Source of the DNA: Vulgatibacter incomptus
GTDB lineage: Bacteria; Myxococcota; Myxococcia; Myxococcales; Vulgatibacteraceae
Assembly (NCBI RefSeq): GCF_001263175.1
Contig: NZ_CP012332.1
Location: forward strand, 1,110,001 to 1,174,000
Length of the DNA: 64,000 nucleotides
Reading direction: 5' to 3'
Position numbers and translations under genes: made by a program. Shown one piece after another: positions 1 through 64,000 of this stretch. Below the pieces are notes generated by a model, which worked only from the letters and a program-made list of their open reading frames with translations, did not search any database and was not told the origin of the DNA. The number at the start of each line of letters is the position of its first letter. The stretch's first letter is position 1.

Positions 1-1010
1 ACTTCCGCCACCCGGATCAGCTCGGGCGCCGCCACCGCGTCGGGCAGGGCGAACCACGCGGCTCGTCCCGAGGTGCGCAGGGTGACGACCACCGTATGCC
101 CGGAGATCGCGAGGTGGCTCGGCGCGCCGGGGAGGGGGAGGGTGGAGAGGGCGCGATGCTCCACGTCGAGGACGAGGAGCTCACCAGACGCGACAGACGC
201 CAGGAGCAGCCACGCGCCGTCCTCCGACGCGATCACGGTGCGGGTGAGGAGCTCGGAGAACGCCGGCGGGAGGAGGACGCGCTCCGGCGTGGGCATGGCC
301 GCGGGATCGGCGAGGTCGAAGATCGAGATCTCGTCCTTTCCCACGACGACGGCGTCCCTGGCGGCGCCATCGTCCGAGCGGAAGAAGACATGGGAGTGCC
401 GCCTGCCCGCGACCCTCTCGATCGCGGGCTGCGGCGTCCCGCCTCGGAGCGCGCCCACGTCCACGAGGAGGACCAGACCCTCGGCGCCGGCGTCCAGGGG
501 ACTGCCGTCCGGATTCCAGAGCAGCGCCCAGCTCGCGTCAGGAGCCAGCGACAGCTTCGAGAGCCTCCTGCCGAGGCGGAGGACCTCGAGCGACGGAGCG
601 CCGCCGAGATCGAGGAAGGAGAGGGCGGCGCCCTTGCGGGAGAGGGCGACGATGGCGTCGGTGTCGGGAACGACCGCGAGATCGACGGGCTCGGCCGGGA
701 GCGGCACGGACTCCACCGAGACACGGACGGGATCGATCACCGCAACGGTCCCGGCCTCGGGCGAGAGGGCGTAGACGAAGCGCTCGGAGGCCGCCGGCGG
801 CAGGAAGGTGCGGGAATCCGGCTGCTCGGGAGGGAGGTCGTCCTCCGCGCGGCACTCGCGCTCGATGCAGACGAGGCCCTGGGGGCAATCCCGGTCCCAG
901 GTGCACGGGCCGGGGCCGCTGCCACCGGTGCCGTCTCCGCCAAAGGGCGATCCGGCGCCGCAGCCGGCAAGGGCGAGAACGAGGAGGAGGGGACATCCGG
1001 CCCGCGTCAT
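1..1010 (-). CDS. partial lipoprotein, probably beta-propeller-like
   Basis: The gene starts at ATG 1008-1010 and stays open to the window edge, so the C-terminus is missing. The N-terminus is a clear lipoprotein signal, MTRAGCPLLLVLALAGC, with lipobox LALAGC. A Gly-rich linker and a small Cys cluster follow (CTWDRDCPQG then CIEREC). The rest has repeated hydrophobic strands such as FVYALSPEAGTVAVID and VDLAVVPDTDAIVALS, resembling YncE-type beta-propeller surface proteins; that resemblance is inferred from pattern only. It lies downstream of the AsmA-family gene on the same strand, 244 bases away. No specific function can be assigned. Confidence 0.75.
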   Translation of the reverse strand, partial: MTRAGCPLLLVLALAGCGAGSPFGGDGTGGSGPGPCTWDRDCPQGLVCIERECRAEDDLPPEQPDSRTFLPPAASERFVYALSPEAGTVAVIDPVRVSVESVPLPAEPVDLAVVPDTDAIVALSRKGAALSFLDLGGAPSLEVLRLGRRLSKLSLAPDASWALLWNPDGSPLDAGAEGLVLLVDVGALRGGTPQPAIERVAGRRHSHVFFRSDDGAARDAVVVGKDEISIFDLADPAAMPTPERVLLPPAFSELLTRTVIASEDGAWLLLASVASGELLVLDVEHRALSTLPLPGAPSHLAISGHTVVVTLRTSGRAAWFALPDAVAAPELIRVAE

Positions 1011-1254
1011 GAAACCACCGCCGCGGCGCCGGCTGCATTCGAGACGGGCCGCCCTGGAATCATCGAGCGGCAGGGGCCACGGGCCCGTGTCGCTCCCATC
1101 CGCGACCTGCCCGACCCGCGAGACGCCTCGGGCGCGTTCGACACGCCCGAAGCATCCTCCCACCCGAAACCACGACGCTATCCGAACCCGGAACTGTTGA
1201 CCAGCCGGGAGCCTCTCGCGGGCATCGCCGCAGGAGGCTCCGGCTGCACCGCGA

Positions 1255-4200
1255 TCAGAAGCCGAGCTTCTTCTTCATGCTGCCGGCGGCATCCTTGGCC
1301 TTCTGCTTCGCCTTGTCCTCCGCTTCCTTCTTCGCGCGTTCCGCGGCGGCCTTCGCTGCCTCGAGCTCGGCCTTCGCCTTTTCGGCCTGGGCGTCGACCT
1401 CCGCCTTGGCGTCCTGCGTGATCGCTGCGGCGCCGCCCTCGAGCTTCTCCTTGGCGGCCTTCGTCGCGCCCTCGCCTCCGAGGAGCTTGTCGAGGACGGC
1501 CTCGGCCTTGCCCGCGAGGCAGGCCTTGGCGACCTCCACCGCGATCTTGCCGCCGTCGGGCCGGACCTCAGGCGCCGTGGCAGGGCCCGTGATCTTCAGC
1601 GGAACGACGGGATCCTGCGTCGGCTTGCAGTGCCCCCCGGTGAGCTGCTCGATCCTCCGGGACGCCACCGTGTAGCTCCCTTCGAGGGCCAGCTCGCCAA
1701 AGATCCCGATCGCGCCATCGAGGACCACGGGGTTCCCGTCGAGGGCCATCGCGAGGGGGCGGCGGAGCTTCATCTTGCCGTCGTGGACCTCGAAGCCCGC
1801 CAGGAGATCGCGCAGGCCCTCGTCCTTCGAGAGCCGCTCCTTCGCGAAGCCGGGCAGCCCGGAGAGGTCGCCGAAGACGGCCTGGCCGAGGCCGAGGCCG
1901 GTCATGCGCCCCTCGCGCATCGAGAGGCTCCAGTCGCCGGTGAGGTACTTCTCGAGCTCCGGCTTCTCCGTGCCGTTGCCGGAGAGGTCGAAGGAGAGAT
2001 CGGCGCGGCCGGAGAGCGGGCTGGGCTTCTTGGTCTCGGCAGCGACGAGGCGGGAGACGTCGACGTTGCGGCCCTCGAACCGGGCGTGGAAGGGCATCTG
2101 CCCCTTCCAGATCTCCGCGCGGGTGCCGTTGGCCTGGAAGCTCCCTCCGTACGCGCCGAAGGTCGTCTCCTCGACGGAGACGACGCCGTCACGCAGGGTG
2201 ATGCGACCCTTCAGATTCTCGAGCTCGCGGCCGGTGACGACCACCTTCTTCAGGTCGAAGTCGCCCGTGAAGCGGAAGCGCTTCAGGCTCGGATCGTCCT
2301 GGGCTGCGGGCTTCGCCGCGTCCGCGGTCTCGGGCGCGTCCGGACCACGGAGCGCGTCGAGATCCAGGAAGCGCGAACGGATGCTGGCCGAGCCTTCCGG
2401 TGCATCGAGGTTCCGGACCTTGGCGGTGATCTGCAGGTCGCTCTGGCCCAGCCGGAGGTCGAGGCGGGGCAGCGCCACCGTCACGGTCTCCAGCTTGGAG
2501 GGATCGCCCTGGACCTCGAGCTCCGCCTCCATCGTCCCGCCCTTGACCTTCTCCGCGGGGATCGACGGGAAGGTGGCGGCGAGCTTCTCCAGGTTCACGG
2601 GCGCGAGGTGCATCCGGAGGCGTCCCTCGCCGCTGGGATCGAGGGAGCCGGTCGCCTGGAGGGAGAGCTCCGCCAGCCGGACGTCGAAGCGCTCGAAGCC
2701 GAGGGCGCCGCCCTTGCGATGCGCCGCGACGTCCACGCGCAGGGGCGTCCCGGCGCCCTTGTTCATGAGGCCGTCGACGTGGATCACGGAGGTGCCCGCG
2801 TCGAGGAGGAACGAGGCCTGCAGATCGCCTGCGGGATCACCCTTTGCCGAGAGCCGCAGCTCGGTGCCGCCTTCCACGTGGGTGCCGGGCACCTTCACCT
2901 GCAGGCCCTCGAGCGCGACGGCGAGCTGGCCGTCCACGCTCCCGGGCGAGCCCTTCACGTGGCCGTCGATCCGGCCGCTACCGGACGCGGAGGCGTTCGC
3001 CTTCCGGAGCTCCTCGCCGACGGCGGGCGCCAGGCGGACGAGGCGGTCGAAGGAGAAGGGCTTCGCACCGATGGTGAAGTCGTACGTGGGCGCGGCGAAG
3101 TTCTTCACCGTGCCGGAGACGGTGAGCGCGAGCTCGTCCACCTGGAAGGTGGCGGCCCGGAGCGACGCCTCGGCGGGACCGAAGTCGCCGTCCACCCGCA
3201 GGCCGAGGGCCGTTCCGGCGGGCTTCGCGATGGCGCCGGGGACGAGGATGTCCACCTGGGCGAGATCGACGGCGGCCTTCACGGTCTGCCGCTCGGCGGT
3301 GCCGGTGGCGTCGACGTCCACGGTGAACGGGCCGGCGAGGCGGCTCCCCTCCGGCAGGTTTGCGCGGGCCGGCGGGTAGATCGCCAGGATCTTCGCCGGG
3401 TCGAGAGACTTGGAGCGGACGGTGAAGCCCTCGAAGCGAGGCTCCTTGTCGAGGTCGCGGAGCGAGCCGGCGATCGCGAGCTCCATCCCGGCGGCGCGGA
3501 TCCCGAGCTTCTCGATCCGGGCCGAGAGGGTCGAGAGATCCGCCGAGAGCTTCGAATCCACGCGAAGATCGAAGGACTCGCCGCCCGCCACGCGGAGCTT
3601 CTCCACCTCGAGGAAGCCGGCGACCTCCACAGGGCGGCCGGCCACGAGCTCGGGCACGTCCCAGCTCGTGGAGACCACCGCCGAGTCGATCCGAACGGGG
3701 AGGGCGCGGCCGAGGTAGGGAGCGAGGGAGCCGAGATCCACCGCGTCCGCGCGGAGGCGGACACCGCGAACCGGGGGCAGGCCGTCGAGCTTCAGATCGT
3801 TGGGGAGGGGGCCGACGGTGGCCGCGAGCTCGAAGTTGGGCTTCGGCGCGAAGATCGCGGCGGAGAGCTCGATGCGCAGGGGATCCGAGAGGCGGACGTC
3901 CCGCACGCGCAGATCGATGGCCTCGATGTGGTTCTCCGCAGCCTTGCCCGTGGCGGTCTGCCGATCGACGAGGGTGATGGCGCCGCCGGCGACGCGAACC
4001 TCGCCGATCGAGACCTTGCGCAGCCACTCCTGCACCTCGGGCGAGAGCCCTTCCGCCGGCTCGTCCGCCGCCGGCTTCGGCTCGGAGGGGTGGCGATCCA
4101 GGATGTCCTGGAAGGAGAGGACGCCGTTCGCGTCGCGCTCGACGTGGATGCGGAGGCCGTCCAGCCAGATCGCGCTGAGCTCGATCTGCTGGCCCGCCGA

Positions 4201-4512
4201 GAGCAGCGCCTTCAGCAGGTTCAGGTCGAAGCCCGCGGACCCGACCTTGGCGAGGGGCTCGCCGCCTTCATCGGCAGCGGCGATCGTCACGCCCTCGATC
4301 TTTCCGCCGAGTCGCGGGAAGAACCGCACGTGGGCGGCGCCGACCTCGACCTTGCGGCCAAGGGCCTCCTCGAGCGCCGGCCGGGCCTTCTCGATCTGCG
4401 CGGAGACGAGGGCGTCGAGATCGACGAGGAAATAGACGGCCGCGCTGGCGCCGACGAAGAGGGCGGCAAAGGCGGCCACGCCGATGCCGGCGATCCGAAC
4501 GAATTTCTTCAT
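1255..4512 (-). CDS. AsmA family protein
   Basis: This long protein (about 1085 aa) has a single N-terminal membrane anchor (MKKFVRIAGIGVAAFAALFV) and then a very long repetitive beta-rich periplasmic part. Phrases such as GRKVEVGAAHVRFFPRLGG near the N-terminus, and SLSMREGRMTGLGLG with ALDGNPVVLDGAIGIFGELA near the C-terminus, are typical of AsmA/TamB-like proteins. That family includes bridge-like lipid transporters and envelope assembly factors. The C-terminal 90 residues are an Ala/Lys/Glu-rich coiled coil ending SMKKKLGF, an unusual tail. I chose ATG 4512 because it starts directly with the anchor and has GAGG upstream; a GTG at 4536 would add eight residues without a visible ribosome site. 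It is the middle gene of three on this strand. Confidence 0.85.
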   Translation of the reverse strand: MKKFVRIAGIGVAAFAALFVGASAAVYFLVDLDALVSAQIEKARPALEEALGRKVEVGAAHVRFFPRLGGKIEGVTIAAADEGGEPLAKVGSAGFDLNLLKALLSAGQQIELSAIWLDGLRIHVERDANGVLSFQDILDRHPSEPKPAADEPAEGLSPEVQEWLRKVSIGEVRVAGGAITLVDRQTATGKAAENHIEAIDLRVRDVRLSDPLRIELSAAIFAPKPNFELAATVGPLPNDLKLDGLPPVRGVRLRADAVDLGSLAPYLGRALPVRIDSAVVSTSWDVPELVAGRPVEVAGFLEVEKLRVAGGESFDLRVDSKLSADLSTLSARIEKLGIRAAGMELAIAGSLRDLDKEPRFEGFTVRSKSLDPAKILAIYPPARANLPEGSRLAGPFTVDVDATGTAERQTVKAAVDLAQVDILVPGAIAKPAGTALGLRVDGDFGPAEASLRAATFQVDELALTVSGTVKNFAAPTYDFTIGAKPFSFDRLVRLAPAVGEELRKANASASGSGRIDGHVKGSPGSVDGQLAVALEGLQVKVPGTHVEGGTELRLSAKGDPAGDLQASFLLDAGTSVIHVDGLMNKGAGTPLRVDVAAHRKGGALGFERFDVRLAELSLQATGSLDPSGEGRLRMHLAPVNLEKLAATFPSIPAEKVKGGTMEAELEVQGDPSKLETVTVALPRLDLRLGQSDLQITAKVRNLDAPEGSASIRSRFLDLDALRGPDAPETADAAKPAAQDDPSLKRFRFTGDFDLKKVVVTGRELENLKGRITLRDGVVSVEETTFGAYGGSFQANGTRAEIWKGQMPFHARFEGRNVDVSRLVAAETKKPSPLSGRADLSFDLSGNGTEKPELEKYLTGDWSLSMREGRMTGLGLGQAVFGDLSGLPGFAKERLSKDEGLRDLLAGFEVHDGKMKLRRPLAMALDGNPVVLDGAIGIFGELALEGSYTVASRRIEQLTGGHCKPTQDPVVPLKITGPATAPEVRPDGGKIAVEVAKACLAGKAEAVLDKLLGGEGATKAAKEKLEGGAAAITQDAKAEVDAQAEKAKAELEAAKAAAERAKKEAEDKAKQKAKDAAGSMKKKLGF

Positions 4513-4680
4513 GGGAGGGGGAGCCTCGTTCACCACGGCAGCGTGGATCGGCGGAGACTAGCCTCGAACCCGGCAGTGGCGCCAGAGGCAGAGGGCCATC
4601 GGCCTGCCCGGTCGGGTGAGGGGGCGGCGGAGTGACCCGCCACGGGGGGGCGATGCGATTCGATTCGGTGGGGGCGCGGA

Positions 4681-4702
4681 CCCCGCCGCAGAAACGGCGG
4701 GG
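4681..4702 (-). terminator. GC hairpin downstream of typA
   Basis: CCCCGCCG and CGGCGGGG form a perfect 8-bp stem around a CAGAAA loop, 15 bases past the typA stop codon on the minus strand. There is no T-run, so it may be a weak terminator or an mRNA 3'-end stabiliser. Confidence 0.5.
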
Positions 4703-4717
4703 CCGCAACCATGTCGC

Positions 4718-6544
4718 TCAGGCGCTGCGCTTGCGATCGCGCTCGGCCTTGTAGCGCGCGTGGGGATCGAGCTCGCGCTTGCGGACGCGGATGCTCTTGG
4801 GCGTCACCTCGACCAGCTCGTCCTCGGCGATCCACTCGAGGGCCTTCTCGAGGGTGAGCTCGCGGGGCGGGGTGAGGATGATGTTCTCGTCCCGGCCCGC
4901 CGCGCGCATGTTCGTGAGCTTCTTCTCACGGCTCACGTTCACCTCGAGGTCGTTCGGGTGATTGTGCTCGCCGATGATCATGCCGTTGTAGACCGCCACG
5001 CCGGGTCCGAAGAAGAGGCCGCCGCGCTCCTGGATGGAGAAGAGCGCGTACGCCACCGTCTCGCCCTCGCGGTCGGCGACGATGGAGCCGCTCTGCCGCT
5101 TGGGGATCGGGCCGGCCCACGGCTCCCAGCCGTCGAACTCGTGGGACATGATCCCTTCACCGCGGGTGACGGTGAGGAACTCGTTGCGGAAGCCGACCAG
5201 GCCTCGCGCCGGGATGCGGAACTTCAGCCTCATGCGGCCGGAGCCCATGGGCTGCATGTCGATCATCCGGCCCTTGCGGGGCCCGAGGCGCTCCGTGACC
5301 GCGCCGACCGACGTCTCCGGCACGTCGCAGTAGAGCTGCTCCATCGGCTCCATCACGTCGCCGTTCTCCTCGCGGGTGATCGGCACCGGGTTCGAGGCGG
5401 TGAGCTCGTAGCCCTCGCGGCGCATGGTCTCGATGATCACGGCGAGCTGGAGCTCGCCACGGCCGATCACCTGGAAGGCGTCGGGGGTCTCCGTGTCGAG
5501 GACCTTGATCGCGGGGTTCCGGTACGCCTCGCGGACCAGGCGGTCGCGGAGGTTCCGGCTCGTGACGTACTTGCCTTCCTTGCCTGCGAAGGGGCCGTCG
5601 TTCACCCGGAAGATCATCGACATCGTGGGCTCGTCCACGTGCAGCCGCGGCAGCGCCACGGGGTGCTCGAGGCTCGCGATGGTGTCGCCGATCGAGACGT
5701 TCTCGATGCCCGCGATCATCACGACCTCGCCGGCGCCGGCCTCGTCGATGTCGACGCGCTTCAGCCCTTCGAAGCCGTAGAGCTTGACCACGCGGCCCTG
5801 CTCGACCTTGCCGTCCTCGCGGATGACCGAGACCATCGCGTTCTGCTTGATGGTCCCTGCCGTGATGCGGCCGATGATCAGACGGCCCACGAACTCGTCG
5901 TAGTCGAGGTTGTTCACCTGCATCTGCAGGTGCTCGCCCGTCGACGGCGGCGGAGGCGGGATGTTCGCGAGGATCGCGTCGAAGAGCGGCTGCAGCGTCT
6001 CGCCGGGAACGGAGAGATCGGTGGTGGCCTTGCCCTCTCGGCCGATCGCGTAGATCACCGGGCACTCGAGGAGCTTCTCGTCTGCGCCGAGATCGATGAG
6101 GAGCGAGTAGACGTCGTCCAGCACCTCGGTCGGCCTGGCGTCCTGTCGGTCGATCTTGTTGACCACGACCATCGCAGGGAGGCCGAGGCCCAGGGCCTTG
6201 CCCAGCACGAAGCGCGTCTGGGGGAGCGGCCCTTCGGCCGAGTCGACCAGGAGGACCACGCCGTCCACGAGCCGAAGGGCGCGCTCGACCTCGCCGCCGA
6301 AGTCCGCGTGACCCGGGGTGTCGAGGATGTTGATCTTCACCCCCTTGTAGGTGACGGCGGTGTTCTTGGCGAGGATCGTGATGCCCTTCTCGCGCTCGAG
6401 GTCGCCGGAGTCCATCACCCGGTCGGCGACGTGCTCGTTGGCTCGGAAGGTGCCCGCCTGCCGGAGCATGTGGTCGACGATCGTCGTCTTCCCATGGTCG
6501 ACGTGCGCGACAATGGCGATGTTGCGGAGCTGCTCTCGATTCAC
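4718..6544 (-). CDS. typA: ribosome-associated GTPase TypA/BipA
   Basis: This is a translational GTPase of the EF-G-like superfamily that binds the ribosome and is used under stress and in ribosome assembly. The G1 motif AHVDHGKTT lies close to the N-terminus, followed by G3 DTPGHADF and G4 VVNKIDR. The BipA-specific C-terminal half follows, with [18 protein letters not shown] and [12 protein letters not shown]. At 608 aa the length is normal for the family. I place the start at GTG 6544 because AGAGG lies 8 bases upstream and the protein then begins [12 protein letters not shown], the usual TypA N-terminus; an upstream in-frame start at 6622 would add 26 residues of non-family sequence. It is transcribed away from the VOC gene at 6664. 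Confidence 0.95.
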
Positions 6545-6663
6545 GTGAAGGACCTCTGAAAGTGGCTGTCGTCCGTTACCAGACGAGCAGGGCGGGGCGT
6601 TATATTCCGTGGATTGACGCACCGCAAGAACGGCCGACTACCCTCCGAGCGGGACCCCCTCAG

Positions 6664-7056
6664 ATGGAAACATTGCGACTCCACCACCTGGCGATCCAGG
6701 TCCACGACCTGGCCAGGGCGGAGGCCTTCTACTCCGACCTCCTCGGCCTCCCTGTCTTGAAGCGTTGGATCACCGGGGACGGCTCGCCTCGTGCGACCTG
6801 GCTCGGGCTCGGAGGCGACGGCTTCCTCGCCCTCGAACGCTGCGAATCGCCTGGAGAAAACGACGGCTGGAGCGATCCGCTTCCGGGCTTCTACGTGCTG
6901 GCCCTCGAGATCCCGGCGGGCGAGCGGGAGGTCTGGGAGGCGAAGCTGGCCCGGGCAGGCCACCCGAAGGTCCGGGAGACCGCCTTCACCTTCTACGTCC
7001 GGGACCCGGACGGGAACCGGGTGGGCCTCTCACACCATCCGTGGGAGCGCCCGTAG
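6664..7056 (+). CDS. VOC (glyoxalase/bleomycin resistance) family protein
   Basis: This 130-residue single-domain vicinal-oxygen-chelate protein begins METLRLHHLAIQVHDLARAE. It has the usual beta-alpha-beta-beta-beta pattern: the first metal-ligand region is HHLAIQV and the C-terminal strand is FYVRDPDGNRVGL. A Glu equivalent to the last metal ligand is not obvious, so enzymatic activity is uncertain. Members include dioxygenases, lyases and resistance proteins, and the sequence does not say which. It is divergent from typA and convergent with the next gene, with a shared hairpin in between. Confidence 0.85.
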   Translation: METLRLHHLAIQVHDLARAEAFYSDLLGLPVLKRWITGDGSPRATWLGLGGDGFLALERCESPGENDGWSDPLPGFYVLALEIPAGEREVWEAKLARAGHPKVRETAFTFYVRDPDGNRVGLSHHPWERP

Positions 7057-7083
7057 GGCGCACGAGCCGGCTCCCGAAACGAG

Positions 7084-7116
7084 AGCGGGCCCTTGGCGAT
7101 GTGCCAAGAGCCCGCT
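7084..7116. terminator. bidirectional terminator hairpin
   Basis: AGCGGGCCCTTGGC pairs with GCCAAGAGCCCGCT around a five-base loop (one mismatch). It sits between the convergent VOC gene and the minus-strand gene ending at 7142, so it can end both transcripts. Confidence 0.65.
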
Positions 7117-7141
7117 GGAGCCGCGTCGAGACGGCTTCGTA

Positions 7142-7699
7142 TCAGCCGAAGATCCGCTTGGCGGCCTCGGTCGCGCTCGGGTGCTGCACCTCTTCACGGC
7201 GGAGGTGCTCCTGGAGCAGCTTGGCCGCGGCGTCCACGGTGACCGCCTGCTCGGGAGACGGGGCCGGCGCGCCTACGGTCTCGATCCGCTTCCGGACCAT
7301 CGGCGGGCGGGCCTCGACGGGCATCTGCGATGCGGCCTCGACCTCGGACTCGGCGTCATCCAGCTCGGGGCCGCCGGACTTCTCCCGGCGCAGCTCCTGC
7401 TGGTAGTGGCGGGAGCAGAGGCCGCGGGAGCGCGCGGGATCGGGGCAGCCGTGGACCCGGCATGCGCGGGCCTCACCGCGAGGCCGACCGCCGCGCCTCG
7501 GGGCGGCAGCCGCCGCTGCGGGGCGGGCGCCGCCGGTCGCGCGGGCCGGCACCCGGTCGACGAGCTGATCGAGCTCGAGGGACTGCGCCAGCCCCTCCTG
7601 GACGCCGCGGGAGATCCCGTCGGCGAGAGCACGGCCCAGGCTCTCACCGAGGTTGCGGAGCGCGTCGGCGAGGGCTGCGGCGGAATGGTCGATAGACAC
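7142..7699 (-). CDS. hypothetical protein with Cys/His zinc-knuckle-like motif
   Basis: I do not recognise this 185-residue protein. The N-terminal third is helical and Leu/Ala-rich (ALADALRNLGESLGRALADG). The centre is a disordered Ala/Arg/Gly linker followed by a compact Cys/His motif, CRVHGCPDPARSRGLCSRHY, spacing C-x4-C-x8-C-x2-H, which could bind one zinc. The tail is acidic and then helical (AVTVDAAAKLLQEHLRREEV). The GTG start at 7699 has GAGGA five bases upstream. A role in nucleic-acid or protein binding is possible but is inference only. Confidence 0.7.
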   Translation of the reverse strand: MSIDHSAAALADALRNLGESLGRALADGISRGVQEGLAQSLELDQLVDRVPARATGGARPAAAAAAPRRGGRPRGEARACRVHGCPDPARSRGLCSRHYQQELRREKSGGPELDDAESEVEAASQMPVEARPPMVRKRIETVGAPAPSPEQAVTVDAAAKLLQEHLRREEVQHPSATEAAKRIFG

Positions 7700-7964
7700 G
7701 AGAATCCTCGATGGAATGGTTGGTTGTGGGCTTGTCGCGCATGAAACCTGGCGCGAGGGGCGGTCAATCCAGGACCGCGACGCCGGGGATTTTGTGAATT
7801 CGAACCGGTTTCGTCAAGGGAATCCGCGCCTACCTCGTCTCCTCTTCTCGCAACCAGCGAGACTCCCAGGGTTTTTCGCTCCCCATGAAATCAGCATCGT
7901 TTTCTGGTGGACACGTTCCGGTGATGGCTAGCTTCAGCGTGAACGAGGTTTCCGGAGGCGGACG

Positions 7965-8387
7965 GTGGCAAACGAGCGCAAGGCCGGAGGGCCGAAGAAC
8001 GATGCAGAGACACCCGATCTCGAGGGTGCCCGAAGCGTTTCGGAGGACGTGGGCGCGCTTCCCGTCCCGCGTTCGGTCCGCGAATCGAAGGGGCAGGAGG
8101 TGGGTCCCGCGAGCGGAGCTCCCATCGACCGCGAGCGCGGCCTCCTGCCAGGGGCTCGGCGGCCCATCCGGCCGCCTCCCCGCGAGAAGCCTCCAGCTCC
8201 GTCGCTGGCCATCACGCGGCAGGAGGAGGCGAGGTTGCGGCGCACCGTGCCCTACGCCGCACGGACCCCGGAGGAGCTCGGAACCGCGCTGAATCGGCAG
8301 GGGGAGTCGGGAGTCCGCGACCCCCAGCGCGGCAAGGAGGCGGGCCCGCCATTGCCCGGCGAGGCCGGCTACGAGGGCGAGCCGTAG
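7965..8387 (+). CDS. hypothetical disordered protein
   Basis: This is a 140-residue, highly charged, Pro- and Arg-rich sequence (for example RPIRPPPREKPPAPSLAI) with no signal peptide, membrane segment or known domain. The case for a real gene is the GTG start at 7965 with GGAGG six bases upstream. It lies upstream of the PilZ gene on the same strand. Reading frames on the opposite strand overlap it, so its reality is not certain. No function can be proposed. Confidence 0.5.
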   Translation: MANERKAGGPKNDAETPDLEGARSVSEDVGALPVPRSVRESKGQEVGPASGAPIDRERGLLPGARRPIRPPPREKPPAPSLAITRQEEARLRRTVPYAARTPEELGTALNRQGESGVRDPQRGKEAGPPLPGEAGYEGEP

Positions 8388-8524
8388 TCGGTCCAGGACC
8401 GGCTCGGGACGGCGGGGTTTTCCACAGCGCCCCCCCGGACGGAAAGTCGACGTCGCGTTCAGCTCCGGTAGCGTGCTTCGCATGTAGGCCGATGGATTAC
8501 ATTGGCCCAGCCGGAGACGAACCC

Positions 8525-8860
8525 ATGGCCGAGCAGCGCAAGACCGAGCGAGCCCCCATCGACATCTACCTCAACAAGATCATCGACGAGGCTCGACACC
8601 TCGCCCGGGCGACGGACATCTCCACCGACGGCATCTGGGTGTCGAAGATCCTCGAGCCCCGGAGCGCGACCCGCGCCGTGGGCCTCGAGTTCCAGCTCCC
8701 GGGGAGCGAGGAAGTGATCAACGCGGCGGGGGAGGTGGTTCGCGAGGACTCCCGCATCGGCGGCCGGGCGGAGGGCACCGCGATCCGCTTCACCCACATG
8801 GCCCACCGCTACCGCCGCATGATCGAGGTCTACGTCTCCCGGGTCGCCGGAAACGCCTGA
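8525..8860 (+). CDS. PilZ domain protein
   Basis: This 111-residue protein is essentially one PilZ domain, the common bacterial c-di-GMP receptor fold. The N-terminal Arg motif is RKTERAPID and the second signature is DISTDGIWVSK, matching (D/N)-x-S-x-x-G. PilZ proteins often act on motility or exopolysaccharide output, and the window also carries gliding genes, but no partner is adjacent. I chose ATG 8525, giving MAEQRKTER, because GGAG lies eight bases upstream; an earlier ATG at 8492 lacks a ribosome site. The TGA stop codon is also the first three bases of a palindromic repeat element. Confidence 0.85.
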   Translation: MAEQRKTERAPIDIYLNKIIDEARHLARATDISTDGIWVSKILEPRSATRAVGLEFQLPGSEEVINAAGEVVREDSRIGGRAEGTAIRFTHMAHRYRRMIEVYVSRVAGNA

Positions 8861-9034
8861 GAGCTTGTGAAGAATTCACAAGCTCTCGCGAAGCCGAAGG
8901 CGGAGCTGACGAAAAAAAGAGCGTTTCCGCGCACGCGAAGCCGAAGGCTGAGCCAAGGAAAGGCGCGATCGCGCGAAGCGCGGCTGAAGAAGCCGGGCCC
9001 GCTCGTGCGGGACCGATTTCTTCACACGCTCTGA
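8858..9034. repeat. palindromic intergenic element, copy A
   Basis: This 177-bp element starts with TGAGAGCTTGTGAAGAA, whose first TGA is the PilZ stop codon, and ends TTCTTCACACGCTCTGA. The ends are imperfect inverted repeats (15 of 17 pair). Inside are a left hairpin (AGCTTGTGAA/TTCACAAGCT), the module AAGCCGAAGGCGGAGC, a GCGCGAAGCGCG motif and a right-hand hairpin around GGGCCCGC. Related copies lie at 18964, 28771, 36908, 38728, 39515 and 42902. Confidence 0.85.
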
Positions 9035-9117
9035 GCTGGTTGCCTGTTCGAGAGCGGTCGGTTCGCCCAGGGGCCCGTCCGCAACCCTACCGCCAAGCTC
9101 TGATACGCTTGGGGTAG

Positions 9118-9678
9118 GTGAACCTCCCCAACTCGATCACCCTGGCGAGGATCGCCCTCGTCCCGATCTTCGCCTGGCTCCTCCTGTCGGGCCGGCCGGT
9201 CGCCGCCCTCGCGGCCTTCGTGGTCGCGGCGGTCTCCGACGGGCTAGACGGCCTCGTCGCCCGTGTCCTCGATCAGCGCACGGAGCTGGGCGCGATCCTC
9301 GACCCCATCGCCGACAAGTTCCTCGCCCTCACGGCGCTCGTGCTCCTGGTGTCCGCCGAGTCGCTCCCGATCTGGCTGCTGGTCGCGGCGCTCCTCCGGG
9401 ACGGAGTCGTCTTCGGCACGGGGCTCACCTCGAAGCTCCGCCGCCGCGCGATCCGCCCGGAGCCTACGCGGATCTCCAAGTACGCCACGTTCTTCCTGAT
9501 GGCGGCCATCACCCTCGGCCTGGTCGCCCGCTCGACTGCCCACGGGACCGCGATCTTCCCCTACCTGATGGCGGTGGCGGTGGTGGCCGCCGAGTGCCTC
9601 GTGGTCGCGTCGGCGCAATACGGGATCCGCTGGCGCGCGCTCGTCCTGCGGAGGCCCACGGGACAGCGCGGGAGATGA
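9118..9678 (+). CDS. pgsA: CDP-alcohol phosphatidyltransferase, PgsA-like
   Basis: This integral-membrane enzyme of phospholipid synthesis (186 aa) most likely makes phosphatidylglycerophosphate from CDP-diacylglycerol and glycerol-3-phosphate. The family signature D-G-x2-A-R-x8-G-x3-D-x3-D is complete as DGLVAR followed by GAILDPIADK. The N-terminus MNLPNSITLARIALVP is typical of PgsA, and four to five hydrophobic helices follow. The GTG start at 9118 sits just after a purine-rich GGGGTAG. Phosphatidylserine or cardiolipin synthases of the same superfamily cannot be fully excluded. It is followed by tRNA-Val. Confidence 0.85.
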   Translation: MNLPNSITLARIALVPIFAWLLLSGRPVAALAAFVVAAVSDGLDGLVARVLDQRTELGAILDPIADKFLALTALVLLVSAESLPIWLLVAALLRDGVVFGTGLTSKLRRRAIRPEPTRISKYATFFLMAAITLGLVARSTAHGTAIFPYLMAVAVVAAECLVVASAQYGIRWRALVLRRPTGQRGR

Positions 9679-9703
9679 ATTCGCACGCGCCGTCATTTTC
9701 CAC

Positions 9704-9732
9704 TTGAACCCGAGGGCGAGATTCCTTACAAA
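9704..9732 (+). promoter_or_regulatory. sigma-70 promoter for tRNA-Val
   Basis: TTGAAC (9704-9709), a 17-base spacer and TACAAA (9727-9732) lie 15 bases upstream of the mature tRNA 5' end. The position and spacing fit a housekeeping promoter. Confidence 0.6.
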
Positions 9733-9746
9733 CCGCCTCGCCTTGC

Positions 9747-9822
9747 AGGCCCGTAGCTCAGTTGGTAGAGCACCACCTTGACACGGTGGGGGTCACTGGT
9801 TCGAGTCCAGCCGGGCCTACCA
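9747..9822 (+). tRNA. tRNA-Val (GAC)
   Basis: This is a complete 76-base cloverleaf with encoded CCA. The acceptor AGGCCCG pairs with CGGGCCT. The D arm is GCTC...GAGC, the anticodon stem CCACC/GGTGG holds the loop TTGACAC with anticodon GAC, and the T arm has TTCGAGT. It lies immediately upstream of thrS. Confidence 0.95.
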
Positions 9823-9893
9823 TTCAGTAGGTAATGCGCGGGGTCGTCGGTTACGATGACCCCGCGCACTCTTTTGTGGCTCGGAGGTCGAAA

Positions 9894-11876
9894 ATGGTCG
9901 GCTCGGTGCAGGTGACGCTCCCCGATGGCTCGGTGAAGACCGCGGCGCGTGGGACCACCGTTGCCGACTTCGTCCGCGAGGCGATCGGCCCCGGCCTCGC
10001 CAAGGCCGCCCTGGCCGCGAAGCTCGACGGCCGACCGGTCGACCTCACGCGCAAGATCGAAGACGACGCCCGCCTCGAGGTGATCACCGCCAAGTCCGAC
10101 GAGGGCCTCGAGGTGATCCGCCACTCCTCCGCGCACATCGTCGCGTCCGCCGTCCAGCGGATCCATCCCGACGCCGAGGTCACCATCGGCCCGGTGATCG
10201 AGGACGGCTTCTACTACGACTTCTTCTTCCCCCGCGGCTTCACGCCGGAGGACCTCGAGAAGTTCGAGGCGGAGATCGCGAAGATCGTCGCCGAGGACTC
10301 GCCCTTCGAGCGGACCGACGTCCCGATCGACGACGCGATCGCGCTCTTCCTCGAGATGGGGGAGAAGTTCAAGGTCGAGATCATCGAGGACCTCAAGGCC
10401 AAGGGCGAGACGACGGTGGGCCTCTACCGTCACGCCGGCTGGACCGATCTCTGCCGCGGCCCGCACCTGCCCTCGACGGGCAAGGCCCCCGCGATCAAGC
10501 TCATGAGCGTCGCGGGCGCGTACTGGCGCGGCGACTCGACCAAGCCGCAGCTCCAGCGGATCTACGGGACCTCCTGGCGCAACAAGAAGGAGCTCGACGA
10601 GTACCTCGTGCGCCTCGAGGAGGCGAAGAAGCGCGACCACCGCAAGCTCGGCCGCGAGCTCGACCTCTTCGCCTTCCATCCGTTCGCGCCCGGCGCCGCA
10701 TTCTGGACGGACAAGGGGACGACGATTTTCCGCCTGCTCGGCGAGGCGATGCGCACCCTGGTGATCCGCAACGGTTACCAGGAGATCAAGACGCCGCTCC
10801 TGTACAACAAGGGCCTCTGGGAGACCTCTGGCCACTGGGGCAAGTACAAGGAGAACATGTTCCTGGTGCTCGATTCCGAGACGGGCGAGCACGACATGTC
10901 TCTGAAGCCGATGAACTGCCCGTCGCACCATCTCTTCTTCGGGATGAAGCGGCACTCGTACCGGGAGCTCCCCCTGCGCTTCCACACGCAGGACGTGCTC
11001 CACCGCAACGAGCCCTCCGGCAGCCTCGGCGGCCTGACCCGCGTCCGCCAGTTCCAGCAGGACGACGCCCACATCTACCTCGCGGAGTCGCAGATCACCG
11101 ACGAGGTCGTGCGGCTCGTGAACCTCCTCGACCGCTGCTACGACGCCTTCGGCCTGACGTACGAGGCGATGCTCTCCACCCGCCCGGCGGAGCGCCTCGG
11201 CGACGACGCGACGTGGGATCGGGCCGAGGCCGGCCTGCGCAACGCCCTCGAGGTCATGGGCCTGCCGTACCGGGTGAACGAGGGCGACGGCGCCTTCTAC
11301 GGCCCGAAGATCGACTTCGTCGTCTCCGACTCGATCGGCCGCAAGTGGCAGCTCGGCACGATCCAGCTCGACTACCTGGCGCCCGAGCGCTTCGACCTCA
11401 CCTTCGTGGGCGAGGACAACCAGCCGCATCGGCCGGTGGTGATCCACCGCGCGATCTTCGGCTCCTTCGAGCGTTTCATCGCGATCTGCATCGAGCACTT
11501 CGCCGGGGCCTTCCCCGCCTGGCTCGCACCGGTCCAGGCCCGGATCGTCACCGTCAGCGATCGCCAGCTCCCCTGGGCGCGGCAGGTGTGGGAGCGGATG
11601 CGCGAGGCCGGGCTCCGGGTGGAGCTCGACGAGCGGAGCGAGAAGCTCGGCGCGAAGATCCGCGACGCCCAGCTCGAGAAGATCCCCTACGCCCTCGTGG
11701 TCGGCGATCAGGAGGTGGAGAAGCAGGGGATCTCGCCGAGGCGCCTCGGCGGCGAGAACCTGGAGTTCCACCCGGTCGACGCCTTCATCCAGAGGCTGAA
11801 GGAGGAGGGGCGGATCCCCTTCCTCCTCGACGAGAATCGGAAGGCGGAGAGCGGGTCGAACGCGAAGGCAGGTTGA
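9894..11876 (+). CDS. thrS: threonyl-tRNA synthetase
   Basis: This class II synthetase charges tRNA-Thr. At 660 aa the full architecture is present: an N-terminal TGS domain ([19 protein letters not shown]), a second editing domain with [11 protein letters not shown], the catalytic core with [16 protein letters not shown] and QDDAHIY, and a C-terminal anticodon-binding domain ([14 protein letters not shown]). The zinc Cys lies in MNCPSHH. ATG 9894 has GGAGG a few bases upstream; an upstream ATG at 9834 would add 20 residues not typical of the family. It heads the conserved thrS-infC-rpmI-rplT-pheST block. Confidence 0.96.
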
Positions 11877-11900
11877 CAGCCGACGCGCGTTGCATATTCT
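11873..11900 (+). promoter_or_regulatory. candidate promoter for infC operon
   Basis: TTGACA (11873-11878) overlaps the thrS stop codon. After a 16-base spacer comes TATTCT (11895-11900). This would allow infC-rpmI-rplT to be transcribed independently of thrS. Confidence 0.55.
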
Positions 11901-11959
11901 CCCCGCCTCGCAGCGGACCCAGCGGGTCATCCGACTCGCGACTTTAGGAGGTTACACCC

Positions 11960-12643
<684 letters not shown>

Positions 12644-12682
12644 GCCGACCACATTTCAAAGCAGTCACCGCGAGGACGAGTC

Positions 12683-12886
12683 ATGCCGAAGCTCAAGACC
12701 AATAGCGGCGCCAAGAAGCGCTTCCACGTCAACAAGAAGGGGACCGTGAAGTTCCGCAAGGCCAACGCCCGGCACAACTTCACGAACAAGTCGCCGAAGC
12801 AGAAGCGCCACAACCGCGGCACCTCGACGCTGGTCCCCCAGGACGCGAAGAAGGTGATCAAGGAGCTCTTCCCCTACGGAGCGTAA
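12683..12886 (+). CDS. rpmI: 50S ribosomal protein L35
   Basis: This 67-residue basic protein begins MPKLKTNSGAKKRFHV, the standard L35 N-terminus, and contains KQKRHNRG. It lies between infC and rplT as in most bacteria, 39 bases after infC, and is presumably co-transcribed with them. Confidence 0.95.
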   Translation: MPKLKTNSGAKKRFHVNKKGTVKFRKANARHNFTNKSPKQKRHNRGTSTLVPQDAKKVIKELFPYGA

Positions 12887-13003
12887 GGGAAGGTTCCCCC
12901 AACAAGCGGACCGGGGCGAATTCGCCAGGTCCCTCGTGACGGAGGCCCGTGGGCCATGCCGGCACGGTGAGGCGCTCGAAGAGAGCGCCGACAGGAGCAG
13001 CAC

Positions 13004-13348
13004 ATGAGAGTGAAGAAGGGTTTCAAGGCGCGCCGCCGCCGTAATCGCGTCCTCAAGCTGGCCAAGGGATTCCGTGGCCGCCGCAAGAATTGCTACCGCC
13101 GCGCGAACGAGGCCGTCGAGCGCGCGATGGACTACGCGACGCGCGACCGCCGCCAGAAGCGCCGCGACTTCCGCCGCCTCTGGATCGTGCGTATCAACGC
13201 CGCCGCGCGCCTGAACGGCGTCAGCTACTCGAAGCTGATCGCGGGCCTCGCCAAGGCCGGCTGCGCGCTGGACCGCAAGGTCCTCGCCGACCTCGCGCTC
13301 TTCGATCCCCAGGGCTTTGCCGCCGTGGCTGCGGTCGCCCGGGCGTAA
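13004..13348 (+). CDS. rplT: 50S ribosomal protein L20
   Basis: This 114-residue protein begins [15 protein letters not shown] and continues [13 protein letters not shown], both characteristic of L20, which binds 23S rRNA early in assembly. The 117-base gap from rpmI is long for this operon and could hold a leader element, though I see no recognisable L20 mimic. Confidence 0.95.
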
Positions 13349-13452
13349 GTCGAGAGCAGCTTTCTGGACTTTGGGCGACCTTCGGGAGACCGGGGGCCGC
13401 CCTTTTTCTTTCGACGCCCGCTCGGCGGGCGAGGGACGGGAGCCGAAGCGCG

Positions 13453-14628
13453 ATGGAGCTTTCCGGCGAGCAGCAGGCGGAGATCGACGCGGCGCGGGCG
13501 GCTGCGCTCCGCGCGATTGACGAAGCAGGGGACGAGCAGGCTCTCGAAGCGGCCCGCGTCGAGCACCTGGGCAAGAGCGGCCGGATCAGCCTCCTCCGGA
13601 GGAACATCGGCCAACTCCCTCCCGAGCAGAAGAAGCCCTTCGGCGAGGCGGTGAACGCCGCGATCGAATCGGTGGAAGGCGCTCTCACCCACCGTAGCGA
13701 GGCCCTCGCCGCGGCGAAGCTCGAGGCCGAGCTATCGGGTTCGCCCCTCGACGTGACGCTCCCGGGGCGGCCGGTTCGGCAGGGGAGGCGGCATCCGCTC
13801 TCGCAGACGATGGAGGACCTCGTCTCGATCCTCGGGCGGATGGGCTTCTCGGTGGCGAGCGGGCCGGAGGTCGAGCTCGACTACTACAACTTCGAGGCGC
13901 TGAACTTCCCGAAGAACCATCCTGCGCGGGACATGCAGGACACCTTCTTCGTGGACGACGGCGTCCTGCCGCCCGGCTCCGTGCCGCCGGGTGAGCTCCT
14001 GCTCCGGACCCATACCTCGCCGGTCCAGGTGCGGACGATGCTCGAGAAGCAGCCGCCCATCCGGATCATCGCGCCCGGCAGGGTGTATCGCTGCGACAGC
14101 GACCAGACGCACTCGCCGATGTTCCACCAGATCGAAGGCCTCTACGTCGCTCGCGGCGTGACCTTCGCCGAGCTGAAGGGGACCCTCGACGAACTGGTCC
14201 GCACCTTCTTCGGCCGCGAGGTCCGCACCCGCTTCCGCCCTAGCTTCTTCCCCTTCACCGAGCCCTCCGCTGAGGTCGACATCTCCTGCGTGATCTGCGG
14301 GGGGACCGGACGCGCGCGCGGCACGCACGACCTGCACCTCGCCGTCCCGGCGCCGGATCCGCTCCGGCCCTCGCGGTCGGTGGGTGAGCCCGCCGTTCCG
14401 CCCCACGGCGGCGATCCCTGCAGGGTCTGCAAGGCCACGGGCTGGCTCGAGGTCCTCGGCGCCGGAATGGTCCACCCGAAGGTCTTCGAGAGCGTCGGCT
14501 ACGACCCGCGGACGGTCTCCGGCTTCGCCTTCGGCATGGGCGTCGAGCGGATCGCGATGCTGCGCTACGGCATCGACGACCTGCGCCTGCTCTTCGAAAA
14601 CGACGTCCGCTTCCTCGCCCAGTTCTGA
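13453..14628 (+). CDS. pheS: phenylalanyl-tRNA synthetase alpha subunit
   Basis: This is the catalytic subunit of the alpha2-beta2 PheRS (391 aa). It has the N-terminal coiled coil, then HPLSQTMEDLVSILGRMGF, motif 2 with GRVYRCDSDQTHSPMFHQ, and the C-terminal GFAFGMGVERIAML. The Cys-bearing segment near the end is interrupted. Usually the two CxxC-like parts are almost adjacent, but here CVICGGTGRA and CRVCKATGWLEVLGAG are separated by about 35 extra residues rich in Pro, Arg and His. Start ATG 13453. The gap to pheT is 15 bases. Confidence 0.95.
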   Translation: MELSGEQQAEIDAARAAALRAIDEAGDEQALEAARVEHLGKSGRISLLRRNIGQLPPEQKKPFGEAVNAAIESVEGALTHRSEALAAAKLEAELSGSPLDVTLPGRPVRQGRRHPLSQTMEDLVSILGRMGFSVASGPEVELDYYNFEALNFPKNHPARDMQDTFFVDDGVLPPGSVPPGELLLRTHTSPVQVRTMLEKQPPIRIIAPGRVYRCDSDQTHSPMFHQIEGLYVARGVTFAELKGTLDELVRTFFGREVRTRFRPSFFPFTEPSAEVDISCVICGGTGRARGTHDLHLAVPAPDPLRPSRSVGEPAVPPHGGDPCRVCKATGWLEVLGAGMVHPKVFESVGYDPRTVSGFAFGMGVERIAMLRYGIDDLRLLFENDVRFLAQF

Positions 14629-14643
14629 CCGGAAAAAGAGCTC

Positions 14644-17037
14644 ATGCGAATCTCGTACAAGTGGCTTGCCGATCTGGTTGAAGAGCTCCCCGACGTCTCC
14701 GAGCTCGCCGATAAGCTCACCCACGCAGGCCTCGAGGTGGAGGGGCTGGAGCGACAGGGCGAGGGACTCTCGCAGGTCGTCGTAGGCCAGGTCCTCTCCA
14801 AGGAGCCGGTTGCAGGCTCCGACAAGCTGAACCTCTGCCGGGTGGACGTCGGCGGAGGCGATCACCTCTCCATCGTCTGCGGTGCCGCCAACTACGGCGT
14901 GGGGGCGAAGGTCCCGACGGCCCTGGTCGGCGCCGTGCTCCCGGGCGGCCTCCGGATCGAGCCGCGCAAGCTCCGCGGCGTCGACTCCGCGGGGATGCTC
15001 TGCTCCGCCAAGGAGCTCGCCCTCGACGAGGACGCATCGGGGCTCATGCTCCTCGACGACGCCCTCGCGGTGGGAACGCCCATCGCCAAGGCCCTCGGCC
15101 TGGACGACGTGGCCCTCGAGCTCAACGCCACCCCGAACCGCCCGGACTGGCTCTCGCACCTGGGCGTCGCCCGCGAGGTCGTCGCCCTCACCGGCACCCG
15201 CCTCGTCGCGCAGCCGGTGGCGGTTCGTGAGTCCGGCGCCGACGCGTCGAGCCTCGTCTCCATCGGCATCGAGCGCCCCGATCGCTGCGGCCGCTACGCC
15301 GCCCGCGTGGCCGAGGGCGTGCGCTTCGGTCCGTCGCCCCGGTGGTTGCGCGCGCGCCTCGAGACCTGCGGCGTCCGCTCTCTCGGCAACGTGATCGACG
15401 TCACGAACTACGTGCTCCTCGAGACCGGTCACCCCCTCCACGCCTTCGATCTCGATCGGGTGCGGGGAAGCCGGATCGTCGTCCGCGGCGCGCACGCCGG
15501 CGAGAAGCTCGTGACCCTCGACGGCAAGGAGCGCACCCTCGATCCCGACGACCTGGTCATCGCCGACGCGGAGCGGGCCCTCGTGCTCGCGGGCGTGATG
15601 GGCGGCGCGGACGCCGAGGTCGGGGAGGGGACCACGCGGGTCCTCCTCGAGAGCGCGTACTTCGATCCGGCCGGGATCCGGCGGAGCTCCAAGCGCCACG
15701 GACTTCACACGGAGTCGTCGCACCGCTTCGAGCGCGGAGCCGATCCCGAGGCGGTGGCCTACGCCCTGGATCGCGCGGCCCACCTCCTGGGCGAGCTCAC
15801 CGGCTGCGAGATCCGCAAGGGCGCCGTCGACGTGAGGCCGACCCCCCGCCAGCCTTCGTCCGTGGCGCTCCGGTACTCGCGAGTGGGCGCGCTCCTCGGC
15901 GCCGAGGTCGAGGCCCGCGACTCCCGTCGGATCCTGGTGTCGCTCGGCTTCACGCCGAGTGAGGAGACCGAAGAAGGGGCCAACTTCGGCGTGCCGAGCT
16001 TCCGCACCGACGTCTCCCGGGAGGCGGATCTCGTCGAGGAGATCGCGCGGATCCGGGGCTACGACTCGATCCCCCCCGCCGTTCCTAGCGCGTCGGCCCG
16101 GCCCGCGGTCCCGTCGCTCGACGAGCAGGTCCTCGCCCGGGTGCGCGCCGCGATGTCCGGCTGCGGCCTCGACGAGGTGATCAACCTCTCGTTCGGCGAT
16201 CCCGAGGACTTCGCCCACCTCGGCGAGGCGGCGCTGCTGCCGATCCGCAACCCGCTCACCGTGAACCTGAGCGCGATGCGGCCCACGCTCCTCGCGGGCC
16301 TCCTGCGGAACCTCGCCTTCAACCGCAACCGCCAGGCGGCCGACGTGCGCCTCTACGAGCAGGGCCGCGTCTTCCGTCCGTCCCCTGCGGTACACGAGCC
16401 GGTGGACGAGTCGTGGCACGTCGCCGGGGTGATCGCCGGCTCTCGCGCCGGCGGCTCGTGGGCGGCGAAGCCCGAGCCCGTGGACTTCTACGACGCCAAG
16501 GGAGTCTTGGAGGCGATGCTCGCCTCCCTCGGCATCGAGCCCACCTGGGAGCGCGGCGACGCGCCTTGCCTCCACCCGCGCAGCGCGTGCCGCGTCTCGG
16601 CGAAGGGGCGGGTGCTCGGTCAGCTCGGCGAGCTCCACCCCACCGTCGCGGAGGCCTTCGGGCTCCCCAGAGGGGTCTTCGTTTTCGAGCTCTCGATGGG
16701 CAACCTCGTCCACGCGGCGCACCTCCTTCCGCACTACGAGGGCGTGCCCCGCTTCCCCGCCGTGCTGCGGGATCTGGCGGCCGTGGTCCCCTCGGACCTC
16801 CCTGCGGAGCGGCTCCGCGGGGTGCTCCTCGGGCCGGCCGGCGAGGGATTGGTGGAAGGGGTCGAGCTATTCGACGTCTACGAGGGGCCCCAGGTCGGCC
16901 CTGGGCGCAAGAACCTGGCGTTCGCGATCCGCTACCGGGCCAAGGATCGGACCCTGCGGGACGACGAGATCGACCGGGTCCACCAGAGCCTGGTCGCGGC
17001 TCTCGAGCGGGAGGTCGGCGCGCAGCTCCGCGCCTGA
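14644..17037 (+). CDS. pheT: phenylalanyl-tRNA synthetase beta subunit
   Basis: This 797-residue subunit begins MRISYKWLADLVEELPD. Domains in order are an N-terminal tRNA-binding OB fold (VVVGQVLSKEPVAGSDKLNL), the B3/B4 editing region (NATPNRPDWLSHLGVAREV), B5 (GAEVEARDSRRILVSLGF), the catalytic-like core, and a C-terminal ferredoxin-like anticodon-binding domain (FPAVLRDLAAVVPSDLPAE). Length and order are normal for bacterial PheT. It follows pheS in the same operon. Confidence 0.95.
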   Translation: MRISYKWLADLVEELPDVSELADKLTHAGLEVEGLERQGEGLSQVVVGQVLSKEPVAGSDKLNLCRVDVGGGDHLSIVCGAANYGVGAKVPTALVGAVLPGGLRIEPRKLRGVDSAGMLCSAKELALDEDASGLMLLDDALAVGTPIAKALGLDDVALELNATPNRPDWLSHLGVAREVVALTGTRLVAQPVAVRESGADASSLVSIGIERPDRCGRYAARVAEGVRFGPSPRWLRARLETCGVRSLGNVIDVTNYVLLETGHPLHAFDLDRVRGSRIVVRGAHAGEKLVTLDGKERTLDPDDLVIADAERALVLAGVMGGADAEVGEGTTRVLLESAYFDPAGIRRSSKRHGLHTESSHRFERGADPEAVAYALDRAAHLLGELTGCEIRKGAVDVRPTPRQPSSVALRYSRVGALLGAEVEARDSRRILVSLGFTPSEETEEGANFGVPSFRTDVSREADLVEEIARIRGYDSIPPAVPSASARPAVPSLDEQVLARVRAAMSGCGLDEVINLSFGDPEDFAHLGEAALLPIRNPLTVNLSAMRPTLLAGLLRNLAFNRNRQAADVRLYEQGRVFRPSPAVHEPVDESWHVAGVIAGSRAGGSWAAKPEPVDFYDAKGVLEAMLASLGIEPTWERGDAPCLHPRSACRVSAKGRVLGQLGELHPTVAEAFGLPRGVFVFELSMGNLVHAAHLLPHYEGVPRFPAVLRDLAAVVPSDLPAERLRGVLLGPAGEGLVEGVELFDVYEGPQVGPGRKNLAFAIRYRAKDRTLRDDEIDRVHQSLVAALEREVGAQLRA

Positions 17038-17064
17038 CATCGTCCGGGAGGACGGGAGGGGGAC

Positions 17065-17397
17065 GTGAGCGAGGTTCGCAAGCCGATGGACCGCCTGGCG
17101 CTCTCGGTCGCCGGCGTCGGTCTCGTCCTCTCCTGGGTCCCGTGGCTGGGCCTCGCGCTCTCCGCTGTGGGGCTCGCGCGCGCGTACCACACGAGGCGCC
17201 GCGCGAGGATCGGCCTCGCAATGGGGATCGCGGTCTACGGGCTCGTGCTCGGGGCCGTGTTCACCTACCTCTTCCTGGCCTTCCGGCCCAGCGAGGAGAC
17301 TCCGGTCGAGCGCACCCGCTGGGACGCGTTCGAGCGCCTCTTCCACCCGGATTCGGGTGGCTCGGCGGGCAGCGGCGGAGGGGAGGGGGCGCTGTAA
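17065..17397 (+). CDS. small two-helix membrane protein
   Basis: This 110-residue protein has two predicted membrane helices, LALSVAGVGLVLSWVPWLGL and GLAMGIAVYGLVLGAVF, separated by a short basic loop (HTRRRARI). The C-terminal tail is hydrophilic and Gly/Ser-rich. The pattern resembles small DUF4190-like membrane proteins. The GTG start at 17065 follows GGGAGGGGGAC, 27 bases past pheT. Function unknown; its place between pheT and ihfA suggests co-transcription only. Confidence 0.7.
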   Translation: MSEVRKPMDRLALSVAGVGLVLSWVPWLGLALSAVGLARAYHTRRRARIGLAMGIAVYGLVLGAVFTYLFLAFRPSEETPVERTRWDAFERLFHPDSGGSAGSGGGEGAL

Positions 17398-17521
17398 GCA
17401 GGCGCATCCTTTGAGGAAAGACCGCACGCTCCCTTGACAGGCGGCCGTTTCGTGCGCGAACCTCGCCCCTTCTCGTGACCGAGAAATCGAGCTCGTTCAA
17501 CCGGGGAGCCGTGCGCACGCC

Positions 17522-17839
17522 ATGACGAAGGCCGAGATCATCGAGGGGATCTACGAGAAGGTGGGCTTCTCCAAGAAGGAGTCCGCAGAGATCGTCGAGC
17601 TCGTCTTCGACACGGTGAAGGAGACCCTGGAGCGGGGGGAGAAGATCAAGATCTCCGGCTTCGGGAACTTCATTGTCCGCGAGAAGAAGGCCCGCCTCGG
17701 TCGCAACCCCCAGACCGGCGAGGAGATCGAGATCTCTGCGCGCCGGGTGCTGACCTTTCGCCCCTCGCAGGTGCTGAAGGCCGCGTTGAACGCCGGCCTC
17801 GAAGCGGCAGGCGACGTGGCGGCTCGCGCGGACGACTAG
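17522..17839 (+). CDS. ihfA: integration host factor alpha-like HU/IHF protein
   Basis: This 105-residue DNA-bending protein begins MTKAEIIEGIYEKVGFSKKE. The HU/IHF signature GFGNFIVREKKARLGRNPQT is present, with the proline-containing arm sequence typical of the alpha subunit. Location downstream of pheST matches the pheST-ihfA order seen in E. coli, supporting the alpha assignment. A TTGACA at 17434-17439 could be the -35 of its own promoter, though I see no good -10. Confidence 0.9.
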   Translation: MTKAEIIEGIYEKVGFSKKESAEIVELVFDTVKETLERGEKIKISGFGNFIVREKKARLGRNPQTGEEIEISARRVLTFRPSQVLKAALNAGLEAAGDVAARADD

Positions 17840-17890
17840 CTCCGCCCGGCGAGATTGGCCGGGCTCGTACGATTCGGGCGTCTTCTTCGC

Positions 17891-17919
17891 TTGACGCCGA
17901 CCGAGTGGTTCTCTACAAG
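17891..17919 (+). promoter_or_regulatory. sigma-70 promoter for tRNA-Pro
   Basis: TTGACG (17891-17896), a 17-base spacer and TACAAG (17914-17919) lie 27 bases upstream of the tRNA. Confidence 0.6.
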
Positions 17920-17946
17920 AGCGCTCGTCGCAAACACCCCAGTTGT

Positions 17947-18023
17947 CGGGGCGTGGCGCAGCCTGGTAGCGCACTTGCTTGGGGTGCAAGTGGTCGCTGG
18001 TTCAAATCCAGTCGCCCCGACCA
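17947..18023 (+). tRNA. tRNA-Pro (GGG)
   Basis: This is a 77-base cloverleaf with encoded CCA. The acceptor CGGGGCG pairs with CGCCCCG, the anticodon stem CTTGC/GCAAG holds the loop TTGGGGT with anticodon GGG, and the T arm contains TTCAAAT. Confidence 0.95.
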
Positions 18024-18025
18024 AC

Positions 18026-18062
18026 GAAGGGCCGGCGTTCTCGAAAGAGGCGCCGGCCCTTC
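18026..18062 (+). terminator. rho-independent terminator after tRNA-Pro
   Basis: GAAGGGCCGGCG and CGCCGGCCCTTC form a perfect 12-bp stem around a 13-base loop, followed shortly by a TTTT run. It starts three bases after the tRNA. Confidence 0.85.
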
Positions 18063-18164
18063 GCCTTTTCGGGGTCTCCCAACGTCCTTCGTCCCGAATT
18101 AGTCCAGAGGCTCCTGGATTTGATTTCTTGACGCATCCGCCCCGTCCGGCCAAGGTCGGCGGCC

Positions 18165-18953
18165 ATGGTGGGAGATCTGCCTCCCAGGATCGGTCCACTC
18201 CTCCTGCTGCTCGCGCTCGTCGCGGGTTGTGCCGCTCCCCGTGCATCCTGGCGCCAGGGCGAGACCCCGGAGGCAACGGAACCGCCGGCGCCGATCGATC
18301 TCGACGAGGGAGGCGGCCACGCCGAGCGAGGCCCCGTCCACGTGGTCGCCCCCGGCGAGAACCTCTACCGGATCGCCCTCCGCTACGGCGTGGACATGGA
18401 TGAGCTCGCCGATCTCAACGAGATCAGCGACCCCAGGAGCCTCTCCGTGGGGCGGGAGCTGCGGCTCCCCGCGAAGGACCGCAAGGGCGCCCCGTCGGAG
18501 TCGGCCGCTTCCACCGCATCCGCGGAGTCCAGGTCGCCCCAGGGGCGCCAGACCATTTCGAAGCAGCCTCCGCTCTCCGGGACCCCTCTCCTGGATTGGC
18601 CCGTGAAGGGCGTGCTCTTCAGCCGCTTCGGCAAGCGGGGCGCCACCCGCCACGACGGTATCGACATCGCAGCGCCGGAGGGGACGGCGATCCTCGCGGC
18701 GGCGGACGGCGACGTGATCTACGCAGGCGTGCAGCGCGGTTACGGGCGGCTCGTGATCCTCCGACACGAGGACGGTCTCGTGACCATCTACGCGCACAAC
18801 CGCGAGAACCTCGTCCGGGACGGGATGAAGGTCCGCCGCGGCCAGCCCATCGGAAAGGTGGGGCGAACCGGGCGCGCCAGCGGGCCTCATTGTCACTTCG
18901 AGGTCCGCCGGGGGACCACGCCCATGGAGCCCCTGGACTTCCTCCCGCCCTGA
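18165..18953 (+). CDS. LysM/M23 peptidase lipoprotein (NlpD/EnvC type)
   Basis: This 262-residue outer-membrane lipoprotein has lipobox LVAGC and is probably a cell-wall hydrolase or amidase activator. A LysM peptidoglycan-binding domain follows the linker (HVVAPGENLYRIALRYGVDM). A LytM/M23 domain follows at about residues 140-255 with zinc ligands in RHDGIDIAAP (HxxxD) and GPHCHFEVR (HxH). Both ligand sets are intact, so it may be catalytic rather than a degenerate activator. It lies downstream of tRNA-Pro and upstream of a degenerate palindromic repeat copy. Confidence 0.88.
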   Translation: MVGDLPPRIGPLLLLLALVAGCAAPRASWRQGETPEATEPPAPIDLDEGGGHAERGPVHVVAPGENLYRIALRYGVDMDELADLNEISDPRSLSVGRELRLPAKDRKGAPSESAASTASAESRSPQGRQTISKQPPLSGTPLLDWPVKGVLFSRFGKRGATRHDGIDIAAPEGTAILAAADGDVIYAGVQRGYGRLVILRHEDGLVTIYAHNRENLVRDGMKVRRGQPIGKVGRTGRASGPHCHFEVRRGTTPMEPLDFLPP

Positions 18954-18963
18954 TGCCCGTTCT

Positions 18964-19070
18964 TTCGCTCTTGCGGAGCCGAAGGCGGAGCAACGGAAAA
19001 AGTGCGTTCGCGCGAAGCGCGGCTGAAGAATTCGGGCCCGCTTCTGCGGGACCGAATTCTTCATACGCTC
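18964..19070. repeat. palindromic intergenic element, degenerate copy B
   Basis: This copy carries the internal module (GCGGAGCCGAAGGCGGAGCAACGG), the CGCGCGAAGCGCG motif, the right hairpin (GAAGAATTCGGGCCCGC/GCGGGACCGAATTCTTC) and the right end TTCTTCATACGCTC. The left inverted repeat is missing or decayed. It lies 11 bases after the stop codon of the M23 lipoprotein. Confidence 0.75.
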
Positions 19071-19159
19071 ATGGCCGTTTGACGACCGCCTATCCCCTTG
19101 GTAGGCATGCCGCCCGGCCAGAGGGACGATCGACGTCCCGCCGCCGGTTCTCCTCCACC

Positions 19160-19810
19160 GTGGACCATCTCCTTCAAAGCGCGATCATCTGGTTCGTGCC
19201 GGTGCTCCTCTCGCTCACCGTGCACGAGTGGGCCCACGCCGCCTCCGCGAACGCCCTCGGCGACGATACGGCGGCGCGGATGGGCCGGCTCACCCTGAAC
19301 CCGATCGCCCACATCGACCCGTTCGGCACGGTCCTGCTGCCGATGATCCAGCTCCTGTCCACGGGGACGGTGATGTTCGCGTGGGCGAAGCCGGTTCCGG
19401 TGAACCCGCTCCAGTTCACGCGGAAGGTCACGATGCGGACCGGCGACGTCCTCGTCTCCGCGGCCGGCCCCGCCTCCAACCTCGCGATCGCCCTCGGCGC
19501 TGCCATAGGCCTGGGCCTCCTGGTCCGCTTCGACTGGGTGAACGAGCCGGTGGTCTTCCTGCTCCAGTCGCTCTTCGGCCTGAACATCGCTCTGGCGGTC
19601 TTCAACCTCCTCCCCGTGCCCCCTCTCGACGGCAGCCACGTGCTGCGCGGCCTCCTGCCCCGGCGCTTGTCCATGGCCTACGAGCGCGTTTTCCCGTACG
19701 CTCCCATGCTGCTCATGGGGGTGATCTTCTTCGGTCGCGGCCTCATCCACTGGCCGATGGGGATCCTCCACGGATGGCTCTGGCGGCTCACCGCGCTGGT
19801 AGCGGGCTAG
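19160..19810 (+). CDS. M50 site-2 protease family membrane metalloprotease
   Basis: This polytopic membrane protein of about 216 aa has the zinc motif HEWAH in its first helix and the third-ligand segment PPLDGSHVLRGLLP in a later helix, the hallmarks of YwhC/S2P-type rhomboid-like M50 peptidases. Cofactors and substrates are unknown. I use GTG 19160 (VDHLLQSAIIWF); no clear ribosome site precedes it, and upstream in-frame sequence runs back into the repeat element. It is followed 12 bases later by scpA, a pairing common in bacteria. Confidence 0.82.
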   Translation: MDHLLQSAIIWFVPVLLSLTVHEWAHAASANALGDDTAARMGRLTLNPIAHIDPFGTVLLPMIQLLSTGTVMFAWAKPVPVNPLQFTRKVTMRTGDVLVSAAGPASNLAIALGAAIGLGLLVRFDWVNEPVVFLLQSLFGLNIALAVFNLLPVPPLDGSHVLRGLLPRRLSMAYERVFPYAPMLLMGVIFFGRGLIHWPMGILHGWLWRLTALVAG

Positions 19811-19822
19811 CACGAGGGCGTC

Positions 19823-20686
19823 GTGGAAGAGGCAGTCGCTCCAAAGCGCGGAAGAGGGGCCAAGGCCGCTGCGAACGCGGTGGACGGGGCCGATCCGTCT
19901 GCGGAGTTCGTCGCCGCGTCCCGCGCCTTCACCCTGAAGCTCCCCAGCTTCGAGGGGCCGCTCGACCTCCTGCTCCACCTGATCCGGGAGCACAAGCTCG
20001 ACGTCTTCGACATCCCCATCGCGTTCGTCACCGAGGAGTACCTCAAGTATCTGACCCAGATGCGGGAGCTCAACCTGGACATCGCCGGGGAGTTCCTCGT
20101 GATGGCGGCGACCCTCGCGCACATCAAGAGCCGGCTCCTGCTCCCGAAGCCCGAGACTCCGACGGAGGAGGGCGAGGAGGATCCTGGCGATCCGAGGGCC
20201 GATCTGGTGAGGCGGCTCCTCGAGTACCAGAAGTACCGCGCCGCCGCCGAGGACCTGGCCCGGCAGGATCTCCTGGGCCGGAACGTCTTCACCCGACAGG
20301 TCAGGCCGGAGGCGGTGGAGGTTCCGGAGGGCGAGCTGGGCCTGCGCGAGGTCTCGGTCATCAAGCTGATCGAGGCCCTCGACCGGGTGCTGAAGAACCT
20401 CAAGCCCGAGAAGCAGCACCAGGTCACGCTGGAGCGGGTCTCGATCGGCGACGCAATCGGTCGGCTGGCCGATCTTCTTCGCGACCGGGAGCAGATCCAG
20501 TTCTTCGAGCTCTTCGACGGGATGACCGAGCGGCACCAGGTGATCGCCACCTTCCTCGGCCTCCTCGAGATGGTCCGGCTCAAGCTCGTCCGCGTGATCC
20601 AGGAGGATCGCGAAGGCGACATCGCGATCGTCCGGACCGGCGCCCTGGGCGACGAGGGGATCGACGTCCGCGACGACTTCCGGTAG
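19823..20686 (+). CDS. scpA: segregation and condensation protein A
   Basis: ScpA is the kleisin subunit that bridges SMC heads in the bacterial condensin. The family N-terminus FEGPLDLLLHLIREHKLDV begins around residue 43 after a short basic/Ala-rich extension. The C-terminal winged-helix part is present (FFELFDGMTERHQVIATFLG). It is 287 aa from a GTG start. scpB follows, as usual. Confidence 0.93.
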   Translation: MEEAVAPKRGRGAKAAANAVDGADPSAEFVAASRAFTLKLPSFEGPLDLLLHLIREHKLDVFDIPIAFVTEEYLKYLTQMRELNLDIAGEFLVMAATLAHIKSRLLLPKPETPTEEGEEDPGDPRADLVRRLLEYQKYRAAAEDLARQDLLGRNVFTRQVRPEAVEVPEGELGLREVSVIKLIEALDRVLKNLKPEKQHQVTLERVSIGDAIGRLADLLRDREQIQFFELFDGMTERHQVIATFLGLLEMVRLKLVRVIQEDREGDIAIVRTGALGDEGIDVRDDFR

Positions 20687-20845
20687 AGGTCCCCCGCGCT
20701 CGGAGAGTCGGCCGAGAATCGGCGCCAGACGCCTCCGGCCTCTGGTAGTTTCCACCGGCGAACCATCGAGACGCCCGGAGGTCACCGGGCCCGCGGACGA
20801 GAGACCGCGGAAGTGTCCACCGGGCACGAGAGGGGAGGCCCTGCC

Positions 20846-22177
20846 TTGATCGACGATCGAACCACGCGGAAGGTGCGGGACGAGTCCCTCCTGGGCGATC
20901 CCGGTGTCGAGCCAGGCGTCGAGCCCGTCGATCAGCCGGCCGCCGCGCCCTACACCGACGAGGACGCCGCCGCCGTGGTGGACGCGGCCGCCGAGGCGGC
21001 AGCGGCGGCCGAGCTCGCCGAGAGCCTGCTCGCGGACGTCGAAGCCGACGCGTCGGCGGCGGGAAAGGCCCAGGCCGTCCCCGAGGAATCCCAGGACGAG
21101 CTGGCGACCCCTGCGGAGCTCGAGGCCGAGGCGGAGCGCCTCTTCGCCGAGGCCGATCGCCTCGCCGAGGGTCTCGGCGGCCTCGAGGGCCTCGAAGGAA
21201 TCGAAGGAATCGAGCCCGTCGAAGGCCTCGACGCGAACGAGATCGCAGAGGCGCTGGCCAGCTCAGAGGGGGAGGCCACGCCGGAGGAGCAGGCGCTCGC
21301 GCAGGTGGAGGAGGAGGCCGATCCGGACGGCGAGCTCGCGCCAGCGGACATCGAGGAGGTCGAGGACGACGGCGGCTCCCTGGAGAAGCTCGCCGCCAAG
21401 GCCCGCAGGCTCAGCGACGATCAGGCGCGGAACGCGATCCACTCGCTCCTCTTCGTTTCAGACAAGCCCATGGCGGTCGAGCAGCTCCGAGCCGCCACCG
21501 GCCTGGAACCGCGGCGGATCCGCGAGAGCCTCGAGGCCCTCGCCGGCACGCTGCGGGAGGGGATCTCCGGCGTGATCCTCTCCGAGGTCTCGGGCGGCTG
21601 GCAGCTCCGTACCGCTCCCGAGTCGGCCGACTTCGTCCGGCGCTTCCTCCAGATCAAGCCGAGGCGTCTCACCCGCGCAGCCCTCGAGACGCTGGCCATC
21701 GTGGCCTACCGCCAGCCCGTCACCCGGCCCGAGATCGAAGAGATCCGCGGCGTCGACTGCGGCGCGGTGGTCAAGGCCCTGCTCGACTGGAAGCTCCTCA
21801 AGATCCTCGGGAAGAAGGACGAGGTCGGCAGACCGCTCCTGTACGGAACGTCTCGGGAGTTCCTGGAGTTCTTCCAGATCAAGGACCTCGGCTCCCTTCC
21901 GACGCTTCGGGAGTTCCACGAGCTCAACGAGGAGAGCCGGCAGATCGTGCAGGAGGAGCTCGGCGAAGAGGCCGTTGCGGAGATCCCGGGCATCGTGGCC
22001 GAGCTGGCGGACCCTGCGTTCCTCGAGGCGGAGAAGGAGCGCGTGGCCAAGAGCGAGGCCGCCCTGGCCGATCTGGAGCAGGCCATGGCCGACGCGGAGG
22101 CGCGTTCGACCGAGGTGGCCGAGACCCTCGCGCCGCCCAAGGCCGCCGACGGCGGAACGGCGGACGAGCCCACGTAG
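20846..22177 (+). CDS. scpB: segregation and condensation protein B with long acidic N-terminus
   Basis: ScpB binds ScpA in the SMC complex. The conserved tandem winged-helix region runs from about residue 195 (AIHSLLFVSDKPMAVEQL) through LETLAIVAYRQPVTRPEIEE and KDEVGRPLLYGTSREFLEFF. Ahead of it is an unusual, roughly 190-residue Ala/Glu/Asp-rich acidic extension; most ScpB proteins lack this. The C-terminus is also extended and helical. I prefer TTG 20846 because GGGAGG lies eight bases upstream; a GTG at 20813 is the alternative and adds 11 residues. Confidence 0.88.
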   Translation: MIDDRTTRKVRDESLLGDPGVEPGVEPVDQPAAAPYTDEDAAAVVDAAAEAAAAAELAESLLADVEADASAAGKAQAVPEESQDELATPAELEAEAERLFAEADRLAEGLGGLEGLEGIEGIEPVEGLDANEIAEALASSEGEATPEEQALAQVEEEADPDGELAPADIEEVEDDGGSLEKLAAKARRLSDDQARNAIHSLLFVSDKPMAVEQLRAATGLEPRRIRESLEALAGTLREGISGVILSEVSGGWQLRTAPESADFVRRFLQIKPRRLTRAALETLAIVAYRQPVTRPEIEEIRGVDCGAVVKALLDWKLLKILGKKDEVGRPLLYGTSREFLEFFQIKDLGSLPTLREFHELNEESRQIVQEELGEEAVAEIPGIVAELADPAFLEAEKERVAKSEAALADLEQAMADAEARSTEVAETLAPPKAADGGTADEPT

Positions 22178-22281
22178 TTTTCAAGCGCGCGAGCCTGTTG
22201 TAGGAACGGCGCGCTTTCGCGCTGCCAGGAGACGGCGTTGCTGAAACGCTCTCCCGGGTGCGAGCAGAGAAGAGGATTGAG

Positions 22282-23607
22282 ATGGCTGAAGAGCGGCTGC
22301 AGAAAATTTTGTCGCGGGCGGGTGTCGCGTCGCGGCGCGCGGCCGAGGAGCTGATCCTGGACGGGCGGGTCCAGGTGAACGGCGAGACGATTCGGGAGCT
22401 CGGCACCCGCGCCGACCCGGCCAAGGACGTGATCCGGGTCGACAAGGCCGTGATCGCAGAGCCGGACGACCTGGTCCACTTCGTCCTCTACAAGCCGGAG
22501 CGCGTGGTCACGACCCTCTCCGACCCGGAGGGGCGCACGTCGGTCGGCGATCTCCTCCGGCGGGCCAAGGCGCGGGTCTACCCCGTTGGGCGGCTGGACT
22601 ACGACGCCGAGGGCACCTTGCTCCTCACCAACGACGGGGAGCTGGCACACAAGCTCACCCACCCTCGCTGGGGCGCAAAGCGCACCTACCTCGCCAAGGT
22701 CAAGGGCGAGCCCGCCGAGGCGGTCCTCCAGCAGATGCGCGACGGAGTTCGCCTCGAGGACGGGATGGCGCGGGCCCTGGAGGCCACCTTCGAGAAGCGG
22801 ACCCCGCGGAACACGTGGATCCGGCTTGTGCTCGTCGAGGGGCGTCATCACCTCGTGAAGCGGCTCTGCGAGGCCGTGGGGCATCCGGTGGTGCGCCTCT
22901 TCCGCAGCGACTACGCCGGCGTCGGGGTGCAGGGCATGCAGCCCGGCGAGCTCCGCCCGCTCACGACCCAGGAGCTAAACGGTCTGAGGCGCGCGGTCGC
23001 CGAGGAGGCGCCGTTGCCCGCGGGTGGCAGGCCCCGCCGTCGCACGGCCCGCACCCAGGTCGCGGTCCGCGATCCGATCTACGGTGTCGCCCGGCCGGGG
23101 GCCTCGTCTCCCCAGCCCAGGCGCTCCACCAGCCGGGCGGCTCCTGCCGGGCCGCGTGGGTCCTTTGCCCCCTCGGGCCGAGCGGCTCCTGCCGGGCCGC
23201 GTGGGTCCTTTGCCCCGTCGGGCCGGGCGGCTCCTGCCGGGCCGCGTGGGTCCTTTGCCCCGTCGGGCCGACCGGCTCCTGCCGGGCCGCGTGGGTCCTT
23301 TGCTCCGTCGGGCCGAGCGGCTCCTGCCGGGCCGCGTGGGTCCTTCGCCCCGTCGGGCCGAGCGGCGCTTGTCGGGCCGCGTGGGTCCTTTGCCCCGTCG
23401 GGCCGAGCGGCTCCTGCCGGACCGCGTGAGTCCGCTGCTCCGTCGAGCCGTGGGGCTCCCTCTGGGGGGCGCGGATTTGGTGCCACGGCCAAGCCCACCG
23501 GCTTCCGGGCGGGCCCGGGGAGGGCGCCCTCGGCTTCCGGGCGCAAACCGTCCGCCGGCAAGCCGTCCTCGTCCGCGCGCGGACCGCGAGCGCCTCGAGG
23601 ACGCTGA
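22282..23607 (+). CDS. rluB: rRNA pseudouridine synthase, RluB type, with repeat tail
   Basis: Members of this family convert a specific uridine of 23S rRNA to pseudouridine. An S4 RNA-binding domain (LQKILSRAGVASRRAAEELI) is followed by the catalytic domain with GRLDYDAEGTLLLTNDG, whose Asp is the nucleophile. From about residue 286 the protein carries seven 15-residue repeats AAPAGPRGSFAPSGR, encoded by a 45-bp minisatellite, then a basic disordered tail. Start ATG 22282 follows AGAGGA. RluB, RluE and RluF are hard to separate; the scpA-scpB-rluB order favours RluB. Confidence 0.92.
   Translation: MAEERLQKILSRAGVASRRAAEELILDGRVQVNGETIRELGTRADPAKDVIRVDKAVIAEPDDLVHFVLYKPERVVTTLSDPEGRTSVGDLLRRAKARVYPVGRLDYDAEGTLLLTNDGELAHKLTHPRWGAKRTYLAKVKGEPAEAVLQQMRDGVRLEDGMARALEATFEKRTPRNTWIRLVLVEGRHHLVKRLCEAVGHPVVRLFRSDYAGVGVQGMQPGELRPLTTQELNGLRRAVAEEAPLPAGGRPRRRTARTQVAVRDPIYGVARPGASSPQPRRSTSRAAPAGPRGSFAPSGRAAPAGPRGSFAPSGRAAPAGPRGSFAPSGRPAPAGPRGSFAPSGRAAPAGPRGSFAPSGRAALVGPRGSFAPSGRAAPAGPRESAAPSSRGAPSGGRGFGATAKPTGFRAGPGRAPSASGRKPSAGKPSSSARGPRAPRGR
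23137..23451 (+). repeat. 45-bp minisatellite inside rluB
   Basis: There are seven head-to-tail in-frame units of 45 bp. Most units differ at only a few bases; units 4, 6 and 7 carry coding changes (PAPAG, AALVG, ESAAPSS). A partial eighth unit follows. Because 45 is divisible by three, copy-number change keeps the frame. Confidence 0.9.
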
Positions 23608-23645
23608 AACCCACGGCGAGCGGCAGGGCGGAAGCGCTTCCGCGT

Positions 23646-23675
23646 TTGACCTACGGTGAAGTGGGGACATAGATT
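23646..23675 (+). promoter_or_regulatory. candidate promoter, possibly giving a leaderless mRNA
   Basis: TTGACC (23646-23651), an 18-base spacer and TAGATT (23670-23675) end only eight bases before the GTG start at 23684, and no Shine-Dalgarno sequence is visible. Transcription from it would begin at or next to the start codon. Confidence 0.45.
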
Positions 23676-23683
23676 TCCACTTC

Positions 23684-25348
23684 GTGCATCTTTTCGAGAA
23701 GCCACGGCCGGGATTCGCCGGCGCACTCGTCGCCACGCTGGCGATCGCGTTCTCCCCGGGGTGCAGCCGGGATCGCGCCCGCATGCTGTCCGACCTCGAA
23801 TCTCCCATGGTCAAGGTGCGGGTCGAAGCGCTCGATCTCCTGGCCGAGCGCGGAACCGAGGCGGACCTCCCCGCCCTCGGCAAGGCGGCCCGCGACCCGG
23901 CGCCCGAGGTCCGCAGGGCCGCGGCTCTCGCGATCGGCCGCCGGCAGGCGTCGGCCGCGAGCGATCTCCTCGGAGAGCTGTTGGCCGATCCCGACGGCAC
24001 CGTGCAGGCGATGGCCGTTGCGGGCCTCGCCAGGGCAAAGGGGCCCAAGGCCCGCGCCCACCTCCTGGCCGCCTACGGACGCCGTCCTCCCGAGGTTCGC
24101 GCCGCGATCCTGGCTGCCCTCGAAGGCAAGGGAATGTCCGCTGCCGAAGTGATCCACGCCGAGGCGGAGCGGATCTGGTCCCGGAACTTCGAGGCCCTCA
24201 GGCGCGGCGGTCCCGGGGAGCGGGTAGGCGCTGCCGAAGAGCTCGGCCGGTCCGGCCGGCCGGCGGTGGTGCGGCTCCTCGGCCCGATCCTCGCCGACGA
24301 CTCCGCGATGGTCGCCGCCGGGGCCGCCCGTGGCCTCGGCATGGCCGGCGATCCGGCAGCGGTCCCGCTCCTCCTCGCCCTCCTTCAGGATCAATCGCCG
24401 CCGGTGCGGGAGTCGGCCGTGAGCGCTCTCGGGAGGCTGGCGGATCCTGCGGCCCTGGAGGCCCTCGCCGAGCTGGCGCGCTCCCGGACGCACATCGCCT
24501 CGGTCGCCTCCCAGGCGCTGGTTCGAATCCCCGGCTCGGGCGACTCCTCCTGCGCCGCGGCCCTCGTCTCCTCGAGTCCCGAAGACGCAGCGCTCCTCGC
24601 CTCCCATGCCCGCGCCGAGGGCGCGGTGTGCGACCCGGCGCCCCTCGCCGTCGTGATCGCGAAGGGTGGGGCCGCGGCCGTGCCCGCGATCGCGGTCGCG
24701 CGGGAGCTCGGGGCGAGGCAGCTCGTGCCGTCGATCCTCGCGCTCGCCCAGGACGGGAAGGAAGACCTTCCGACCCGCCTGGCCGCAATCGAGGGGGTGG
24801 GCGCCCTGGGCGACGAAAAGGACCGCCAGGCGCTGCGCCCGATCGCTGCGGCCGAAGTCGACGTGGCGCCGGGCGAAGGGGTCGATCCCTCCCCGGCGGC
24901 GGGGGACGACGGCTCCGCTCCGACGGGCGGCGGCGCTGCAGGTGTGGTCCCGGTCGACGGACGGCTGGACGACCTTCTTCGGAAGGTCGGGGCGAATCGG
25001 AGCGCCGCAGCACAGGAGCGTGGGGACGACGGATCCGCTGCAGCGGAGCTTCGCTCGGCCGGAGAGCGGCTGCGCGCCGCAGCGCTCCGCGCGATCGAGG
25101 GAGCGCCGGGCACCACCCCGGCGCGCGTCTCCCAGGCTGCGACTCAGCCTGCCAACGCGCGCGCCCGGCTCTTCGATGAACGGCCCGAGGCTCGGAGCGG
25201 CGCGGCTCGGCGGCTGGCGGAGACGCCGGATCAGGAGGCCCGCCGGATGCTCGCCGCCCTCGCTGCGGAGGACTACTACCGCGAGGTTCGCGTGGCGGCT
25301 GCCGCCGCCCTCGAGAAGCTCGGGCCGGAGCCGGCGGCCGCACCCTGA
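23684..25348 (+). CDS. HEAT-repeat lipoprotein
   Basis: This 554-residue protein has a lipoprotein-like signal (LVATLAIAFSPGCSRD). It then has many HEAT/PBS-lyase-type helical repeats, recognisable by phrases such as DLPALGKAARDPAPEVRRAA and LLLALLQDQSPPVRESAVSA. HEAT solenoids are protein-protein scaffolds. A less regular Ala/Asp-rich insert separates a final repeat near the C-terminus (EVRVAAAAALEKLG). The GTG start has no clear ribosome site; see the promoter just upstream. Specific function unknown. Confidence 0.82.
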   Translation: MHLFEKPRPGFAGALVATLAIAFSPGCSRDRARMLSDLESPMVKVRVEALDLLAERGTEADLPALGKAARDPAPEVRRAAALAIGRRQASAASDLLGELLADPDGTVQAMAVAGLARAKGPKARAHLLAAYGRRPPEVRAAILAALEGKGMSAAEVIHAEAERIWSRNFEALRRGGPGERVGAAEELGRSGRPAVVRLLGPILADDSAMVAAGAARGLGMAGDPAAVPLLLALLQDQSPPVRESAVSALGRLADPAALEALAELARSRTHIASVASQALVRIPGSGDSSCAAALVSSSPEDAALLASHARAEGAVCDPAPLAVVIAKGGAAAVPAIAVARELGARQLVPSILALAQDGKEDLPTRLAAIEGVGALGDEKDRQALRPIAAAEVDVAPGEGVDPSPAAGDDGSAPTGGGAAGVVPVDGRLDDLLRKVGANRSAAAQERGDDGSAAAELRSAGERLRAAALRAIEGAPGTTPARVSQAATQPANARARLFDERPEARSGAARRLAETPDQEARRMLAALAAEDYYREVRVAAAAALEKLGPEPAAAP

Positions 25349-25427
25349 TCGAAGCCTCGTGGTCCGGTGCCGACCGAATGGGGGCGCGGAACCGCGCCGT
25401 GTGAGCGCCGCAGCCCGATCTCAAAAA

Positions 25428-25456
25428 AAGCGCCGGACCCTAGGGATCCGGCGCTT
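25428..25456 (-). terminator. rho-independent terminator
   Basis: AAGCGCCGGA and TCCGGCGCTT form a 10-bp perfect stem. On the minus strand it is followed by seven T residues, so it ends the metallophosphoesterase transcript; it can also stop plus-strand reading from the HEAT gene. Confidence 0.88.
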
Positions 25457-25504
25457 CGTTGCGTTCCAGGAACGCCTTTGCGGGCCCAGCTCGGCCCGTG
25501 CGCG

Positions 25505-26668
25505 CTACTCGGCCTGGGCCGAGGGGGCGCTCGCCGGGATCAGCTTCGCGGCCTGGGCCTTCTCCGCGTCGGTGAGCTTGGCGGCGCGGAAGATCCTGTA
25601 GCTGGCCTGCTTTCCCTGGATCGTGAGCACGGCCGCCGAGCCGGTGCTGGTGGAGCTGTCGTTCATCGTCCACTCGATGGAGTCGGCGGCGCCGGGGTTG
25701 AGGTAGAGGGTCGGGCTGGCCGCGCCCTCGGCGACGACGGTCTTGCCGGCCAGGTCGGCGATCGCAGTGCCACCGGCCTCCTTCACGTTGGCGAAGATGC
25801 CGAAGGGGATCGACGCCTGCCCGATCACCTCGTTGAGGTTCGCATCGCCGATGTGCTCCTTGTCCGGCGCGATCACGTCGAGCGCGTGCTCGGTCTCGCC
25901 CTTCGGCTGGCCGTGGGCCACGAGGAGCACGGGATCGTTCGCCTCCGCGGCGAGCTTCGCGAGGGCCGCCACATCGCGCTTGAAGTACTGGCAGCCCGCG
26001 GCTCCCTCCTGATGGATGTAGCGGGGGTCGTGGTAGCCGGGGAGGGTGACGAGGTCCACGCCGTGGAGGTCCACGTACCGGACGCGGTTTCCGTTCAGCA
26101 CGTTCGGGTGGTTCTTGTGCACGGCGTTCATCGCGTCCGTGAAGTCGGTGGTGCGCTCGCGATTTCCCGCGATGACGAGCACGGGAAGGCCGCTGTCGGC
26201 CACCGCGGCGAGCACGGTCTCGATGGTGGCGCGATCCTCGCCGCTGTAGCCCGCGACGACGATCATCTCGGCGCCGGCGTCCTTGAAGAAGGCGAGGTAG
26301 CGCTTCACGTTGAAGAGGTTCTCACCCGAGGCCTCGTTCAGGTTCGCGAGGACGCCGATGGTCCGCTTCGGTTCCGCCTCGCGGTCGCCCTTTACGGTGA
26401 GCTTGTATCCGTTCCGCTCGTAGGACTTGCCGGCGATGGTGACGACCTCCGGCACACCGGTGTCGATCGGTCCGACGCAATCGGGCGAGCTCACGCCTTG
26501 TGCGCTGGGCGTGGACGCGTCGGCGCGCTTCTCGGCGGCCGCCTTCGCTGCGGCCTCGGCGGTGTTCGAGGCCGCCGGAGCGGGCGCCTCGGGAGCCTTG
26601 CTCTCTTTGCAGCCAGTGAGCAGGGAGGCCGTGATTCCGCACACGACCGGGAGCACACGCAGGTTCAT
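25505..26668 (-). CDS. metallophosphoesterase-like lipoprotein
   Basis: This 387-residue lipoprotein has the signal MNLRVLPVVCGITASLLTGC. An Ala-rich linker leads into a calcineurin-like domain. The recognisable remnants are a GNRE motif in VLVIAGNRERTT and a later His motif LLVAHGQPKG; the first metal site (D-x-H) is not obvious, so catalysis is uncertain. ATG 26668 has AAGGGG upstream; the in-frame sequence above it has no family character. A good promoter lies just upstream and a strong terminator downstream, so the gene is monocistronic. Confidence 0.8.
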   Translation of the reverse strand: MNLRVLPVVCGITASLLTGCKESKAPEAPAPAASNTAEAAAKAAAEKRADASTPSAQGVSSPDCVGPIDTGVPEVVTIAGKSYERNGYKLTVKGDREAEPKRTIGVLANLNEASGENLFNVKRYLAFFKDAGAEMIVVAGYSGEDRATIETVLAAVADSGLPVLVIAGNRERTTDFTDAMNAVHKNHPNVLNGNRVRYVDLHGVDLVTLPGYHDPRYIHQEGAAGCQYFKRDVAALAKLAAEANDPVLLVAHGQPKGETEHALDVIAPDKEHIGDANLNEVIGQASIPFGIFANVKEAGGTAIADLAGKTVVAEGAASPTLYLNPGAADSIEWTMNDSSTSTGSAAVLTIQGKQASYRIFRAAKLTDAEKAQAAKLIPASAPSAQAE

Positions 26669-26716
26669 TTGCAACCCCTTGAAAAGGAAGGAAGTTCGGG
26701 AATCGGAACGGCCCGG

Positions 26717-26746
26717 AGTATAGGAGCGCCCCCGCTCGGGGAGCAA
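26717..26746 (-). promoter_or_regulatory. sigma-70 promoter for the metallophosphoesterase gene
   Basis: On the minus strand, TTGCTC (26741-26746), an 18-base spacer and TATACT (26717-26722) lie about 50 bases upstream of the ATG at 26668. Confidence 0.6.
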
Positions 26747-26825
26747 GCGGGCTTTCCGCTGGCCGGCAGGCCGCGCAACCGACGGGGAGGCGGGCCCCGG
26801 AGCGCCCGCAAGTCCGTGGGATTCT

Positions 26826-26851
26826 TGACATCTTTTGGCGAGCTGATGTCA
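26826..26851. promoter_or_regulatory. TGACATC/GATGTCA inverted repeat in a long intergenic region
   Basis: TGACATC (26826-26832) and GATGTCA (26845-26851) form a perfect inverted repeat with a 12-base centre. A third TGACATC lies at 26906-26912. The first half-site overlaps a TTGACA that could be a -35 for the rightward gene at 27129. The rest of the 460-base region 26669-27128 shows no convincing gene. It could be a dimeric-regulator operator; this is inference. Confidence 0.35.
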
Positions 26852-27128
26852 GATCGCTCCCAGGGAAGGCGTCGAGGAGCGGCTGGCGCAACTCGGCCCG
26901 AACCCTGACATCGAAGTCGTAGGTAGCGGCAGGTCGGCAGGCTGCTCAGGGCGTTTTCGGTGGGCAGAAACGCCTCGTCCGGGCAGTTCGACGAGGTGGC
27001 AGCAGAGACGGTGAGGCTGGCTTGGAGTTTGCAGCCTTTGGACAACGACGGTCGGGTTGGCGGTAGTCTGGAGTGGGCCGGGGAAGGTCGCAGTTCCAAT
27101 GGACGAAGGCTGGCCGAAGGAGGGTCGA

Positions 27129-28767
<1,639 letters not shown>

Positions 28768-28770
28768 CAG

Positions 28771-28943
28771 TCAGAGCTCGTGAAGAAATTCACGAGCTCT
28801 CGCGAGCCGGAGGCGAGCAAACGTAAAGAGGCGCCCTCGCGCACGCGGAGCCGTAGGCGGAGCAACGGTAAGGCGCTATCGCGCGTAGCGCGAGCTGAAG
28901 AAGTCGGGCCCGCTTCCGCGGGGCCGACTTCTTCACGCGCTCA
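28771..28943. repeat. palindromic intergenic element, copy C
   Basis: This 173-bp copy lies between the convergent eno and sigma-factor genes. The left end has GAGCTCGTGAAGAA and a perfect local hairpin GAGCTCGTGAA/TTCACGAGCTC. The module GCGAGCCGGAGGCGAGCAAACG appears at the left and a related GGAGCCGTAGGCGGAGCAACGG in the middle. The right part is a long hairpin, GAAGAAGTCGGGCCCGC against GCGGGGCCGACTTCTTC. The last three bases (TCA, 28941-28943) are the stop codon of the minus-strand sigma gene, so here too the element end supplies a gene end. Confidence 0.88.
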
Positions 28944-29849
28944 GATTCCCGCCACCGACGCCGAGGTGATCGGCCCGACGCCCTCGGGCTCGATGTCGTC
29001 CATGAGCTCGACGAGCTCGTGCTTCAGCTTGTCCTTCGCCCGGATCTCGAGCTGGCGCGCCCGCTCCCGGGAGAAGCCGAAGTGCTCGCCGAGCTCCTTG
29101 AGCGTCATCGGCTTGTCGCTCATCACGCGCTTCTCGATGATGAAGCGCTCCCGCGGATCCAGGCGCATCAGCGCCTGCTCCACGCGGCTGGTGATGATCT
29201 CGCGCTCCTCCGCGTCGGCGAGCTCCGAGTCCTGGCCGGCCCCGGCAGCCGGCACGAAGTCCACGTGGGAGTTCCCGCCGTCCTCGCCCATCGGCGCGTC
29301 GAGGGAGAGGTCGCGGCCCTCCATGCGCTGGGTCATCTCCAGGACCTCGGTCGGCTTGACCCGGAGCTTCTTGGCGATCTTCCTGGCGTCCTGTGAGTCC
29401 TCGGTGCCCTGCAGCTTCTCGATCTCCCGCTTCGTGCGGGCGAGGGAGAAGAAGAGCTTCCTCTGGGCCTGGGTGGTCCCCAGTTTCACCAGCGACCAGG
29501 ACTTCAGGATGTAGTTCTGGATGTAGGCGCGGATCCACCACACCGCGTACGAGATCAGCCGGATCCCCTTGTCGGGATCGAACTTCTGCACGGCCTTCAT
29601 GAGGCCGATGTTCCCCTCCTGGATCAGGTCCGCCATCTTGATCCCGTAGGACCGGTACTCGTACGAGACCTTGACCACGAAGCGGAGGTTGGCGGTCACC
29701 AGGCGATCCGCCGACCGTTCGTCGTTCTCGCTCCGGTACTTGCGGGCCAGCGCCTGCTCTTCCTCCTGGGTGAGGAGCGGGTACTGGTTGATCTCCGAGA
29801 GGTACATCGCGAGGGAACCCGCGGATGCCGGGAGGGTCGAGAGTCGCAT
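28941..29849 (-). CDS. RNA polymerase sigma-32 family factor (RpoH-like)
   Basis: This 302-residue group-2/3 sigma factor begins [20 protein letters not shown]. Region 2 is clear ([54 protein letters not shown]). The RpoH-box-like segment [16 protein letters not shown] follows, and region 4.2 is [20 protein letters not shown]. Myxobacteria have several paralogues of this type (for example the SigB and SigC developmental factors), so heat shock is not the only possible role. ATG 29849 has GGAG seven bases upstream; the longer frame above it is not conserved-looking. Confidence 0.88.
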
Positions 29850-30071
29850 GAGGTTTCTCCGTTCGAGTCCGGTTGCCTGTCTCGTTCCGCTTCGCGGGCG
29901 GTTGCCGAGCTGCGTTGCCTTTCTCCTGCGAATGGGGTGCCACGCCCATCTGCCTCCGACGCTCGGAAAGTCGCCTACATGCGTCGTCCGAGTCCTTACA
30001 TGAGGGTTCCTCAACCGGTAAGGATTACAGCCCCCCGCTGCAAGGGCGCCAAAACGGGAAAGGTCGGGCTG

Positions 30072-30111
30072 AAAAAAATTCCGGGTCAGGATCAACGATC
30101 CCGACCCGGAA
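30072..30111 (-). terminator. rho-independent terminator of the CBS gene
   Basis: TTCCGGGTCAGGATC and GATCCCGACCCGGAA (30079-30111) form a long stem with one internal mismatch. On the minus strand it is followed by seven T residues (30072-30078). It lies 29 bases past the stop codon at 30140. Confidence 0.88.
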
Positions 30112-30139
30112 CCCGGATTGCCGGAAAAATTTTCAGGCG

Positions 30140-31465
30140 CTACCAGCGGGACCAGAAGCTGCGCCGGCTCGCGATCTGCTCGAGGGCCTCCTGGAGGGCG
30201 TAGTCCATCTCTGCCTCCCGGGCGATATCGGTCATCGAGAGGATTCCCTGGAGGCGACCGTCCCTTCCCACCACGGGAAGCCGCCTGACGTTCTCCTCCC
30301 CCATGATCCGCACCGCGTCGAAGAGCCGATCCTCGGGGCTGGCCACCTGGACGTCGCTGGTCATCACCTCACGGCACTTCACCATGGACGGATCCCGGCC
30401 CTCGGCCAGGATGCGAACGGTGAGATCGCGGTCCGTGATCACCCCGAGGACCCTCCCGTCCAGCACCACGGGAACGATGCCGGCGTCCTGCTCCCGCATC
30501 ATCCGCGCCGCGTCCCGCGCGGGATCCTCCGGCCGGACGATCTTCGGATCGCGGGACATCAGATCCCGCACCGTGGGACCCTCGTGCTCCCATCGTGACG
30601 GCCGAGTACCCCTCGCCCGCGCCTCCTTGAATTCCCGGAAGCCGTAGCCCGACGGGCGCACGCCCATCCGCTCCGACTCCCAGCCCGAGGAGAGGCCGAC
30701 CGAGCCCAGCATGGAGCCCGTGCCGCTCAGGCCACCGGAGCTCCCGGCGGCGGGGTAGGAGCCCGCGGGCCCGGGGCCCATGCCGCCGTACGAGCCGCCG
30801 TATTCCCCGGCGCCGTAGCCGCCGTAGCCCCATCCCGGTGGAATCTCGCTCCCGCGGAACCACCTCGGTCGGTAGCCCCAGGGGCCCTCGGCGCGCCCCG
30901 CGTATCGACCTGCCCAAGGGCCCTCGCCCTCGTAGCCGTACCGCCCGTAGGGCGCCGCGCCGTAGCCATAGCGACCGGCGGGACCGTAGCCGTGTCCCCA
31001 TCGGCCCCGAGCGAACCACGGGCCCTCGCCTCCACCGCGACCCCTTCCGAAGCGCTCCCCCCAGGAGCCCTCGCCACGGCCGAAGCGCCTGCCGCCCGAC
31101 GGGCCTTCGCCCTCGAAGCGGCCGTAGCCGTAGCGGGGAGGCCAGAAGCGGCCCCGCCACGGCGTCTCGGCCATCTCGTAGGGATCGTAGCCGCTCCACC
31201 TGCCCGGGCCCTCCCGCTCGAACCACGGGGGGCTCTCGCCTTCCTCGCCGTACCCCTCGTAGGCCCGGCGTTCGGACTCTCCCCACATGTGCCGGCGGTC
31301 GATCTGGTCCCGATCGGTCCTGCGATCCATGTCCCACCGGATCTGGTCGGGGCCCCAGCTCCGCCAGCCCGGGATCCCGCGCGCCATCTCCGGTTCGTTC
31401 ATGTTCTCGTCCTGGTCGCGAGCGCTTCCGCGTCCATCTCCTCGCCTCTCGTCGTGACCCGCCAT
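30140..31465 (-). CDS. CBS-domain-pair protein with Gly/Tyr/Arg-rich N-terminal region
   Basis: This 441-residue protein ends in a tandem CBS pair (about residues 310-430), with [38 protein letters not shown] and [20 protein letters not shown]. Such pairs commonly bind adenine nucleotides. The first 290 residues are low-complexity: charged and Trp-containing at first, then Gly/Tyr/Arg/Phe-rich ([32 protein letters not shown]). That composition resembles phase-separating or surface-binding disordered regions; this is inference. ATG 31465 has GGAGG upstream; in-frame extension to 32005 overlaps the pabB gene and is rejected. It is divergent from pabB. Confidence 0.82.
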
Positions 31466-31632
31466 GGCTCCTCCTGGCTCCCGGGAGAAGCTAGCGATCG
31501 CCCGGCGGGCGTCGACCCGTGAAGTCTGCTTCCCGCCTCCCTCGTCGGGGGCTGGCCGGGGTGGTCGTCCTCCGTCACGGGGCTGGCCGGTTTCCTCGCG
31601 AGCATCGGGAGGAGTCGCGCTATCGTCCCGCC

Positions 31633-33498
31633 ATGATCGACCTCTATTACGGCGCGCGCAGCGCCGGCCTGAGGCCGGCCCTCCTCGAGTCGGCGGGCCC
31701 CCTCGGCGGCCTCTCCCTCCTGGGCGTCTCGCCCACCCGGCGTGTGGAGGTCCGCGATGGCGCCACCTGGCTCGACGGCGAGCGGATCGGCGGCCCCATG
31801 GAGATCTTCCGGGTCCTCGAGACGGGCTTGGGCACGGGCTTCTTCCCGGCCTGGATCGGCTTCGCCTCCTACGAGCTGGCGCGCCACCTCGGCCAGCCCG
31901 CGGGCCCGTCCCTCCCGGGGCTGCCGGATGCCGTCTTCCACTACTACCCGAAGGGGATCGCCGTCCGTTCGGGTGAGACGTTGGAGAGCACCGAGGTCCC
32001 CGCACGGTCCTTCGAGCTTCCGCCGCTGCCGAGCCTCCGGCCGGCGAGCGATCTCCCCGAGTCGGCGTTCCTCGAAGGGGTCGAGCGGGTCCAGGAGCAA
32101 ATCCGCGCCGGCGAGGTCTACCAGGTCAACCTCTCGCGCCGCTTCCACTTCCCCGCGCGGGGCGTGGATCCGCTCGCGCTCTACGCCCGGCTTCGCTCCA
32201 TCAACCCGAGCCCCTTCATGGGCCTCGTAGAGGGAGACGGCTGGGCCATCGTGTCCGGGAGCCCCGAGCGGCTCTTCTCGAGGAGCCCACGAGGGGTCGA
32301 CGGCACGTCGACGATCCGTGCAAGGCCCATCGCCGGCACGCGTCCCAGGGGCGCGAGCCCGGCGGAGGACGAGGCCCTCGAGGCGGAGCTGCGGTCGAAC
32401 CCGAAGGAGCGCGCCGAGCACGTGATGCTCGTCGATCTGCTCCGCAATGACCTCGCTCGCGTCTGTGAGCCCGGCTCGGTGGCGCTGAGCGAGGCGTTCA
32501 CCGTGGAGCGGTACTCCCACGTGATGCACCTGGTGTCCGAGGTCGAGGGGCGAAGCCGGGCGGGGCTCGGAGAGCTCTTCGCCTCCATCTTCCCCGGCGG
32601 ATCGATCACGGGCGCGCCCAAGACCCGCGTCATGGAGGCGATCGCGGAGCTGGAGCCGGCGCCGCGCGGCTCGTACACCGGCTGCCTCGGCTACTCGTCG
32701 GGGGCCGGCGCCGATTTCAACATCCTGATCCGCAGCTTCACCGTGGCGGGGGACGAGGCGTACTTCTCCTGCGGCGGCGGGATCGTCATCGACAGCGATC
32801 CCGCCCGGGAGCTCGCCGAGACCGATACGAAGGCGGCGTCGCTCCTCGCCGCGCTGGAGCGCGGAAAAGAAGGCCGGGCGCCGGCGCCGCCACGGAAGGA
32901 CGCCACCTGGGAGCCGCCGCGCTCGAGGCGCCCGTCCGACGCCCGCGTCCTCTTCGTCGAGAATCGGGACTCGTTCAGCTTCAACGTCGTCGACTACCTG
33001 CGCGCCAGCGGGGCGGAGGTCCGGGTCGTCGATCGGGACGAGGCGCCCGAGCTGGATTGGCCCACGCACGTGGTGGTCGGCCCGGGCCCCGGCGAGCCCG
33101 CCACGGCGGGGCGAACCCTCGAATGGATCGGCGCCTCCCTCGAGGCCGGGCTGCCTCTCCTGGGCGTCTGCCTGGGGCACCAGGCCCTGGGCGTCGCGCT
33201 GGGCGCGCGGCTGGGGAGGGCGTCGCGCCCCGTCCACGGCGTCGCCGAGCGCGTCGCGCACGCGGGCCGCGGGATCTTCGAGGCGCTCCCGTCGCCGGCT
33301 TCTTTCGCCCGGTATCACTCGTTGTCACTCCACGAGCTCCCGCCCGGTGTCGAGCTCGAGGCGTGGGCGGAGGACGGGAGCTGCATGGCGATCTCCGCCC
33401 GCGATCGGCGCGCATGGGGCGTGCAGTTTCACCCGGAGAGCATCTTGTCTACACACGGGATGGAGCTCCTCTCCGCGTTCCTGGAGCTGCGCGCGTGA
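31633..33498 (+). CDS. pabB: fused chorismate-binding synthase and glutamine amidotransferase (PabB-PabA order)
   Basis: This 621-residue bifunctional enzyme has an N-terminal chorismate-binding domain (about 1-425) with IRAGEVYQVNLSRRFHF, DLLRNDLARVCEPGSV and FPGGSITGAPKTRVMEAI. A class I amidotransferase follows with Cys in LGVCLGHQALG and the His-Glu pair in VQFHPES. The next gene, a class IV aminotransferase/lyase, points to aminodeoxychorismate synthesis for folate. However, the PIAGTRPRG motif has Ala where E. coli PabB has the catalytic Lys of PIKGT, as in TrpE, so anthranilate synthase is a live alternative. ATG 31633 is chosen as the family-like start. It overlaps the next gene by four bases (GTGA). 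Confidence 0.85.
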   Translation: MIDLYYGARSAGLRPALLESAGPLGGLSLLGVSPTRRVEVRDGATWLDGERIGGPMEIFRVLETGLGTGFFPAWIGFASYELARHLGQPAGPSLPGLPDAVFHYYPKGIAVRSGETLESTEVPARSFELPPLPSLRPASDLPESAFLEGVERVQEQIRAGEVYQVNLSRRFHFPARGVDPLALYARLRSINPSPFMGLVEGDGWAIVSGSPERLFSRSPRGVDGTSTIRARPIAGTRPRGASPAEDEALEAELRSNPKERAEHVMLVDLLRNDLARVCEPGSVALSEAFTVERYSHVMHLVSEVEGRSRAGLGELFASIFPGGSITGAPKTRVMEAIAELEPAPRGSYTGCLGYSSGAGADFNILIRSFTVAGDEAYFSCGGGIVIDSDPARELAETDTKAASLLAALERGKEGRAPAPPRKDATWEPPRSRRPSDARVLFVENRDSFSFNVVDYLRASGAEVRVVDRDEAPELDWPTHVVVGPGPGEPATAGRTLEWIGASLEAGLPLLGVCLGHQALGVALGARLGRASRPVHGVAERVAHAGRGIFEALPSPASFARYHSLSLHELPPGVELEAWAEDGSCMAISARDRRAWGVQFHPESILSTHGMELLSAFLELRA

Positions 33499-34220
33499 TC
33501 CGGCTGGTGAACGGAGAGCCGGCGCCGCTGGCCCTCGGGAGCTGGGCGCTCCACGGGTACACCGCGTTCACGGTGCTGCGGGTGGAGTCGGGCCTGCCCG
33601 TCCTCCTGGAGCGGCACCTCGAGAGGCTCCGGCGGCACGCGGGCGCCATCGGCCTGGCTTGGCCGGGTGACGAGGCAATCGAGGCCGATCTGCGGCGGCT
33701 GGTCACCCTCGGCCCGCGCCTCCTGGCCAGGCTCGCGGTGGGCGACGGAGCGAGGCTGGCGGAGGCGAGGCCACTCGTGCCTCCGAGCGCGGCCGACTAC
33801 GACGCGGGTGTGAACGCGGTGTTCACTGGAATCCGCGTCCATCCGGACCTCGGCCGATGGAAGACCGGGAACTTCCTTCCCTGCCGCCTCGCGATGGAGG
33901 CGGCCCGCCGCGAGGGCGCCTTCGAGGGGCTCCTCGTCGATTCGGAAGGGCACGTGGTGGACGGCAGCCGGACCAGCCCGCTTTTGTATCGAAACGGTGT
34001 GCTCACCGTGCTCGAAGGCGGCCTCGAAGGGATCACCCGCGAGGAGGTCGCTGACGAGGCGGCCCGCATGGGGCTCGAGGTTCGCAGGGCCCCGATGAAG
34101 CGGGAGGCGCTCGACGGGCAGCTCCTCCTCGCCGGGACCGGCGTGGGGCTCGTCCCCGTCGGCCTGCCGATCGAGGAGCCCTTGCGCTCGCTGATCGCAA
34201 GGTTTCGCCTCGATCGCTAG
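33495..34220 (+). CDS. pabC: aminotransferase class IV, probable aminodeoxychorismate lyase
   Basis: This PLP enzyme (241 aa) of the branched-chain aminotransferase fold probably releases pyruvate from 4-amino-4-deoxychorismate to give p-aminobenzoate. The PLP lysine sits in RWKTGNFLPCRLA, and the downstream phosphate-binding region is GLLVDSEGHVVDGSRTS. The GTG start overlaps the TGA stop of the fused synthase (GTGA), so translation is likely coupled. If the upstream enzyme were an anthranilate synthase, this gene would be unexplained, so the pairing supports folate synthesis. Confidence 0.85.
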   Translation: MIRLVNGEPAPLALGSWALHGYTAFTVLRVESGLPVLLERHLERLRRHAGAIGLAWPGDEAIEADLRRLVTLGPRLLARLAVGDGARLAEARPLVPPSAADYDAGVNAVFTGIRVHPDLGRWKTGNFLPCRLAMEAARREGAFEGLLVDSEGHVVDGSRTSPLLYRNGVLTVLEGGLEGITREEVADEAARMGLEVRRAPMKREALDGQLLLAGTGVGLVPVGLPIEEPLRSLIARFRLDR

Positions 34221-34281
34221 GTGAGCCCCGCGGGGACCGTCGATAAACGCGCCGATCGCCGTCCGTGGTCAGCTTCTCCCC

Positions 34282-35178
34282 ATGGCGATGCGGTCCTACT
34301 GGAAGGGCTCGATCAGCTTCGGGCTCGTCAACATCCCCGTGAGCCTCTACCTCGCCGCCCAGAGCGAGCGCGTGTCGTTCCACCTGCTCCACGAGAAGGA
34401 TCGGGGCCGCATCCACTACAAGAAGGTCTGCGAGCTCGACGGCGAGGATGTGCCCCAGGAGGAGATCGCCAAGGGCTACGAATACGACAAGGGCGCGTAC
34501 GTGACGATCGACGAGGAGGATCTCGAGTCGATCGACATCGGGCTGCGCCACACCATCGAGATCGTGCAGTTCGTCGAACAGGACGAGATCGATCCGGCCT
34601 TCTACGACAAGCCGTACTTCCTCGAGCCCCTCGCCGGGGCGGATCGCGCCTACGCGCTCCTGCGGGCGTCCCTCGCCAAGAGCGGAAAGGTCGGGATCGC
34701 GCGGATCGTGTTCCGCGAGCGCGAGAGCCTCGCGGCCGTGCGCCCCCGAGGCGAAACCCTCGTCCTCGATACGCTGCGATTCGCGTCCGAGATGAGGGAT
34801 CCGGACGCTCTCCGTCTGCCGCGGGGCGAGGAGGCGGAGCCGTCCGACGAGCAGCTCGACCTCGCCGCGATGCTCGTCGATCGGCTCTCCGCGCCGTGGA
34901 AGCCGGAGCGCTACGTCGATCGGTACGACGAGGCCGTGATGAGGATGATCCAACGAAAGCTCGAGGGTCTGCCCGCCCCCGAGCGCCCCGCGCTTCCTGC
35001 GCCCGGCGCCGTCGCAGACCTCGCCGACCTCCTGCGGGAGAGCCTCGGGAGAGAGAAGGAAGAGAGGAAAAAGACGAAAGAAGCCCGAAAAATCAAAGAA
35101 AAGAGGCCCGCGAAGGGCGAGAGGGCCGCTCCGAAGCCCCGCCAGGCGGCGCGAAAGGTGTCTTCCAAGACAAAGTAG
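34282..35178 (+). CDS. ku: Ku protein (non-homologous end joining)
   Basis: Bacterial Ku forms a ring on DNA ends and recruits LigD. The 298-residue protein begins MAMRSYWKGSISFGLVNIPV, the standard Ku N-terminus, with YKKVCELDG and TIEIVQFVEQDEIDPAFYDK in the core. The last 60 residues are a Lys/Arg-rich disordered tail, which in other bacteria helps DNA binding. No ligD is visible in this window, although the two often sit together. A second ATG six bases in is an equally possible start. Confidence 0.94.
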   Translation: MAMRSYWKGSISFGLVNIPVSLYLAAQSERVSFHLLHEKDRGRIHYKKVCELDGEDVPQEEIAKGYEYDKGAYVTIDEEDLESIDIGLRHTIEIVQFVEQDEIDPAFYDKPYFLEPLAGADRAYALLRASLAKSGKVGIARIVFRERESLAAVRPRGETLVLDTLRFASEMRDPDALRLPRGEEAEPSDEQLDLAAMLVDRLSAPWKPERYVDRYDEAVMRMIQRKLEGLPAPERPALPAPGAVADLADLLRESLGREKEERKKTKEARKIKEKRPAKGERAAPKPRQAARKVSSKTK

Positions 35179-35188
35179 CGCCGCCATC

Positions 35189-35209
35189 GCACGACCCCCT
35201 CCGTCGTGC
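35189..35209. terminator. weak hairpin after ku
   Basis: GCACGAC and GTCGTGC form a 7-bp stem around a seven-base loop, without a T-run, between ku and the histidine kinase gene. Confidence 0.3.
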
Positions 35210-35233
35210 CGCGGATCGCGTATCCTGCCGCCC

Positions 35234-36910
35234 ATGCAGATGTCCGGCGTCACCCCCAGACTTCGGCGGCTGGAGCTCGAAGCGCTCCTCGAGATCACCG
35301 AAGCCGCGACCAGCCACCTCGATCTCGAGGAGCTGCTGCACGTGGTGGTGAACCGGATCGCCGCCGTGGTCCCCGTGGATCGCTGCTCGGTGATCCTCGC
35401 GGATCAGGGCTCGAACCAGGCGCTCGTGATGGCGTCTCACGACGTCCCCGAGCTGCGCCGCCTGCCGATCGATCTCCTGCGCTATCCCGAGCTCCAGCGG
35501 GCCATCGAGTCTCGTTCGCCGGTGATGATCGACGACGTCCGCTCCGATCCGGTGATGGCCGAGGTCCGGCCCCTGCTGGAGACCGTGCCGGTCTCCTCGC
35601 TGGCCATCGCGCCCCTGGTGTCGAAGGGCGACGCGTACGGCGTGCTCTACCTGCGGCTCGCCCGTGACAGGGCGTTCGGTCCCGACGAGCAGGCCTTCGT
35701 GAGGGCGGCGGCGTCGATCATCGCCAACTCCGTCCGCAACGCTCGGCTTCACACCAGCGTGCGGCAACGGCGCGACGAGCTCGAAGCTGCGTACGAAGAG
35801 CGCTACCGCGAGCTCGACGCCGCGAACGAGCAGCTCAGGGAGACGAGCAGGCTCAAGGACGAGCTCCTCGCGATCTGCTCGCACGACGTCCGAGCGCCGC
35901 TGAACGTGCTCCTCGGGCACACGCGCCTCCTGCTCTCGGCCGGGATCGAGCCGGGCCAGCGCCGGAGCGTGGAGGCCATCGAGCGCCAGGCGATGCGCGT
36001 CCTCCAGCTCGTCGAGCAGATCCTCGAGACGGGCCGAGGCAGGCGCGAGAGCTGGCAGCTCTCCTTCGCGTCCGTTGATCTGGCCGCCCTCGTTCGGCGG
36101 GTGGTCGACGATCTGACCACGCTGGGGGCGGAGGGCTCGGTGTCGCTGCGGTCGGAGGGGCACGACACCCTCCTGGCCGAGGTGGACGAGAGCGCGATCC
36201 GGCAGGTCCTCGAGAACCTGATCTCGAACGCGATCGCCCACGCGCCGGAGGGCACGGCGGTCGAGGTGGAGGTCTCCCTCGACGAGGCCGCCGGCGGGCG
36301 CGCGCGGATCGAGGTGCGCGATCGGGGGCCGGGCATCGCCGAGGCCGAGCTTCCCCTGGTGTTCGAGCGCTTCCGGAAGGGCGACAAGGGCGCGGGCTTC
36401 GGGTTGGGCCTCGCCATCGCCAGGGAGCTCGTGGAGCACCACGGCGGCGACATCTGGGTTCGGGCGCGGCCGGAAGGGGGTACGTCGTTCGTGTTCGCCG
36501 TTCCCCTTCGGGCGCGGCGTGCGGGGAGCGAGGGAGACAAGCGGCGGCTGCTGGTCGTCGCCGAGGACTGCGAGATGCGCGCCTCCCTGGGCGAGCGGCT
36601 CCGTGAGCGGTACGCCGTCACTCTCGCCAGGACCGGAGGGGAGGGGATCGCCCGCGCCAGGGCCCTGCTCCCCGACGCGGTGCTCGTCGACAGCGATTTC
36701 CCGGAGGGCAGGGCGACGGCCTTCGTCCAGCAGCTCCGGAGCCACCCCGGCCTGGGCGAGACCCCCGTCGTCTACCTGGGACGGACCGACCTGGCCCAGA
36801 GCGTCTCGCTGGAATCGGTCGTGGACGGGAGGCGAGGGATCTTCGCCGCCGCCGACGACGATCTGCTGCCCTTGCTCGACGAGCTCGTCACCTCGAGACG
36901 CGTCGGCTGA
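35234..36910 (+). CDS. GAF-domain sensor histidine kinase with degenerate receiver
   Basis: This 558-residue cytoplasmic hybrid kinase has a GAF domain at about residues 13-165, then a coiled coil. The DHp helix carries His217 in LLAICSHDVRAPLNVLL, and the HATPase domain has ENLISNAIAHAPEG, RDRGPGIAEAELP and GFGLGLAIARELVEHHGGDI. The C-terminal receiver-like domain has a candidate phospho-Asp486 (VLVDSDFPEG) but lacks the usual Thr/Ser and Lys switch residues (VVYLGRTD), so it may be non-phosphorylatable. No transmembrane segment is seen. Its TGA stop is the first codon of repeat copy D. No cognate regulator is adjacent. Confidence 0.87.
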   Translation: MQMSGVTPRLRRLELEALLEITEAATSHLDLEELLHVVVNRIAAVVPVDRCSVILADQGSNQALVMASHDVPELRRLPIDLLRYPELQRAIESRSPVMIDDVRSDPVMAEVRPLLETVPVSSLAIAPLVSKGDAYGVLYLRLARDRAFGPDEQAFVRAAASIIANSVRNARLHTSVRQRRDELEAAYEERYRELDAANEQLRETSRLKDELLAICSHDVRAPLNVLLGHTRLLLSAGIEPGQRRSVEAIERQAMRVLQLVEQILETGRGRRESWQLSFASVDLAALVRRVVDDLTTLGAEGSVSLRSEGHDTLLAEVDESAIRQVLENLISNAIAHAPEGTAVEVEVSLDEAAGGRARIEVRDRGPGIAEAELPLVFERFRKGDKGAGFGLGLAIARELVEHHGGDIWVRARPEGGTSFVFAVPLRARRAGSEGDKRRLLVVAEDCEMRASLGERLRERYAVTLARTGGEGIARARALLPDAVLVDSDFPEGRATAFVQQLRSHPGLGETPVVYLGRTDLAQSVSLESVVDGRRGIFAAADDDLLPLLDELVTSRRVG

Positions 36911-36966
36911 GAGCTCGTGAAGAACTTGCTCCCGCGCCGCGGGGGCGATTTCTTCACACGCTCCGA
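36908..36966. repeat. palindromic intergenic element, minimal copy D
   Basis: This is the shortest copy, 59 bp. It starts TGAGAGCTCGTGAAGAA, where TGA is the kinase stop codon, has a short core CTCCCGCGCCGCGGGGGCGA, and ends TTCTTCACACGCTCCGA. The internal modules of longer copies are absent, showing that the terminal inverted repeats are the defining part. Confidence 0.85.
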
Positions 36967-36974
36967 GCGACGTT

Positions 36975-37241
36975 TCAGCGGCGAACGTGCCTCCCCGCGT
37001 AGGGGACGAAGAAGCGCTCGAAACCGTAGCGTCGCAGCTCGGCAGGCGGATCCTCCCAGCAAAGGAGGTTCTCGTAATCGAAGTGGCTGCACGCGCATTT
37101 CCAGCACGACGGGCAGATCTTCGACGGATGGGAGGCCGCGCAACCACACCAGGCGGAGTGGAGGAGATCCATCGGCTGGCGGCAGTGAGGGCAGCTGGCC
37201 GGAAAGCTTCCTCGTTCGGGGATCGCGCGCGCCAACGCCAT
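36975..37241 (-). CDS. small Cys-rich (zinc-ribbon-like) protein
   Basis: This 88-residue protein has several paired Cys: CPHC near residue 20, CGC in the middle, then CPSCWKCAC and a single later Cys, a pattern that fits one or two zinc sites. The C-terminus is aromatic and basic (RRYGFERFFVPYAGRHVRR). I use ATG 37241 because GAGGAG lies six bases upstream; an ATG two codons earlier (37247) abuts the ribosome site. Its function is unknown. It is convergent with the kinase, separated only by repeat copy D. Confidence 0.65.
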   Translation of the reverse strand: MALARAIPERGSFPASCPHCRQPMDLLHSAWCGCAASHPSKICPSCWKCACSHFDYENLLCWEDPPAELRRYGFERFFVPYAGRHVRR

Positions 37242-37478
37242 GGGCATCTCCTCGCTCCGTCGAGCTTCGGCGTCGGAGCATTACAGGACCGAGGGACGGC
37301 TTCGACCGCGCGCTTTCGCGTGACGTCCAATCCCGGACGGAGGCAGGGGTCCGGCGACGGCGGTCCCGTTTGCCGGTACCGATTGCCCCGAAAAGACCGG
37401 GTTCCTAGGTTTGGAGGCGCGGCATTTTCGTGGGCGCGCTGCAGAGCCGAAGGCGAAGCAGACGCGCTGGGGATTGCG

Positions 37479-38030
37479 ATGAGGGGGAGCCTCCAGACCG
37501 AGGAGATCGTCGAGTTCCCGGTCGACCGCCGCGGGTTCTTGCGCAGGGAGTGCGCTGCCTGTCACAGACAGTTCAAGCTGCGGCGATCCGGCGCCGACGC
37601 GTCGATCGTCCTCCGCCGAATCATGAAATCGCTGCCTCACGTGAACGAGCAGGAGATCCGCGCGGCGATTTCGCAGCGGATCTGCCCCTACTGCGCCCAC
37701 CGCGCGGACGGCGACGAGTGGTGGACCGACGAGCAGAGGGTCTTCCTGGGCAGGATGGCGGCCGCCATCGGCGAGGAGGTCCGTTTCGAGCAACTCCGGC
37801 ACGTCGAGCGTACCCTCGGGCAGAATCCCTACCTCACGTTCCTTCCCGTGGCGCCCGCGCCCTTCGAGGGCGCGTCGCGGACCGAGTCGGACGACATGCG
37901 GGTGATGCCCCTCGTTTGCTGCGGCGAGGAGGTGAAGATCCGCGAGTCGTGGACCGGCTCGATTCGCTGCCCCTTCTGCGGGATCGAACATGCCACCGAG
38001 CCCGTCCAGCCCCCCGCCGACCCCGACTAG
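37479..38030 (+). CDS. zinc-ribbon hypothetical protein
   Basis: This 183-residue protein contains CAACH near the N-terminus, CPYCAH in the middle, CCGEEVKI and CPFCGIEH near the C-terminus: four Cys-rich half-sites suggesting two zinc ribbons. There is no signal peptide or membrane helix. ATG 37479 is chosen; the upstream in-frame sequence overlaps the small Cys-rich gene on the other strand and is not protein-like. The stop overlaps the start of the HupE/UreJ gene by 41 bases, so the two may be co-translated. Function unknown. Confidence 0.7.
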   Translation: MRGSLQTEEIVEFPVDRRGFLRRECAACHRQFKLRRSGADASIVLRRIMKSLPHVNEQEIRAAISQRICPYCAHRADGDEWWTDEQRVFLGRMAAAIGEEVRFEQLRHVERTLGQNPYLTFLPVAPAPFEGASRTESDDMRVMPLVCCGEEVKIRESWTGSIRCPFCGIEHATEPVQPPADPD

Positions 38031-38730
38031 GCCTCTGGCTCTCCGGGCCTGCCTGACCGCCGCGCCATTGGCATCGGTCCTGGGGGCGCTGATCCTGGTG
38101 GCGCTGACCCTTGGGGCGCTGCCCCTGGTGGCGCACGCCCACGACCTCTCGGGCCCCGAGCTCGAGCAGAAGGCGAGGGCGATCGGCTTCGGCGACTCGA
38201 TCCGGCTCGGCATGGAGCACATCTACACGGGCTACGATCACCTGCTCTTCCTCGCCGGCCTCGCGATCGCCGCCCGCGGGCTGCGCGGGATCCTCCGGCC
38301 GATCACCAGCTTCACGCTGGCCCATTCGATCACGCTCGCCCTCGCCGCCCTCGGGATCCTGGCCGTTCCGAGCCGCTTCGTGGAGCCGGCGATCGCCGCG
38401 TCGAACCTCTACGTGGCCTTCGAGAACGTGGCGCGTCCGTCGCCCGTGGGCCGGACCTGGCTCACCTTCGGCTTCGGGTTGGTTCACGGCTTCGGCTTCG
38501 CGGGCGCCCTCGCCGAGCTGGGCCTGCGGCGGGACGCCTTCGCGACGACCCTCGCCGGCTTCAACCTCGGCGTGGAGGCGGGCCAGCTCTCGCTCGTGCT
38601 CCTCGCGATCCCCTTGCTCGCGCTCGCCCGGCGCGCCGCCTGGTTCGCCCCGGTGGCGGTGCCGGTCGCCTCCGCGACGATCGGCTTCTTCGGGGCGTAC
38701 TGGCTGGTGGAGCGGATCCTCGTCGGCTGA
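37990..38730 (+). CDS. HupE/UreJ family membrane protein
   Basis: This 246-residue polytopic protein is of the HupE/UreJ type, a family linked to nickel or cobalt transport in some bacteria. A signal or first helix ends at AHAHDLSG. The conserved GMEHIYTGYDHLLFLAGLA, FTLAHSITLALAALG and FGLVHGFGFAGALAELG carry the His and Asp residues expected for metal coordination. No hydrogenase or urease genes are in the window, so the substrate is uncertain. Its TGA stop starts repeat copy E. Confidence 0.82.
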   Translation: MPPSPSSPPPTPTRPLALRACLTAAPLASVLGALILVALTLGALPLVAHAHDLSGPELEQKARAIGFGDSIRLGMEHIYTGYDHLLFLAGLAIAARGLRGILRPITSFTLAHSITLALAALGILAVPSRFVEPAIAASNLYVAFENVARPSPVGRTWLTFGFGLVHGFGFAGALAELGLRRDAFATTLAGFNLGVEAGQLSLVLLAIPLLALARRAAWFAPVAVPVASATIGFFGAYWLVERILVG

Positions 38731-38860
38731 GAGTTCGTGAAGATATTCACGAACTCTCGCGAGCCGGAGGCGAGCAAACGAAAAGGAGCGCCCTCGCGCG
38801 AAGCGCGAGCTGAAGAAAGCGGGCCCGCTTCGGCGGGGCCGATTTCTTCACACGCTCTGA
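38728..38860. repeat. palindromic intergenic element, copy E
   Basis: This 133-bp copy begins at the HupE stop codon (TGAGAGTTCGTGAAGA) and ends TTCTTCACACGCTCTGA. Local hairpins are GAGTTCGTGAA/TTCACGAACTC, GCGCGAAGCGCG and GGGCCCGCTTCGGCGGGGCC. It contains the module GCGAGCCGGAGGCGAGCAAACG found in copies C, F and fragment G. It separates HupE from the convergent gene ending at 38868. Confidence 0.88.
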
Positions 38861-38867
38861 CGGCCGC

Positions 38868-39332
38868 TCAAAGAGGCGCGTCTGCCGAGCCGCCGGAGGA
38901 GAGGCGGGCGCGGCGATCGACCTCGAGGGCGAGGAGGCCGTCGATCAACATCGCGGATTCCTCCGCACCGGTCCGGTTCAGCTCGCAGACGAAGGCGGTC
39001 TCGGGATCCGAGAGGCGCCTCGAGAGCTCCGCCAGGGCCGCGTAGCGATCGGCCGAGGCCCGGGTCTGGGCGAGCGCAAGCTCCAGCGCCTCGTCCAGTC
39101 GATCGATGATCGGCGGGACCGGCGCCAGCCTCGGGACCGCGAAGAGGGCCGCGAGGCGCCGCTCGATCCGGGAGCGCCGGGCCTGCGCCGAAGCCGAGAG
39201 CTCGGTCAGCCTCGTCGCCAGCTCCGGCGACGCCACCTGCGCAACGGCCTCCGCCATCCCCTCGAGGAGCGTCTCTGCGTGTCGCTCCGCGCGCCATTCG
39301 AACGACAGTCCCTCGGTCAGCCGATCGCCCAT
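38868..39332 (-). CDS. helical hypothetical protein
   Basis: This 154-residue protein is almost entirely helical and rich in Ala, Arg, Leu and Glu, with phrases such as LLEGMAEAVAQVASPELATR and YAALAELSRRLSDPETAFVC. The pattern suggests a four-helix bundle of ferritin-like size, but the His/Glu metal ligands are not conserved in an obvious way. Start ATG 39332. It faces away from the gene at 39612, which encodes a protein of similar length and layout, possibly a distant paralogue. Function unknown. Confidence 0.62.
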   Translation of the reverse strand: MGDRLTEGLSFEWRAERHAETLLEGMAEAVAQVASPELATRLTELSASAQARRSRIERRLAALFAVPRLAPVPPIIDRLDEALELALAQTRASADRYAALAELSRRLSDPETAFVCELNRTGAEESAMLIDGLLALEVDRRARLSSGGSADAPL

Positions 39333-39514
39333 CCGTCTCCTCCGCCCGTCGTTCTTTCTGCTCTCGATAGCAATCCACGGGCCCACACCGCGGTAGTCCT
39401 TCCCCGGCGCCGTCGGTGCGGTCGCCGGGGCGGATGGGACCCTTCCGGTGCGGAAGACTTCTTCCAGGCCGGGCGCCCGCCGTCGCCTTCCGACCTGCGG
39501 ACGTCGACCTTCCG

Positions 39515-39563
39515 GCGAGCCGGAGGCGAGCAAACGAAAAGGAGCGCTCTCGCGCTTCGCGCG
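39515..39563. repeat. palindromic element fragment G
   Basis: This fragment has the internal module GCGAGCCGGAGGCGAGCAAACG, then AAAAGGAGCGC and a CGCGCTTCGCGCG hairpin, close to copy E, but without the terminal inverted repeats. It lies in the 280-base gap between the two divergent helical-protein genes, the only copy not directly at a gene end. No gene is seen elsewhere in this gap. Confidence 0.7.
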
Positions 39564-39611
39564 GTTGCACGGGCGTCGGCCCGCAGCCACCTTGCAGCTC
39601 GCGGAGGAACG

Positions 39612-40061
39612 ATGGTGGATCGGAGGATGCGCTCGCTGGACGAGCTCGTCGGCGTATTCGGCGCCCTGGCCCACGCCGCCGAGCTGGGGGCGTCCCGCGC
39701 CCGCCGGGCGACCGATCCGATCCTCCGTGCGCGGTGGCTGGCCATCGCAGCCGCGCGGGCGGAGCATCGGGAGCGCGTCGCCGCTCGGATCGCGGCCCTG
39801 CGGGGCGCGAGGCCGATGCGGCCCGGTGAGACGAACGAGCCGGGAGGCGAGCTCGCCCGCCTGCTTCGCGCCGACCTCGCCACGTCCCACGCCCTCGCTG
39901 CCAGATGCCGCCGGGTGGCCCGCCTCGCGACCGCGGTGGGGGATCCGGAGAGCGGGGCCCTGCTCGAGAGGCTGGGGGCCGAGGCGCTGGGGCATGCGGC
40001 CGAGCTTGCCCGGGCCCTCGCCCTCCACTATGCACGCGAGGCACGAGCCGCGGCGCAGTAG
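39612..40061 (+). CDS. helical hypothetical protein
   Basis: This 149-residue, almost all-helical protein has DELVGVFGALAHAAELGASR, a central disordered Pro/Arg patch, and EALGHAAELARALALHYARE at the end. It shares length, helical layout and a D-P-E-S/T-x-x-x-x-L-L-type segment near the C-terminal third with the divergent gene ending at 38868. The ATG has GGAGG four bases upstream. No catalytic motif is visible. It lies upstream of rplC but that gene has its own promoter. Confidence 0.62.
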   Translation: MVDRRMRSLDELVGVFGALAHAAELGASRARRATDPILRARWLAIAAARAEHRERVAARIAALRGARPMRPGETNEPGGELARLLRADLATSHALAARCRRVARLATAVGDPESGALLERLGAEALGHAAELARALALHYAREARAAAQ

Positions 40062-40094
40062 GGGGCCGAAACAGTTCCCGACGCGTGCGAAGGC

Positions 40095-40124
40095 TTGCTT
40101 CTCCGGGGCCGCTTCGACTATCTT
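40095..40124 (+). promoter_or_regulatory. sigma-70 promoter for rplC
   Basis: TTGCTT (40095-40100), an 18-base spacer and TATCTT (40119-40124) lie about 90 bases before the rplC ATG. This fits independent transcription of rplC. Confidence 0.55.
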
Positions 40125-40213
40125 GCGCGCCCCGTCGACCCAACCGGGTCTGCAGGGCAACCCAAGTCTCGATGTTCCCGCCAGAGGCGTGGAACCTCTC
40201 GAGGGAGCGATCC

Positions 40214-40939
40214 ATGAGCAAGATTCGCGGCAAGGGCCTTCTCGGCGTCAAGGTCGGCATGACCTCGATCTTCGGCGAGAACGGCGATCAGATCCCCGTC
40301 ACCGTCGTGCGCGCCGGCCCCAACACCATCCTCGGCGTCAACGCCCTCGGCGACGGCAACGGCACGAATCTCCGCGTCGGCTTCGGCGAGAAGCGCGAGA
40401 AGCTCGTGAACAAGCCCGAGATGGGCGTCTTCAAGAAGGCCAACGTCGCTCCGCTGCGGTGGGTGCGCGAGTTCCGCGTCTCCGAGCAGGACGCCGAGGG
40501 CATGGAGGTCGGCACCAAGCTCGGCGCCGCGCTCTTCCAGGTCGGCCAGTTCCTCGACGTCTGCGGCACCTCCAAGGGCAAGGGCTTCGCGGGCGTGATG
40601 AAGCGCCACAACATGGCCGGCCAGGGCGCCCGCGGTTCGCACGGTGTCCACGAGTTCCACCGTCACGTCGGCTCCATCGGTCAGCGCAAGACGCCGGGCC
40701 GCGTGTTCCCCGGCAAGCGGATGCCCGGCCACATGGGCGTCGATCGCGTCACCGTCCGCAACCTCCAGGTGATCGGTCTCGACGAGACGCAGAACCTCCT
40801 CCTCATCAAGGGCGCGATCCCGGGCCACAACGAGGGCCTCCTGATCCTCCGGCCGGCGGTCAAGGCTCCCCGGGCCAAGTCGGCCGAGGCTGCCAAGAAG
40901 CCGGTGAACCCGATGAAGGCCTCGAAGGGCCGCGGCTAA
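40214..40939 (+). CDS. rplC: 50S ribosomal protein L3, stand-alone gene
   Basis: L3 initiates 50S assembly and lines the peptidyl-transferase region. The 241-residue protein has GLLGVKVGMTSIFGENG at its N-terminus, GTSKGKGFAGVMKRHNMAGQ, and GSIGQRKTPGRVFPGKRMPG with the Gln that is methylated in E. coli. The N-terminus lacks the usual MIGL start and the C-terminus has an added Lys/Ala-rich tail. It is not followed by rplD or other S10-operon genes but has its own promoter and terminator, so it is either a relocated rplC or a second copy. ATG 40214 chosen. Confidence 0.92.
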   Translation: MSKIRGKGLLGVKVGMTSIFGENGDQIPVTVVRAGPNTILGVNALGDGNGTNLRVGFGEKREKLVNKPEMGVFKKANVAPLRWVREFRVSEQDAEGMEVGTKLGAALFQVGQFLDVCGTSKGKGFAGVMKRHNMAGQGARGSHGVHEFHRHVGSIGQRKTPGRVFPGKRMPGHMGVDRVTVRNLQVIGLDETQNLLLIKGAIPGHNEGLLILRPAVKAPRAKSAEAAKKPVNPMKASKGRG

Positions 40940-40962
40940 GCCCGGGATTCCTTCGCGGCAAG

Positions 40963-40995
40963 CGGCCGGCGCCGGGCTCGTCCCGCCGCCGGCCG
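40963..40995 (+). terminator. rho-independent terminator of rplC
   Basis: CGGCCGGCG and CGCCGGCCG form a 9-bp perfect stem 23 bases after the stop codon, followed by TTTCGTTTCT. Confidence 0.8.
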
Positions 40996-41116
40996 TTTCG
41001 TTTCTGCCAACCGGGAACGCTTGCCGGTCGGAGCAGCTTCGAATCGGATGCCTGGAGCGCGGCGTTCCCCTCGGCTACCCTGGGATCTCCAGGCTCATCG
41101 AGGGGGACAGGAGTCC

Positions 41117-42904
41117 ATGGAAGGCCGCGAGTTCAACCCGTTCATGTCCGTCGCGCCCGGGTGGGCGGCGCTCGCGATCCTGCTGGTCCTCGCGCCGTTT
41201 GGCTGTCGAGTGGAGGCCCCGCCGAGCCTGCCTGGCTTGGGCGACGCGTGCGACCCGCGGCTCCCCGACACCTGCGTCGGCAGTTTCTGCCTGCCCCTCG
41301 ACGGAAGCGGGATCTGCAGCCGTGCATGCGACGACTTCGACTCCGAGTGTCCGTCGGGGATGACGTGCCAGGTCGACGCCGAGCAGGGCGCCTTCGTCTG
41401 CAAGCCCGGGTTCCGCTGCTCGAGCGACGAGAGCTGCCCTTCGGGGCACCGCTGCGACACCGATCGGCGCATCTGCTTCATCCCGGTCCAGAGGGGGCTC
41501 TGCGCGCCGTGCACCGCCGACGCCCAGTGCCCGGCAGGCGGAGTCTGCTTTCGCGCGAAGAGCACCGGCGAGCGGTTCTGCACGAGCCCGTGTGGACCGG
41601 ATGTCGCCTGCCCCGACGGTTATCGGTGCATCGGGGACCAGGGCAAGGGCCAATGCGTGCCCCGGGCCGAGACCTGCTACGCCGGGAAGCCGCTATGCGC
41701 CCCCTGCAGGGGAGACGTCGAGTGCGGAAGCGGCAACGCACGGTGTGTGAATAATGTTCTCACAGGTGAGCGGTTTTGCGGACAGGGCTGCAACCCGTCG
41801 TGCGTGTGGGACGAAGCCCGGCGGGAGACGGTCGATCGGGAGACGCGGCAGCCCTGCAGGAGCGGCTGTCCGCAGAACTTCAGCTGCACGCAGACGGGGG
41901 GCGCGAACGACCCCTACCAGTGCGTGCCGAACAGCAACACCTGCATCGGCTACTGCGTCGGAGGCTCGGCCGCCCGGGAGATCGCCGAGTGCGGACCCGG
42001 CTACGAGTGCGATCCCCGGAACAACACCTGCGTCCCGGCGAGCGACGGACGCGCGTGTGCGCCGTGCACGGATGACGACAAGTGCAATCCTCCCGGCAAC
42101 GAGCATGGCGCCTCCTGCATCTCGAGCGGCTCGACCAGCTCCGCGTTCTGCGCGCCCCCTTGTATGACGGACGCCGATTGCGCGAATGCCCTCGGGATCG
42201 GCTTCGCGTGCATGGAGGTGGAGGGGAAGCGCATGTGCGCACCGCTCAGGGGGAGCTGCAAGCGGGGCCTGAAGCGCCTCGGAGAAGACTGTTCCAAGAA
42301 CGGCGAGGCGGACTGCATCGCCGGCGTCTGCCTGCGATACGGTGACCTGGGCATCTGCTCGGGGCCATGCAGGGCCGACGCCGATTGTGGCGACTCGCGA
42401 TACCAGTGTTGTCCCACCACGCCGGACGGCACGAGCTACGATTGCCGCGCCTCGACCTCGGAGGAGCAGGGCGGCGTATGCGTGCCTCGCGGAGGCACTT
42501 TCGGCGACGATTGCGAGCCCGGTCGTCCGCCGTGCCGCGACGGCTACTGCCTCGACATCGGAACTGCGCGCCTCTGCACTGCGGCGTGCGGGCGCGCCGA
42601 GGATTGCGATTTCGCTTCGGGGACCTCTGGCGCTTTCTGGTGTCAGGACGCCGAGATGGTGGACGAAAACGGAGAGCGCGAAGGTCAGGTCAAGGTCTGC
42701 TTCCCGCGTGGTGGCGGCGAGCTCGGATCCGATTGCTCGTTCGGTCCTGCTGCCTGTGTCGGCGGCTACTGCATCAAGAAACGCAGCGGAAACGTCTGCA
42801 CGCAGGCTTGCAGCGACAAGGAAGCTCCTTGCCCCGAGGGCTGGGCCTGCGAGCCGCACCAGACGGTGAATGGGAAAGAGTTGAACGTCTGCGTTCCGGG
42901 CTGA
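41117..42904 (+). CDS. cysteine-rich lipoprotein
   Basis: This 595-residue lipoprotein has the signal segment ALAILLVLAPFGC, then very many Cys spread along the length. They occur in short recurring units such as GDACDPRLPDTC, CTADAQCPAGGVCFRAKSTG, CGPDVACPDGYRC and CRADADCGDSRYQCC. The repeat C-x-x-D-x-D-C-P-x-G-x-x-C pattern is common in myxobacterial surface lipoproteins with disulfide-rich knottin-like modules. ATG 41117 is used; ATG 41144 is also possible. It precedes the vWA-like lipoprotein and glt genes on the same strand but is separated from them by repeat copy F, so operon membership is unclear. Confidence 0.78.
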   Translation: MEGREFNPFMSVAPGWAALAILLVLAPFGCRVEAPPSLPGLGDACDPRLPDTCVGSFCLPLDGSGICSRACDDFDSECPSGMTCQVDAEQGAFVCKPGFRCSSDESCPSGHRCDTDRRICFIPVQRGLCAPCTADAQCPAGGVCFRAKSTGERFCTSPCGPDVACPDGYRCIGDQGKGQCVPRAETCYAGKPLCAPCRGDVECGSGNARCVNNVLTGERFCGQGCNPSCVWDEARRETVDRETRQPCRSGCPQNFSCTQTGGANDPYQCVPNSNTCIGYCVGGSAAREIAECGPGYECDPRNNTCVPASDGRACAPCTDDDKCNPPGNEHGASCISSGSTSSAFCAPPCMTDADCANALGIGFACMEVEGKRMCAPLRGSCKRGLKRLGEDCSKNGEADCIAGVCLRYGDLGICSGPCRADADCGDSRYQCCPTTPDGTSYDCRASTSEEQGGVCVPRGGTFGDDCEPGRPPCRDGYCLDIGTARLCTAACGRAEDCDFASGTSGAFWCQDAEMVDENGEREGQVKVCFPRGGGELGSDCSFGPAACVGGYCIKKRSGNVCTQACSDKEAPCPEGWACEPHQTVNGKELNVCVPG

Positions 42905-43033
42905 GAGTTCGTGAAGAAGTTCACGAACTCTCGCGAGCCGGAGGCGAGCAATCGAAAAAGAGCGCCTCTTGCGCGTAGCGCGAGATGAAGAATCGCTCCC
43001 GCGAGGAGGGGGCGAATTCTTCACACGCTCTGA
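42902..43033. repeat. palindromic intergenic element, copy F
   Basis: This 132-bp copy begins at the stop codon of the Cys-rich lipoprotein gene (TGAGAGTTCGTGAAGAA) and ends TTCTTCACACGCTCTGA. It has the GAGTTCGTGAA/TTCACGAACTC hairpin, the GCGAGCCGGAGGCGAGCAA module and a GCGCGTAGCGCG motif. The right-hand hairpin core is different from other copies (TCGCTCCCGCGAGGAGGGGGCGA). Confidence 0.88.
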
Positions 43034-43085
43034 GGCCGCGCTACCGCCGTCGGAGGGATTGGACCATGCGGCAGCGGAACCCCGC

Positions 43086-43114
43086 TTGAACCTCCAAACG
43101 ACCCGTGGTAGCAA
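43086..43114 (+). promoter_or_regulatory. candidate promoter upstream of the glt run
   Basis: TTGAAC (43086-43091), a 17-base spacer and TAGCAA (43109-43114) lie about 70 bases before the vWA-like lipoprotein start. The -10 match is modest. Confidence 0.4.
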
Positions 43115-43181
43115 ATTCAGCCTCCCCATTTGGCGACCGTGCAGAAGAGCACGTCGTCTTTCGGAATTTGGAGTCGGCTTC

Positions 43182-44705
43182 ATGTCGTGGCCTTCTCGCG
43201 CTCGTTCGTCTGCATCGGCACGCCTTCGTGCGTCGGCGGTCGTGGCGCGCGAAGGCGAGCGGCGCGTTGCGACGGCCGATGGGGCGCGAGACGGTGAGGG
43301 GTGCACCGCGTCCTCTGGCGGGACGAACGGCGGCAGAACCCTTGAGCTGCCCCGGCTCTCCATCGTGGCGGGGCTCGTCGCGGCGACCTGCGCATGCAGC
43401 GATCCCAAGCTCCAACGCGCACCAGACGACTTGAGGGTGGTCGCAGGCCCGAAGACCGTGGACGAGGGGCCGCCGCGGGTGGAGATCGCCGACCCGGAGA
43501 TCGATCCCAGCGATTTCCACGTGAACCGCCCGACGCACTGCGACACGTTCCGGCAGGAGACCCTCGCGAAGGTGGACGTGCTCTGGGTCCTCGATCCGTC
43601 GCTATCCGCGGACCGCGTGTCCCAAACGATCGCGCCTGGGGTGCACGCTGTCGCCACTGCGCTCGCAGGCGCCGTTCCCCCGGTCGATTTCCGCTTCGGC
43701 TTGATCTCGGGCGACGTGAGCGACGGCAGGGCTGGGGCGCTACGGGGCGTGCGCGACGCCGCCGGTACCATTTCCCGGTTTGTGGCGTGCGATAGCGAGC
43801 TTGGCTGCAACATGGGCTCTCTATCCGATACGGTCGACGCCTTCGTCAGGGCCATGGTCGGCAACGCCGGCAGCGGCGCGATGGGGAAGGGTCTCCTTGC
43901 CGCCTCCCTTGCGGTGGCGGATTCCGAGAGGAACAAGGGCTTCATCCGCAATGAAGCCGCTCTCCGCGTGATCTTCCTGTCGGCGGAGGACGACACCTCG
44001 TGCCGTCCTTTCGTCGACGCGACCGTAGAGGCGGCCTGCACCTCCACCCGGACCTGCCGCTGTGCGGACGATCCCGAGTGGGGTTCCGTCGATTACTTCG
44101 CTCGCTTCTTCGCGGGCCTGAAGGGCTTCGGCAACGAAGGCTCGGTGCACGTGGACGCCGTGGTCGCCCAGGGCCACGACGAGCTCGACATCCCGGGTGG
44201 CGTTCGCTCCGAGGGCTGCAGCTTCGACCCGGATCGGCCCTGCGCGGTGCCCGGCGCCGACGGCGCCGAGTGCGCCTTCCACGCTCCGCGCTACCTCTCC
44301 CTCGCCCAATCGACGGGCGGCGTCGCTGCCGACCTCTGCAACCTCCAGCCGGAAGATTTCAACCGCCTGGGCACGTCGGTTTCGGGCGCGCGCAGGGAGT
44401 TCCGGCTGACCCGGGTGCCGATTTCTTCGTCGATCGAAGTGGTGGTAGTGCCAAACGATCCCGTTTCGTGCAATCCTCCGTCCTCCCCCTGTTTGGACTC
44501 CGGACTCGAATGCGTCCGGGGGCGCTGCGCCCGGAAGGTGAACGAGCGCGGCGTACAGGACGATGGTTGGCAGCACGATTTCTGTCTGGGCGAAGGTGCC
44601 GAGAACGTGATTCGATTCAATGGCGGGTCGATGCCGGGTAAGCTGCAGACCCTCGAGGTCTGCTACGACGTCGACGTAGATGCCGATCTCTCACAGTGCC
44701 GGTGA
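43182..44705 (+). CDS. vWA-like lipoprotein at the gltK position
   Basis: The protein has a hydrophobic signal LSIVAGLVAATCACSD, probably a lipoprotein signal. A von Willebrand A-like domain follows, with a DPSLS motif (VDVLWVLDPSLSADRV) in the place of the DxSxS metal site and LRVIFLSAEDDTSC later. Cys-rich segments follow (CTSTRTCRCADDPEWGS, CLDSGLECVRGRC). It ends 28 bases before the first glt barrel gene, so it is likely co-transcribed. In M. xanthus the lipoprotein gene gltK lies just before gltB, so this may be its positional counterpart; that is by synteny only. The start is uncertain: ATG 43182 leaves a long Arg-rich stretch before the signal. Confidence 0.7.
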   Translation: MSWPSRARSSASARLRASAVVAREGERRVATADGARDGEGCTASSGGTNGGRTLELPRLSIVAGLVAATCACSDPKLQRAPDDLRVVAGPKTVDEGPPRVEIADPEIDPSDFHVNRPTHCDTFRQETLAKVDVLWVLDPSLSADRVSQTIAPGVHAVATALAGAVPPVDFRFGLISGDVSDGRAGALRGVRDAAGTISRFVACDSELGCNMGSLSDTVDAFVRAMVGNAGSGAMGKGLLAASLAVADSERNKGFIRNEAALRVIFLSAEDDTSCRPFVDATVEAACTSTRTCRCADDPEWGSVDYFARFFAGLKGFGNEGSVHVDAVVAQGHDELDIPGGVRSEGCSFDPDRPCAVPGADGAECAFHAPRYLSLAQSTGGVAADLCNLQPEDFNRLGTSVSGARREFRLTRVPISSSIEVVVVPNDPVSCNPPSSPCLDSGLECVRGRCARKVNERGVQDDGWQHDFCLGEGAENVIRFNGGSMPGKLQTLEVCYDVDVDADLSQCR

Positions 44706-44733
44706 AAGGCGCGAGGCAAGGTAACAACTCTCC

Positions 44734-45567
44734 ATGGAAAGATTCGTGAACCGGAGCCTGCTCTCTCTCTTGACCGCACTTCTCGCCGTCGCCGTCGTGG
44801 CTCCCGACCTCGCTCGGGCCGACGACGTCGTCGAGAAGGTGGTCGTCCGCAACCGCAAGCACAGGGTCATGGATGCGCTCGAACTCAGCCCATCCGTCGG
44901 CTTCTCGGTGACGAACCGGTTGACCTCCCAGACCAACTTCCAACTCGGAATCGCGTACAACTTCTCCGAGACCTTCGCCCTCGAGGCCCGCGGCGGCTAC
45001 GCCCTCGGCGGCCTGACCTCGGTCGGCGACGACGCTCGCGCCAGCAGGAAGACGAACCCGTTCACGACGAACGAGAAGCTGGTCGACGAGTTCCAGGATC
45101 TCTGGCGCCTGCAGTGGCAGGCCCTCCTGATGCCCAGGTGGACGCCGATCTACGGCAAGATCAACCTGGCCACGGAGCTGCCCATCCACTTCCAGGCCTA
45201 CCTGACGGCCGGCGGCGGAGCGGTCGGGCTGACCCAGGATTCCGTCCTCTACTGCCAGCAGTCGCTCTCGGGCAGCGAGGAGAGCGCCAAGACCGGCTTC
45301 GCCGACGTGTGCCCCGGATTCGCCAACGAGACCCGGGCCGACTGGGCCATCGCGGGCGGCGGCGGGTTCCGCTTCTTCGTCACCGACAGCGTCCTGCTCC
45401 GCATGGAGATCTTCGACATCGCGTACCCCGACACCTACCGGAAGGGAATCGATCGGGGTAGGGCGGCACGTGAGGTCATGGGCGCTGCACCGCAGGAAGG
45501 CACCGTGACCAGCGCCGGCCTGACCAACGTCCTCTTCTTCAACCTGGGCGCGTCCGTCGTCTTCTAA
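44734..45567 (+). CDS. gltB: outer-membrane beta-barrel protein, GltB-like
   Basis: This 277-residue protein has a signal peptide ending in DLARADD and amphipathic beta strands with alternating hydrophobics (NFQLGIAYNFSETFALEARG, FFNLGASVVF), ending in Phe as outer-membrane barrels do. In M. xanthus GltA and GltB are paired outer-membrane barrels of the gliding complex, encoded between gltK and gltC. This gene and the next have the same relation to a TPR gene, so I assign gltB and gltA by order; the two could be swapped. It is 19 bases from the next gene. Confidence 0.72.
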   Translation: MERFVNRSLLSLLTALLAVAVVAPDLARADDVVEKVVVRNRKHRVMDALELSPSVGFSVTNRLTSQTNFQLGIAYNFSETFALEARGGYALGGLTSVGDDARASRKTNPFTTNEKLVDEFQDLWRLQWQALLMPRWTPIYGKINLATELPIHFQAYLTAGGGAVGLTQDSVLYCQQSLSGSEESAKTGFADVCPGFANETRADWAIAGGGGFRFFVTDSVLLRMEIFDIAYPDTYRKGIDRGRAAREVMGAAPQEGTVTSAGLTNVLFFNLGASVVF

Positions 45568-45585
45568 CTGCGAGCTCGACTACCG

Positions 45586-46449
45586 ATGAAGACCTATCTG
45601 AATCGAATCCTCGCCGGGCTTTTCGCCGCGGCGCTCCCCACCTTCGCACTCGCCGAGGACGCGGGCGTTCCCGCCGGCTTCGTCGAGGTCTCGGACAACG
45701 TGACGAGCGACAACCTCCGTCTCCATACCGTGCAGCGGAAGGAGTTCTCGGACGGAGGCCGCCACGAGGTCGTCCTCTATCCCGGGATCGTGCAGCTCAA
45801 CACCAAGTTCACGAGCCACGCGGGCTTCGGCGCCCAGTACGTCTACCACCTGCACGAGAACTTCGCCCTCCAGGCGATGGGCCAGTACTTCTGGCACAAC
45901 CAGCAGGTGGGCTTCGTGGGCGATCTGAACACCCGGGCCCAGCTCACCCCGGAGGCTGCCACCGCGCTCACGCTGCAGTGGGCGGCCACCGGCGGCTTCG
46001 AGGTCGCGCCGATCTACGGCAAGTTCTCGTTCTACGAGGGCGCGATCGGGCACTTCAGCATAGTGCTCTCCGGCGGCGCCGGCGTCGGCGGGACCCGGAT
46101 CCAGCTCCAGGACAACCCCGAGCCCACCTTCGGCGACACGGGCATGAAGTTCGTCGGCCAGGTCGGCGCGGGCTTCCGCGTGCGGCTGAACGAAAACCTC
46201 CTCGTTCGCCTCGAGTTCCGCGACCTCGTCTACACGGCCAAGGTCGACCGGATCAATGGCTGCTCCGCCGCGGACCTCGACGCCATCAACCGCGGGTCGG
46301 GCTCCGTCACCGGGAGCTGCAAGGAGGAGAAGTTCTCCGGCAGCGATGCCAATGCGCAGAAGACCATCGCGGGCGAGCTCGTCAAGCAGCCCAGCTCGGA
46401 CGTGCTGAACAACCTCGGCGTCTACGGCGGCGTCTCCTACACCTTCTAA
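45586..46449 (+). CDS. gltA: outer-membrane beta-barrel protein, GltA-like
   Basis: This 287-residue protein has a signal peptide ending TFALAED and many beta strands (AGFGAQYVYHLHENFALQAM, GAGFRVRLNENLLVRLEF), ending GVYGGVSYTF. It shares strand layout and motifs such as YGKFSFYEGAIGHF with the preceding YGKINLATELPIHF, so the two are paralogues. It is assigned GltA by position in the gltK-gltB-gltA-gltC order. The gliding complex spans the envelope and GltA/B anchor it in the outer membrane. Confidence 0.72.
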   Translation: MKTYLNRILAGLFAAALPTFALAEDAGVPAGFVEVSDNVTSDNLRLHTVQRKEFSDGGRHEVVLYPGIVQLNTKFTSHAGFGAQYVYHLHENFALQAMGQYFWHNQQVGFVGDLNTRAQLTPEAATALTLQWAATGGFEVAPIYGKFSFYEGAIGHFSIVLSGGAGVGGTRIQLQDNPEPTFGDTGMKFVGQVGAGFRVRLNENLLVRLEFRDLVYTAKVDRINGCSAADLDAINRGSGSVTGSCKEEKFSGSDANAQKTIAGELVKQPSSDVLNNLGVYGGVSYTF

Positions 46450-46470
46450 GCACTCGAGGATCGGACTCAG

Positions 46471-48024
46471 ATGATTCGCAATCTTCGCACGACCATTTTG
46501 GGCCTCCTCGCCGCCGCGGCCCTGATCCCGGCCACCGCTGGGGCACAGGCCGACCTGACGCCGGCGATCCGGGCGTACAACGAGAACCGCTTCGACCAGG
46601 CAGCGGTCTTCCTGTACGACTTCATCGCGCAGAGCGGGGAAGACGCTAACCGGGCCAAGGCCGACTTCTTCCTCGGGCAGACCGTGGAGAAGATGGGCCT
46701 CTACCAGAGCGCGCTCTTCTTCTACTCCGAGATCATCAAGGCCGGACCGTCGCACCCCTTCTACGTGCCCGCGGCCGAGGGACTCGTGGACGTCGCCGAG
46801 GCGCTGCAGGACGACATCTTCATCCCCGTGCTCCTCAACAAGGAGTACAGCGACGAGTTCCAGCGGATCCGGCCCGAGTACCTGCACAAGATCAACTACA
46901 TGGTCGGCATGGTCTCGTACCGCGCCGGCCAGCTCGAGGACGCGGAGGCCTTCCTCTCGGTTGTTCCGCCCGAGAGCGCCTACTTCGCTCGCGCTCGCTA
47001 CCTGCTCGGGATCGTGGAGGTCCAGAAGGGCCGCCAGGGCGGGACCGAGGAGTCGATGGATTCGGCGACGCGCCTCGCCAACGACTACTTCAAGCAGGTG
47101 CTCGGGCTGCGCTCGACCATCACGCTCAAGTACACGGATCTCTCCGAGCTCCGCGACCTGTCCCGCATGGGCCTCGCCCGCAACTTCTACGGCCTCGGCC
47201 AGTACGCCGACGCGGTGAAGTACTACGAGGAGGTTCCCCGCTTCTCGCCCTACTGGGATCAGGCCCTCTTCGAAAACGGCTGGGCCCGCTTCCAGGACAA
47301 GGACTTCGGCGGCGCGCTCGGCACGCTCCAGGCGCTCCACGCCCCGCAGTTCGCCGGCTCGTTCCAGCCGGAGTCATGGATCCTCAAGTCCACCATCTAC
47401 TACCAGGCCTGCCTCTACGACGAGGCCAAGGAGACGCTGGAGACCTACAACACCAGCTATCCGCAGATGGTGAAGCAGATCCAGCCGCTGGTGGAGTCGG
47501 ATCGGGAGTTCGCCGATTTCTACTCCCTGATCACCGACACCAAGGACCGGCAGAAGATGCCGCGGGCGATCTACAACTACCTCGCCGCCAACAAGCGGGT
47601 GCGTAGCTTCCGCAAGTACATTTCCTCGCTCGAGACCGAGAAGGCCACGATCGAGTCCGTACCGGCGTTCCGCACCTCCTCGCTCCGCGGCGTCCTGATC
47701 GAGATCGTCGATCGCCAGAAGAACATGCTCGAGAGCGTCGCCGGCAAGTTCGTGAAGGGCCGCCTCGAGGACGCCATGGCAGTGGTGAAGGGCTTCGAGA
47801 GCCAGGCCAAGATCATCCGCTTCGAGACCTCGAAGGCCGAGAAGAAGCGCCTGGAGTCGGGCGTGGACTACGCGCAGGCCCTCGGGAATCAGAACCTCGA
47901 GCGCCCCGTGATCCCGGCCGAGGACTGGGAGTACTGGAATTTCCAGGGCGAGTTCTGGATCGACGAGATCGGCTTCTATCAGTTCACGCTCAAGTCCGGG
48001 TGCATGGAACGCCAGGCCGAGTGA
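46471..48024 (+). CDS. gltC: periplasmic TPR protein, GltC-like
   Basis: This 517-residue protein has a signal peptide ending TAGAQAD. The N-terminal half is TPR-like (AIRAYNENRFDQAAVFLYDF, MGLYQSALFFYSEIIKAG, FYGLGQYADAVKYYEEVPRF); the C-terminal half is charged and helical (MLESVAGKFVKGRLEDAMAV). Position directly after the two barrels matches M. xanthus gltC, whose product is a periplasmic TPR protein of the gliding machinery. It is followed by gltD with a GC hairpin between them. Confidence 0.75.
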   Translation: MIRNLRTTILGLLAAAALIPATAGAQADLTPAIRAYNENRFDQAAVFLYDFIAQSGEDANRAKADFFLGQTVEKMGLYQSALFFYSEIIKAGPSHPFYVPAAEGLVDVAEALQDDIFIPVLLNKEYSDEFQRIRPEYLHKINYMVGMVSYRAGQLEDAEAFLSVVPPESAYFARARYLLGIVEVQKGRQGGTEESMDSATRLANDYFKQVLGLRSTITLKYTDLSELRDLSRMGLARNFYGLGQYADAVKYYEEVPRFSPYWDQALFENGWARFQDKDFGGALGTLQALHAPQFAGSFQPESWILKSTIYYQACLYDEAKETLETYNTSYPQMVKQIQPLVESDREFADFYSLITDTKDRQKMPRAIYNYLAANKRVRSFRKYISSLETEKATIESVPAFRTSSLRGVLIEIVDRQKNMLESVAGKFVKGRLEDAMAVVKGFESQAKIIRFETSKAEKKRLESGVDYAQALGNQNLERPVIPAEDWEYWNFQGEFWIDEIGFYQFTLKSGCMERQAE

Positions 48025-48078
48025 TTCGGAACCGCTAGCGAGCACCGGCCCCGGTTCGCGGGCCCCACTCTCAATTCC

Positions 48079-48105
48079 CGGGCGGCCCATGGCATGCGCC
48101 GCCCG
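48079..48105 (+). other. intercistronic hairpin gltC-gltD
   Basis: CGGGCGGC and GCCGCCCG form an 8-bp stem around an 11-base loop, ending at the base before the GTGGAGG ribosome site of gltD. It could modulate gltD translation. Confidence 0.5.
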
Positions 48106-48117
48106 TGGAGGAATCTG

Positions 48118-51100
48118 ATGAAGGCATTGTTTCGTGTGCTGACGATCGCCGTCGGCGCGGCGACCGCAGCGGCACCTCTCGTGGTCCACGCTGCGCCGCC
48201 GGCCAAGACCGGAGCGAAGGCGGCGGCCCCCAAGGCCAACGCCAAGGGCGGCGCCTCTGCCGGAAAGGCTGAGGAGCGTCAGACGCCCGCATCCTTCGGC
48301 GGGGGGCCCCAGCTCGACGAGAGCAAGCGGACCGCCGCCGCCGACAAGAAGCGGGACGAGGCGATCGCGGAGCTCAAGGAGATCATCCCCTCCATCGAGA
48401 CGGGCGATCAGAAGAGCGAGCTCCTCTTCCAGCTCGCCGAGCTCTGGATCGAGAAGTCCAAGTACGTCTACTTCGGGGAGTTCGCCGTCGCGGACGAGAG
48501 GTACAAGACCTGGATCGAGTGCGTGAACGAGGAGGGTGAGAGCCACTGCGGCGTCGAGCCCAAGGCGGACAACCACCAGTCCGAGCTCTACCGCACGGAG
48601 GCGCTCCGGCTCTACGAGCAGATCCTCAAGGACTCGCCGACCTATCCCCGCAAGGACGAGGTGCTCTTCGCGCTCGCGACGAACCTCTACGAGAAGGGCG
48701 ACAAGAACGGCGCGATCGAGCGGCACCGCGACCTGGTGACGCAGTACCCGAACTCGCGCTTCGTCGGCGACTCCTACATCGCGATGGGCGAGCACTACTT
48801 CAACGCCAACGATCTCGCGAGGGCGGAGACGGCCTACAAGAAGGCCCTCGAGTCCTCGGTCAACGAGCCGCGCGTCTACAACTTCGCCCTCTACAAGCTG
48901 GGGTGGTGCGCCTACAACGCCGGCGAGTACACCGACTCCCTCAAGAAGTTCCAGGAGGTGGTCGACCGCTCCGAGGCCCAGCGCACGAAGAACGAGGTCG
49001 CGCTCAAGGGCGAGGCCATGCGCGACATGGTCATGACCTGGCAGTCGCTGGGCCAGGTCGAGGAGGCGAACGACTACTACAAGCGGAAGACCTCCAAGGC
49101 CGGCGCGCGAAACTACTTCTCGATGCTCGCCAACCGGTACTTCTCCGACGGCAACAACGACCTGGCGATCCGGGCGTTACGCCTCCTGATCGACGAGGAA
49201 CCGTACGATCCGCGGAACCCCGAGTACCAGTCGAACATCGTCCGGTCCTACGAAGGTCTCCGCCAGCGTGACCGCGTCGTCGCCGAGATGAAGGTCCTGG
49301 TCGCGAACTACAAGCCGGGCTCCGCCTGGTCCGTCGCGAACAAGAGCAACCAGGCCGCCCTCGCGAACGCGTACGATCTCTCCGAGAGCGCGATGCGCGA
49401 GCTCGTGACCCAGTACCACCAGGAGGCGCAGAAGACCAAGGAGGTCAAGACGTACCGCCTGGCCGCCGAGATCTACAAGGAGTACCTCGACTCCTTCGCG
49501 GAGAGCGACAGCGCCTACAACCTCCGCTTCTACTACGCCGAGATCCTCTGGACCCTCGAGGAGTGGGAGAAGGCCGCCGAGCAGTACGAGGTGACCTACG
49601 ACAAGGATCCCAACGGCAGCTACTCGAAGACCGCTGCCTACAACGCCCTCCTCGCGTACGAGAAGCTCATCGCCATCGACAAGGGCGAGCTCGAGCGCGG
49701 CAACCTCCGCGACGATCAGAAGGTCGACGAGAAGAAGGGCAAGGGCAAGGACGCGAAGAGCAAGAAGATCATCGCGGTCACCATCGACAAGAACACGAAG
49801 GAGGAGGCGATCCCGAAGTGGGAGACGAAGATGATCGAGGCGTGCGATCGCTATGCGCTCATCGCCGCCGCCGATCCCCGCCTCGCCGCCGACGAGATCA
49901 ACGTCCGCTACAAGTCGGCCTTCATCTACTACGATCGCAAGCACTTCACCCAGGCCGCGAACCGCTTCGGCGACATCATCCTGAAGTGGCCCGACGACGC
50001 CCAGGCCCGCAAGGCGGCAGACCTCTCGCTGAACATCCTCGAGATCCGTGAGGAGTGGTCCGACCTCGCGCGCCTCTCCCGCGCCTTCTACGGCAACAAG
50101 AAGCTTGCCAAGCCCGGCGAGAAGTGGACGCAGGAGCTGGCCAAGATCATGGAAGGTGCGCAGTACAAGTACATCGACCTGATCGTCTACCAGAAGGAGA
50201 AGCGCTCGGAGGAGGCCGCAGGGATGTTCCGCGACTTCGTGAAGGAGTTCCCGAAGTCCGACTACGCGTCGCAGGCGCTCCTCTACTCGATGGAGATCTA
50301 CACCAAGGCGAACAAGCTCGATCAGGGCATGGCCGTCGCGGAGCAGCTCCTCACCGAGTACCCGACCAGCCAGCACCGCCCGGCGGCGATCTGGTCGCTC
50401 GCCAAGTTCAACGAGCAGACCGCCGACTTCACGAAGGCCTCGTCCTACTTCCTCCAGTACGCGCGGGAGTGGGAGGAGAAGGTCGGACTCCGTCCGGATC
50501 CGGCTGGCGACCCGAAGAAGAAGCTCGCGCTGAAGAAGCCCGAGGACGTGATCAAGGCGAACGGCGACGAGGCAGCCAAGGCTTCGGACGCGCTGTTCAA
50601 CGCCGCGCTCTGGACCGAAGGCATGGGTGACTCCGAGAGGGCCATCGCGCTCTTCCGGGAGTACGCCGAGAAGTACTCGACCGTTCCCAACGCCGAGTCT
50701 CCGGTGAAGATCGCCTTCCACATCGCCGAGATCCACGACCTGCAGAAGGACTGGTCGCGTGCGGAGAAGGCCTACGAGGACTTCCTCAAGCTCTACGAGA
50801 AGCGGGCTTCCGCCGGCGAGATCTTCTTCGCCCGGTACAAGCGCGCCCGCGCCCTCGAGCACCTGAAGCGCAAGGACGAGGCGATGAAGCTCCTCGAGGT
50901 CTGCGCCAAGGAGTTCCCGAAGGTCTCCGAGGCCGACCGCGGCAAGTCGGACTACCGCGACGCCTACGCCTACTCGCAGTTCTCGCTCCTCGAGCCGAAG
51001 TGGAAGGCCTACGTCGCGATCAAGTTCGACAAGGTCAAGACGCTGAAGACCGCGCTCCAGGCGAAGATGAAGACGACGCCGACCATGGAAGCCGATTTCC

Positions 51101-51624
51101 GGAACGTGATCGCCATCGGCTCCGGCGATTGGGCCATCGCGGCGCTGACCCGCATCGGCATGATGTACCAGGACTTCTCGCGGAACTTCGTGGAGTCGCC
51201 GGATCCTCCGGGCCTCGACTTCGACCAGCTCGACCTCTACCGGGCGGAGCTGGAGAACCGCGCCTTCCCGCTCGAGGAGAAGGCGATCGAGGCCTACGAG
51301 ATGGCCCTGGCGAAGTCCTACGAGATCGGCGTGTACAACGAGTACACGTTGGCGGCCCAGGACGCGCTCAACCGGTTCAAGCCGGGTGAGTACGGCGAGG
51401 TCCGGCAGGTGGCGTACACGGGCTCGGAGTTCTTCTCGCGGGCGTCCGCCGCTCTCGAGGCCTCGGCCTCCTTCGGCTCGGCCCTCGAGGCCAAGGCCAA
51501 GGACGGCGCAGTCGCCGCTCCGGTCGACGCCGCAGAAGGCTCCGAGGAGGCCCCCAAGGCCCAGGAAGTGGCGCCCGCGAAGAAGAAGGGCGTCCTGATC
51601 ATGGACAAGGCCGCGGCCAAGTAG
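48118..51624 (+). CDS. gltD: large periplasmic TPR protein, GltD (AgmU)-like
   Basis: This 1168-residue protein, close to the size of M. xanthus AgmU/GltD, has a signal peptide ending PLVVHAAPP and an Ala/Lys linker. A long TPR array follows (ALRLYEQILKDSPTYPRKDE, AIERHRDLVTQYPNSRFVGD, AAEQYEVTYDKDPNGSYSKT, AVAEQLLTEYPTSQHRPAA). A Lys-rich insert (KKGKGKDAKSKK) interrupts the array near residue 545. AgmU is known as a periplasmic component of gliding foci. ATG 48118 has GGAGG six bases upstream. A 12-bp perfect hairpin follows the stop. Confidence 0.82.
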   Translation: MKALFRVLTIAVGAATAAAPLVVHAAPPAKTGAKAAAPKANAKGGASAGKAEERQTPASFGGGPQLDESKRTAAADKKRDEAIAELKEIIPSIETGDQKSELLFQLAELWIEKSKYVYFGEFAVADERYKTWIECVNEEGESHCGVEPKADNHQSELYRTEALRLYEQILKDSPTYPRKDEVLFALATNLYEKGDKNGAIERHRDLVTQYPNSRFVGDSYIAMGEHYFNANDLARAETAYKKALESSVNEPRVYNFALYKLGWCAYNAGEYTDSLKKFQEVVDRSEAQRTKNEVALKGEAMRDMVMTWQSLGQVEEANDYYKRKTSKAGARNYFSMLANRYFSDGNNDLAIRALRLLIDEEPYDPRNPEYQSNIVRSYEGLRQRDRVVAEMKVLVANYKPGSAWSVANKSNQAALANAYDLSESAMRELVTQYHQEAQKTKEVKTYRLAAEIYKEYLDSFAESDSAYNLRFYYAEILWTLEEWEKAAEQYEVTYDKDPNGSYSKTAAYNALLAYEKLIAIDKGELERGNLRDDQKVDEKKGKGKDAKSKKIIAVTIDKNTKEEAIPKWETKMIEACDRYALIAAADPRLAADEINVRYKSAFIYYDRKHFTQAANRFGDIILKWPDDAQARKAADLSLNILEIREEWSDLARLSRAFYGNKKLAKPGEKWTQELAKIMEGAQYKYIDLIVYQKEKRSEEAAGMFRDFVKEFPKSDYASQALLYSMEIYTKANKLDQGMAVAEQLLTEYPTSQHRPAAIWSLAKFNEQTADFTKASSYFLQYAREWEEKVGLRPDPAGDPKKKLALKKPEDVIKANGDEAAKASDALFNAALWTEGMGDSERAIALFREYAEKYSTVPNAESPVKIAFHIAEIHDLQKDWSRAEKAYEDFLKLYEKRASAGEIFFARYKRARALEHLKRKDEAMKLLEVCAKEFPKVSEADRGKSDYRDAYAYSQFSLLEPKWKAYVAIKFDKVKTLKTALQAKMKTTPTMEADFRNVIAIGSGDWAIAALTRIGMMYQDFSRNFVESPDPPGLDFDQLDLYRAELENRAFPLEEKAIEAYEMALAKSYEIGVYNEYTLAAQDALNRFKPGEYGEVRQVAYTGSEFFSRASAALEASASFGSALEAKAKDGAVAAPVDAAEGSEEAPKAQEVAPAKKKGVLIMDKAAAK

Positions 51625-51641
51625 GGCTCGCTCAAAGTCGC

Positions 51642-51669
51642 GGGCAGGCGCATCTCGATGCGCCTGCCC
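51642..51669 (+). other. intercistronic hairpin gltD-gltE
   Basis: GGGCAGGCGCAT and ATGCGCCTGCCC form a perfect 12-bp stem with a CTCG tetraloop. It lies 17 bases past the gltD stop and 14 bases before the gltE start. There is no T-run, so processing, mRNA stability or partial termination are all possible. Confidence 0.7.
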
Positions 51670-51683
51670 CCAACGGGACGAAA

Positions 51684-52976
51684 ATGTTCAATCGCAAGAT
51701 TTTGATCGTCGCTGTCGCCGCCGCGCTCGTGTCCGCCTGCGCCGGGGCCCCGACTCCGCCTCCGAAGCTCCTCGAGCAGGTACAGCTCCGGGAGGAGACG
51801 GGTGAGGAGCTCTTCGCCAAGGGCGTGGAGGCCATGAAGGCCGAGCAGTGGGACGCCGCCAAGGAGGCCTTCGCGAAGGCCGCCGAGCGGGATCCCAAGC
51901 TCGCCAACGCTCCGTACAACCTGGGGATCCTGGCCGAGAAGCAGGGCGACCTCGCGGGCGCCGAGGCGGCCTATCGGGCGGCCCTCGTGGCGGATCCCGC
52001 CCACCGGGGCGCGAACCTCAACCTGGGCCAGGTCTACCGGCTGCGGGGGGCTCTCGCCGAGGCGGCTGCGCTCTACGAGAAGGCGCTCGGGGCCAACGAG
52101 TTCGACGTCGACTACCTCAACAACCTGGCGGTGATCTACCGCCTGGAGAAGAAGTACGACGCGGCCGTCGGCTCGCTGCGCAAGCTGCTCTCGCGTACGC
52201 CGAAGAACCCCGAGGCCTACAAGAACCTCGGTCTGGTCTACCTGGATCAGGGCAACTACCGCCTGGCCGAGTTCGTCCTCGCCGAGGCCCGCAACCTCGA
52301 CGACAAGGACGCGGGCGTCGCCAACAACCTGGGCATGATCGCCGAGCACAACGGCGAGCGTCGCCAGGCGCTGGGCCTGTTCAAGCGTGCGGTGGAGCTC
52401 GATCCGGCTTGCTACTCCTGCCGGATGAACGTCGGCGCCGCTGCGCTCGCGTTCCGCGACTACCACGCGGCGCACGAGGCGTTCAGCACGGCGGCCGGCC
52501 TCGAGCCCAACGCCTACGAGGCCCACCTGATGAACGGCTTCGCCCTCCAGGGTACGAAGCAGGCGAAGGAGGCGGCGGAGGCGTTCGACAAGGTGCTCTC
52601 GCTCCGCCAGAACCAGCCCGACGCGCTCTTCGCCCTCGCGGACCTCTACTACGGCCCGCTGGCTGACCTGAATCGGTCGAAGGGACTCTTCCAGTCCTAC
52701 GTCGCCTCGGGCGGTCCGAAGCGGGACGTCGCCCAGCAGCGGCTCCAGATGATCGACATGAAGATCCAGGCCGGTGCGACCAGCGCCGAGGAGGAGAAGG
52801 CCAAGCCTGCGATCCGGAAGTCGAAGGGCGGCGGCACCAGCATCGAGGACATGGACTTCATCCCCGATGGGGCTGGCGACGAGGACGACGCAGGGGTGGC
52901 AGCGCCGGCTGGCGACGCTCCTGCCGCGCCTGCCGAGGATGCCGACGGGGCAGGTGAGGCCCCCGCCGGGGCTTGA
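51684..52976 (+). CDS. gltE: TPR lipoprotein, GltE (AglT)-like
   Basis: This 430-residue lipoprotein has the signal MFNRKILIVAVAAALVSAC. TPR repeats follow throughout (AAKEAFAKAAERDPKLANAP, AEAAYRAALVADPAHRGANL, AYKNLGLVYLDQGNYRLAEF). The C-terminus is acidic and Ala/Pro-rich. M. xanthus AglT/GltE is a TPR outer-membrane lipoprotein of the gliding complex lying directly after AgmU, matching this order. A perfect 9-bp hairpin lies just after the stop. Confidence 0.82.
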   Translation: MFNRKILIVAVAAALVSACAGAPTPPPKLLEQVQLREETGEELFAKGVEAMKAEQWDAAKEAFAKAAERDPKLANAPYNLGILAEKQGDLAGAEAAYRAALVADPAHRGANLNLGQVYRLRGALAEAAALYEKALGANEFDVDYLNNLAVIYRLEKKYDAAVGSLRKLLSRTPKNPEAYKNLGLVYLDQGNYRLAEFVLAEARNLDDKDAGVANNLGMIAEHNGERRQALGLFKRAVELDPACYSCRMNVGAAALAFRDYHAAHEAFSTAAGLEPNAYEAHLMNGFALQGTKQAKEAAEAFDKVLSLRQNQPDALFALADLYYGPLADLNRSKGLFQSYVASGGPKRDVAQQRLQMIDMKIQAGATSAEEEKAKPAIRKSKGGGTSIEDMDFIPDGAGDEDDAGVAAPAGDAPAAPAEDADGAGEAPAGA

Positions 52977-52986
52977 CGCCCGGATG

Positions 52987-53014
52987 CCCCCGCCGTGATG
53001 ATTCTCGGCGGGGG
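52987..53014 (+). terminator. intercistronic hairpin gltE-gltF
   Basis: CCCCCGCCG and CGGCGGGGG form a perfect 9-bp stem with a 10-base loop, followed by TTGG. It is placed like a partial terminator between gltE and gltF. Confidence 0.55.
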
Positions 53015-53197
53015 TTGGCAGAGGTAGCAGGCACGGGTACACTGGCCGAAATCAATCGATTCCGAGTCATCCGAGCGAATCGGAAGGCTATCATCGGAAA
53101 ATCCCGGGACCGCCGTTGCCGAGCGGGCGGCCTTCCGGGCGACCTGGGTCGGGCTCGCACTGGCGGGCCCGGCGGTGAGCGAAGTACGGAGGCTGCA

Positions 53198-53470
53198 ATG
53201 AAGCGGTTCGTGATGGGAGCGATGCTGGCGATGGGAGTGGTCGGGTCTGCCGGCACCGCCTTCGCGCAGGATCGAGTCATCCAGGAAGAGGATCGGGTCG
53301 TCTACAAGCAGAAGACGGTCGTCGACTTCAACGACGTCACGCTGGAAGGCCAGCTCGCCAAGCCCGAGAGCACCTACATGATGAACCGGCGCGGTTCGAA
53401 CTTCGACTCGCTGATCAAGCTCCGGCAGAACTTCGTGCCCGAGCTCCAGAAGAGCGTCGACAACCTCTGA
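53198..53470 (+). CDS. gltF: small exported protein, GltF-like
   Basis: This 90-residue protein has a signal peptide MKRFVMGAMLAMGVVGSAGT ending AFAQD. The mature part, about 65 residues, has VVYKQKTVVDFNDVTLEGQL, YMMNRRGSNFDSLIKLRQNF and a C-terminal VPELQKSVDNL. Position between gltE and gltG matches gltF, a small and poorly understood member of the gliding locus. ATG 53198 has GGAGG five bases upstream. The 221 bases before it have no gene. Confidence 0.72.
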   Translation: MKRFVMGAMLAMGVVGSAGTAFAQDRVIQEEDRVVYKQKTVVDFNDVTLEGQLAKPESTYMMNRRGSNFDSLIKLRQNFVPELQKSVDNL

Positions 53471-53478
53471 GAAACCGA

Positions 53479-53499
53479 CCCCCGCGCACGTTGCGGGGG
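53479..53499 (+). terminator. intercistronic hairpin gltF-gltG
   Basis: CCCCCGC and GCGGGGG form a 7-bp stem with a 7-base loop, followed by CTCTTTGT. It looks like a weak intrinsic terminator or attenuator within the glt run. Confidence 0.5.
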
Positions 53500-53562
53500 C
53501 TCTTTGTCCAAGCGGTGCGCCAGGACGCGCGCCAGAACCCCGTGCGCGAGACGAGGGGCTAG

Positions 53563-54819
53563 ATGAGCGATTCTAAGAAGGCTGGATTGATCCTGAAGAT
53601 CACGGGGCCCGACGGTGGAAGCCGCGACGTCGCGGTGGACAAGGAGTCCCTCACGGTGGGCTCCGGACCGTCCGCAAACGTCCGCGTCGAAGACCCCTCC
53701 GTCTCGAGCATCCACCTGATGATCAAGTGGGAGGCCGGTGCGGTCCACGCGATCGACCTGGGCTCCGAGAGCGGCACCCGGTTCAAGGGCAACACCATCG
53801 GCGATCCCACGGCCCTCCAGTCCGGCGACGTGGTCGAGATCGGCAAGACCCGGATCTCCGTCTCCTTCGGTTCCGCCCATGCGCTGAAGGTCCCGCCGTT
53901 CTCGGGTGAGAAGGGCGCCAACGCCGCCGCCGAGAGCGCCGCCAAGAACGCGAGCCGGCCGAGCGGCAAGAGCGGCTACCTCCTGGGCGGCATGCGGGGC
54001 CGCAACGCCTCGTCGCTCTTCTACGAGGAGCTCCCGGCCGAGCAGCGCGCCTCTTCGAAGGAGCGGGCCCTCGACATCGCGATGATCTGGGGCGACACGA
54101 TCATCGAGGCCGCGCAGTTCCAGTCGGGCCAGGTGACCGTCGGCGGCGCCGAAGGAAACCAGTTCAAGGTCTACATCGAGGGCGTCGACAAGCACGTCCT
54201 CGCCACGATCAACGGCGACCAGGCCACGCTCGAGGCGCCGGCCGGCGGCCAGATCCTGGTCCGCCGCAAGGGCAGGGACGAGAAGGCGGGGACCTCCGTC
54301 ACCATCGGCCTCGAGGATCGCGCGCGCATCAAGCTGGGCGCCGTGGAGTTCGTCGTCCGCTTCATGAAGCCGGACGAGAAGACCAAGTCCGGCTTCTTCG
54401 AGGGCATGGACCTGTACTTCACCAAGATCCTCTCGATCTCGGTGATGGCCTGCATCGTCCTCCTCGCGGCCCTGATGATCACGCCGATCTCGAACGACCT
54501 CCTCGCCGAGGATCTCTTCAAGAACAACGCGCGGATCAGCCAGATCCTCCTGCATCCCCCGAGCCTCCCCAGCCGAAGCTCGACCTCTCCGGCCTCAAGG
54601 AGGGCGAGAAGGCCAAGGACGAGGAGGGCGCCTTCGGCAAGAAGGAGGAGAAGCAGAAGGAGGCCGATCGCTCCAAGGACGGCTCGCAGAAGGTCGATCC
54701 CAACAAGCGTGAGGAGGACCGCAAGAAGATCCTCAACGCGGGTCTGCTCGGCGCCATGGGCGCGGATGACGGCGCGGCCTCGAACATCTTCGGGCCCGGC
54801 GGTCTCGGCGGCGGCATGA
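53563..54819 (+). CDS. gltG: GltG N-terminal part: FHA domain and transmembrane segment (frameshifted)
   Basis: The first reading frame of gltG encodes an FHA phosphopeptide-binding domain (about residues 8-105, with SLTVGSGPSANVRVEDPSVS and LGSESGTRFKGNTIG). A second beta-rich domain follows (IMIWGDTIIEAAQFQSGQVT), then one transmembrane helix at about 288-309 (ILSISVMACIVLLAALMI). After LFKNNARISQILLHPP, near 54560, the frame stops looking like protein and becomes Arg/Ser-rich shadow sequence. The natural continuation lies in the -1 frame (see 54756-55355). In M. xanthus GltG is one protein with FHA, membrane and TonB-like C-terminal parts. Confidence 0.8.
   Translation: MSDSKKAGLILKITGPDGGSRDVAVDKESLTVGSGPSANVRVEDPSVSSIHLMIKWEAGAVHAIDLGSESGTRFKGNTIGDPTALQSGDVVEIGKTRISVSFGSAHALKVPPFSGEKGANAAAESAAKNASRPSGKSGYLLGGMRGRNASSLFYEELPAEQRASSKERALDIAMIWGDTIIEAAQFQSGQVTVGGAEGNQFKVYIEGVDKHVLATINGDQATLEAPAGGQILVRRKGRDEKAGTSVTIGLEDRARIKLGAVEFVVRFMKPDEKTKSGFFEGMDLYFTKILSISVMACIVLLAALMITPISNDLLAEDLFKNNARISQILLHPPSLPSRSSTSPASRRARRPRTRRAPSARRRRSRRRPIAPRTARRRSIPTSVRRTARRSSTRVCSAPWARMTARPRTSSGPAVSAAA
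54556..54560 (+). other. apparent one-base frameshift in a C-run within gltG
   Basis: The sequence reads CTG CAT CCC CCG AGC in the upstream frame. With one extra C, or a -1 shift on CCC CCG, it reads H-P-P-E-P-P-Q-P-K-L-D-L-S-G-L-K-E. That is a normal Pro-rich linker which stays open into the GltG C-terminal domain with no stop. A missing base in the read or assembly is the simplest cause. Confidence 0.75.
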
Positions 54820-55355
54820 ACAACCTCATGGGCGGCATCACCGGCGGCGCCGGCCAGGGCGACGCGCACGGCGTCGGCGGCCTCGGCTCCCGCGGCACCG
54901 GCCCCGGTGGCGGCGGCCAGGGCCTCGGCCTCGGCGGCCTCGGCACCAAGGGCGGCGGTCGCGGCCGTGGCGGCATGGGCAACATCGACCTCGGCGGCCG
55001 TGGCAAGGGCACCACCCGGATCATCCCCGGCAACACCACGGTGGTCGGCGGCCTCTCCAAGGAGGTCATCGGCGAGGTGATCCGTCGGCACTGGAACGAG
55101 ATCAAGTACTGCTACGAGAAGGAGCTCCAGAAGGATCCGAACCTCCAGGGCAAGGTCGCCATCACCTTCACCATCGACGGCACCGGCGGCGTGTCCGAGG
55201 CGGCTGCGTCGCAGGACACGGTCGGCGCGGGCGGCCAGGTCGGGCAGTGCATGGTGCAGCGGGTCCGGCGCTGGAAGTTCCCGGAGCCCAAGGGCGGCGG
55301 CCAGGTTCTCGTGACCTACCCCTGGGTGTTCCGCGCGGCGGGCGCCGACGACTAA
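54756..55355 (+). CDS. gltG: GltG C-terminal part: Gly-rich linker and TonB/AgmX-like domain
   Basis: This is the second half of gltG as sequenced. The coding frame is open back to about 54559, giving a charged linker (KLDLSGLKEGEKAKDEEGAF) before the ATG at 54756, which is probably an internal Met rather than a true start. A long Gly-rich region follows (GGLGSRGTGPGGGGQGLGLG). The C-terminal TonB/AgmX-type domain has VIRRHWNEIKYCYEKELQ, VAITFTIDGTGGVSEAA and a final WKFPEP segment. Joined with the upstream half the protein would be about 597 residues. The domain is periplasmic and would link the inner-membrane and outer-membrane parts of the gliding complex. Confidence 0.78.
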   Translation: MGADDGAASNIFGPGGLGGGMNNLMGGITGGAGQGDAHGVGGLGSRGTGPGGGGQGLGLGGLGTKGGGRGRGGMGNIDLGGRGKGTTRIIPGNTTVVGGLSKEVIGEVIRRHWNEIKYCYEKELQKDPNLQGKVAITFTIDGTGGVSEAAASQDTVGAGGQVGQCMVQRVRRWKFPEPKGGGQVLVTYPWVFRAAGADD

Positions 55356-55424
55356 CGGCGATTCTCTCAACGGATTCGTAGCAACCCTTTGCTACCTCAA
55401 CCTCGCAAGGCAACGACTCGAGCT

Positions 55425-56051
55425 ATGAAGCTACTTCGGTCCTTCCTCTCCGTCGCCGTCGCCGCCGCGGTCCTCGTGCCCGCGCTGGCGTCCGCCGAAA
55501 CTCCTCTCTCCGGCGTTCCCACCAAGATCCGTCGCGGTTTCTTCACCGAGACCAACATGGGCGCGTTCTTCACGGTGGGCGGCGACAGCGGCGTCTCGAA
55601 CGCGCAGGTCTACCTGCAGCTCGGTGTCGGCTACGATCTCCTCGCGATCGACGACCACTTCCTCGCGGTGGGTGTTGCCTTCTCGCAGGGCGCGTCGTCC
55701 GGAACCTGCTACGGCAACCGCGACGGGACGGCCTGCCTCGACTCGGCGACCGGCGAGGAGCTCGGTGACAACTGGTCGGCCCAGACCCTCGAGGCGAGCG
55801 TGGTCTACGGCTACCAGGTCGCGCCGCGTCTCCTCCTCACGGCCCGGGGCCTCGGTGGCGCTGCGTTCCTCGAGCCGATGGCCTTCTCGGACACCAAGAA
55901 CCCGGTTCCGCTCATGGGTGGCGGTATCGGTGCCGAGTACGCCACGCAGTTCGACCACTTCTCGCTGGGCCTCGACGTGACCGGGAAATACTTCCTGGGA
56001 CCGAACGTGCTCGGCTTGGCCATCGCGCCTCGCGTGAAGTACACGTTCTAG
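55425..56051 (+). CDS. gltH: outer-membrane beta-barrel protein, GltH-like
   Basis: This 208-residue protein has a signal peptide ending ALASAETP and beta strands such as FFTETNMGAFFTVGG and VYLQLGVGYDLLAIDDHFLA, ending LAIAPRVKYTF. In M. xanthus gltH follows gltG and encodes a small outer-membrane barrel that works with GltA and GltB. A 7-bp hairpin (GTAGCAA/TTGCTAC, 55378-55395) lies upstream. A strong terminator follows, marking the end of the glt run. Confidence 0.75.
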   Translation: MKLLRSFLSVAVAAAVLVPALASAETPLSGVPTKIRRGFFTETNMGAFFTVGGDSGVSNAQVYLQLGVGYDLLAIDDHFLAVGVAFSQGASSGTCYGNRDGTACLDSATGEELGDNWSAQTLEASVVYGYQVAPRLLLTARGLGGAAFLEPMAFSDTKNPVPLMGGGIGAEYATQFDHFSLGLDVTGKYFLGPNVLGLAIAPRVKYTF

Positions 56052-56079
56052 CAACCGCCTGGCGGCAACGATTCACGAG

Positions 56080-56117
56080 AAGCCCCGACCCATGGAGCAC
56101 CCATGGGCTCGGGGCTT
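56080..56117 (+). terminator. rho-independent terminator of the glt run
   Basis: AAGCCCCGA-CCCATGG and CCATGGG-TCGGGGCTT form a long stem with a short loop, followed by TTCGTTTTCG. It is the strongest terminator of the glt region. Confidence 0.85.
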
Positions 56118-56290
56118 TTCGTTTTCGTGCTTCGCTCGAGACGATTTGTGTAGGTAGAGGTCACGGTTCGTGTCGATTGTCGACTTGTGGTGGTCGTTCG
56201 ATTTTGTGATGTGCGTTCGCACTTGAGGTGATCTGGTCGGCCCGGTCCGCACATTCTGGAATCGAACGGACGTCGGGGAGGAGGGCGGCG

Positions 56291-59095
56291 ATGCGACGCG
56301 CATTCATTTGGCTGATGTTGCTCGGGTGGTTGGGGGCGTGTTCCTCGGAGGCCGGCCCCGCCAGAGGGGAGTTTTCGGATTCGGACGCCCTCGACTTCGG
56401 GAAGGTCGTCGTAGGCAACAGAGCCGCGAAGGTCGTGACCCTCTCCAATCCGGGCAGCGATCTGGCGGAATTGAGAGCCGCGAGCGTCCCTGCCGGCTAC
56501 GAAGTGCGACCCACGGCGCTGAGTCTTGCGCCCGGTTCGGCTGCCGAAGTGGAGGTCGTCTTCTTCCCCGATCGGTCGGCGCGCTTCGACGGCACCCTGA
56601 CGTTCGCCCAGGGTGGTGCCCCGCGCGCCGATATTGGGATCGAGCTGCGCGGCGAGGGAATCCACGGCGTTGAATTCCCCCCTTCCCTCGATTTCGGCGT
56701 AGTTGGATTGGGCGAAACCCGGACACTTCCCGTTACGGTCTCGAGCACGGTGGAGACGTCGATCTCTTTCTTCGTCTCGATTGACGGCGAGACCGGTTCC
56801 TTCCGGAGTGGAAGCGAGGTGGTGGAGCTCGCTGGCGGGGAGAGCCGAACGATCGACGTATCGTTCTCGCCGTCGGTCGAGGGCGCCCACACCGCTTCGC
56901 TCGTGCTGCGTCCATGTCACATGTGCCACAGCATGCGGATCAAGCTCATGGGCTCGGCCGGCCTAACGAAACTTCTCGCCGATCCGATGGCCATCTCGTT
57001 CGGGACGGTGTTGAGAGGGCGATCCAGAAGCGAGTACTTCGGCATCCTGAACGTGAGCGATCTCCCGGCGACGGTTTCCGCAGTCGTGTTGGTGGGCGAT
57101 CCGCGGGATCCCGCGGCGGGCGGGTCCGTTCCGTCCGAGTTCTCGCTCGTCGGCATCGACGGTCCCTTCGAACTGGCGCCGGCGGCGAGTGTCCCTGTGG
57201 AGGTCGTCTTCCACCCTTCGCTCCAATCGGAAACCCGTAGTTCCAGGTCCGCGAGGGTCCAGGTGTTGGGGCCGAACAGCGAGCTTCTTTTCGAGGTCCG
57301 GTTGAGCGGGTGGATCGCGGGAATCAAGGTGATCTCCGATCCGCCGAACCTGGGCTTCGGACTCCAGGCGAGGGGAATCGACGCACGGCAGTCGTTCGTG
57401 CTCCGGAGCGCCGGGGATTCCGCCTCGATCGTTCTCGACCGGCCCATTCTCACGGGGCCCGGCGCGGCCAACTACCAGGTGACCGCCGCCGACGAGTCGC
57501 CGCCTCCTTGGCGCCTGGACCGCCAAGAGACCTTTTACTTGAGCTTTCTAGGCGACAATGTCGGGGAATTCCCCGTGGAGATCTCGTTCCCGATCAGGGT
57601 CGACGACGCGACGTCGGAGGAGCAGCCGTTCGTGAAGGTGGAAGCGACGGCGACGGTCGTGGATTTCCCGCCGTGTGAGCTGGAAATCGCGGAGCCGTCG
57701 CTGCGCTTCGGTGCGGTGAAAGTCGGCACGATCGTGACACGGCCGATCGTGATCACCAACCGGGGAGCGACGACGTGCCCGATCGTCAAGCTGGCGCTCG
57801 ACCCGAATGGTTCGAGCGCTTTCTCGAGCACGACCCTGTGGCCCGGCCTGCTAGCGCCAGGCGAAAGGCGTGCGGTAGCGACTCGCTACACGCCGACCGA
57901 GCTCACGGGAGTCCAGGACCGAACCAGCCTTTTCGTCTACCACTCCAACGAGGAGACGTCCACGGCCGTGGTGCCGATCAGCGGCCTCGCGACGGAGTTC
58001 GGCCTCGTAGCGGAACCGAACATCATCGACTTCGGCTGGGTACCGTCGGTTCAGTGTCCGCGGGACGCCATCAAAGCCTTCACGATCCGGAACGGCGGGG
58101 CTGAACCTGTGAAGATCACGGGGATCACGATCGCGGCCGACGGTTCTCAGCGATTTGCCGCACGGGCCGACGAGAACCTCCCCCTCACCATCGAACCTGC
58201 GCGCTCGAAGAGCTTCTCAGCGTCGTACCGGCCCCTGGACTATTCCCACGACATCTGGACGATTGAGATTTGGCTGGACGGTGTCGACGAGCCATTCGTG
58301 GTCGAGGCCCGGGGTTGGAGCGATGATGCCTGTGGCCCGCTGTGCTGGTGGCCGTGGGCGATTTGCCCCGCGGCACCCCAATCGGTGGTGGTGAACACCC
58401 GGAGCATTCTCTCCGGCGATGCCTACAGCCCCTCCTGCCGTGAGGCCACCTGCGAGTGGCAGCTGCTCAGCGCTCCAATAGGCTCGACCGCGCGGATCGC
58501 GGGGGCTGGGTGTACCCCGTCTTTTTCGCCAGATGTAGTCGGGACGTACAAATTCAAGTTGGCGGTCACAGACGAGCTCGGGACCCGCGGTTTCGATTGC
58601 CAACACGAGCTCACTGCGGAGCCGATCGATGCCATTACGGTTCAGACAGTCTGGGACGTCCCCGGTGACATCGATCTCCACCTGTTGAACGAGGGCCTAG
58701 CCGACCGGCGGGACCCGATCAGTTGGGATCGCGATCCCGCGGACTGCTTTCACCGCAATTGCACCGAGGGCAACCGACCGAGCCCCCTCTGGGAGGGCGA
58801 CCTCGAGATGACCGCCAGCCTCGATCGGAACGACCTCGCGGGAACGGGGCCGGAGACCATCCACATCCCTGTTCCGAGCGTGACCCACTCCTACGCCATC
58901 GGGGTCTACAACCGCGGCAATCGCGGCACGCCGGTGAACGTGGTCACCAACATCTACTGCGGTGGCACGCTGGTACAAAGCGTACCCACCGTCTTCACGA
59001 ACGTCGCGCAGTTCAAGGTGATCGGCAGCATTCGGTATCTGGGAACCACGTGCACCTTCACTCCGGACGGAACCCTCTGGTCCTCCTACTACTGA
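56291..59095 (+). CDS. multi-ASH-domain lipoprotein, tandem copy 1
   Basis: This 934-residue lipoprotein has the signal MRRAFIWLMLLGWLGAC. Six ASH/choice-of-anchor D-like immunoglobulin domains follow, each opening with an FG-x-V-x-x-G-like motif (LDFGKVVVGNRA, LDFGVVGLGETR, ISFGTVLRGRS, LGFGLQARGID, LRFGAVKVGTIV, IDFGWVPSV). Then come a Cys-containing PKD-like segment (CEWQLLSAPIGSTAR) and a C-terminal beta-rich domain (DVPGDIDLHLLNEG, VNVVTNIYCGG). It is exported and outer-membrane attached, with no enzymatic motif, probably an adhesive or structural surface protein. Base use is visibly less GC-saturated than in the glt genes. ATG 56291 has GGAGG upstream. Confidence 0.85.
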   Translation: MRRAFIWLMLLGWLGACSSEAGPARGEFSDSDALDFGKVVVGNRAAKVVTLSNPGSDLAELRAASVPAGYEVRPTALSLAPGSAAEVEVVFFPDRSARFDGTLTFAQGGAPRADIGIELRGEGIHGVEFPPSLDFGVVGLGETRTLPVTVSSTVETSISFFVSIDGETGSFRSGSEVVELAGGESRTIDVSFSPSVEGAHTASLVLRPCHMCHSMRIKLMGSAGLTKLLADPMAISFGTVLRGRSRSEYFGILNVSDLPATVSAVVLVGDPRDPAAGGSVPSEFSLVGIDGPFELAPAASVPVEVVFHPSLQSETRSSRSARVQVLGPNSELLFEVRLSGWIAGIKVISDPPNLGFGLQARGIDARQSFVLRSAGDSASIVLDRPILTGPGAANYQVTAADESPPPWRLDRQETFYLSFLGDNVGEFPVEISFPIRVDDATSEEQPFVKVEATATVVDFPPCELEIAEPSLRFGAVKVGTIVTRPIVITNRGATTCPIVKLALDPNGSSAFSSTTLWPGLLAPGERRAVATRYTPTELTGVQDRTSLFVYHSNEETSTAVVPISGLATEFGLVAEPNIIDFGWVPSVQCPRDAIKAFTIRNGGAEPVKITGITIAADGSQRFAARADENLPLTIEPARSKSFSASYRPLDYSHDIWTIEIWLDGVDEPFVVEARGWSDDACGPLCWWPWAICPAAPQSVVVNTRSILSGDAYSPSCREATCEWQLLSAPIGSTARIAGAGCTPSFSPDVVGTYKFKLAVTDELGTRGFDCQHELTAEPIDAITVQTVWDVPGDIDLHLLNEGLADRRDPISWDRDPADCFHRNCTEGNRPSPLWEGDLEMTASLDRNDLAGTGPETIHIPVPSVTHSYAIGVYNRGNRGTPVNVVTNIYCGGTLVQSVPTVFTNVAQFKVIGSIRYLGTTCTFTPDGTLWSSYY

Positions 59096-59219
59096 CTCTC
59101 TTCTCGCCCCGGACATGAGCGCGTGGCGGGCCGCGTGAACGTGGGGCCATGTCCGAATCGGAGACGGGGCGAACCTGGAGCCGATTCTTCGCAGGGGGCA
59201 GGAGCATCGTCGCAGCGAA

Positions 59220-59283
59220 GTGATCCCGGCGGGCATCAATCGGACATGGGTGGAGCGAACGGAAGCTTCGGAGGAGGAATCAA
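59220..59283 (+). repeat. conserved leader in front of ASH copy 2
   Basis: The 60 or so bases before the start codon (beginning GTGATCCCGGCGGGCATCAA and containing GGACATGGGTGGAGCGAACG and the GGAGGAGG ribosome site) are nearly identical to 62235-62298 before copy 3, and weakly similar to the region before copy 1. Confidence 0.85.
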
Positions 59284-62082
59284 ATGCGACGCATCTTCTT
59301 TTGGCTGATGCTGCTCGGGCTTCTGGGTGCGTGCACCGAGACGCATTCCGTCGACGATCCCGGGACTGTGTTGGTCGATTGGAATGCCCTGGACTTCGGG
59401 CAGGTACTCGTAGGGACCCGGTCCACGCAGGTCGTGACCTTCTCCAATACGACCGGCGCGCTGGCGGAGGTGAGGGTCACCGGGAGCCCTGTCGGCTACG
59501 AGGTGCGGCCCTCGATCTTGAACGTCGAGCCCGGCTCGCGTTTCGACGTGGAGATCGCCTTCCTCCCGGCTCGTGAGGCCCGCTTCGACGGCGTCATCAC
59601 GTTCTCGGTGGACGACGGCACCGATCGAGCGGAGATCGGGATCGACGTCCGCGGCGAGGGGATCCAGAGGGTCGTGGAGGTGGTCGAGGCGCTCGACTTC
59701 GGTTTCGTCGCCGTCGGCGAGACGCGGACCCTCCCACTCACGATCTCGAGCATCGTAGAGAAGGCGATCACCCTCGCCGTCTCGATCGAGGGAGGAGCCG
59801 ATGCCTTCGTGAGCGGAAGCGGAGTCGTGGAGCTCGCAGGCGGCGAGACCCGGACGATCGACGTCTCCTTCTCGCCCTCGAACCGGGGCGCCCACACTGC
59901 CTCGCTGCGCTTTCGTTCGTGTGAGAGCTGTCAGGCCGTGAGCGTTCGGCTCACGGGCTCGGGCGGCTTCGCGCACCTGCGCTCCCGGCCGCCGGCCGTC
60001 ACGGTGGGGACGGTCCGACCAGGATCGTCTCGAAGCGCCACCTTCGGAATCGAGAATGCGGGTGATTTCCCGGCGACGGTCTCTTCCGTGACGCTGGTGG
60101 GAGATCCGGAGCGGGATCCAACGGGTGGCCTGGCCGTACCCCGGGAGTTCTCTCTCACGGGCGTCGTCGTACCTTTCGAGGTGGCGCCGACGGCAATTTT
60201 CCCAATGGAGGTCGTCTTCCACGCCGCCGCCCAATCCGAGCCCAGGAGGTACGCAAAGGTCCGGGTGATGGGGCCGAACGACGAGGTCCTCGTCGAGGTT
60301 CCGGTGGACGGGAGGAGCGGCGGCATCGAGGTGATCGCCGATCCGGTGGTGGTGGACTTCGGCAGGCAGCCCAAGAATTTCGCAGCCAAGAAGATCTTCG
60401 TGCTCCAGAACGTCGGCGACCCGGTCTCGATCCAGCTCTTCCCACCCGAAGAGGACTCCAACTACACGGTTGTCGCCGCTGACGGATCGCCGCCTCCCTG
60501 GACCCTGGGAGATGGCCCCATGGGCGTCGAGGTCACCTTCGAAGGCAGCGAGTCCCAGGACTATCCCGCCGAGCTCGTCTTCCCGATCTACGTGAACGGT
60601 GCGCTCTCCGGGGAGCAGCCGTTCCTGAAGGTGGAGGCGATCGCAACGGTCGTGGACTTCCCGCCATGCGAGCTGGACGTCGCGCAGACGCTGCGATTCG
60701 GTGCCGTGAAGGTCGGCACGAGCGTGACGCTGCCGATCGACATCACCAACCGGGGAACGTCGGAGTGCCTGGTCTGGGGCCTGGAGCTCGACCCGGATGG
60801 TTCGCGCGCATTCTCGAGCACGTCGATGCCATCTCATTCGACCGCCGTACTCGCACCAGGCGAAAAACTCACTGTGGCAGTCCGCTACGCGCCGACCCGC
60901 ACCATGGGCGTGGTCGACAGCTCCCACCTGGTCTTCAACCACTCCAACGTGGACACGCCTCCTACTGTGGTGCCGATCAGCGGCCTCGCCATGGGGTTGG
61001 ACCTCGTTGCGGAGCCGAACCCGATTCTCTTCGGCCCGGTTCCGACTCCGCTACAGGCCTTCAAGCCCTTCGTGGTCCGGAATCGTGGGGCCGAGGCCGT
61101 GCGGATCACCAGGATCTCGATTGCGGCCGATGGCTCGCAGCGATTCTCAGCCCGAGCGGATGACCAGCTCCCTCTCGCGATCGCCCCGGCGGCCTCGAAG
61201 GGCTTCACGGCGTCGTACAAGCCCCTGGAGTGGACCATCGACCACGGAACTATCGAGCTCTGGCTCGAAGGTATCGACGAGCCCTTCCTGGTTCGAGCCA
61301 AGGGCACGGCGGTCGACGATCCCTGTGAGCTCTGCTCGTGGCCTACGGCGATCTGCCCCGCGGAGGCGCAATCGGTCATGGTGAACTCGAGGGCCGTTCT
61401 CGCAGGTGACGCCGACAGCCCGTTCGGGCGCGAAATCACCTGCAAGTGGCAGGTGATCAGCGCCCCGATCGGATCGAGCGCGCGGCCACAAGGGGCCGGA
61501 TGCACGCCGTCCTTCGTGCCCGATCTGGTCGGGAGGTATGTCTTCGAGCTGTTGGTCACGGACGCGCTCGGAAACAAAGGCGCCTGCCAGCATCAGCTCA
61601 CGTCGAGGCCGATGGATGCCATTACGGTCGAGACGTTCTGGGACGTCGCCGGAGACGTCGACCTCCATCTCTTGAACGAGGACCTCGGCGATCGGCGGGA
61701 TCCGAACAGCTGGTTCAGCGACCCTGCGGACTGCTATTTCGCCAACTGCACCGACGGTCGGCGCCCAAGCCCGCTCTGGGAGGGCTCCCGCGCCAAGACC
61801 GCCATCCTCGAGGAGAACATCACCCTCGGCACGGGACCCGAGATCATCCACATCGAGGATCCGAGCGAGACCCACTCCTACGCGATCGGGATCCACAACG
61901 TCAGCGTCGGCGGAAGGCCGGTTACCGTGACCACCAACGTCTATTGCGCACGCGGGCTCGCACAGTCGGTGACGACCGAGTTCACGGAATCCAAGCAGTT
62001 CGCGGTGATCGGCAGCATTCGGTTCGGGAGCTCGACCTGCAGCTTCACGCCGGACGACACGGTATGGAACGGCTTCCACTGA
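59284..62082 (+). CDS. multi-ASH-domain lipoprotein, tandem copy 2
   Basis: This 932-residue paralogue of the preceding gene is alignable end to end. The signal is MRRIFFWLMLLGLLGAC and the same six ASH-like domains follow (LDFGQVLVGTRS, LDFGFVAVGETR, VTVGTVRPGSSR, VDFGRQPKNFA, LRFGAVKVGTSV, ILFGPVPTPL). The same PKD-like Cys segment (CKWQVISAPIGSSAR) and C-terminal domain (DVAGDVDLHLLNEDLGDRRD) are present. Copies differ at many positions, so the duplication is not recent. The ribosome site is GGAGGAGG before ATG 59284. No other gene lies between the copies, only the repeated leader. Confidence 0.87.
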   Translation: MRRIFFWLMLLGLLGACTETHSVDDPGTVLVDWNALDFGQVLVGTRSTQVVTFSNTTGALAEVRVTGSPVGYEVRPSILNVEPGSRFDVEIAFLPAREARFDGVITFSVDDGTDRAEIGIDVRGEGIQRVVEVVEALDFGFVAVGETRTLPLTISSIVEKAITLAVSIEGGADAFVSGSGVVELAGGETRTIDVSFSPSNRGAHTASLRFRSCESCQAVSVRLTGSGGFAHLRSRPPAVTVGTVRPGSSRSATFGIENAGDFPATVSSVTLVGDPERDPTGGLAVPREFSLTGVVVPFEVAPTAIFPMEVVFHAAAQSEPRRYAKVRVMGPNDEVLVEVPVDGRSGGIEVIADPVVVDFGRQPKNFAAKKIFVLQNVGDPVSIQLFPPEEDSNYTVVAADGSPPPWTLGDGPMGVEVTFEGSESQDYPAELVFPIYVNGALSGEQPFLKVEAIATVVDFPPCELDVAQTLRFGAVKVGTSVTLPIDITNRGTSECLVWGLELDPDGSRAFSSTSMPSHSTAVLAPGEKLTVAVRYAPTRTMGVVDSSHLVFNHSNVDTPPTVVPISGLAMGLDLVAEPNPILFGPVPTPLQAFKPFVVRNRGAEAVRITRISIAADGSQRFSARADDQLPLAIAPAASKGFTASYKPLEWTIDHGTIELWLEGIDEPFLVRAKGTAVDDPCELCSWPTAICPAEAQSVMVNSRAVLAGDADSPFGREITCKWQVISAPIGSSARPQGAGCTPSFVPDLVGRYVFELLVTDALGNKGACQHQLTSRPMDAITVETFWDVAGDVDLHLLNEDLGDRRDPNSWFSDPADCYFANCTDGRRPSPLWEGSRAKTAILEENITLGTGPEIIHIEDPSETHSYAIGIHNVSVGGRPVTVTTNVYCARGLAQSVTTEFTESKQFAVIGSIRFGSSTCSFTPDDTVWNGFH

Positions 62083-62234
62083 CGGAGTCGTGAGAGCGGG
62101 GGCGGGCAGCGCCCAAACAGTTCGAAGAACCACTCGGCGCCGGGCGATACTCGGCGCCGATTCTTTGTCCGAATCGGCGCCGGGCGTACCCGGAGCCTGT
62201 TCTTGGCCTGGGGCGGGAGCCGCTTCGCGGCCAA

Positions 62235-62298
62235 GTGATCCCGGCGGGCATCATCCGGACATGGGTGGAGCGAACGGAACCTTCGGAGGAGGCCACAA
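62235..62298 (+). repeat. conserved leader in front of ASH copy 3
   Basis: This is the second instance of the leader, GTGATCCCGGCGGGCATCAT to GGAGGAGGCCACAA, differing from 59220-59283 at only a few bases. The 150 bases upstream contain nested GGCGCCG inverted repeats (for example CTCGGCGCCG repeated three times) with no gene. Confidence 0.85.
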
Positions 62299-62463
62299 TT
62301 GCGACCGACCTTTTCTTGGCTGATGCTGCTCGTATTTCTGGGCGCATGCTCCCAAACGCTCACCATGGACGATCCAGGGTCTGTGGTCGTCGATCGGGAC
62401 GATTTGGACTTCGGGCGGGTACTCGTAGGAACCCGGGGCACGAAGCCCCCTGTGTCAGCGTAG
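62299..62463 (+). pseudogene. truncated third ASH-lipoprotein copy
   Basis: Starting at TTG 62299 after GGAGGAGG, the frame encodes LRPTFSWLMLLVFLGAC, a lipoprotein signal matching copies 1 and 2, then DRDDLDFGRVLVGTRGTK, the opening of the first ASH domain. The homology ends abruptly at about 62445, where the IS3-family sequence begins. The frame then reads four or five IS-derived residues to a TAG at 62461. The rest of this copy, if still present, would lie beyond the IS and outside the window. Confidence 0.85.
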
Positions 62464-62522
62464 TTGTCGCCTCGTCGTGACAGCGTAGGTCGATCAAGTA
62501 GGGGGCGAAGAGCAGGTTGGAG

Positions 62523-63035
62523 ATGGGTCGGACTCAGTACTCCGAGGGGTTCAAGGCGAAGATGGTGGAGAAGCTTACGGGGCCGCACGCGATGTCGGCG
62601 ACTGCGCTTGCAAGGCAGTCCGGGATTGCCCAGGCGACGCTCTCCCGTTGGCTGCTGGATGCGGGTAGGCTCGGCGTCAAGATGGACGACCGCGACGACA
62701 AGAGCACCCGCCAGTGGACCAGCGAGGAAAAGCTGCAGGTCCTGATCGAGACAGCGAGCTTGAGTGATGACGAGCTCGGCTCGTACCTCCGCCAGAAGGG
62801 ACTGCACAAAGCCCAGCTCGATGAGTGGCGCGCAACTGCCGTCGCTAGCCTTGGGAGCGCAGCAGCGCGTCGTTCTGTTGGGCCTGATGCGAAGCGGGTT
62901 CGCGAGCTCGAGCGCGAGCTCAGGCGTAAGGAGAAGGCGCTCGCGGAGACCGCCGCGCTCCTCGTCCTCAAAAAAAAAGTGCAGGAGATCTGGGGGGACG
63001 AGGACGACGACACAGACGGGAAGAGCGGAAGATGA
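62523..63035 (+). CDS. IS3-family transposase OrfA
   Basis: This 170-residue DNA-binding protein begins MGRTQYSEGFKAKMVEKL. The helix-turn-helix (SATALARQSGIAQATLSRWL) is followed by a helical region with a Leu-zipper-like segment (RVRELERELRRKEKALAETA). A run of nine A residues at 62970-62978 encodes KKK near the C-terminus. The stop overlaps the OrfB start as ATGA. The ATG at 62523 follows TTGGAG. Confidence 0.9.
   Translation: MGRTQYSEGFKAKMVEKLTGPHAMSATALARQSGIAQATLSRWLLDAGRLGVKMDDRDDKSTRQWTSEEKLQVLIETASLSDDELGSYLRQKGLHKAQLDEWRATAVASLGSAAARRSVGPDAKRVRELERELRRKEKALAETAALLVLKKKVQEIWGDEDDDTDGKSGR
62970..62978 (+). other. A9 slippery run for OrfA-OrfB fusion
   Basis: Nine consecutive A residues lie near the end of orfA. 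A -1 shift here enters the orfB frame, which has no stop between the run and the OrfB start at 63032, so an OrfAB fusion transposase could be made, as is normal for IS3 elements. Confidence 0.65.
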
Positions 63036-64000
63036 TCCTCGAGCTCCTCGACGAGGCTGTCGTCAGCGGCGCAAGATTCGAGAGAGCCTGCGAGGAGATT
63101 GGCTTGAGCGCTCGGTCGGTGCAGCGATGGCGCGCAGGAGCCGAGGACGATCTCCGATGTGGGCCGCTGACGGCGCCGCGAAACAAGCTCAGCGAGGCCG
63201 AGCAGCAGAGGATTCTCGCGCTCGTAACCTCGCCCAAGTTCCGGGATTTGTCGCCCGCGCAGATCGTTCCGCTCCTTGCGGATGAAGGCATCTACGTCGC
63301 TTCCGAGGCGACGATCTACCGCTTGCTCCGCAGGGAAAAGCTTCTGAAGCACCGGCAGGCGTCGCGGCCTCCGATGCGTCGCAAGCGGCCTGAGCATGTC
63401 GCCACCGGGCCGAACCAGGTCTGGGTTTGGGACATCACGTATCTGCGGGGACCGATTCGCGGCATGTTCTTTCGCCTCTACACGATCCTCGATCTCTGGA
63501 GTCGGAAGGTAGTTGGCTGGGCCGTGCACGACGTCGAGTCCGAGGAGCTTGCGAAGGAGCTCTTCGTCGAGGCCTGCCGGCGTTTGGACGTCAATCCGAA
63601 CGGCATGGTGTTCCACGCCGACAACGGCGCGGCGATGAAAGGCTCGACCTTGCAGGCCACGCTTCAGGTGCTCGGCGTCGTCCCGTCGTTCAGCCGCCCC
63701 CGGGTGAGCAACGACAACGCGTTCGCGGAGGCGCACTTCCGCACGATGAAGTATCGGCCTGACTTCCCGTCGAGGCCGTTCGCCTCGCTCGCCGTGGCAC
63801 GTGCCTGGGTCGAGAGTTTCGTCGCTTGGTACAACGCGACGCACCTCCACAGTGGAATCCGGTTTGTGACTCCCGCGCAGCGCCATGCCGGACAGGACCT
63901 CGCGATTCTCGAGAAGCGTGCTGGCGTCTATGCGGCTGCGCGCGAGCGATGGCCCGAACGCTGGAGCGGTTCTACGAGAAACTGGTCTCGCATTCAGCAC
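63032..64000 (+). CDS. IS3-family transposase OrfB (DDE integrase), partial
   Basis: This is the catalytic subunit, open to the window edge (323 codons seen). An N-terminal HTH_21-like region contains LVTSPKFRDLSPAQIVPLLA. The rve integrase core has the first Asp in NQVWVWDITYLRGP, the second Asp in MVFHADNGAAMKG and the Glu in NDNAFAEAHFRTMKY, so the DDE triad is intact. The C-terminal signature WYNATHLHSGIRFVTPAQRH is present. Its ATG overlaps the orfA stop (ATGA). Confidence 0.92.
   Translation, partial: MILELLDEAVVSGARFERACEEIGLSARSVQRWRAGAEDDLRCGPLTAPRNKLSEAEQQRILALVTSPKFRDLSPAQIVPLLADEGIYVASEATIYRLLRREKLLKHRQASRPPMRRKRPEHVATGPNQVWVWDITYLRGPIRGMFFRLYTILDLWSRKVVGWAVHDVESEELAKELFVEACRRLDVNPNGMVFHADNGAAMKGSTLQATLQVLGVVPSFSRPRVSNDNAFAEAHFRTMKYRPDFPSRPFASLAVARAWVESFVAWYNATHLHSGIRFVTPAQRHAGQDLAILEKRAGVYAAARERWPERWSGSTRNWSRIQH

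Follow-up and report, generated by a model that had tools for sequence, protein, structure and literature searches.

A repeat that abuts stop codons in Vulgatibacter incomptus is probably an IS1182-type MITE that restores the stop by duplicating TGA

We analysed a 64,000-nt stretch of V. incomptus DNA (the window; positions 1,110,001-1,174,000 of the single 4,350,553-bp contig) and find that five of its elements (A, C, D, E and F below) together with the right-hand part of a sixth (B) form one repeat family, which counts about 120 copies, mostly of 126-171 bp, on the 4.35-Mb chromosome. The repeat is probably an IS1182-type MITE that duplicates TGA and thereby restores the stop codon at which it lands; it looks like a transposon of known type that follows a safe rule for landing, and not like a gene shortener. 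We observe terminal repeats, oriented TGA flanks, an exact coincidence with stop codons, intact C-termini and a like arrangement in autonomous IS1182-family elements. The copies in the window are as follows.

Copy A, 8858..9034, + strand: TGA at 8858-8860, the stop of a PilZ-domain gene; element 8861-9031 (171 bp) with a duplicated module; TGA at 9032-9034
Copy B, 18951..19070, + strand: stop TGA of an M23 peptidase gene at 18951-18953; left end decayed; conserved right part, starting about 25 nt past this stop and ending in CGCTC at 19070
Copy C, 28771..28945, + strand: left flank TCA; element 28774-28942 (169 bp); right flank AGA
Copy D, 36908..36966, + strand: TGA at 36908-36910, the stop of a GAF/histidine kinase/receiver gene; element 36911-36963 (53 bp); right flank CGA
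Copy E, 38728..38860, + strand: TGA at 38728-38730, the stop of a HupE/UreJ gene; element 38731-38857 (127 bp); TGA at 38858-38860
Fragment, 39499..39600, + strand: internal module alone, without the ends
Copy F, 42902..43033, + strand: stop TGA at 42902-42904; element 42905-43030 (126 bp); TGA at 43031-43033

A preceding sequence-only reading had taken the TGA of copies A, D, E and F for the stop codon of the upstream gene, which is correct: all four are in frame and abut the GAG... terminal repeat. The gene before copy F is unassigned and encodes 595 aa; its frame is open for more than 600 codons and its codon usage is atypical. For copy C, the last three bases of the element had been equated with the stop of the convergent sigma-70 gene. 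This holds for two of them only, i.e., the right terminal repeat ends at 28942 while the stop of this minus-strand gene (TCA on the + strand) covers 28941-28943, such that one of its bases lies in the flank. On the other side, the upstream gene stops with TAG at 28765-28767, six bases before the left-flank TCA. Like copy A, copy C carries a duplicated module, and copy D looks like an internal deletion of the repeat. With six copies and the fragment, the density of the repeat in the window is about three times the genome average. Apart from this family, the window holds a coding-like region (23042-23519) with an array of 45-bp tandem repeats, some eight copies or more, and, within 56200-62500, a pair of long ORFs separated by about 3 kb that share stretches of 71-81% identity, probably a tandem gene duplication.

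The number of about 120 significant copies results from a covariance model built on 27 full copies. Each end of the repeat carries a 14-bp terminal inverted repeat (GAGnnYGTGAAGAA; 81 occurrences in the genome compared to 1 for the reversed control), outside of which lies the direct repeat TGA...TGA. In canonical orientation, the left extreme forms a hairpin GAGAGYTYGTGAA..TTCACRARCTCTC, with its outermost G and A contributed by the flanking TGA. It is followed by a small GCCGRAGGC hairpin and a three-way junction that is closed by GAGCG/CGCTC and contains CTCGCGC-GAA-GCGCGAG as well as a long TGAAGAA..TTCTTCA hairpin. This fold is 6.4 standard deviations below that of shuffled sequences (z -6.4), and 8 of its pairs show compensated changes on both sides, a number reached by 0/500 shuffles. 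By sequence reading the repeat has no U-run and is thus not a standard terminator. When searching 60 genomes with the covariance model, we found the family in this genome only; an exact search of a public genome collection for the left hairpin gave no match, and the Rfam hits above gathering score within the window were two tRNAs only, leaving the repeat unmatched. Copies close to the contig ends recur with equal spacing (genome positions 5331/4339491 and 10888/4345048, the latter pair with identical flanks), and the first ~16 kb of the assembly appear to be present again at its end. One of each such duplicate pair was used for the counts. Flanks of the copies were taken piecewise, and genes were called with a simple codon-usage script, not a standard gene finder.

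Genome-wide, 33 intact left ends have a TGA flank, and in 28 of them this TGA is precisely the in-frame stop codon of the gene upstream, one of the 28 being assigned by a frame test because gene calling failed close to a fragment end. The remaining five comprise one in-frame intragenic copy and four intergenic ones. For nine further copies, the stop of the upstream gene extends two bases into the left end (eight T/GA, one TAG), and four copies show the T/GA of a convergent gene at their right end. Many copies that lack the left hairpin start 0-25 nt past a stop. Considering intact left ends with any flank, 28/41 (68%) are located at stops, while only 25% of the non-coding TGA triplets are stops (293 vs. 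879; P = 7e-9). Tabulating the copies of the whole genome thus bears out the enrichment and the earlier view that contact with stop codons is unlikely by chance.

The flanks reveal what is recognised. To the right of the repeat, we observe TGA 36 times, CGA 13 times, GGA 8 times and AGA 5 times, while TCA, TAA and TTA are absent. The right-flank TGA is followed by G in 25/36 cases, where the preferences at -1 and +4 rest on small samples, and 10 of the 36 copies concerned are away from any stop. Since TGA occurs with and without a stop codon and TCA never on the right, the oriented TGA appears to be what is recognised, not the stop as such; this orientation of the target would also explain why the left end always faces the gene. 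TGA is found at both ends of 22 left-intact copies. Left flanks other than TGA differ from the respective right flanks, such that within this genome a duplication is visible only as TGA, and direct repeats of TGA alone fit both a target duplication and a TGA owned by the element. The CGA/CGA, TCA/TCA and TTTA/TTTA flanks of relatives argue for target duplication.

Six copies lie inside genes. All of them (L075, L093, L124, L101, L055 and L031; genome positions 2133394, 2211374, 1528882, 2298002, 450887 and 2674912) are read in the single open frame of the element. Their hosts are Lnt, a DnaE intein, a Hydrolase_4 alpha/beta hydrolase, a UvrD-like helicase, one unknown protein and the N-terminal extension of a glutamine synthetase-like protein. 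This is the pattern expected from the survival of harmless insertions.

The assignment to the IS1182 family is based on relatives in other genomes, where the terminal repeat extended by RTCGG occurs in 20 stretches, some of which are probably chance matches. A 1491-bp IS (L228) with the ends GAGGGTGTGAAGAAATGG / GAGGCTGTGAAGGAATCGG and CGA/CGA flanks encodes a transposase of the IS1182 family (NF033551, E=2.5e-71); only part of the model is covered by its open frame. A genome of the same order (G012) contains about ten copies of an IS1182-family element of ~1500 bp. In 10/10 copies, the GAGAGCGTGAAGGAATCGG end is preceded by CTGA and the opposite end is followed by TGA; in about five of them the far side merges into another repeat. 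Five of the ten are placed on in-frame stops, and four of the genes concerned have Pfam domains. With this, the TGA target rule is found a second time, independently, in an autonomous element. Our repeat hence shares its terminal repeats with autonomous IS1182-family elements of other genomes (L228, G012), and it also shows short direct repeats as the autonomous relatives do (TGA/TGA here and in G012, CGA/CGA for L228). In an acidobacterial genome (G062), the pattern of the ends matches 74 times. We read about twenty of its paired elements, which are ~100-270 bp long; they have the same ends and direct repeats of TCA, TGA, TGAA or TTTA, and none of those read is located exactly at a stop codon. 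Several of these MITEs (L237-L255) seem to lie within loops of host palindromes, e.g., GTCCGCC..GGCGGAC.

A search of the V. incomptus genome itself for a transposase whose ends match the repeat gave no hit; the elements present there are IS5-like (DUF772) and differ in their ends. As MITEs frequently persist after their partner transposase is gone, this absence lowers the case for IS1182-type membership without excluding it. Four near-identical IS5-like copies (L202-L205, DUF772 transposase) have the ends CAGGTTGCTGAA and CTAG direct repeats; a quick look at CTAG-flanked elements and TAG stops gave no consistent pattern. An assignment of the repeat to IS5/IS1031, which have a TNA target and GAG ends, was dropped once the IS1182-family IS with the ends of the repeat had been found; the genome's own IS5-like elements differ in their ends and have CTAG flanks.

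In the mechanism we propose, the MITE would be non-autonomous, moved by an IS1182-type transposase, and would insert at an oriented TGA, preferably in the context C-TGA-G. The three target bases would be duplicated to give TGA/GAG...CTC/TGA. At a target TGA that serves as a stop codon, the stop would be retained in the left copy and the protein would stay untouched, while other insertions in genes would mostly be lost to purifying selection unless they are read in the one open element frame. Because gene-disrupting insertions would be lost, the surviving ones would concentrate on stop codons with the left end towards the gene.

Comparison of the encoded proteins indicates that the stops are older than the element, i.e., that insertion did not change C-termini in conserved families. 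For stops directly abutting the repeat, the respective family models are covered to the C-terminus (MXAN_5187 family 527/528, LolD 226/227, acyl-CoA dehydrogenases 382/383 and 392/392, FadD-like 616/618). The T/GA class gives the same picture with ClpX (423/425), GlyS (690/698) and glyoxalase I (127/128), and TsaB is complete at its C-terminus as well. For the HupE gene before copy E, 10 orthologues without the element end within 0-2 residues of the same position, and 8/10 of them stop with TGA. The complete conserved C-termini and the orthologue ends together reject the suggestion of the sequence-only reading that insertion had replaced gene ends and altered C-termini. In the copy after glyS (L080, genome position 2284853), the left hairpin reaches into the CDS, where CCGGTGAGG pairs with an altered 3' arm CCTCACCGG.

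The earlier statement that insertion targets stop codons holds for the outcome; its cause is probably an oriented TGA, also used off stops, plus the survival of harmless insertions. From the target and the intolerance of genes to disruption, 25-45% of the non-coding insertions are expected at stops: the unweighted 25% increases to 31-38% on weighting by neighbouring bases and to 43-45% if sites near start codons are excluded as well. Against context-weighted target plus tolerance (38-45%), the observed fraction has P-values of 6e-5 to 2e-3; compared to the weighted model that also guards against sites near starts, P is about 1e-3. Across most models the P-values range from 1e-9 to 2e-3, while under a strict CTGAG target 58% are expected and the excess is gone (P = 0.12). 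Target and tolerance account for most of the coincidence, perhaps not all, and a modest excess may be left for which a true stop preference is a candidate. Such targeting of stop codons or gene 3' ends, by structure, transcription or termination context and beyond oriented TGA plus selection, would explain why 28/41 exceeds the 43-45% and why the autonomous copies in G012 are on in-frame stops in 5/10 cases. We nevertheless regard it as unlikely, given that the strict target removes the excess, that TGA also borders copies away from stops, that the examined G062 MITEs with the same ends are not at stops and that the gene calls come from a simple script. Equally doubtful is an IS1182-type transposition with a genuine stop or 3'-end preference that would form a safe-harbour system common to the MITE and the IS of its autonomous relatives. 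The residual excess would also be explained if the hairpins worked as a 3'-UTR device, be it for protecting the mRNA, for stalling ribosomes or for termination, and post-stop copies were kept by positive selection. The strong conserved fold with its compensated pairs is in line with this, as are the ribosome stalling and reduced translation reported for REPs that lie within 15 nt of a stop (PMC12306157). On the other hand, the family was found in this genome only among the 60 searched, many copies have decayed or are located off stops, the compensated pairs could also stem from palindrome correction or subfamilies, and the U-run needed for intrinsic termination is missing from the sequence, so that we give such functional retention a low probability, too.

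Two further explanations are far less probable. The element could supply the stop itself after insertion inside genes, truncating or fusing their ends; indeed, in the T/GA class, which comprises nine left ends (including the TAG case) and four right ends, the stop uses bases of the element's end. Yet in both classes the conserved proteins reach their full C-termini, orthologues stop at the same position, and random truncation would also yield the third frame, which is never seen. Single element-supplied stops among unconserved genes are possible, while as a general account we consider this highly improbable. Hardly more credible is a REP-like element moved on single-stranded DNA by RAYT/Y1 transposases of the genome. 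Three Y1-type transposase genes are present, and the hairpin-rich ends with orientation-specific flanks resemble such a system, but none of the repeat copies is near these genes, no replication orientation bias is observed (about 64 co-oriented vs. 57), and the true terminal inverted repeats as well as the autonomous IS1182-family relative are at odds with it. Of the three Y1 genes (L087, L088, L089), two are preceded by a similar stretch that reads GTGTCACCCATGTCC or nearly so.

The reading as an IS1182-type MITE can be related to known systems. The repeat resembles the IS1182 family (including IS1272) in its GAG-type terminal repeats with GTGAAG, and the family's relatives found here have 3-bp direct repeats (TGA, CGA, TCA) and are on TGA stops in G012, while the repeat differs in having no transposase gene and a length of ~130 bp. 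Palindromic targeting is described for some IS1182 members, e.g., IS1272, which is reported to replace stem-loops without target duplication (PMC5678879). For our repeat no palindromic target is detectable, i.e., reconstructed empty sites are no more palindromic than permuted sites or control stops. ERIC/RU-1 elements are similar in being ~127 bp long and mostly intergenic with some in-frame intragenic copies, and they share terminal inverted repeats and stable hairpins (PMC2759123). ERIC duplicates TA, and for one ERIC fusion the loss of the normal stop and a longer protein are described (PMC2759123), whereas our repeat keeps the stops. REP/BIME sequences with RAYT are likewise palindromic, of high copy number and near gene 3' ends; compared to them, the repeat is longer, has true terminal inverted repeats and TGA flanks, and shows no linkage to Y1 genes. 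Some copies of the Rickettsia palindromic elements lie within protein-coding genes and are all translated in a single frame of the element. Our repeat differs from these in sequence and host, and most of its copies are non-coding, many of them at stops.

A target duplication that is itself the stop codon allows for insertion at many genes without damage and would be a simple route to harmless amplification. Among the genes with a copy at their stop are clpX and glyS, which are normally important or essential. Dozens of stops thereby have a strong hairpin at zero distance, a location where hairpins are reported to affect translation (PMC12306157), and by analogy these hairpins may influence the genes upstream. 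Finally, with the TGA-flanked IS1182-family elements of another genome, both the target rule and any genuine preference for stops become directly testable by a transposition assay.
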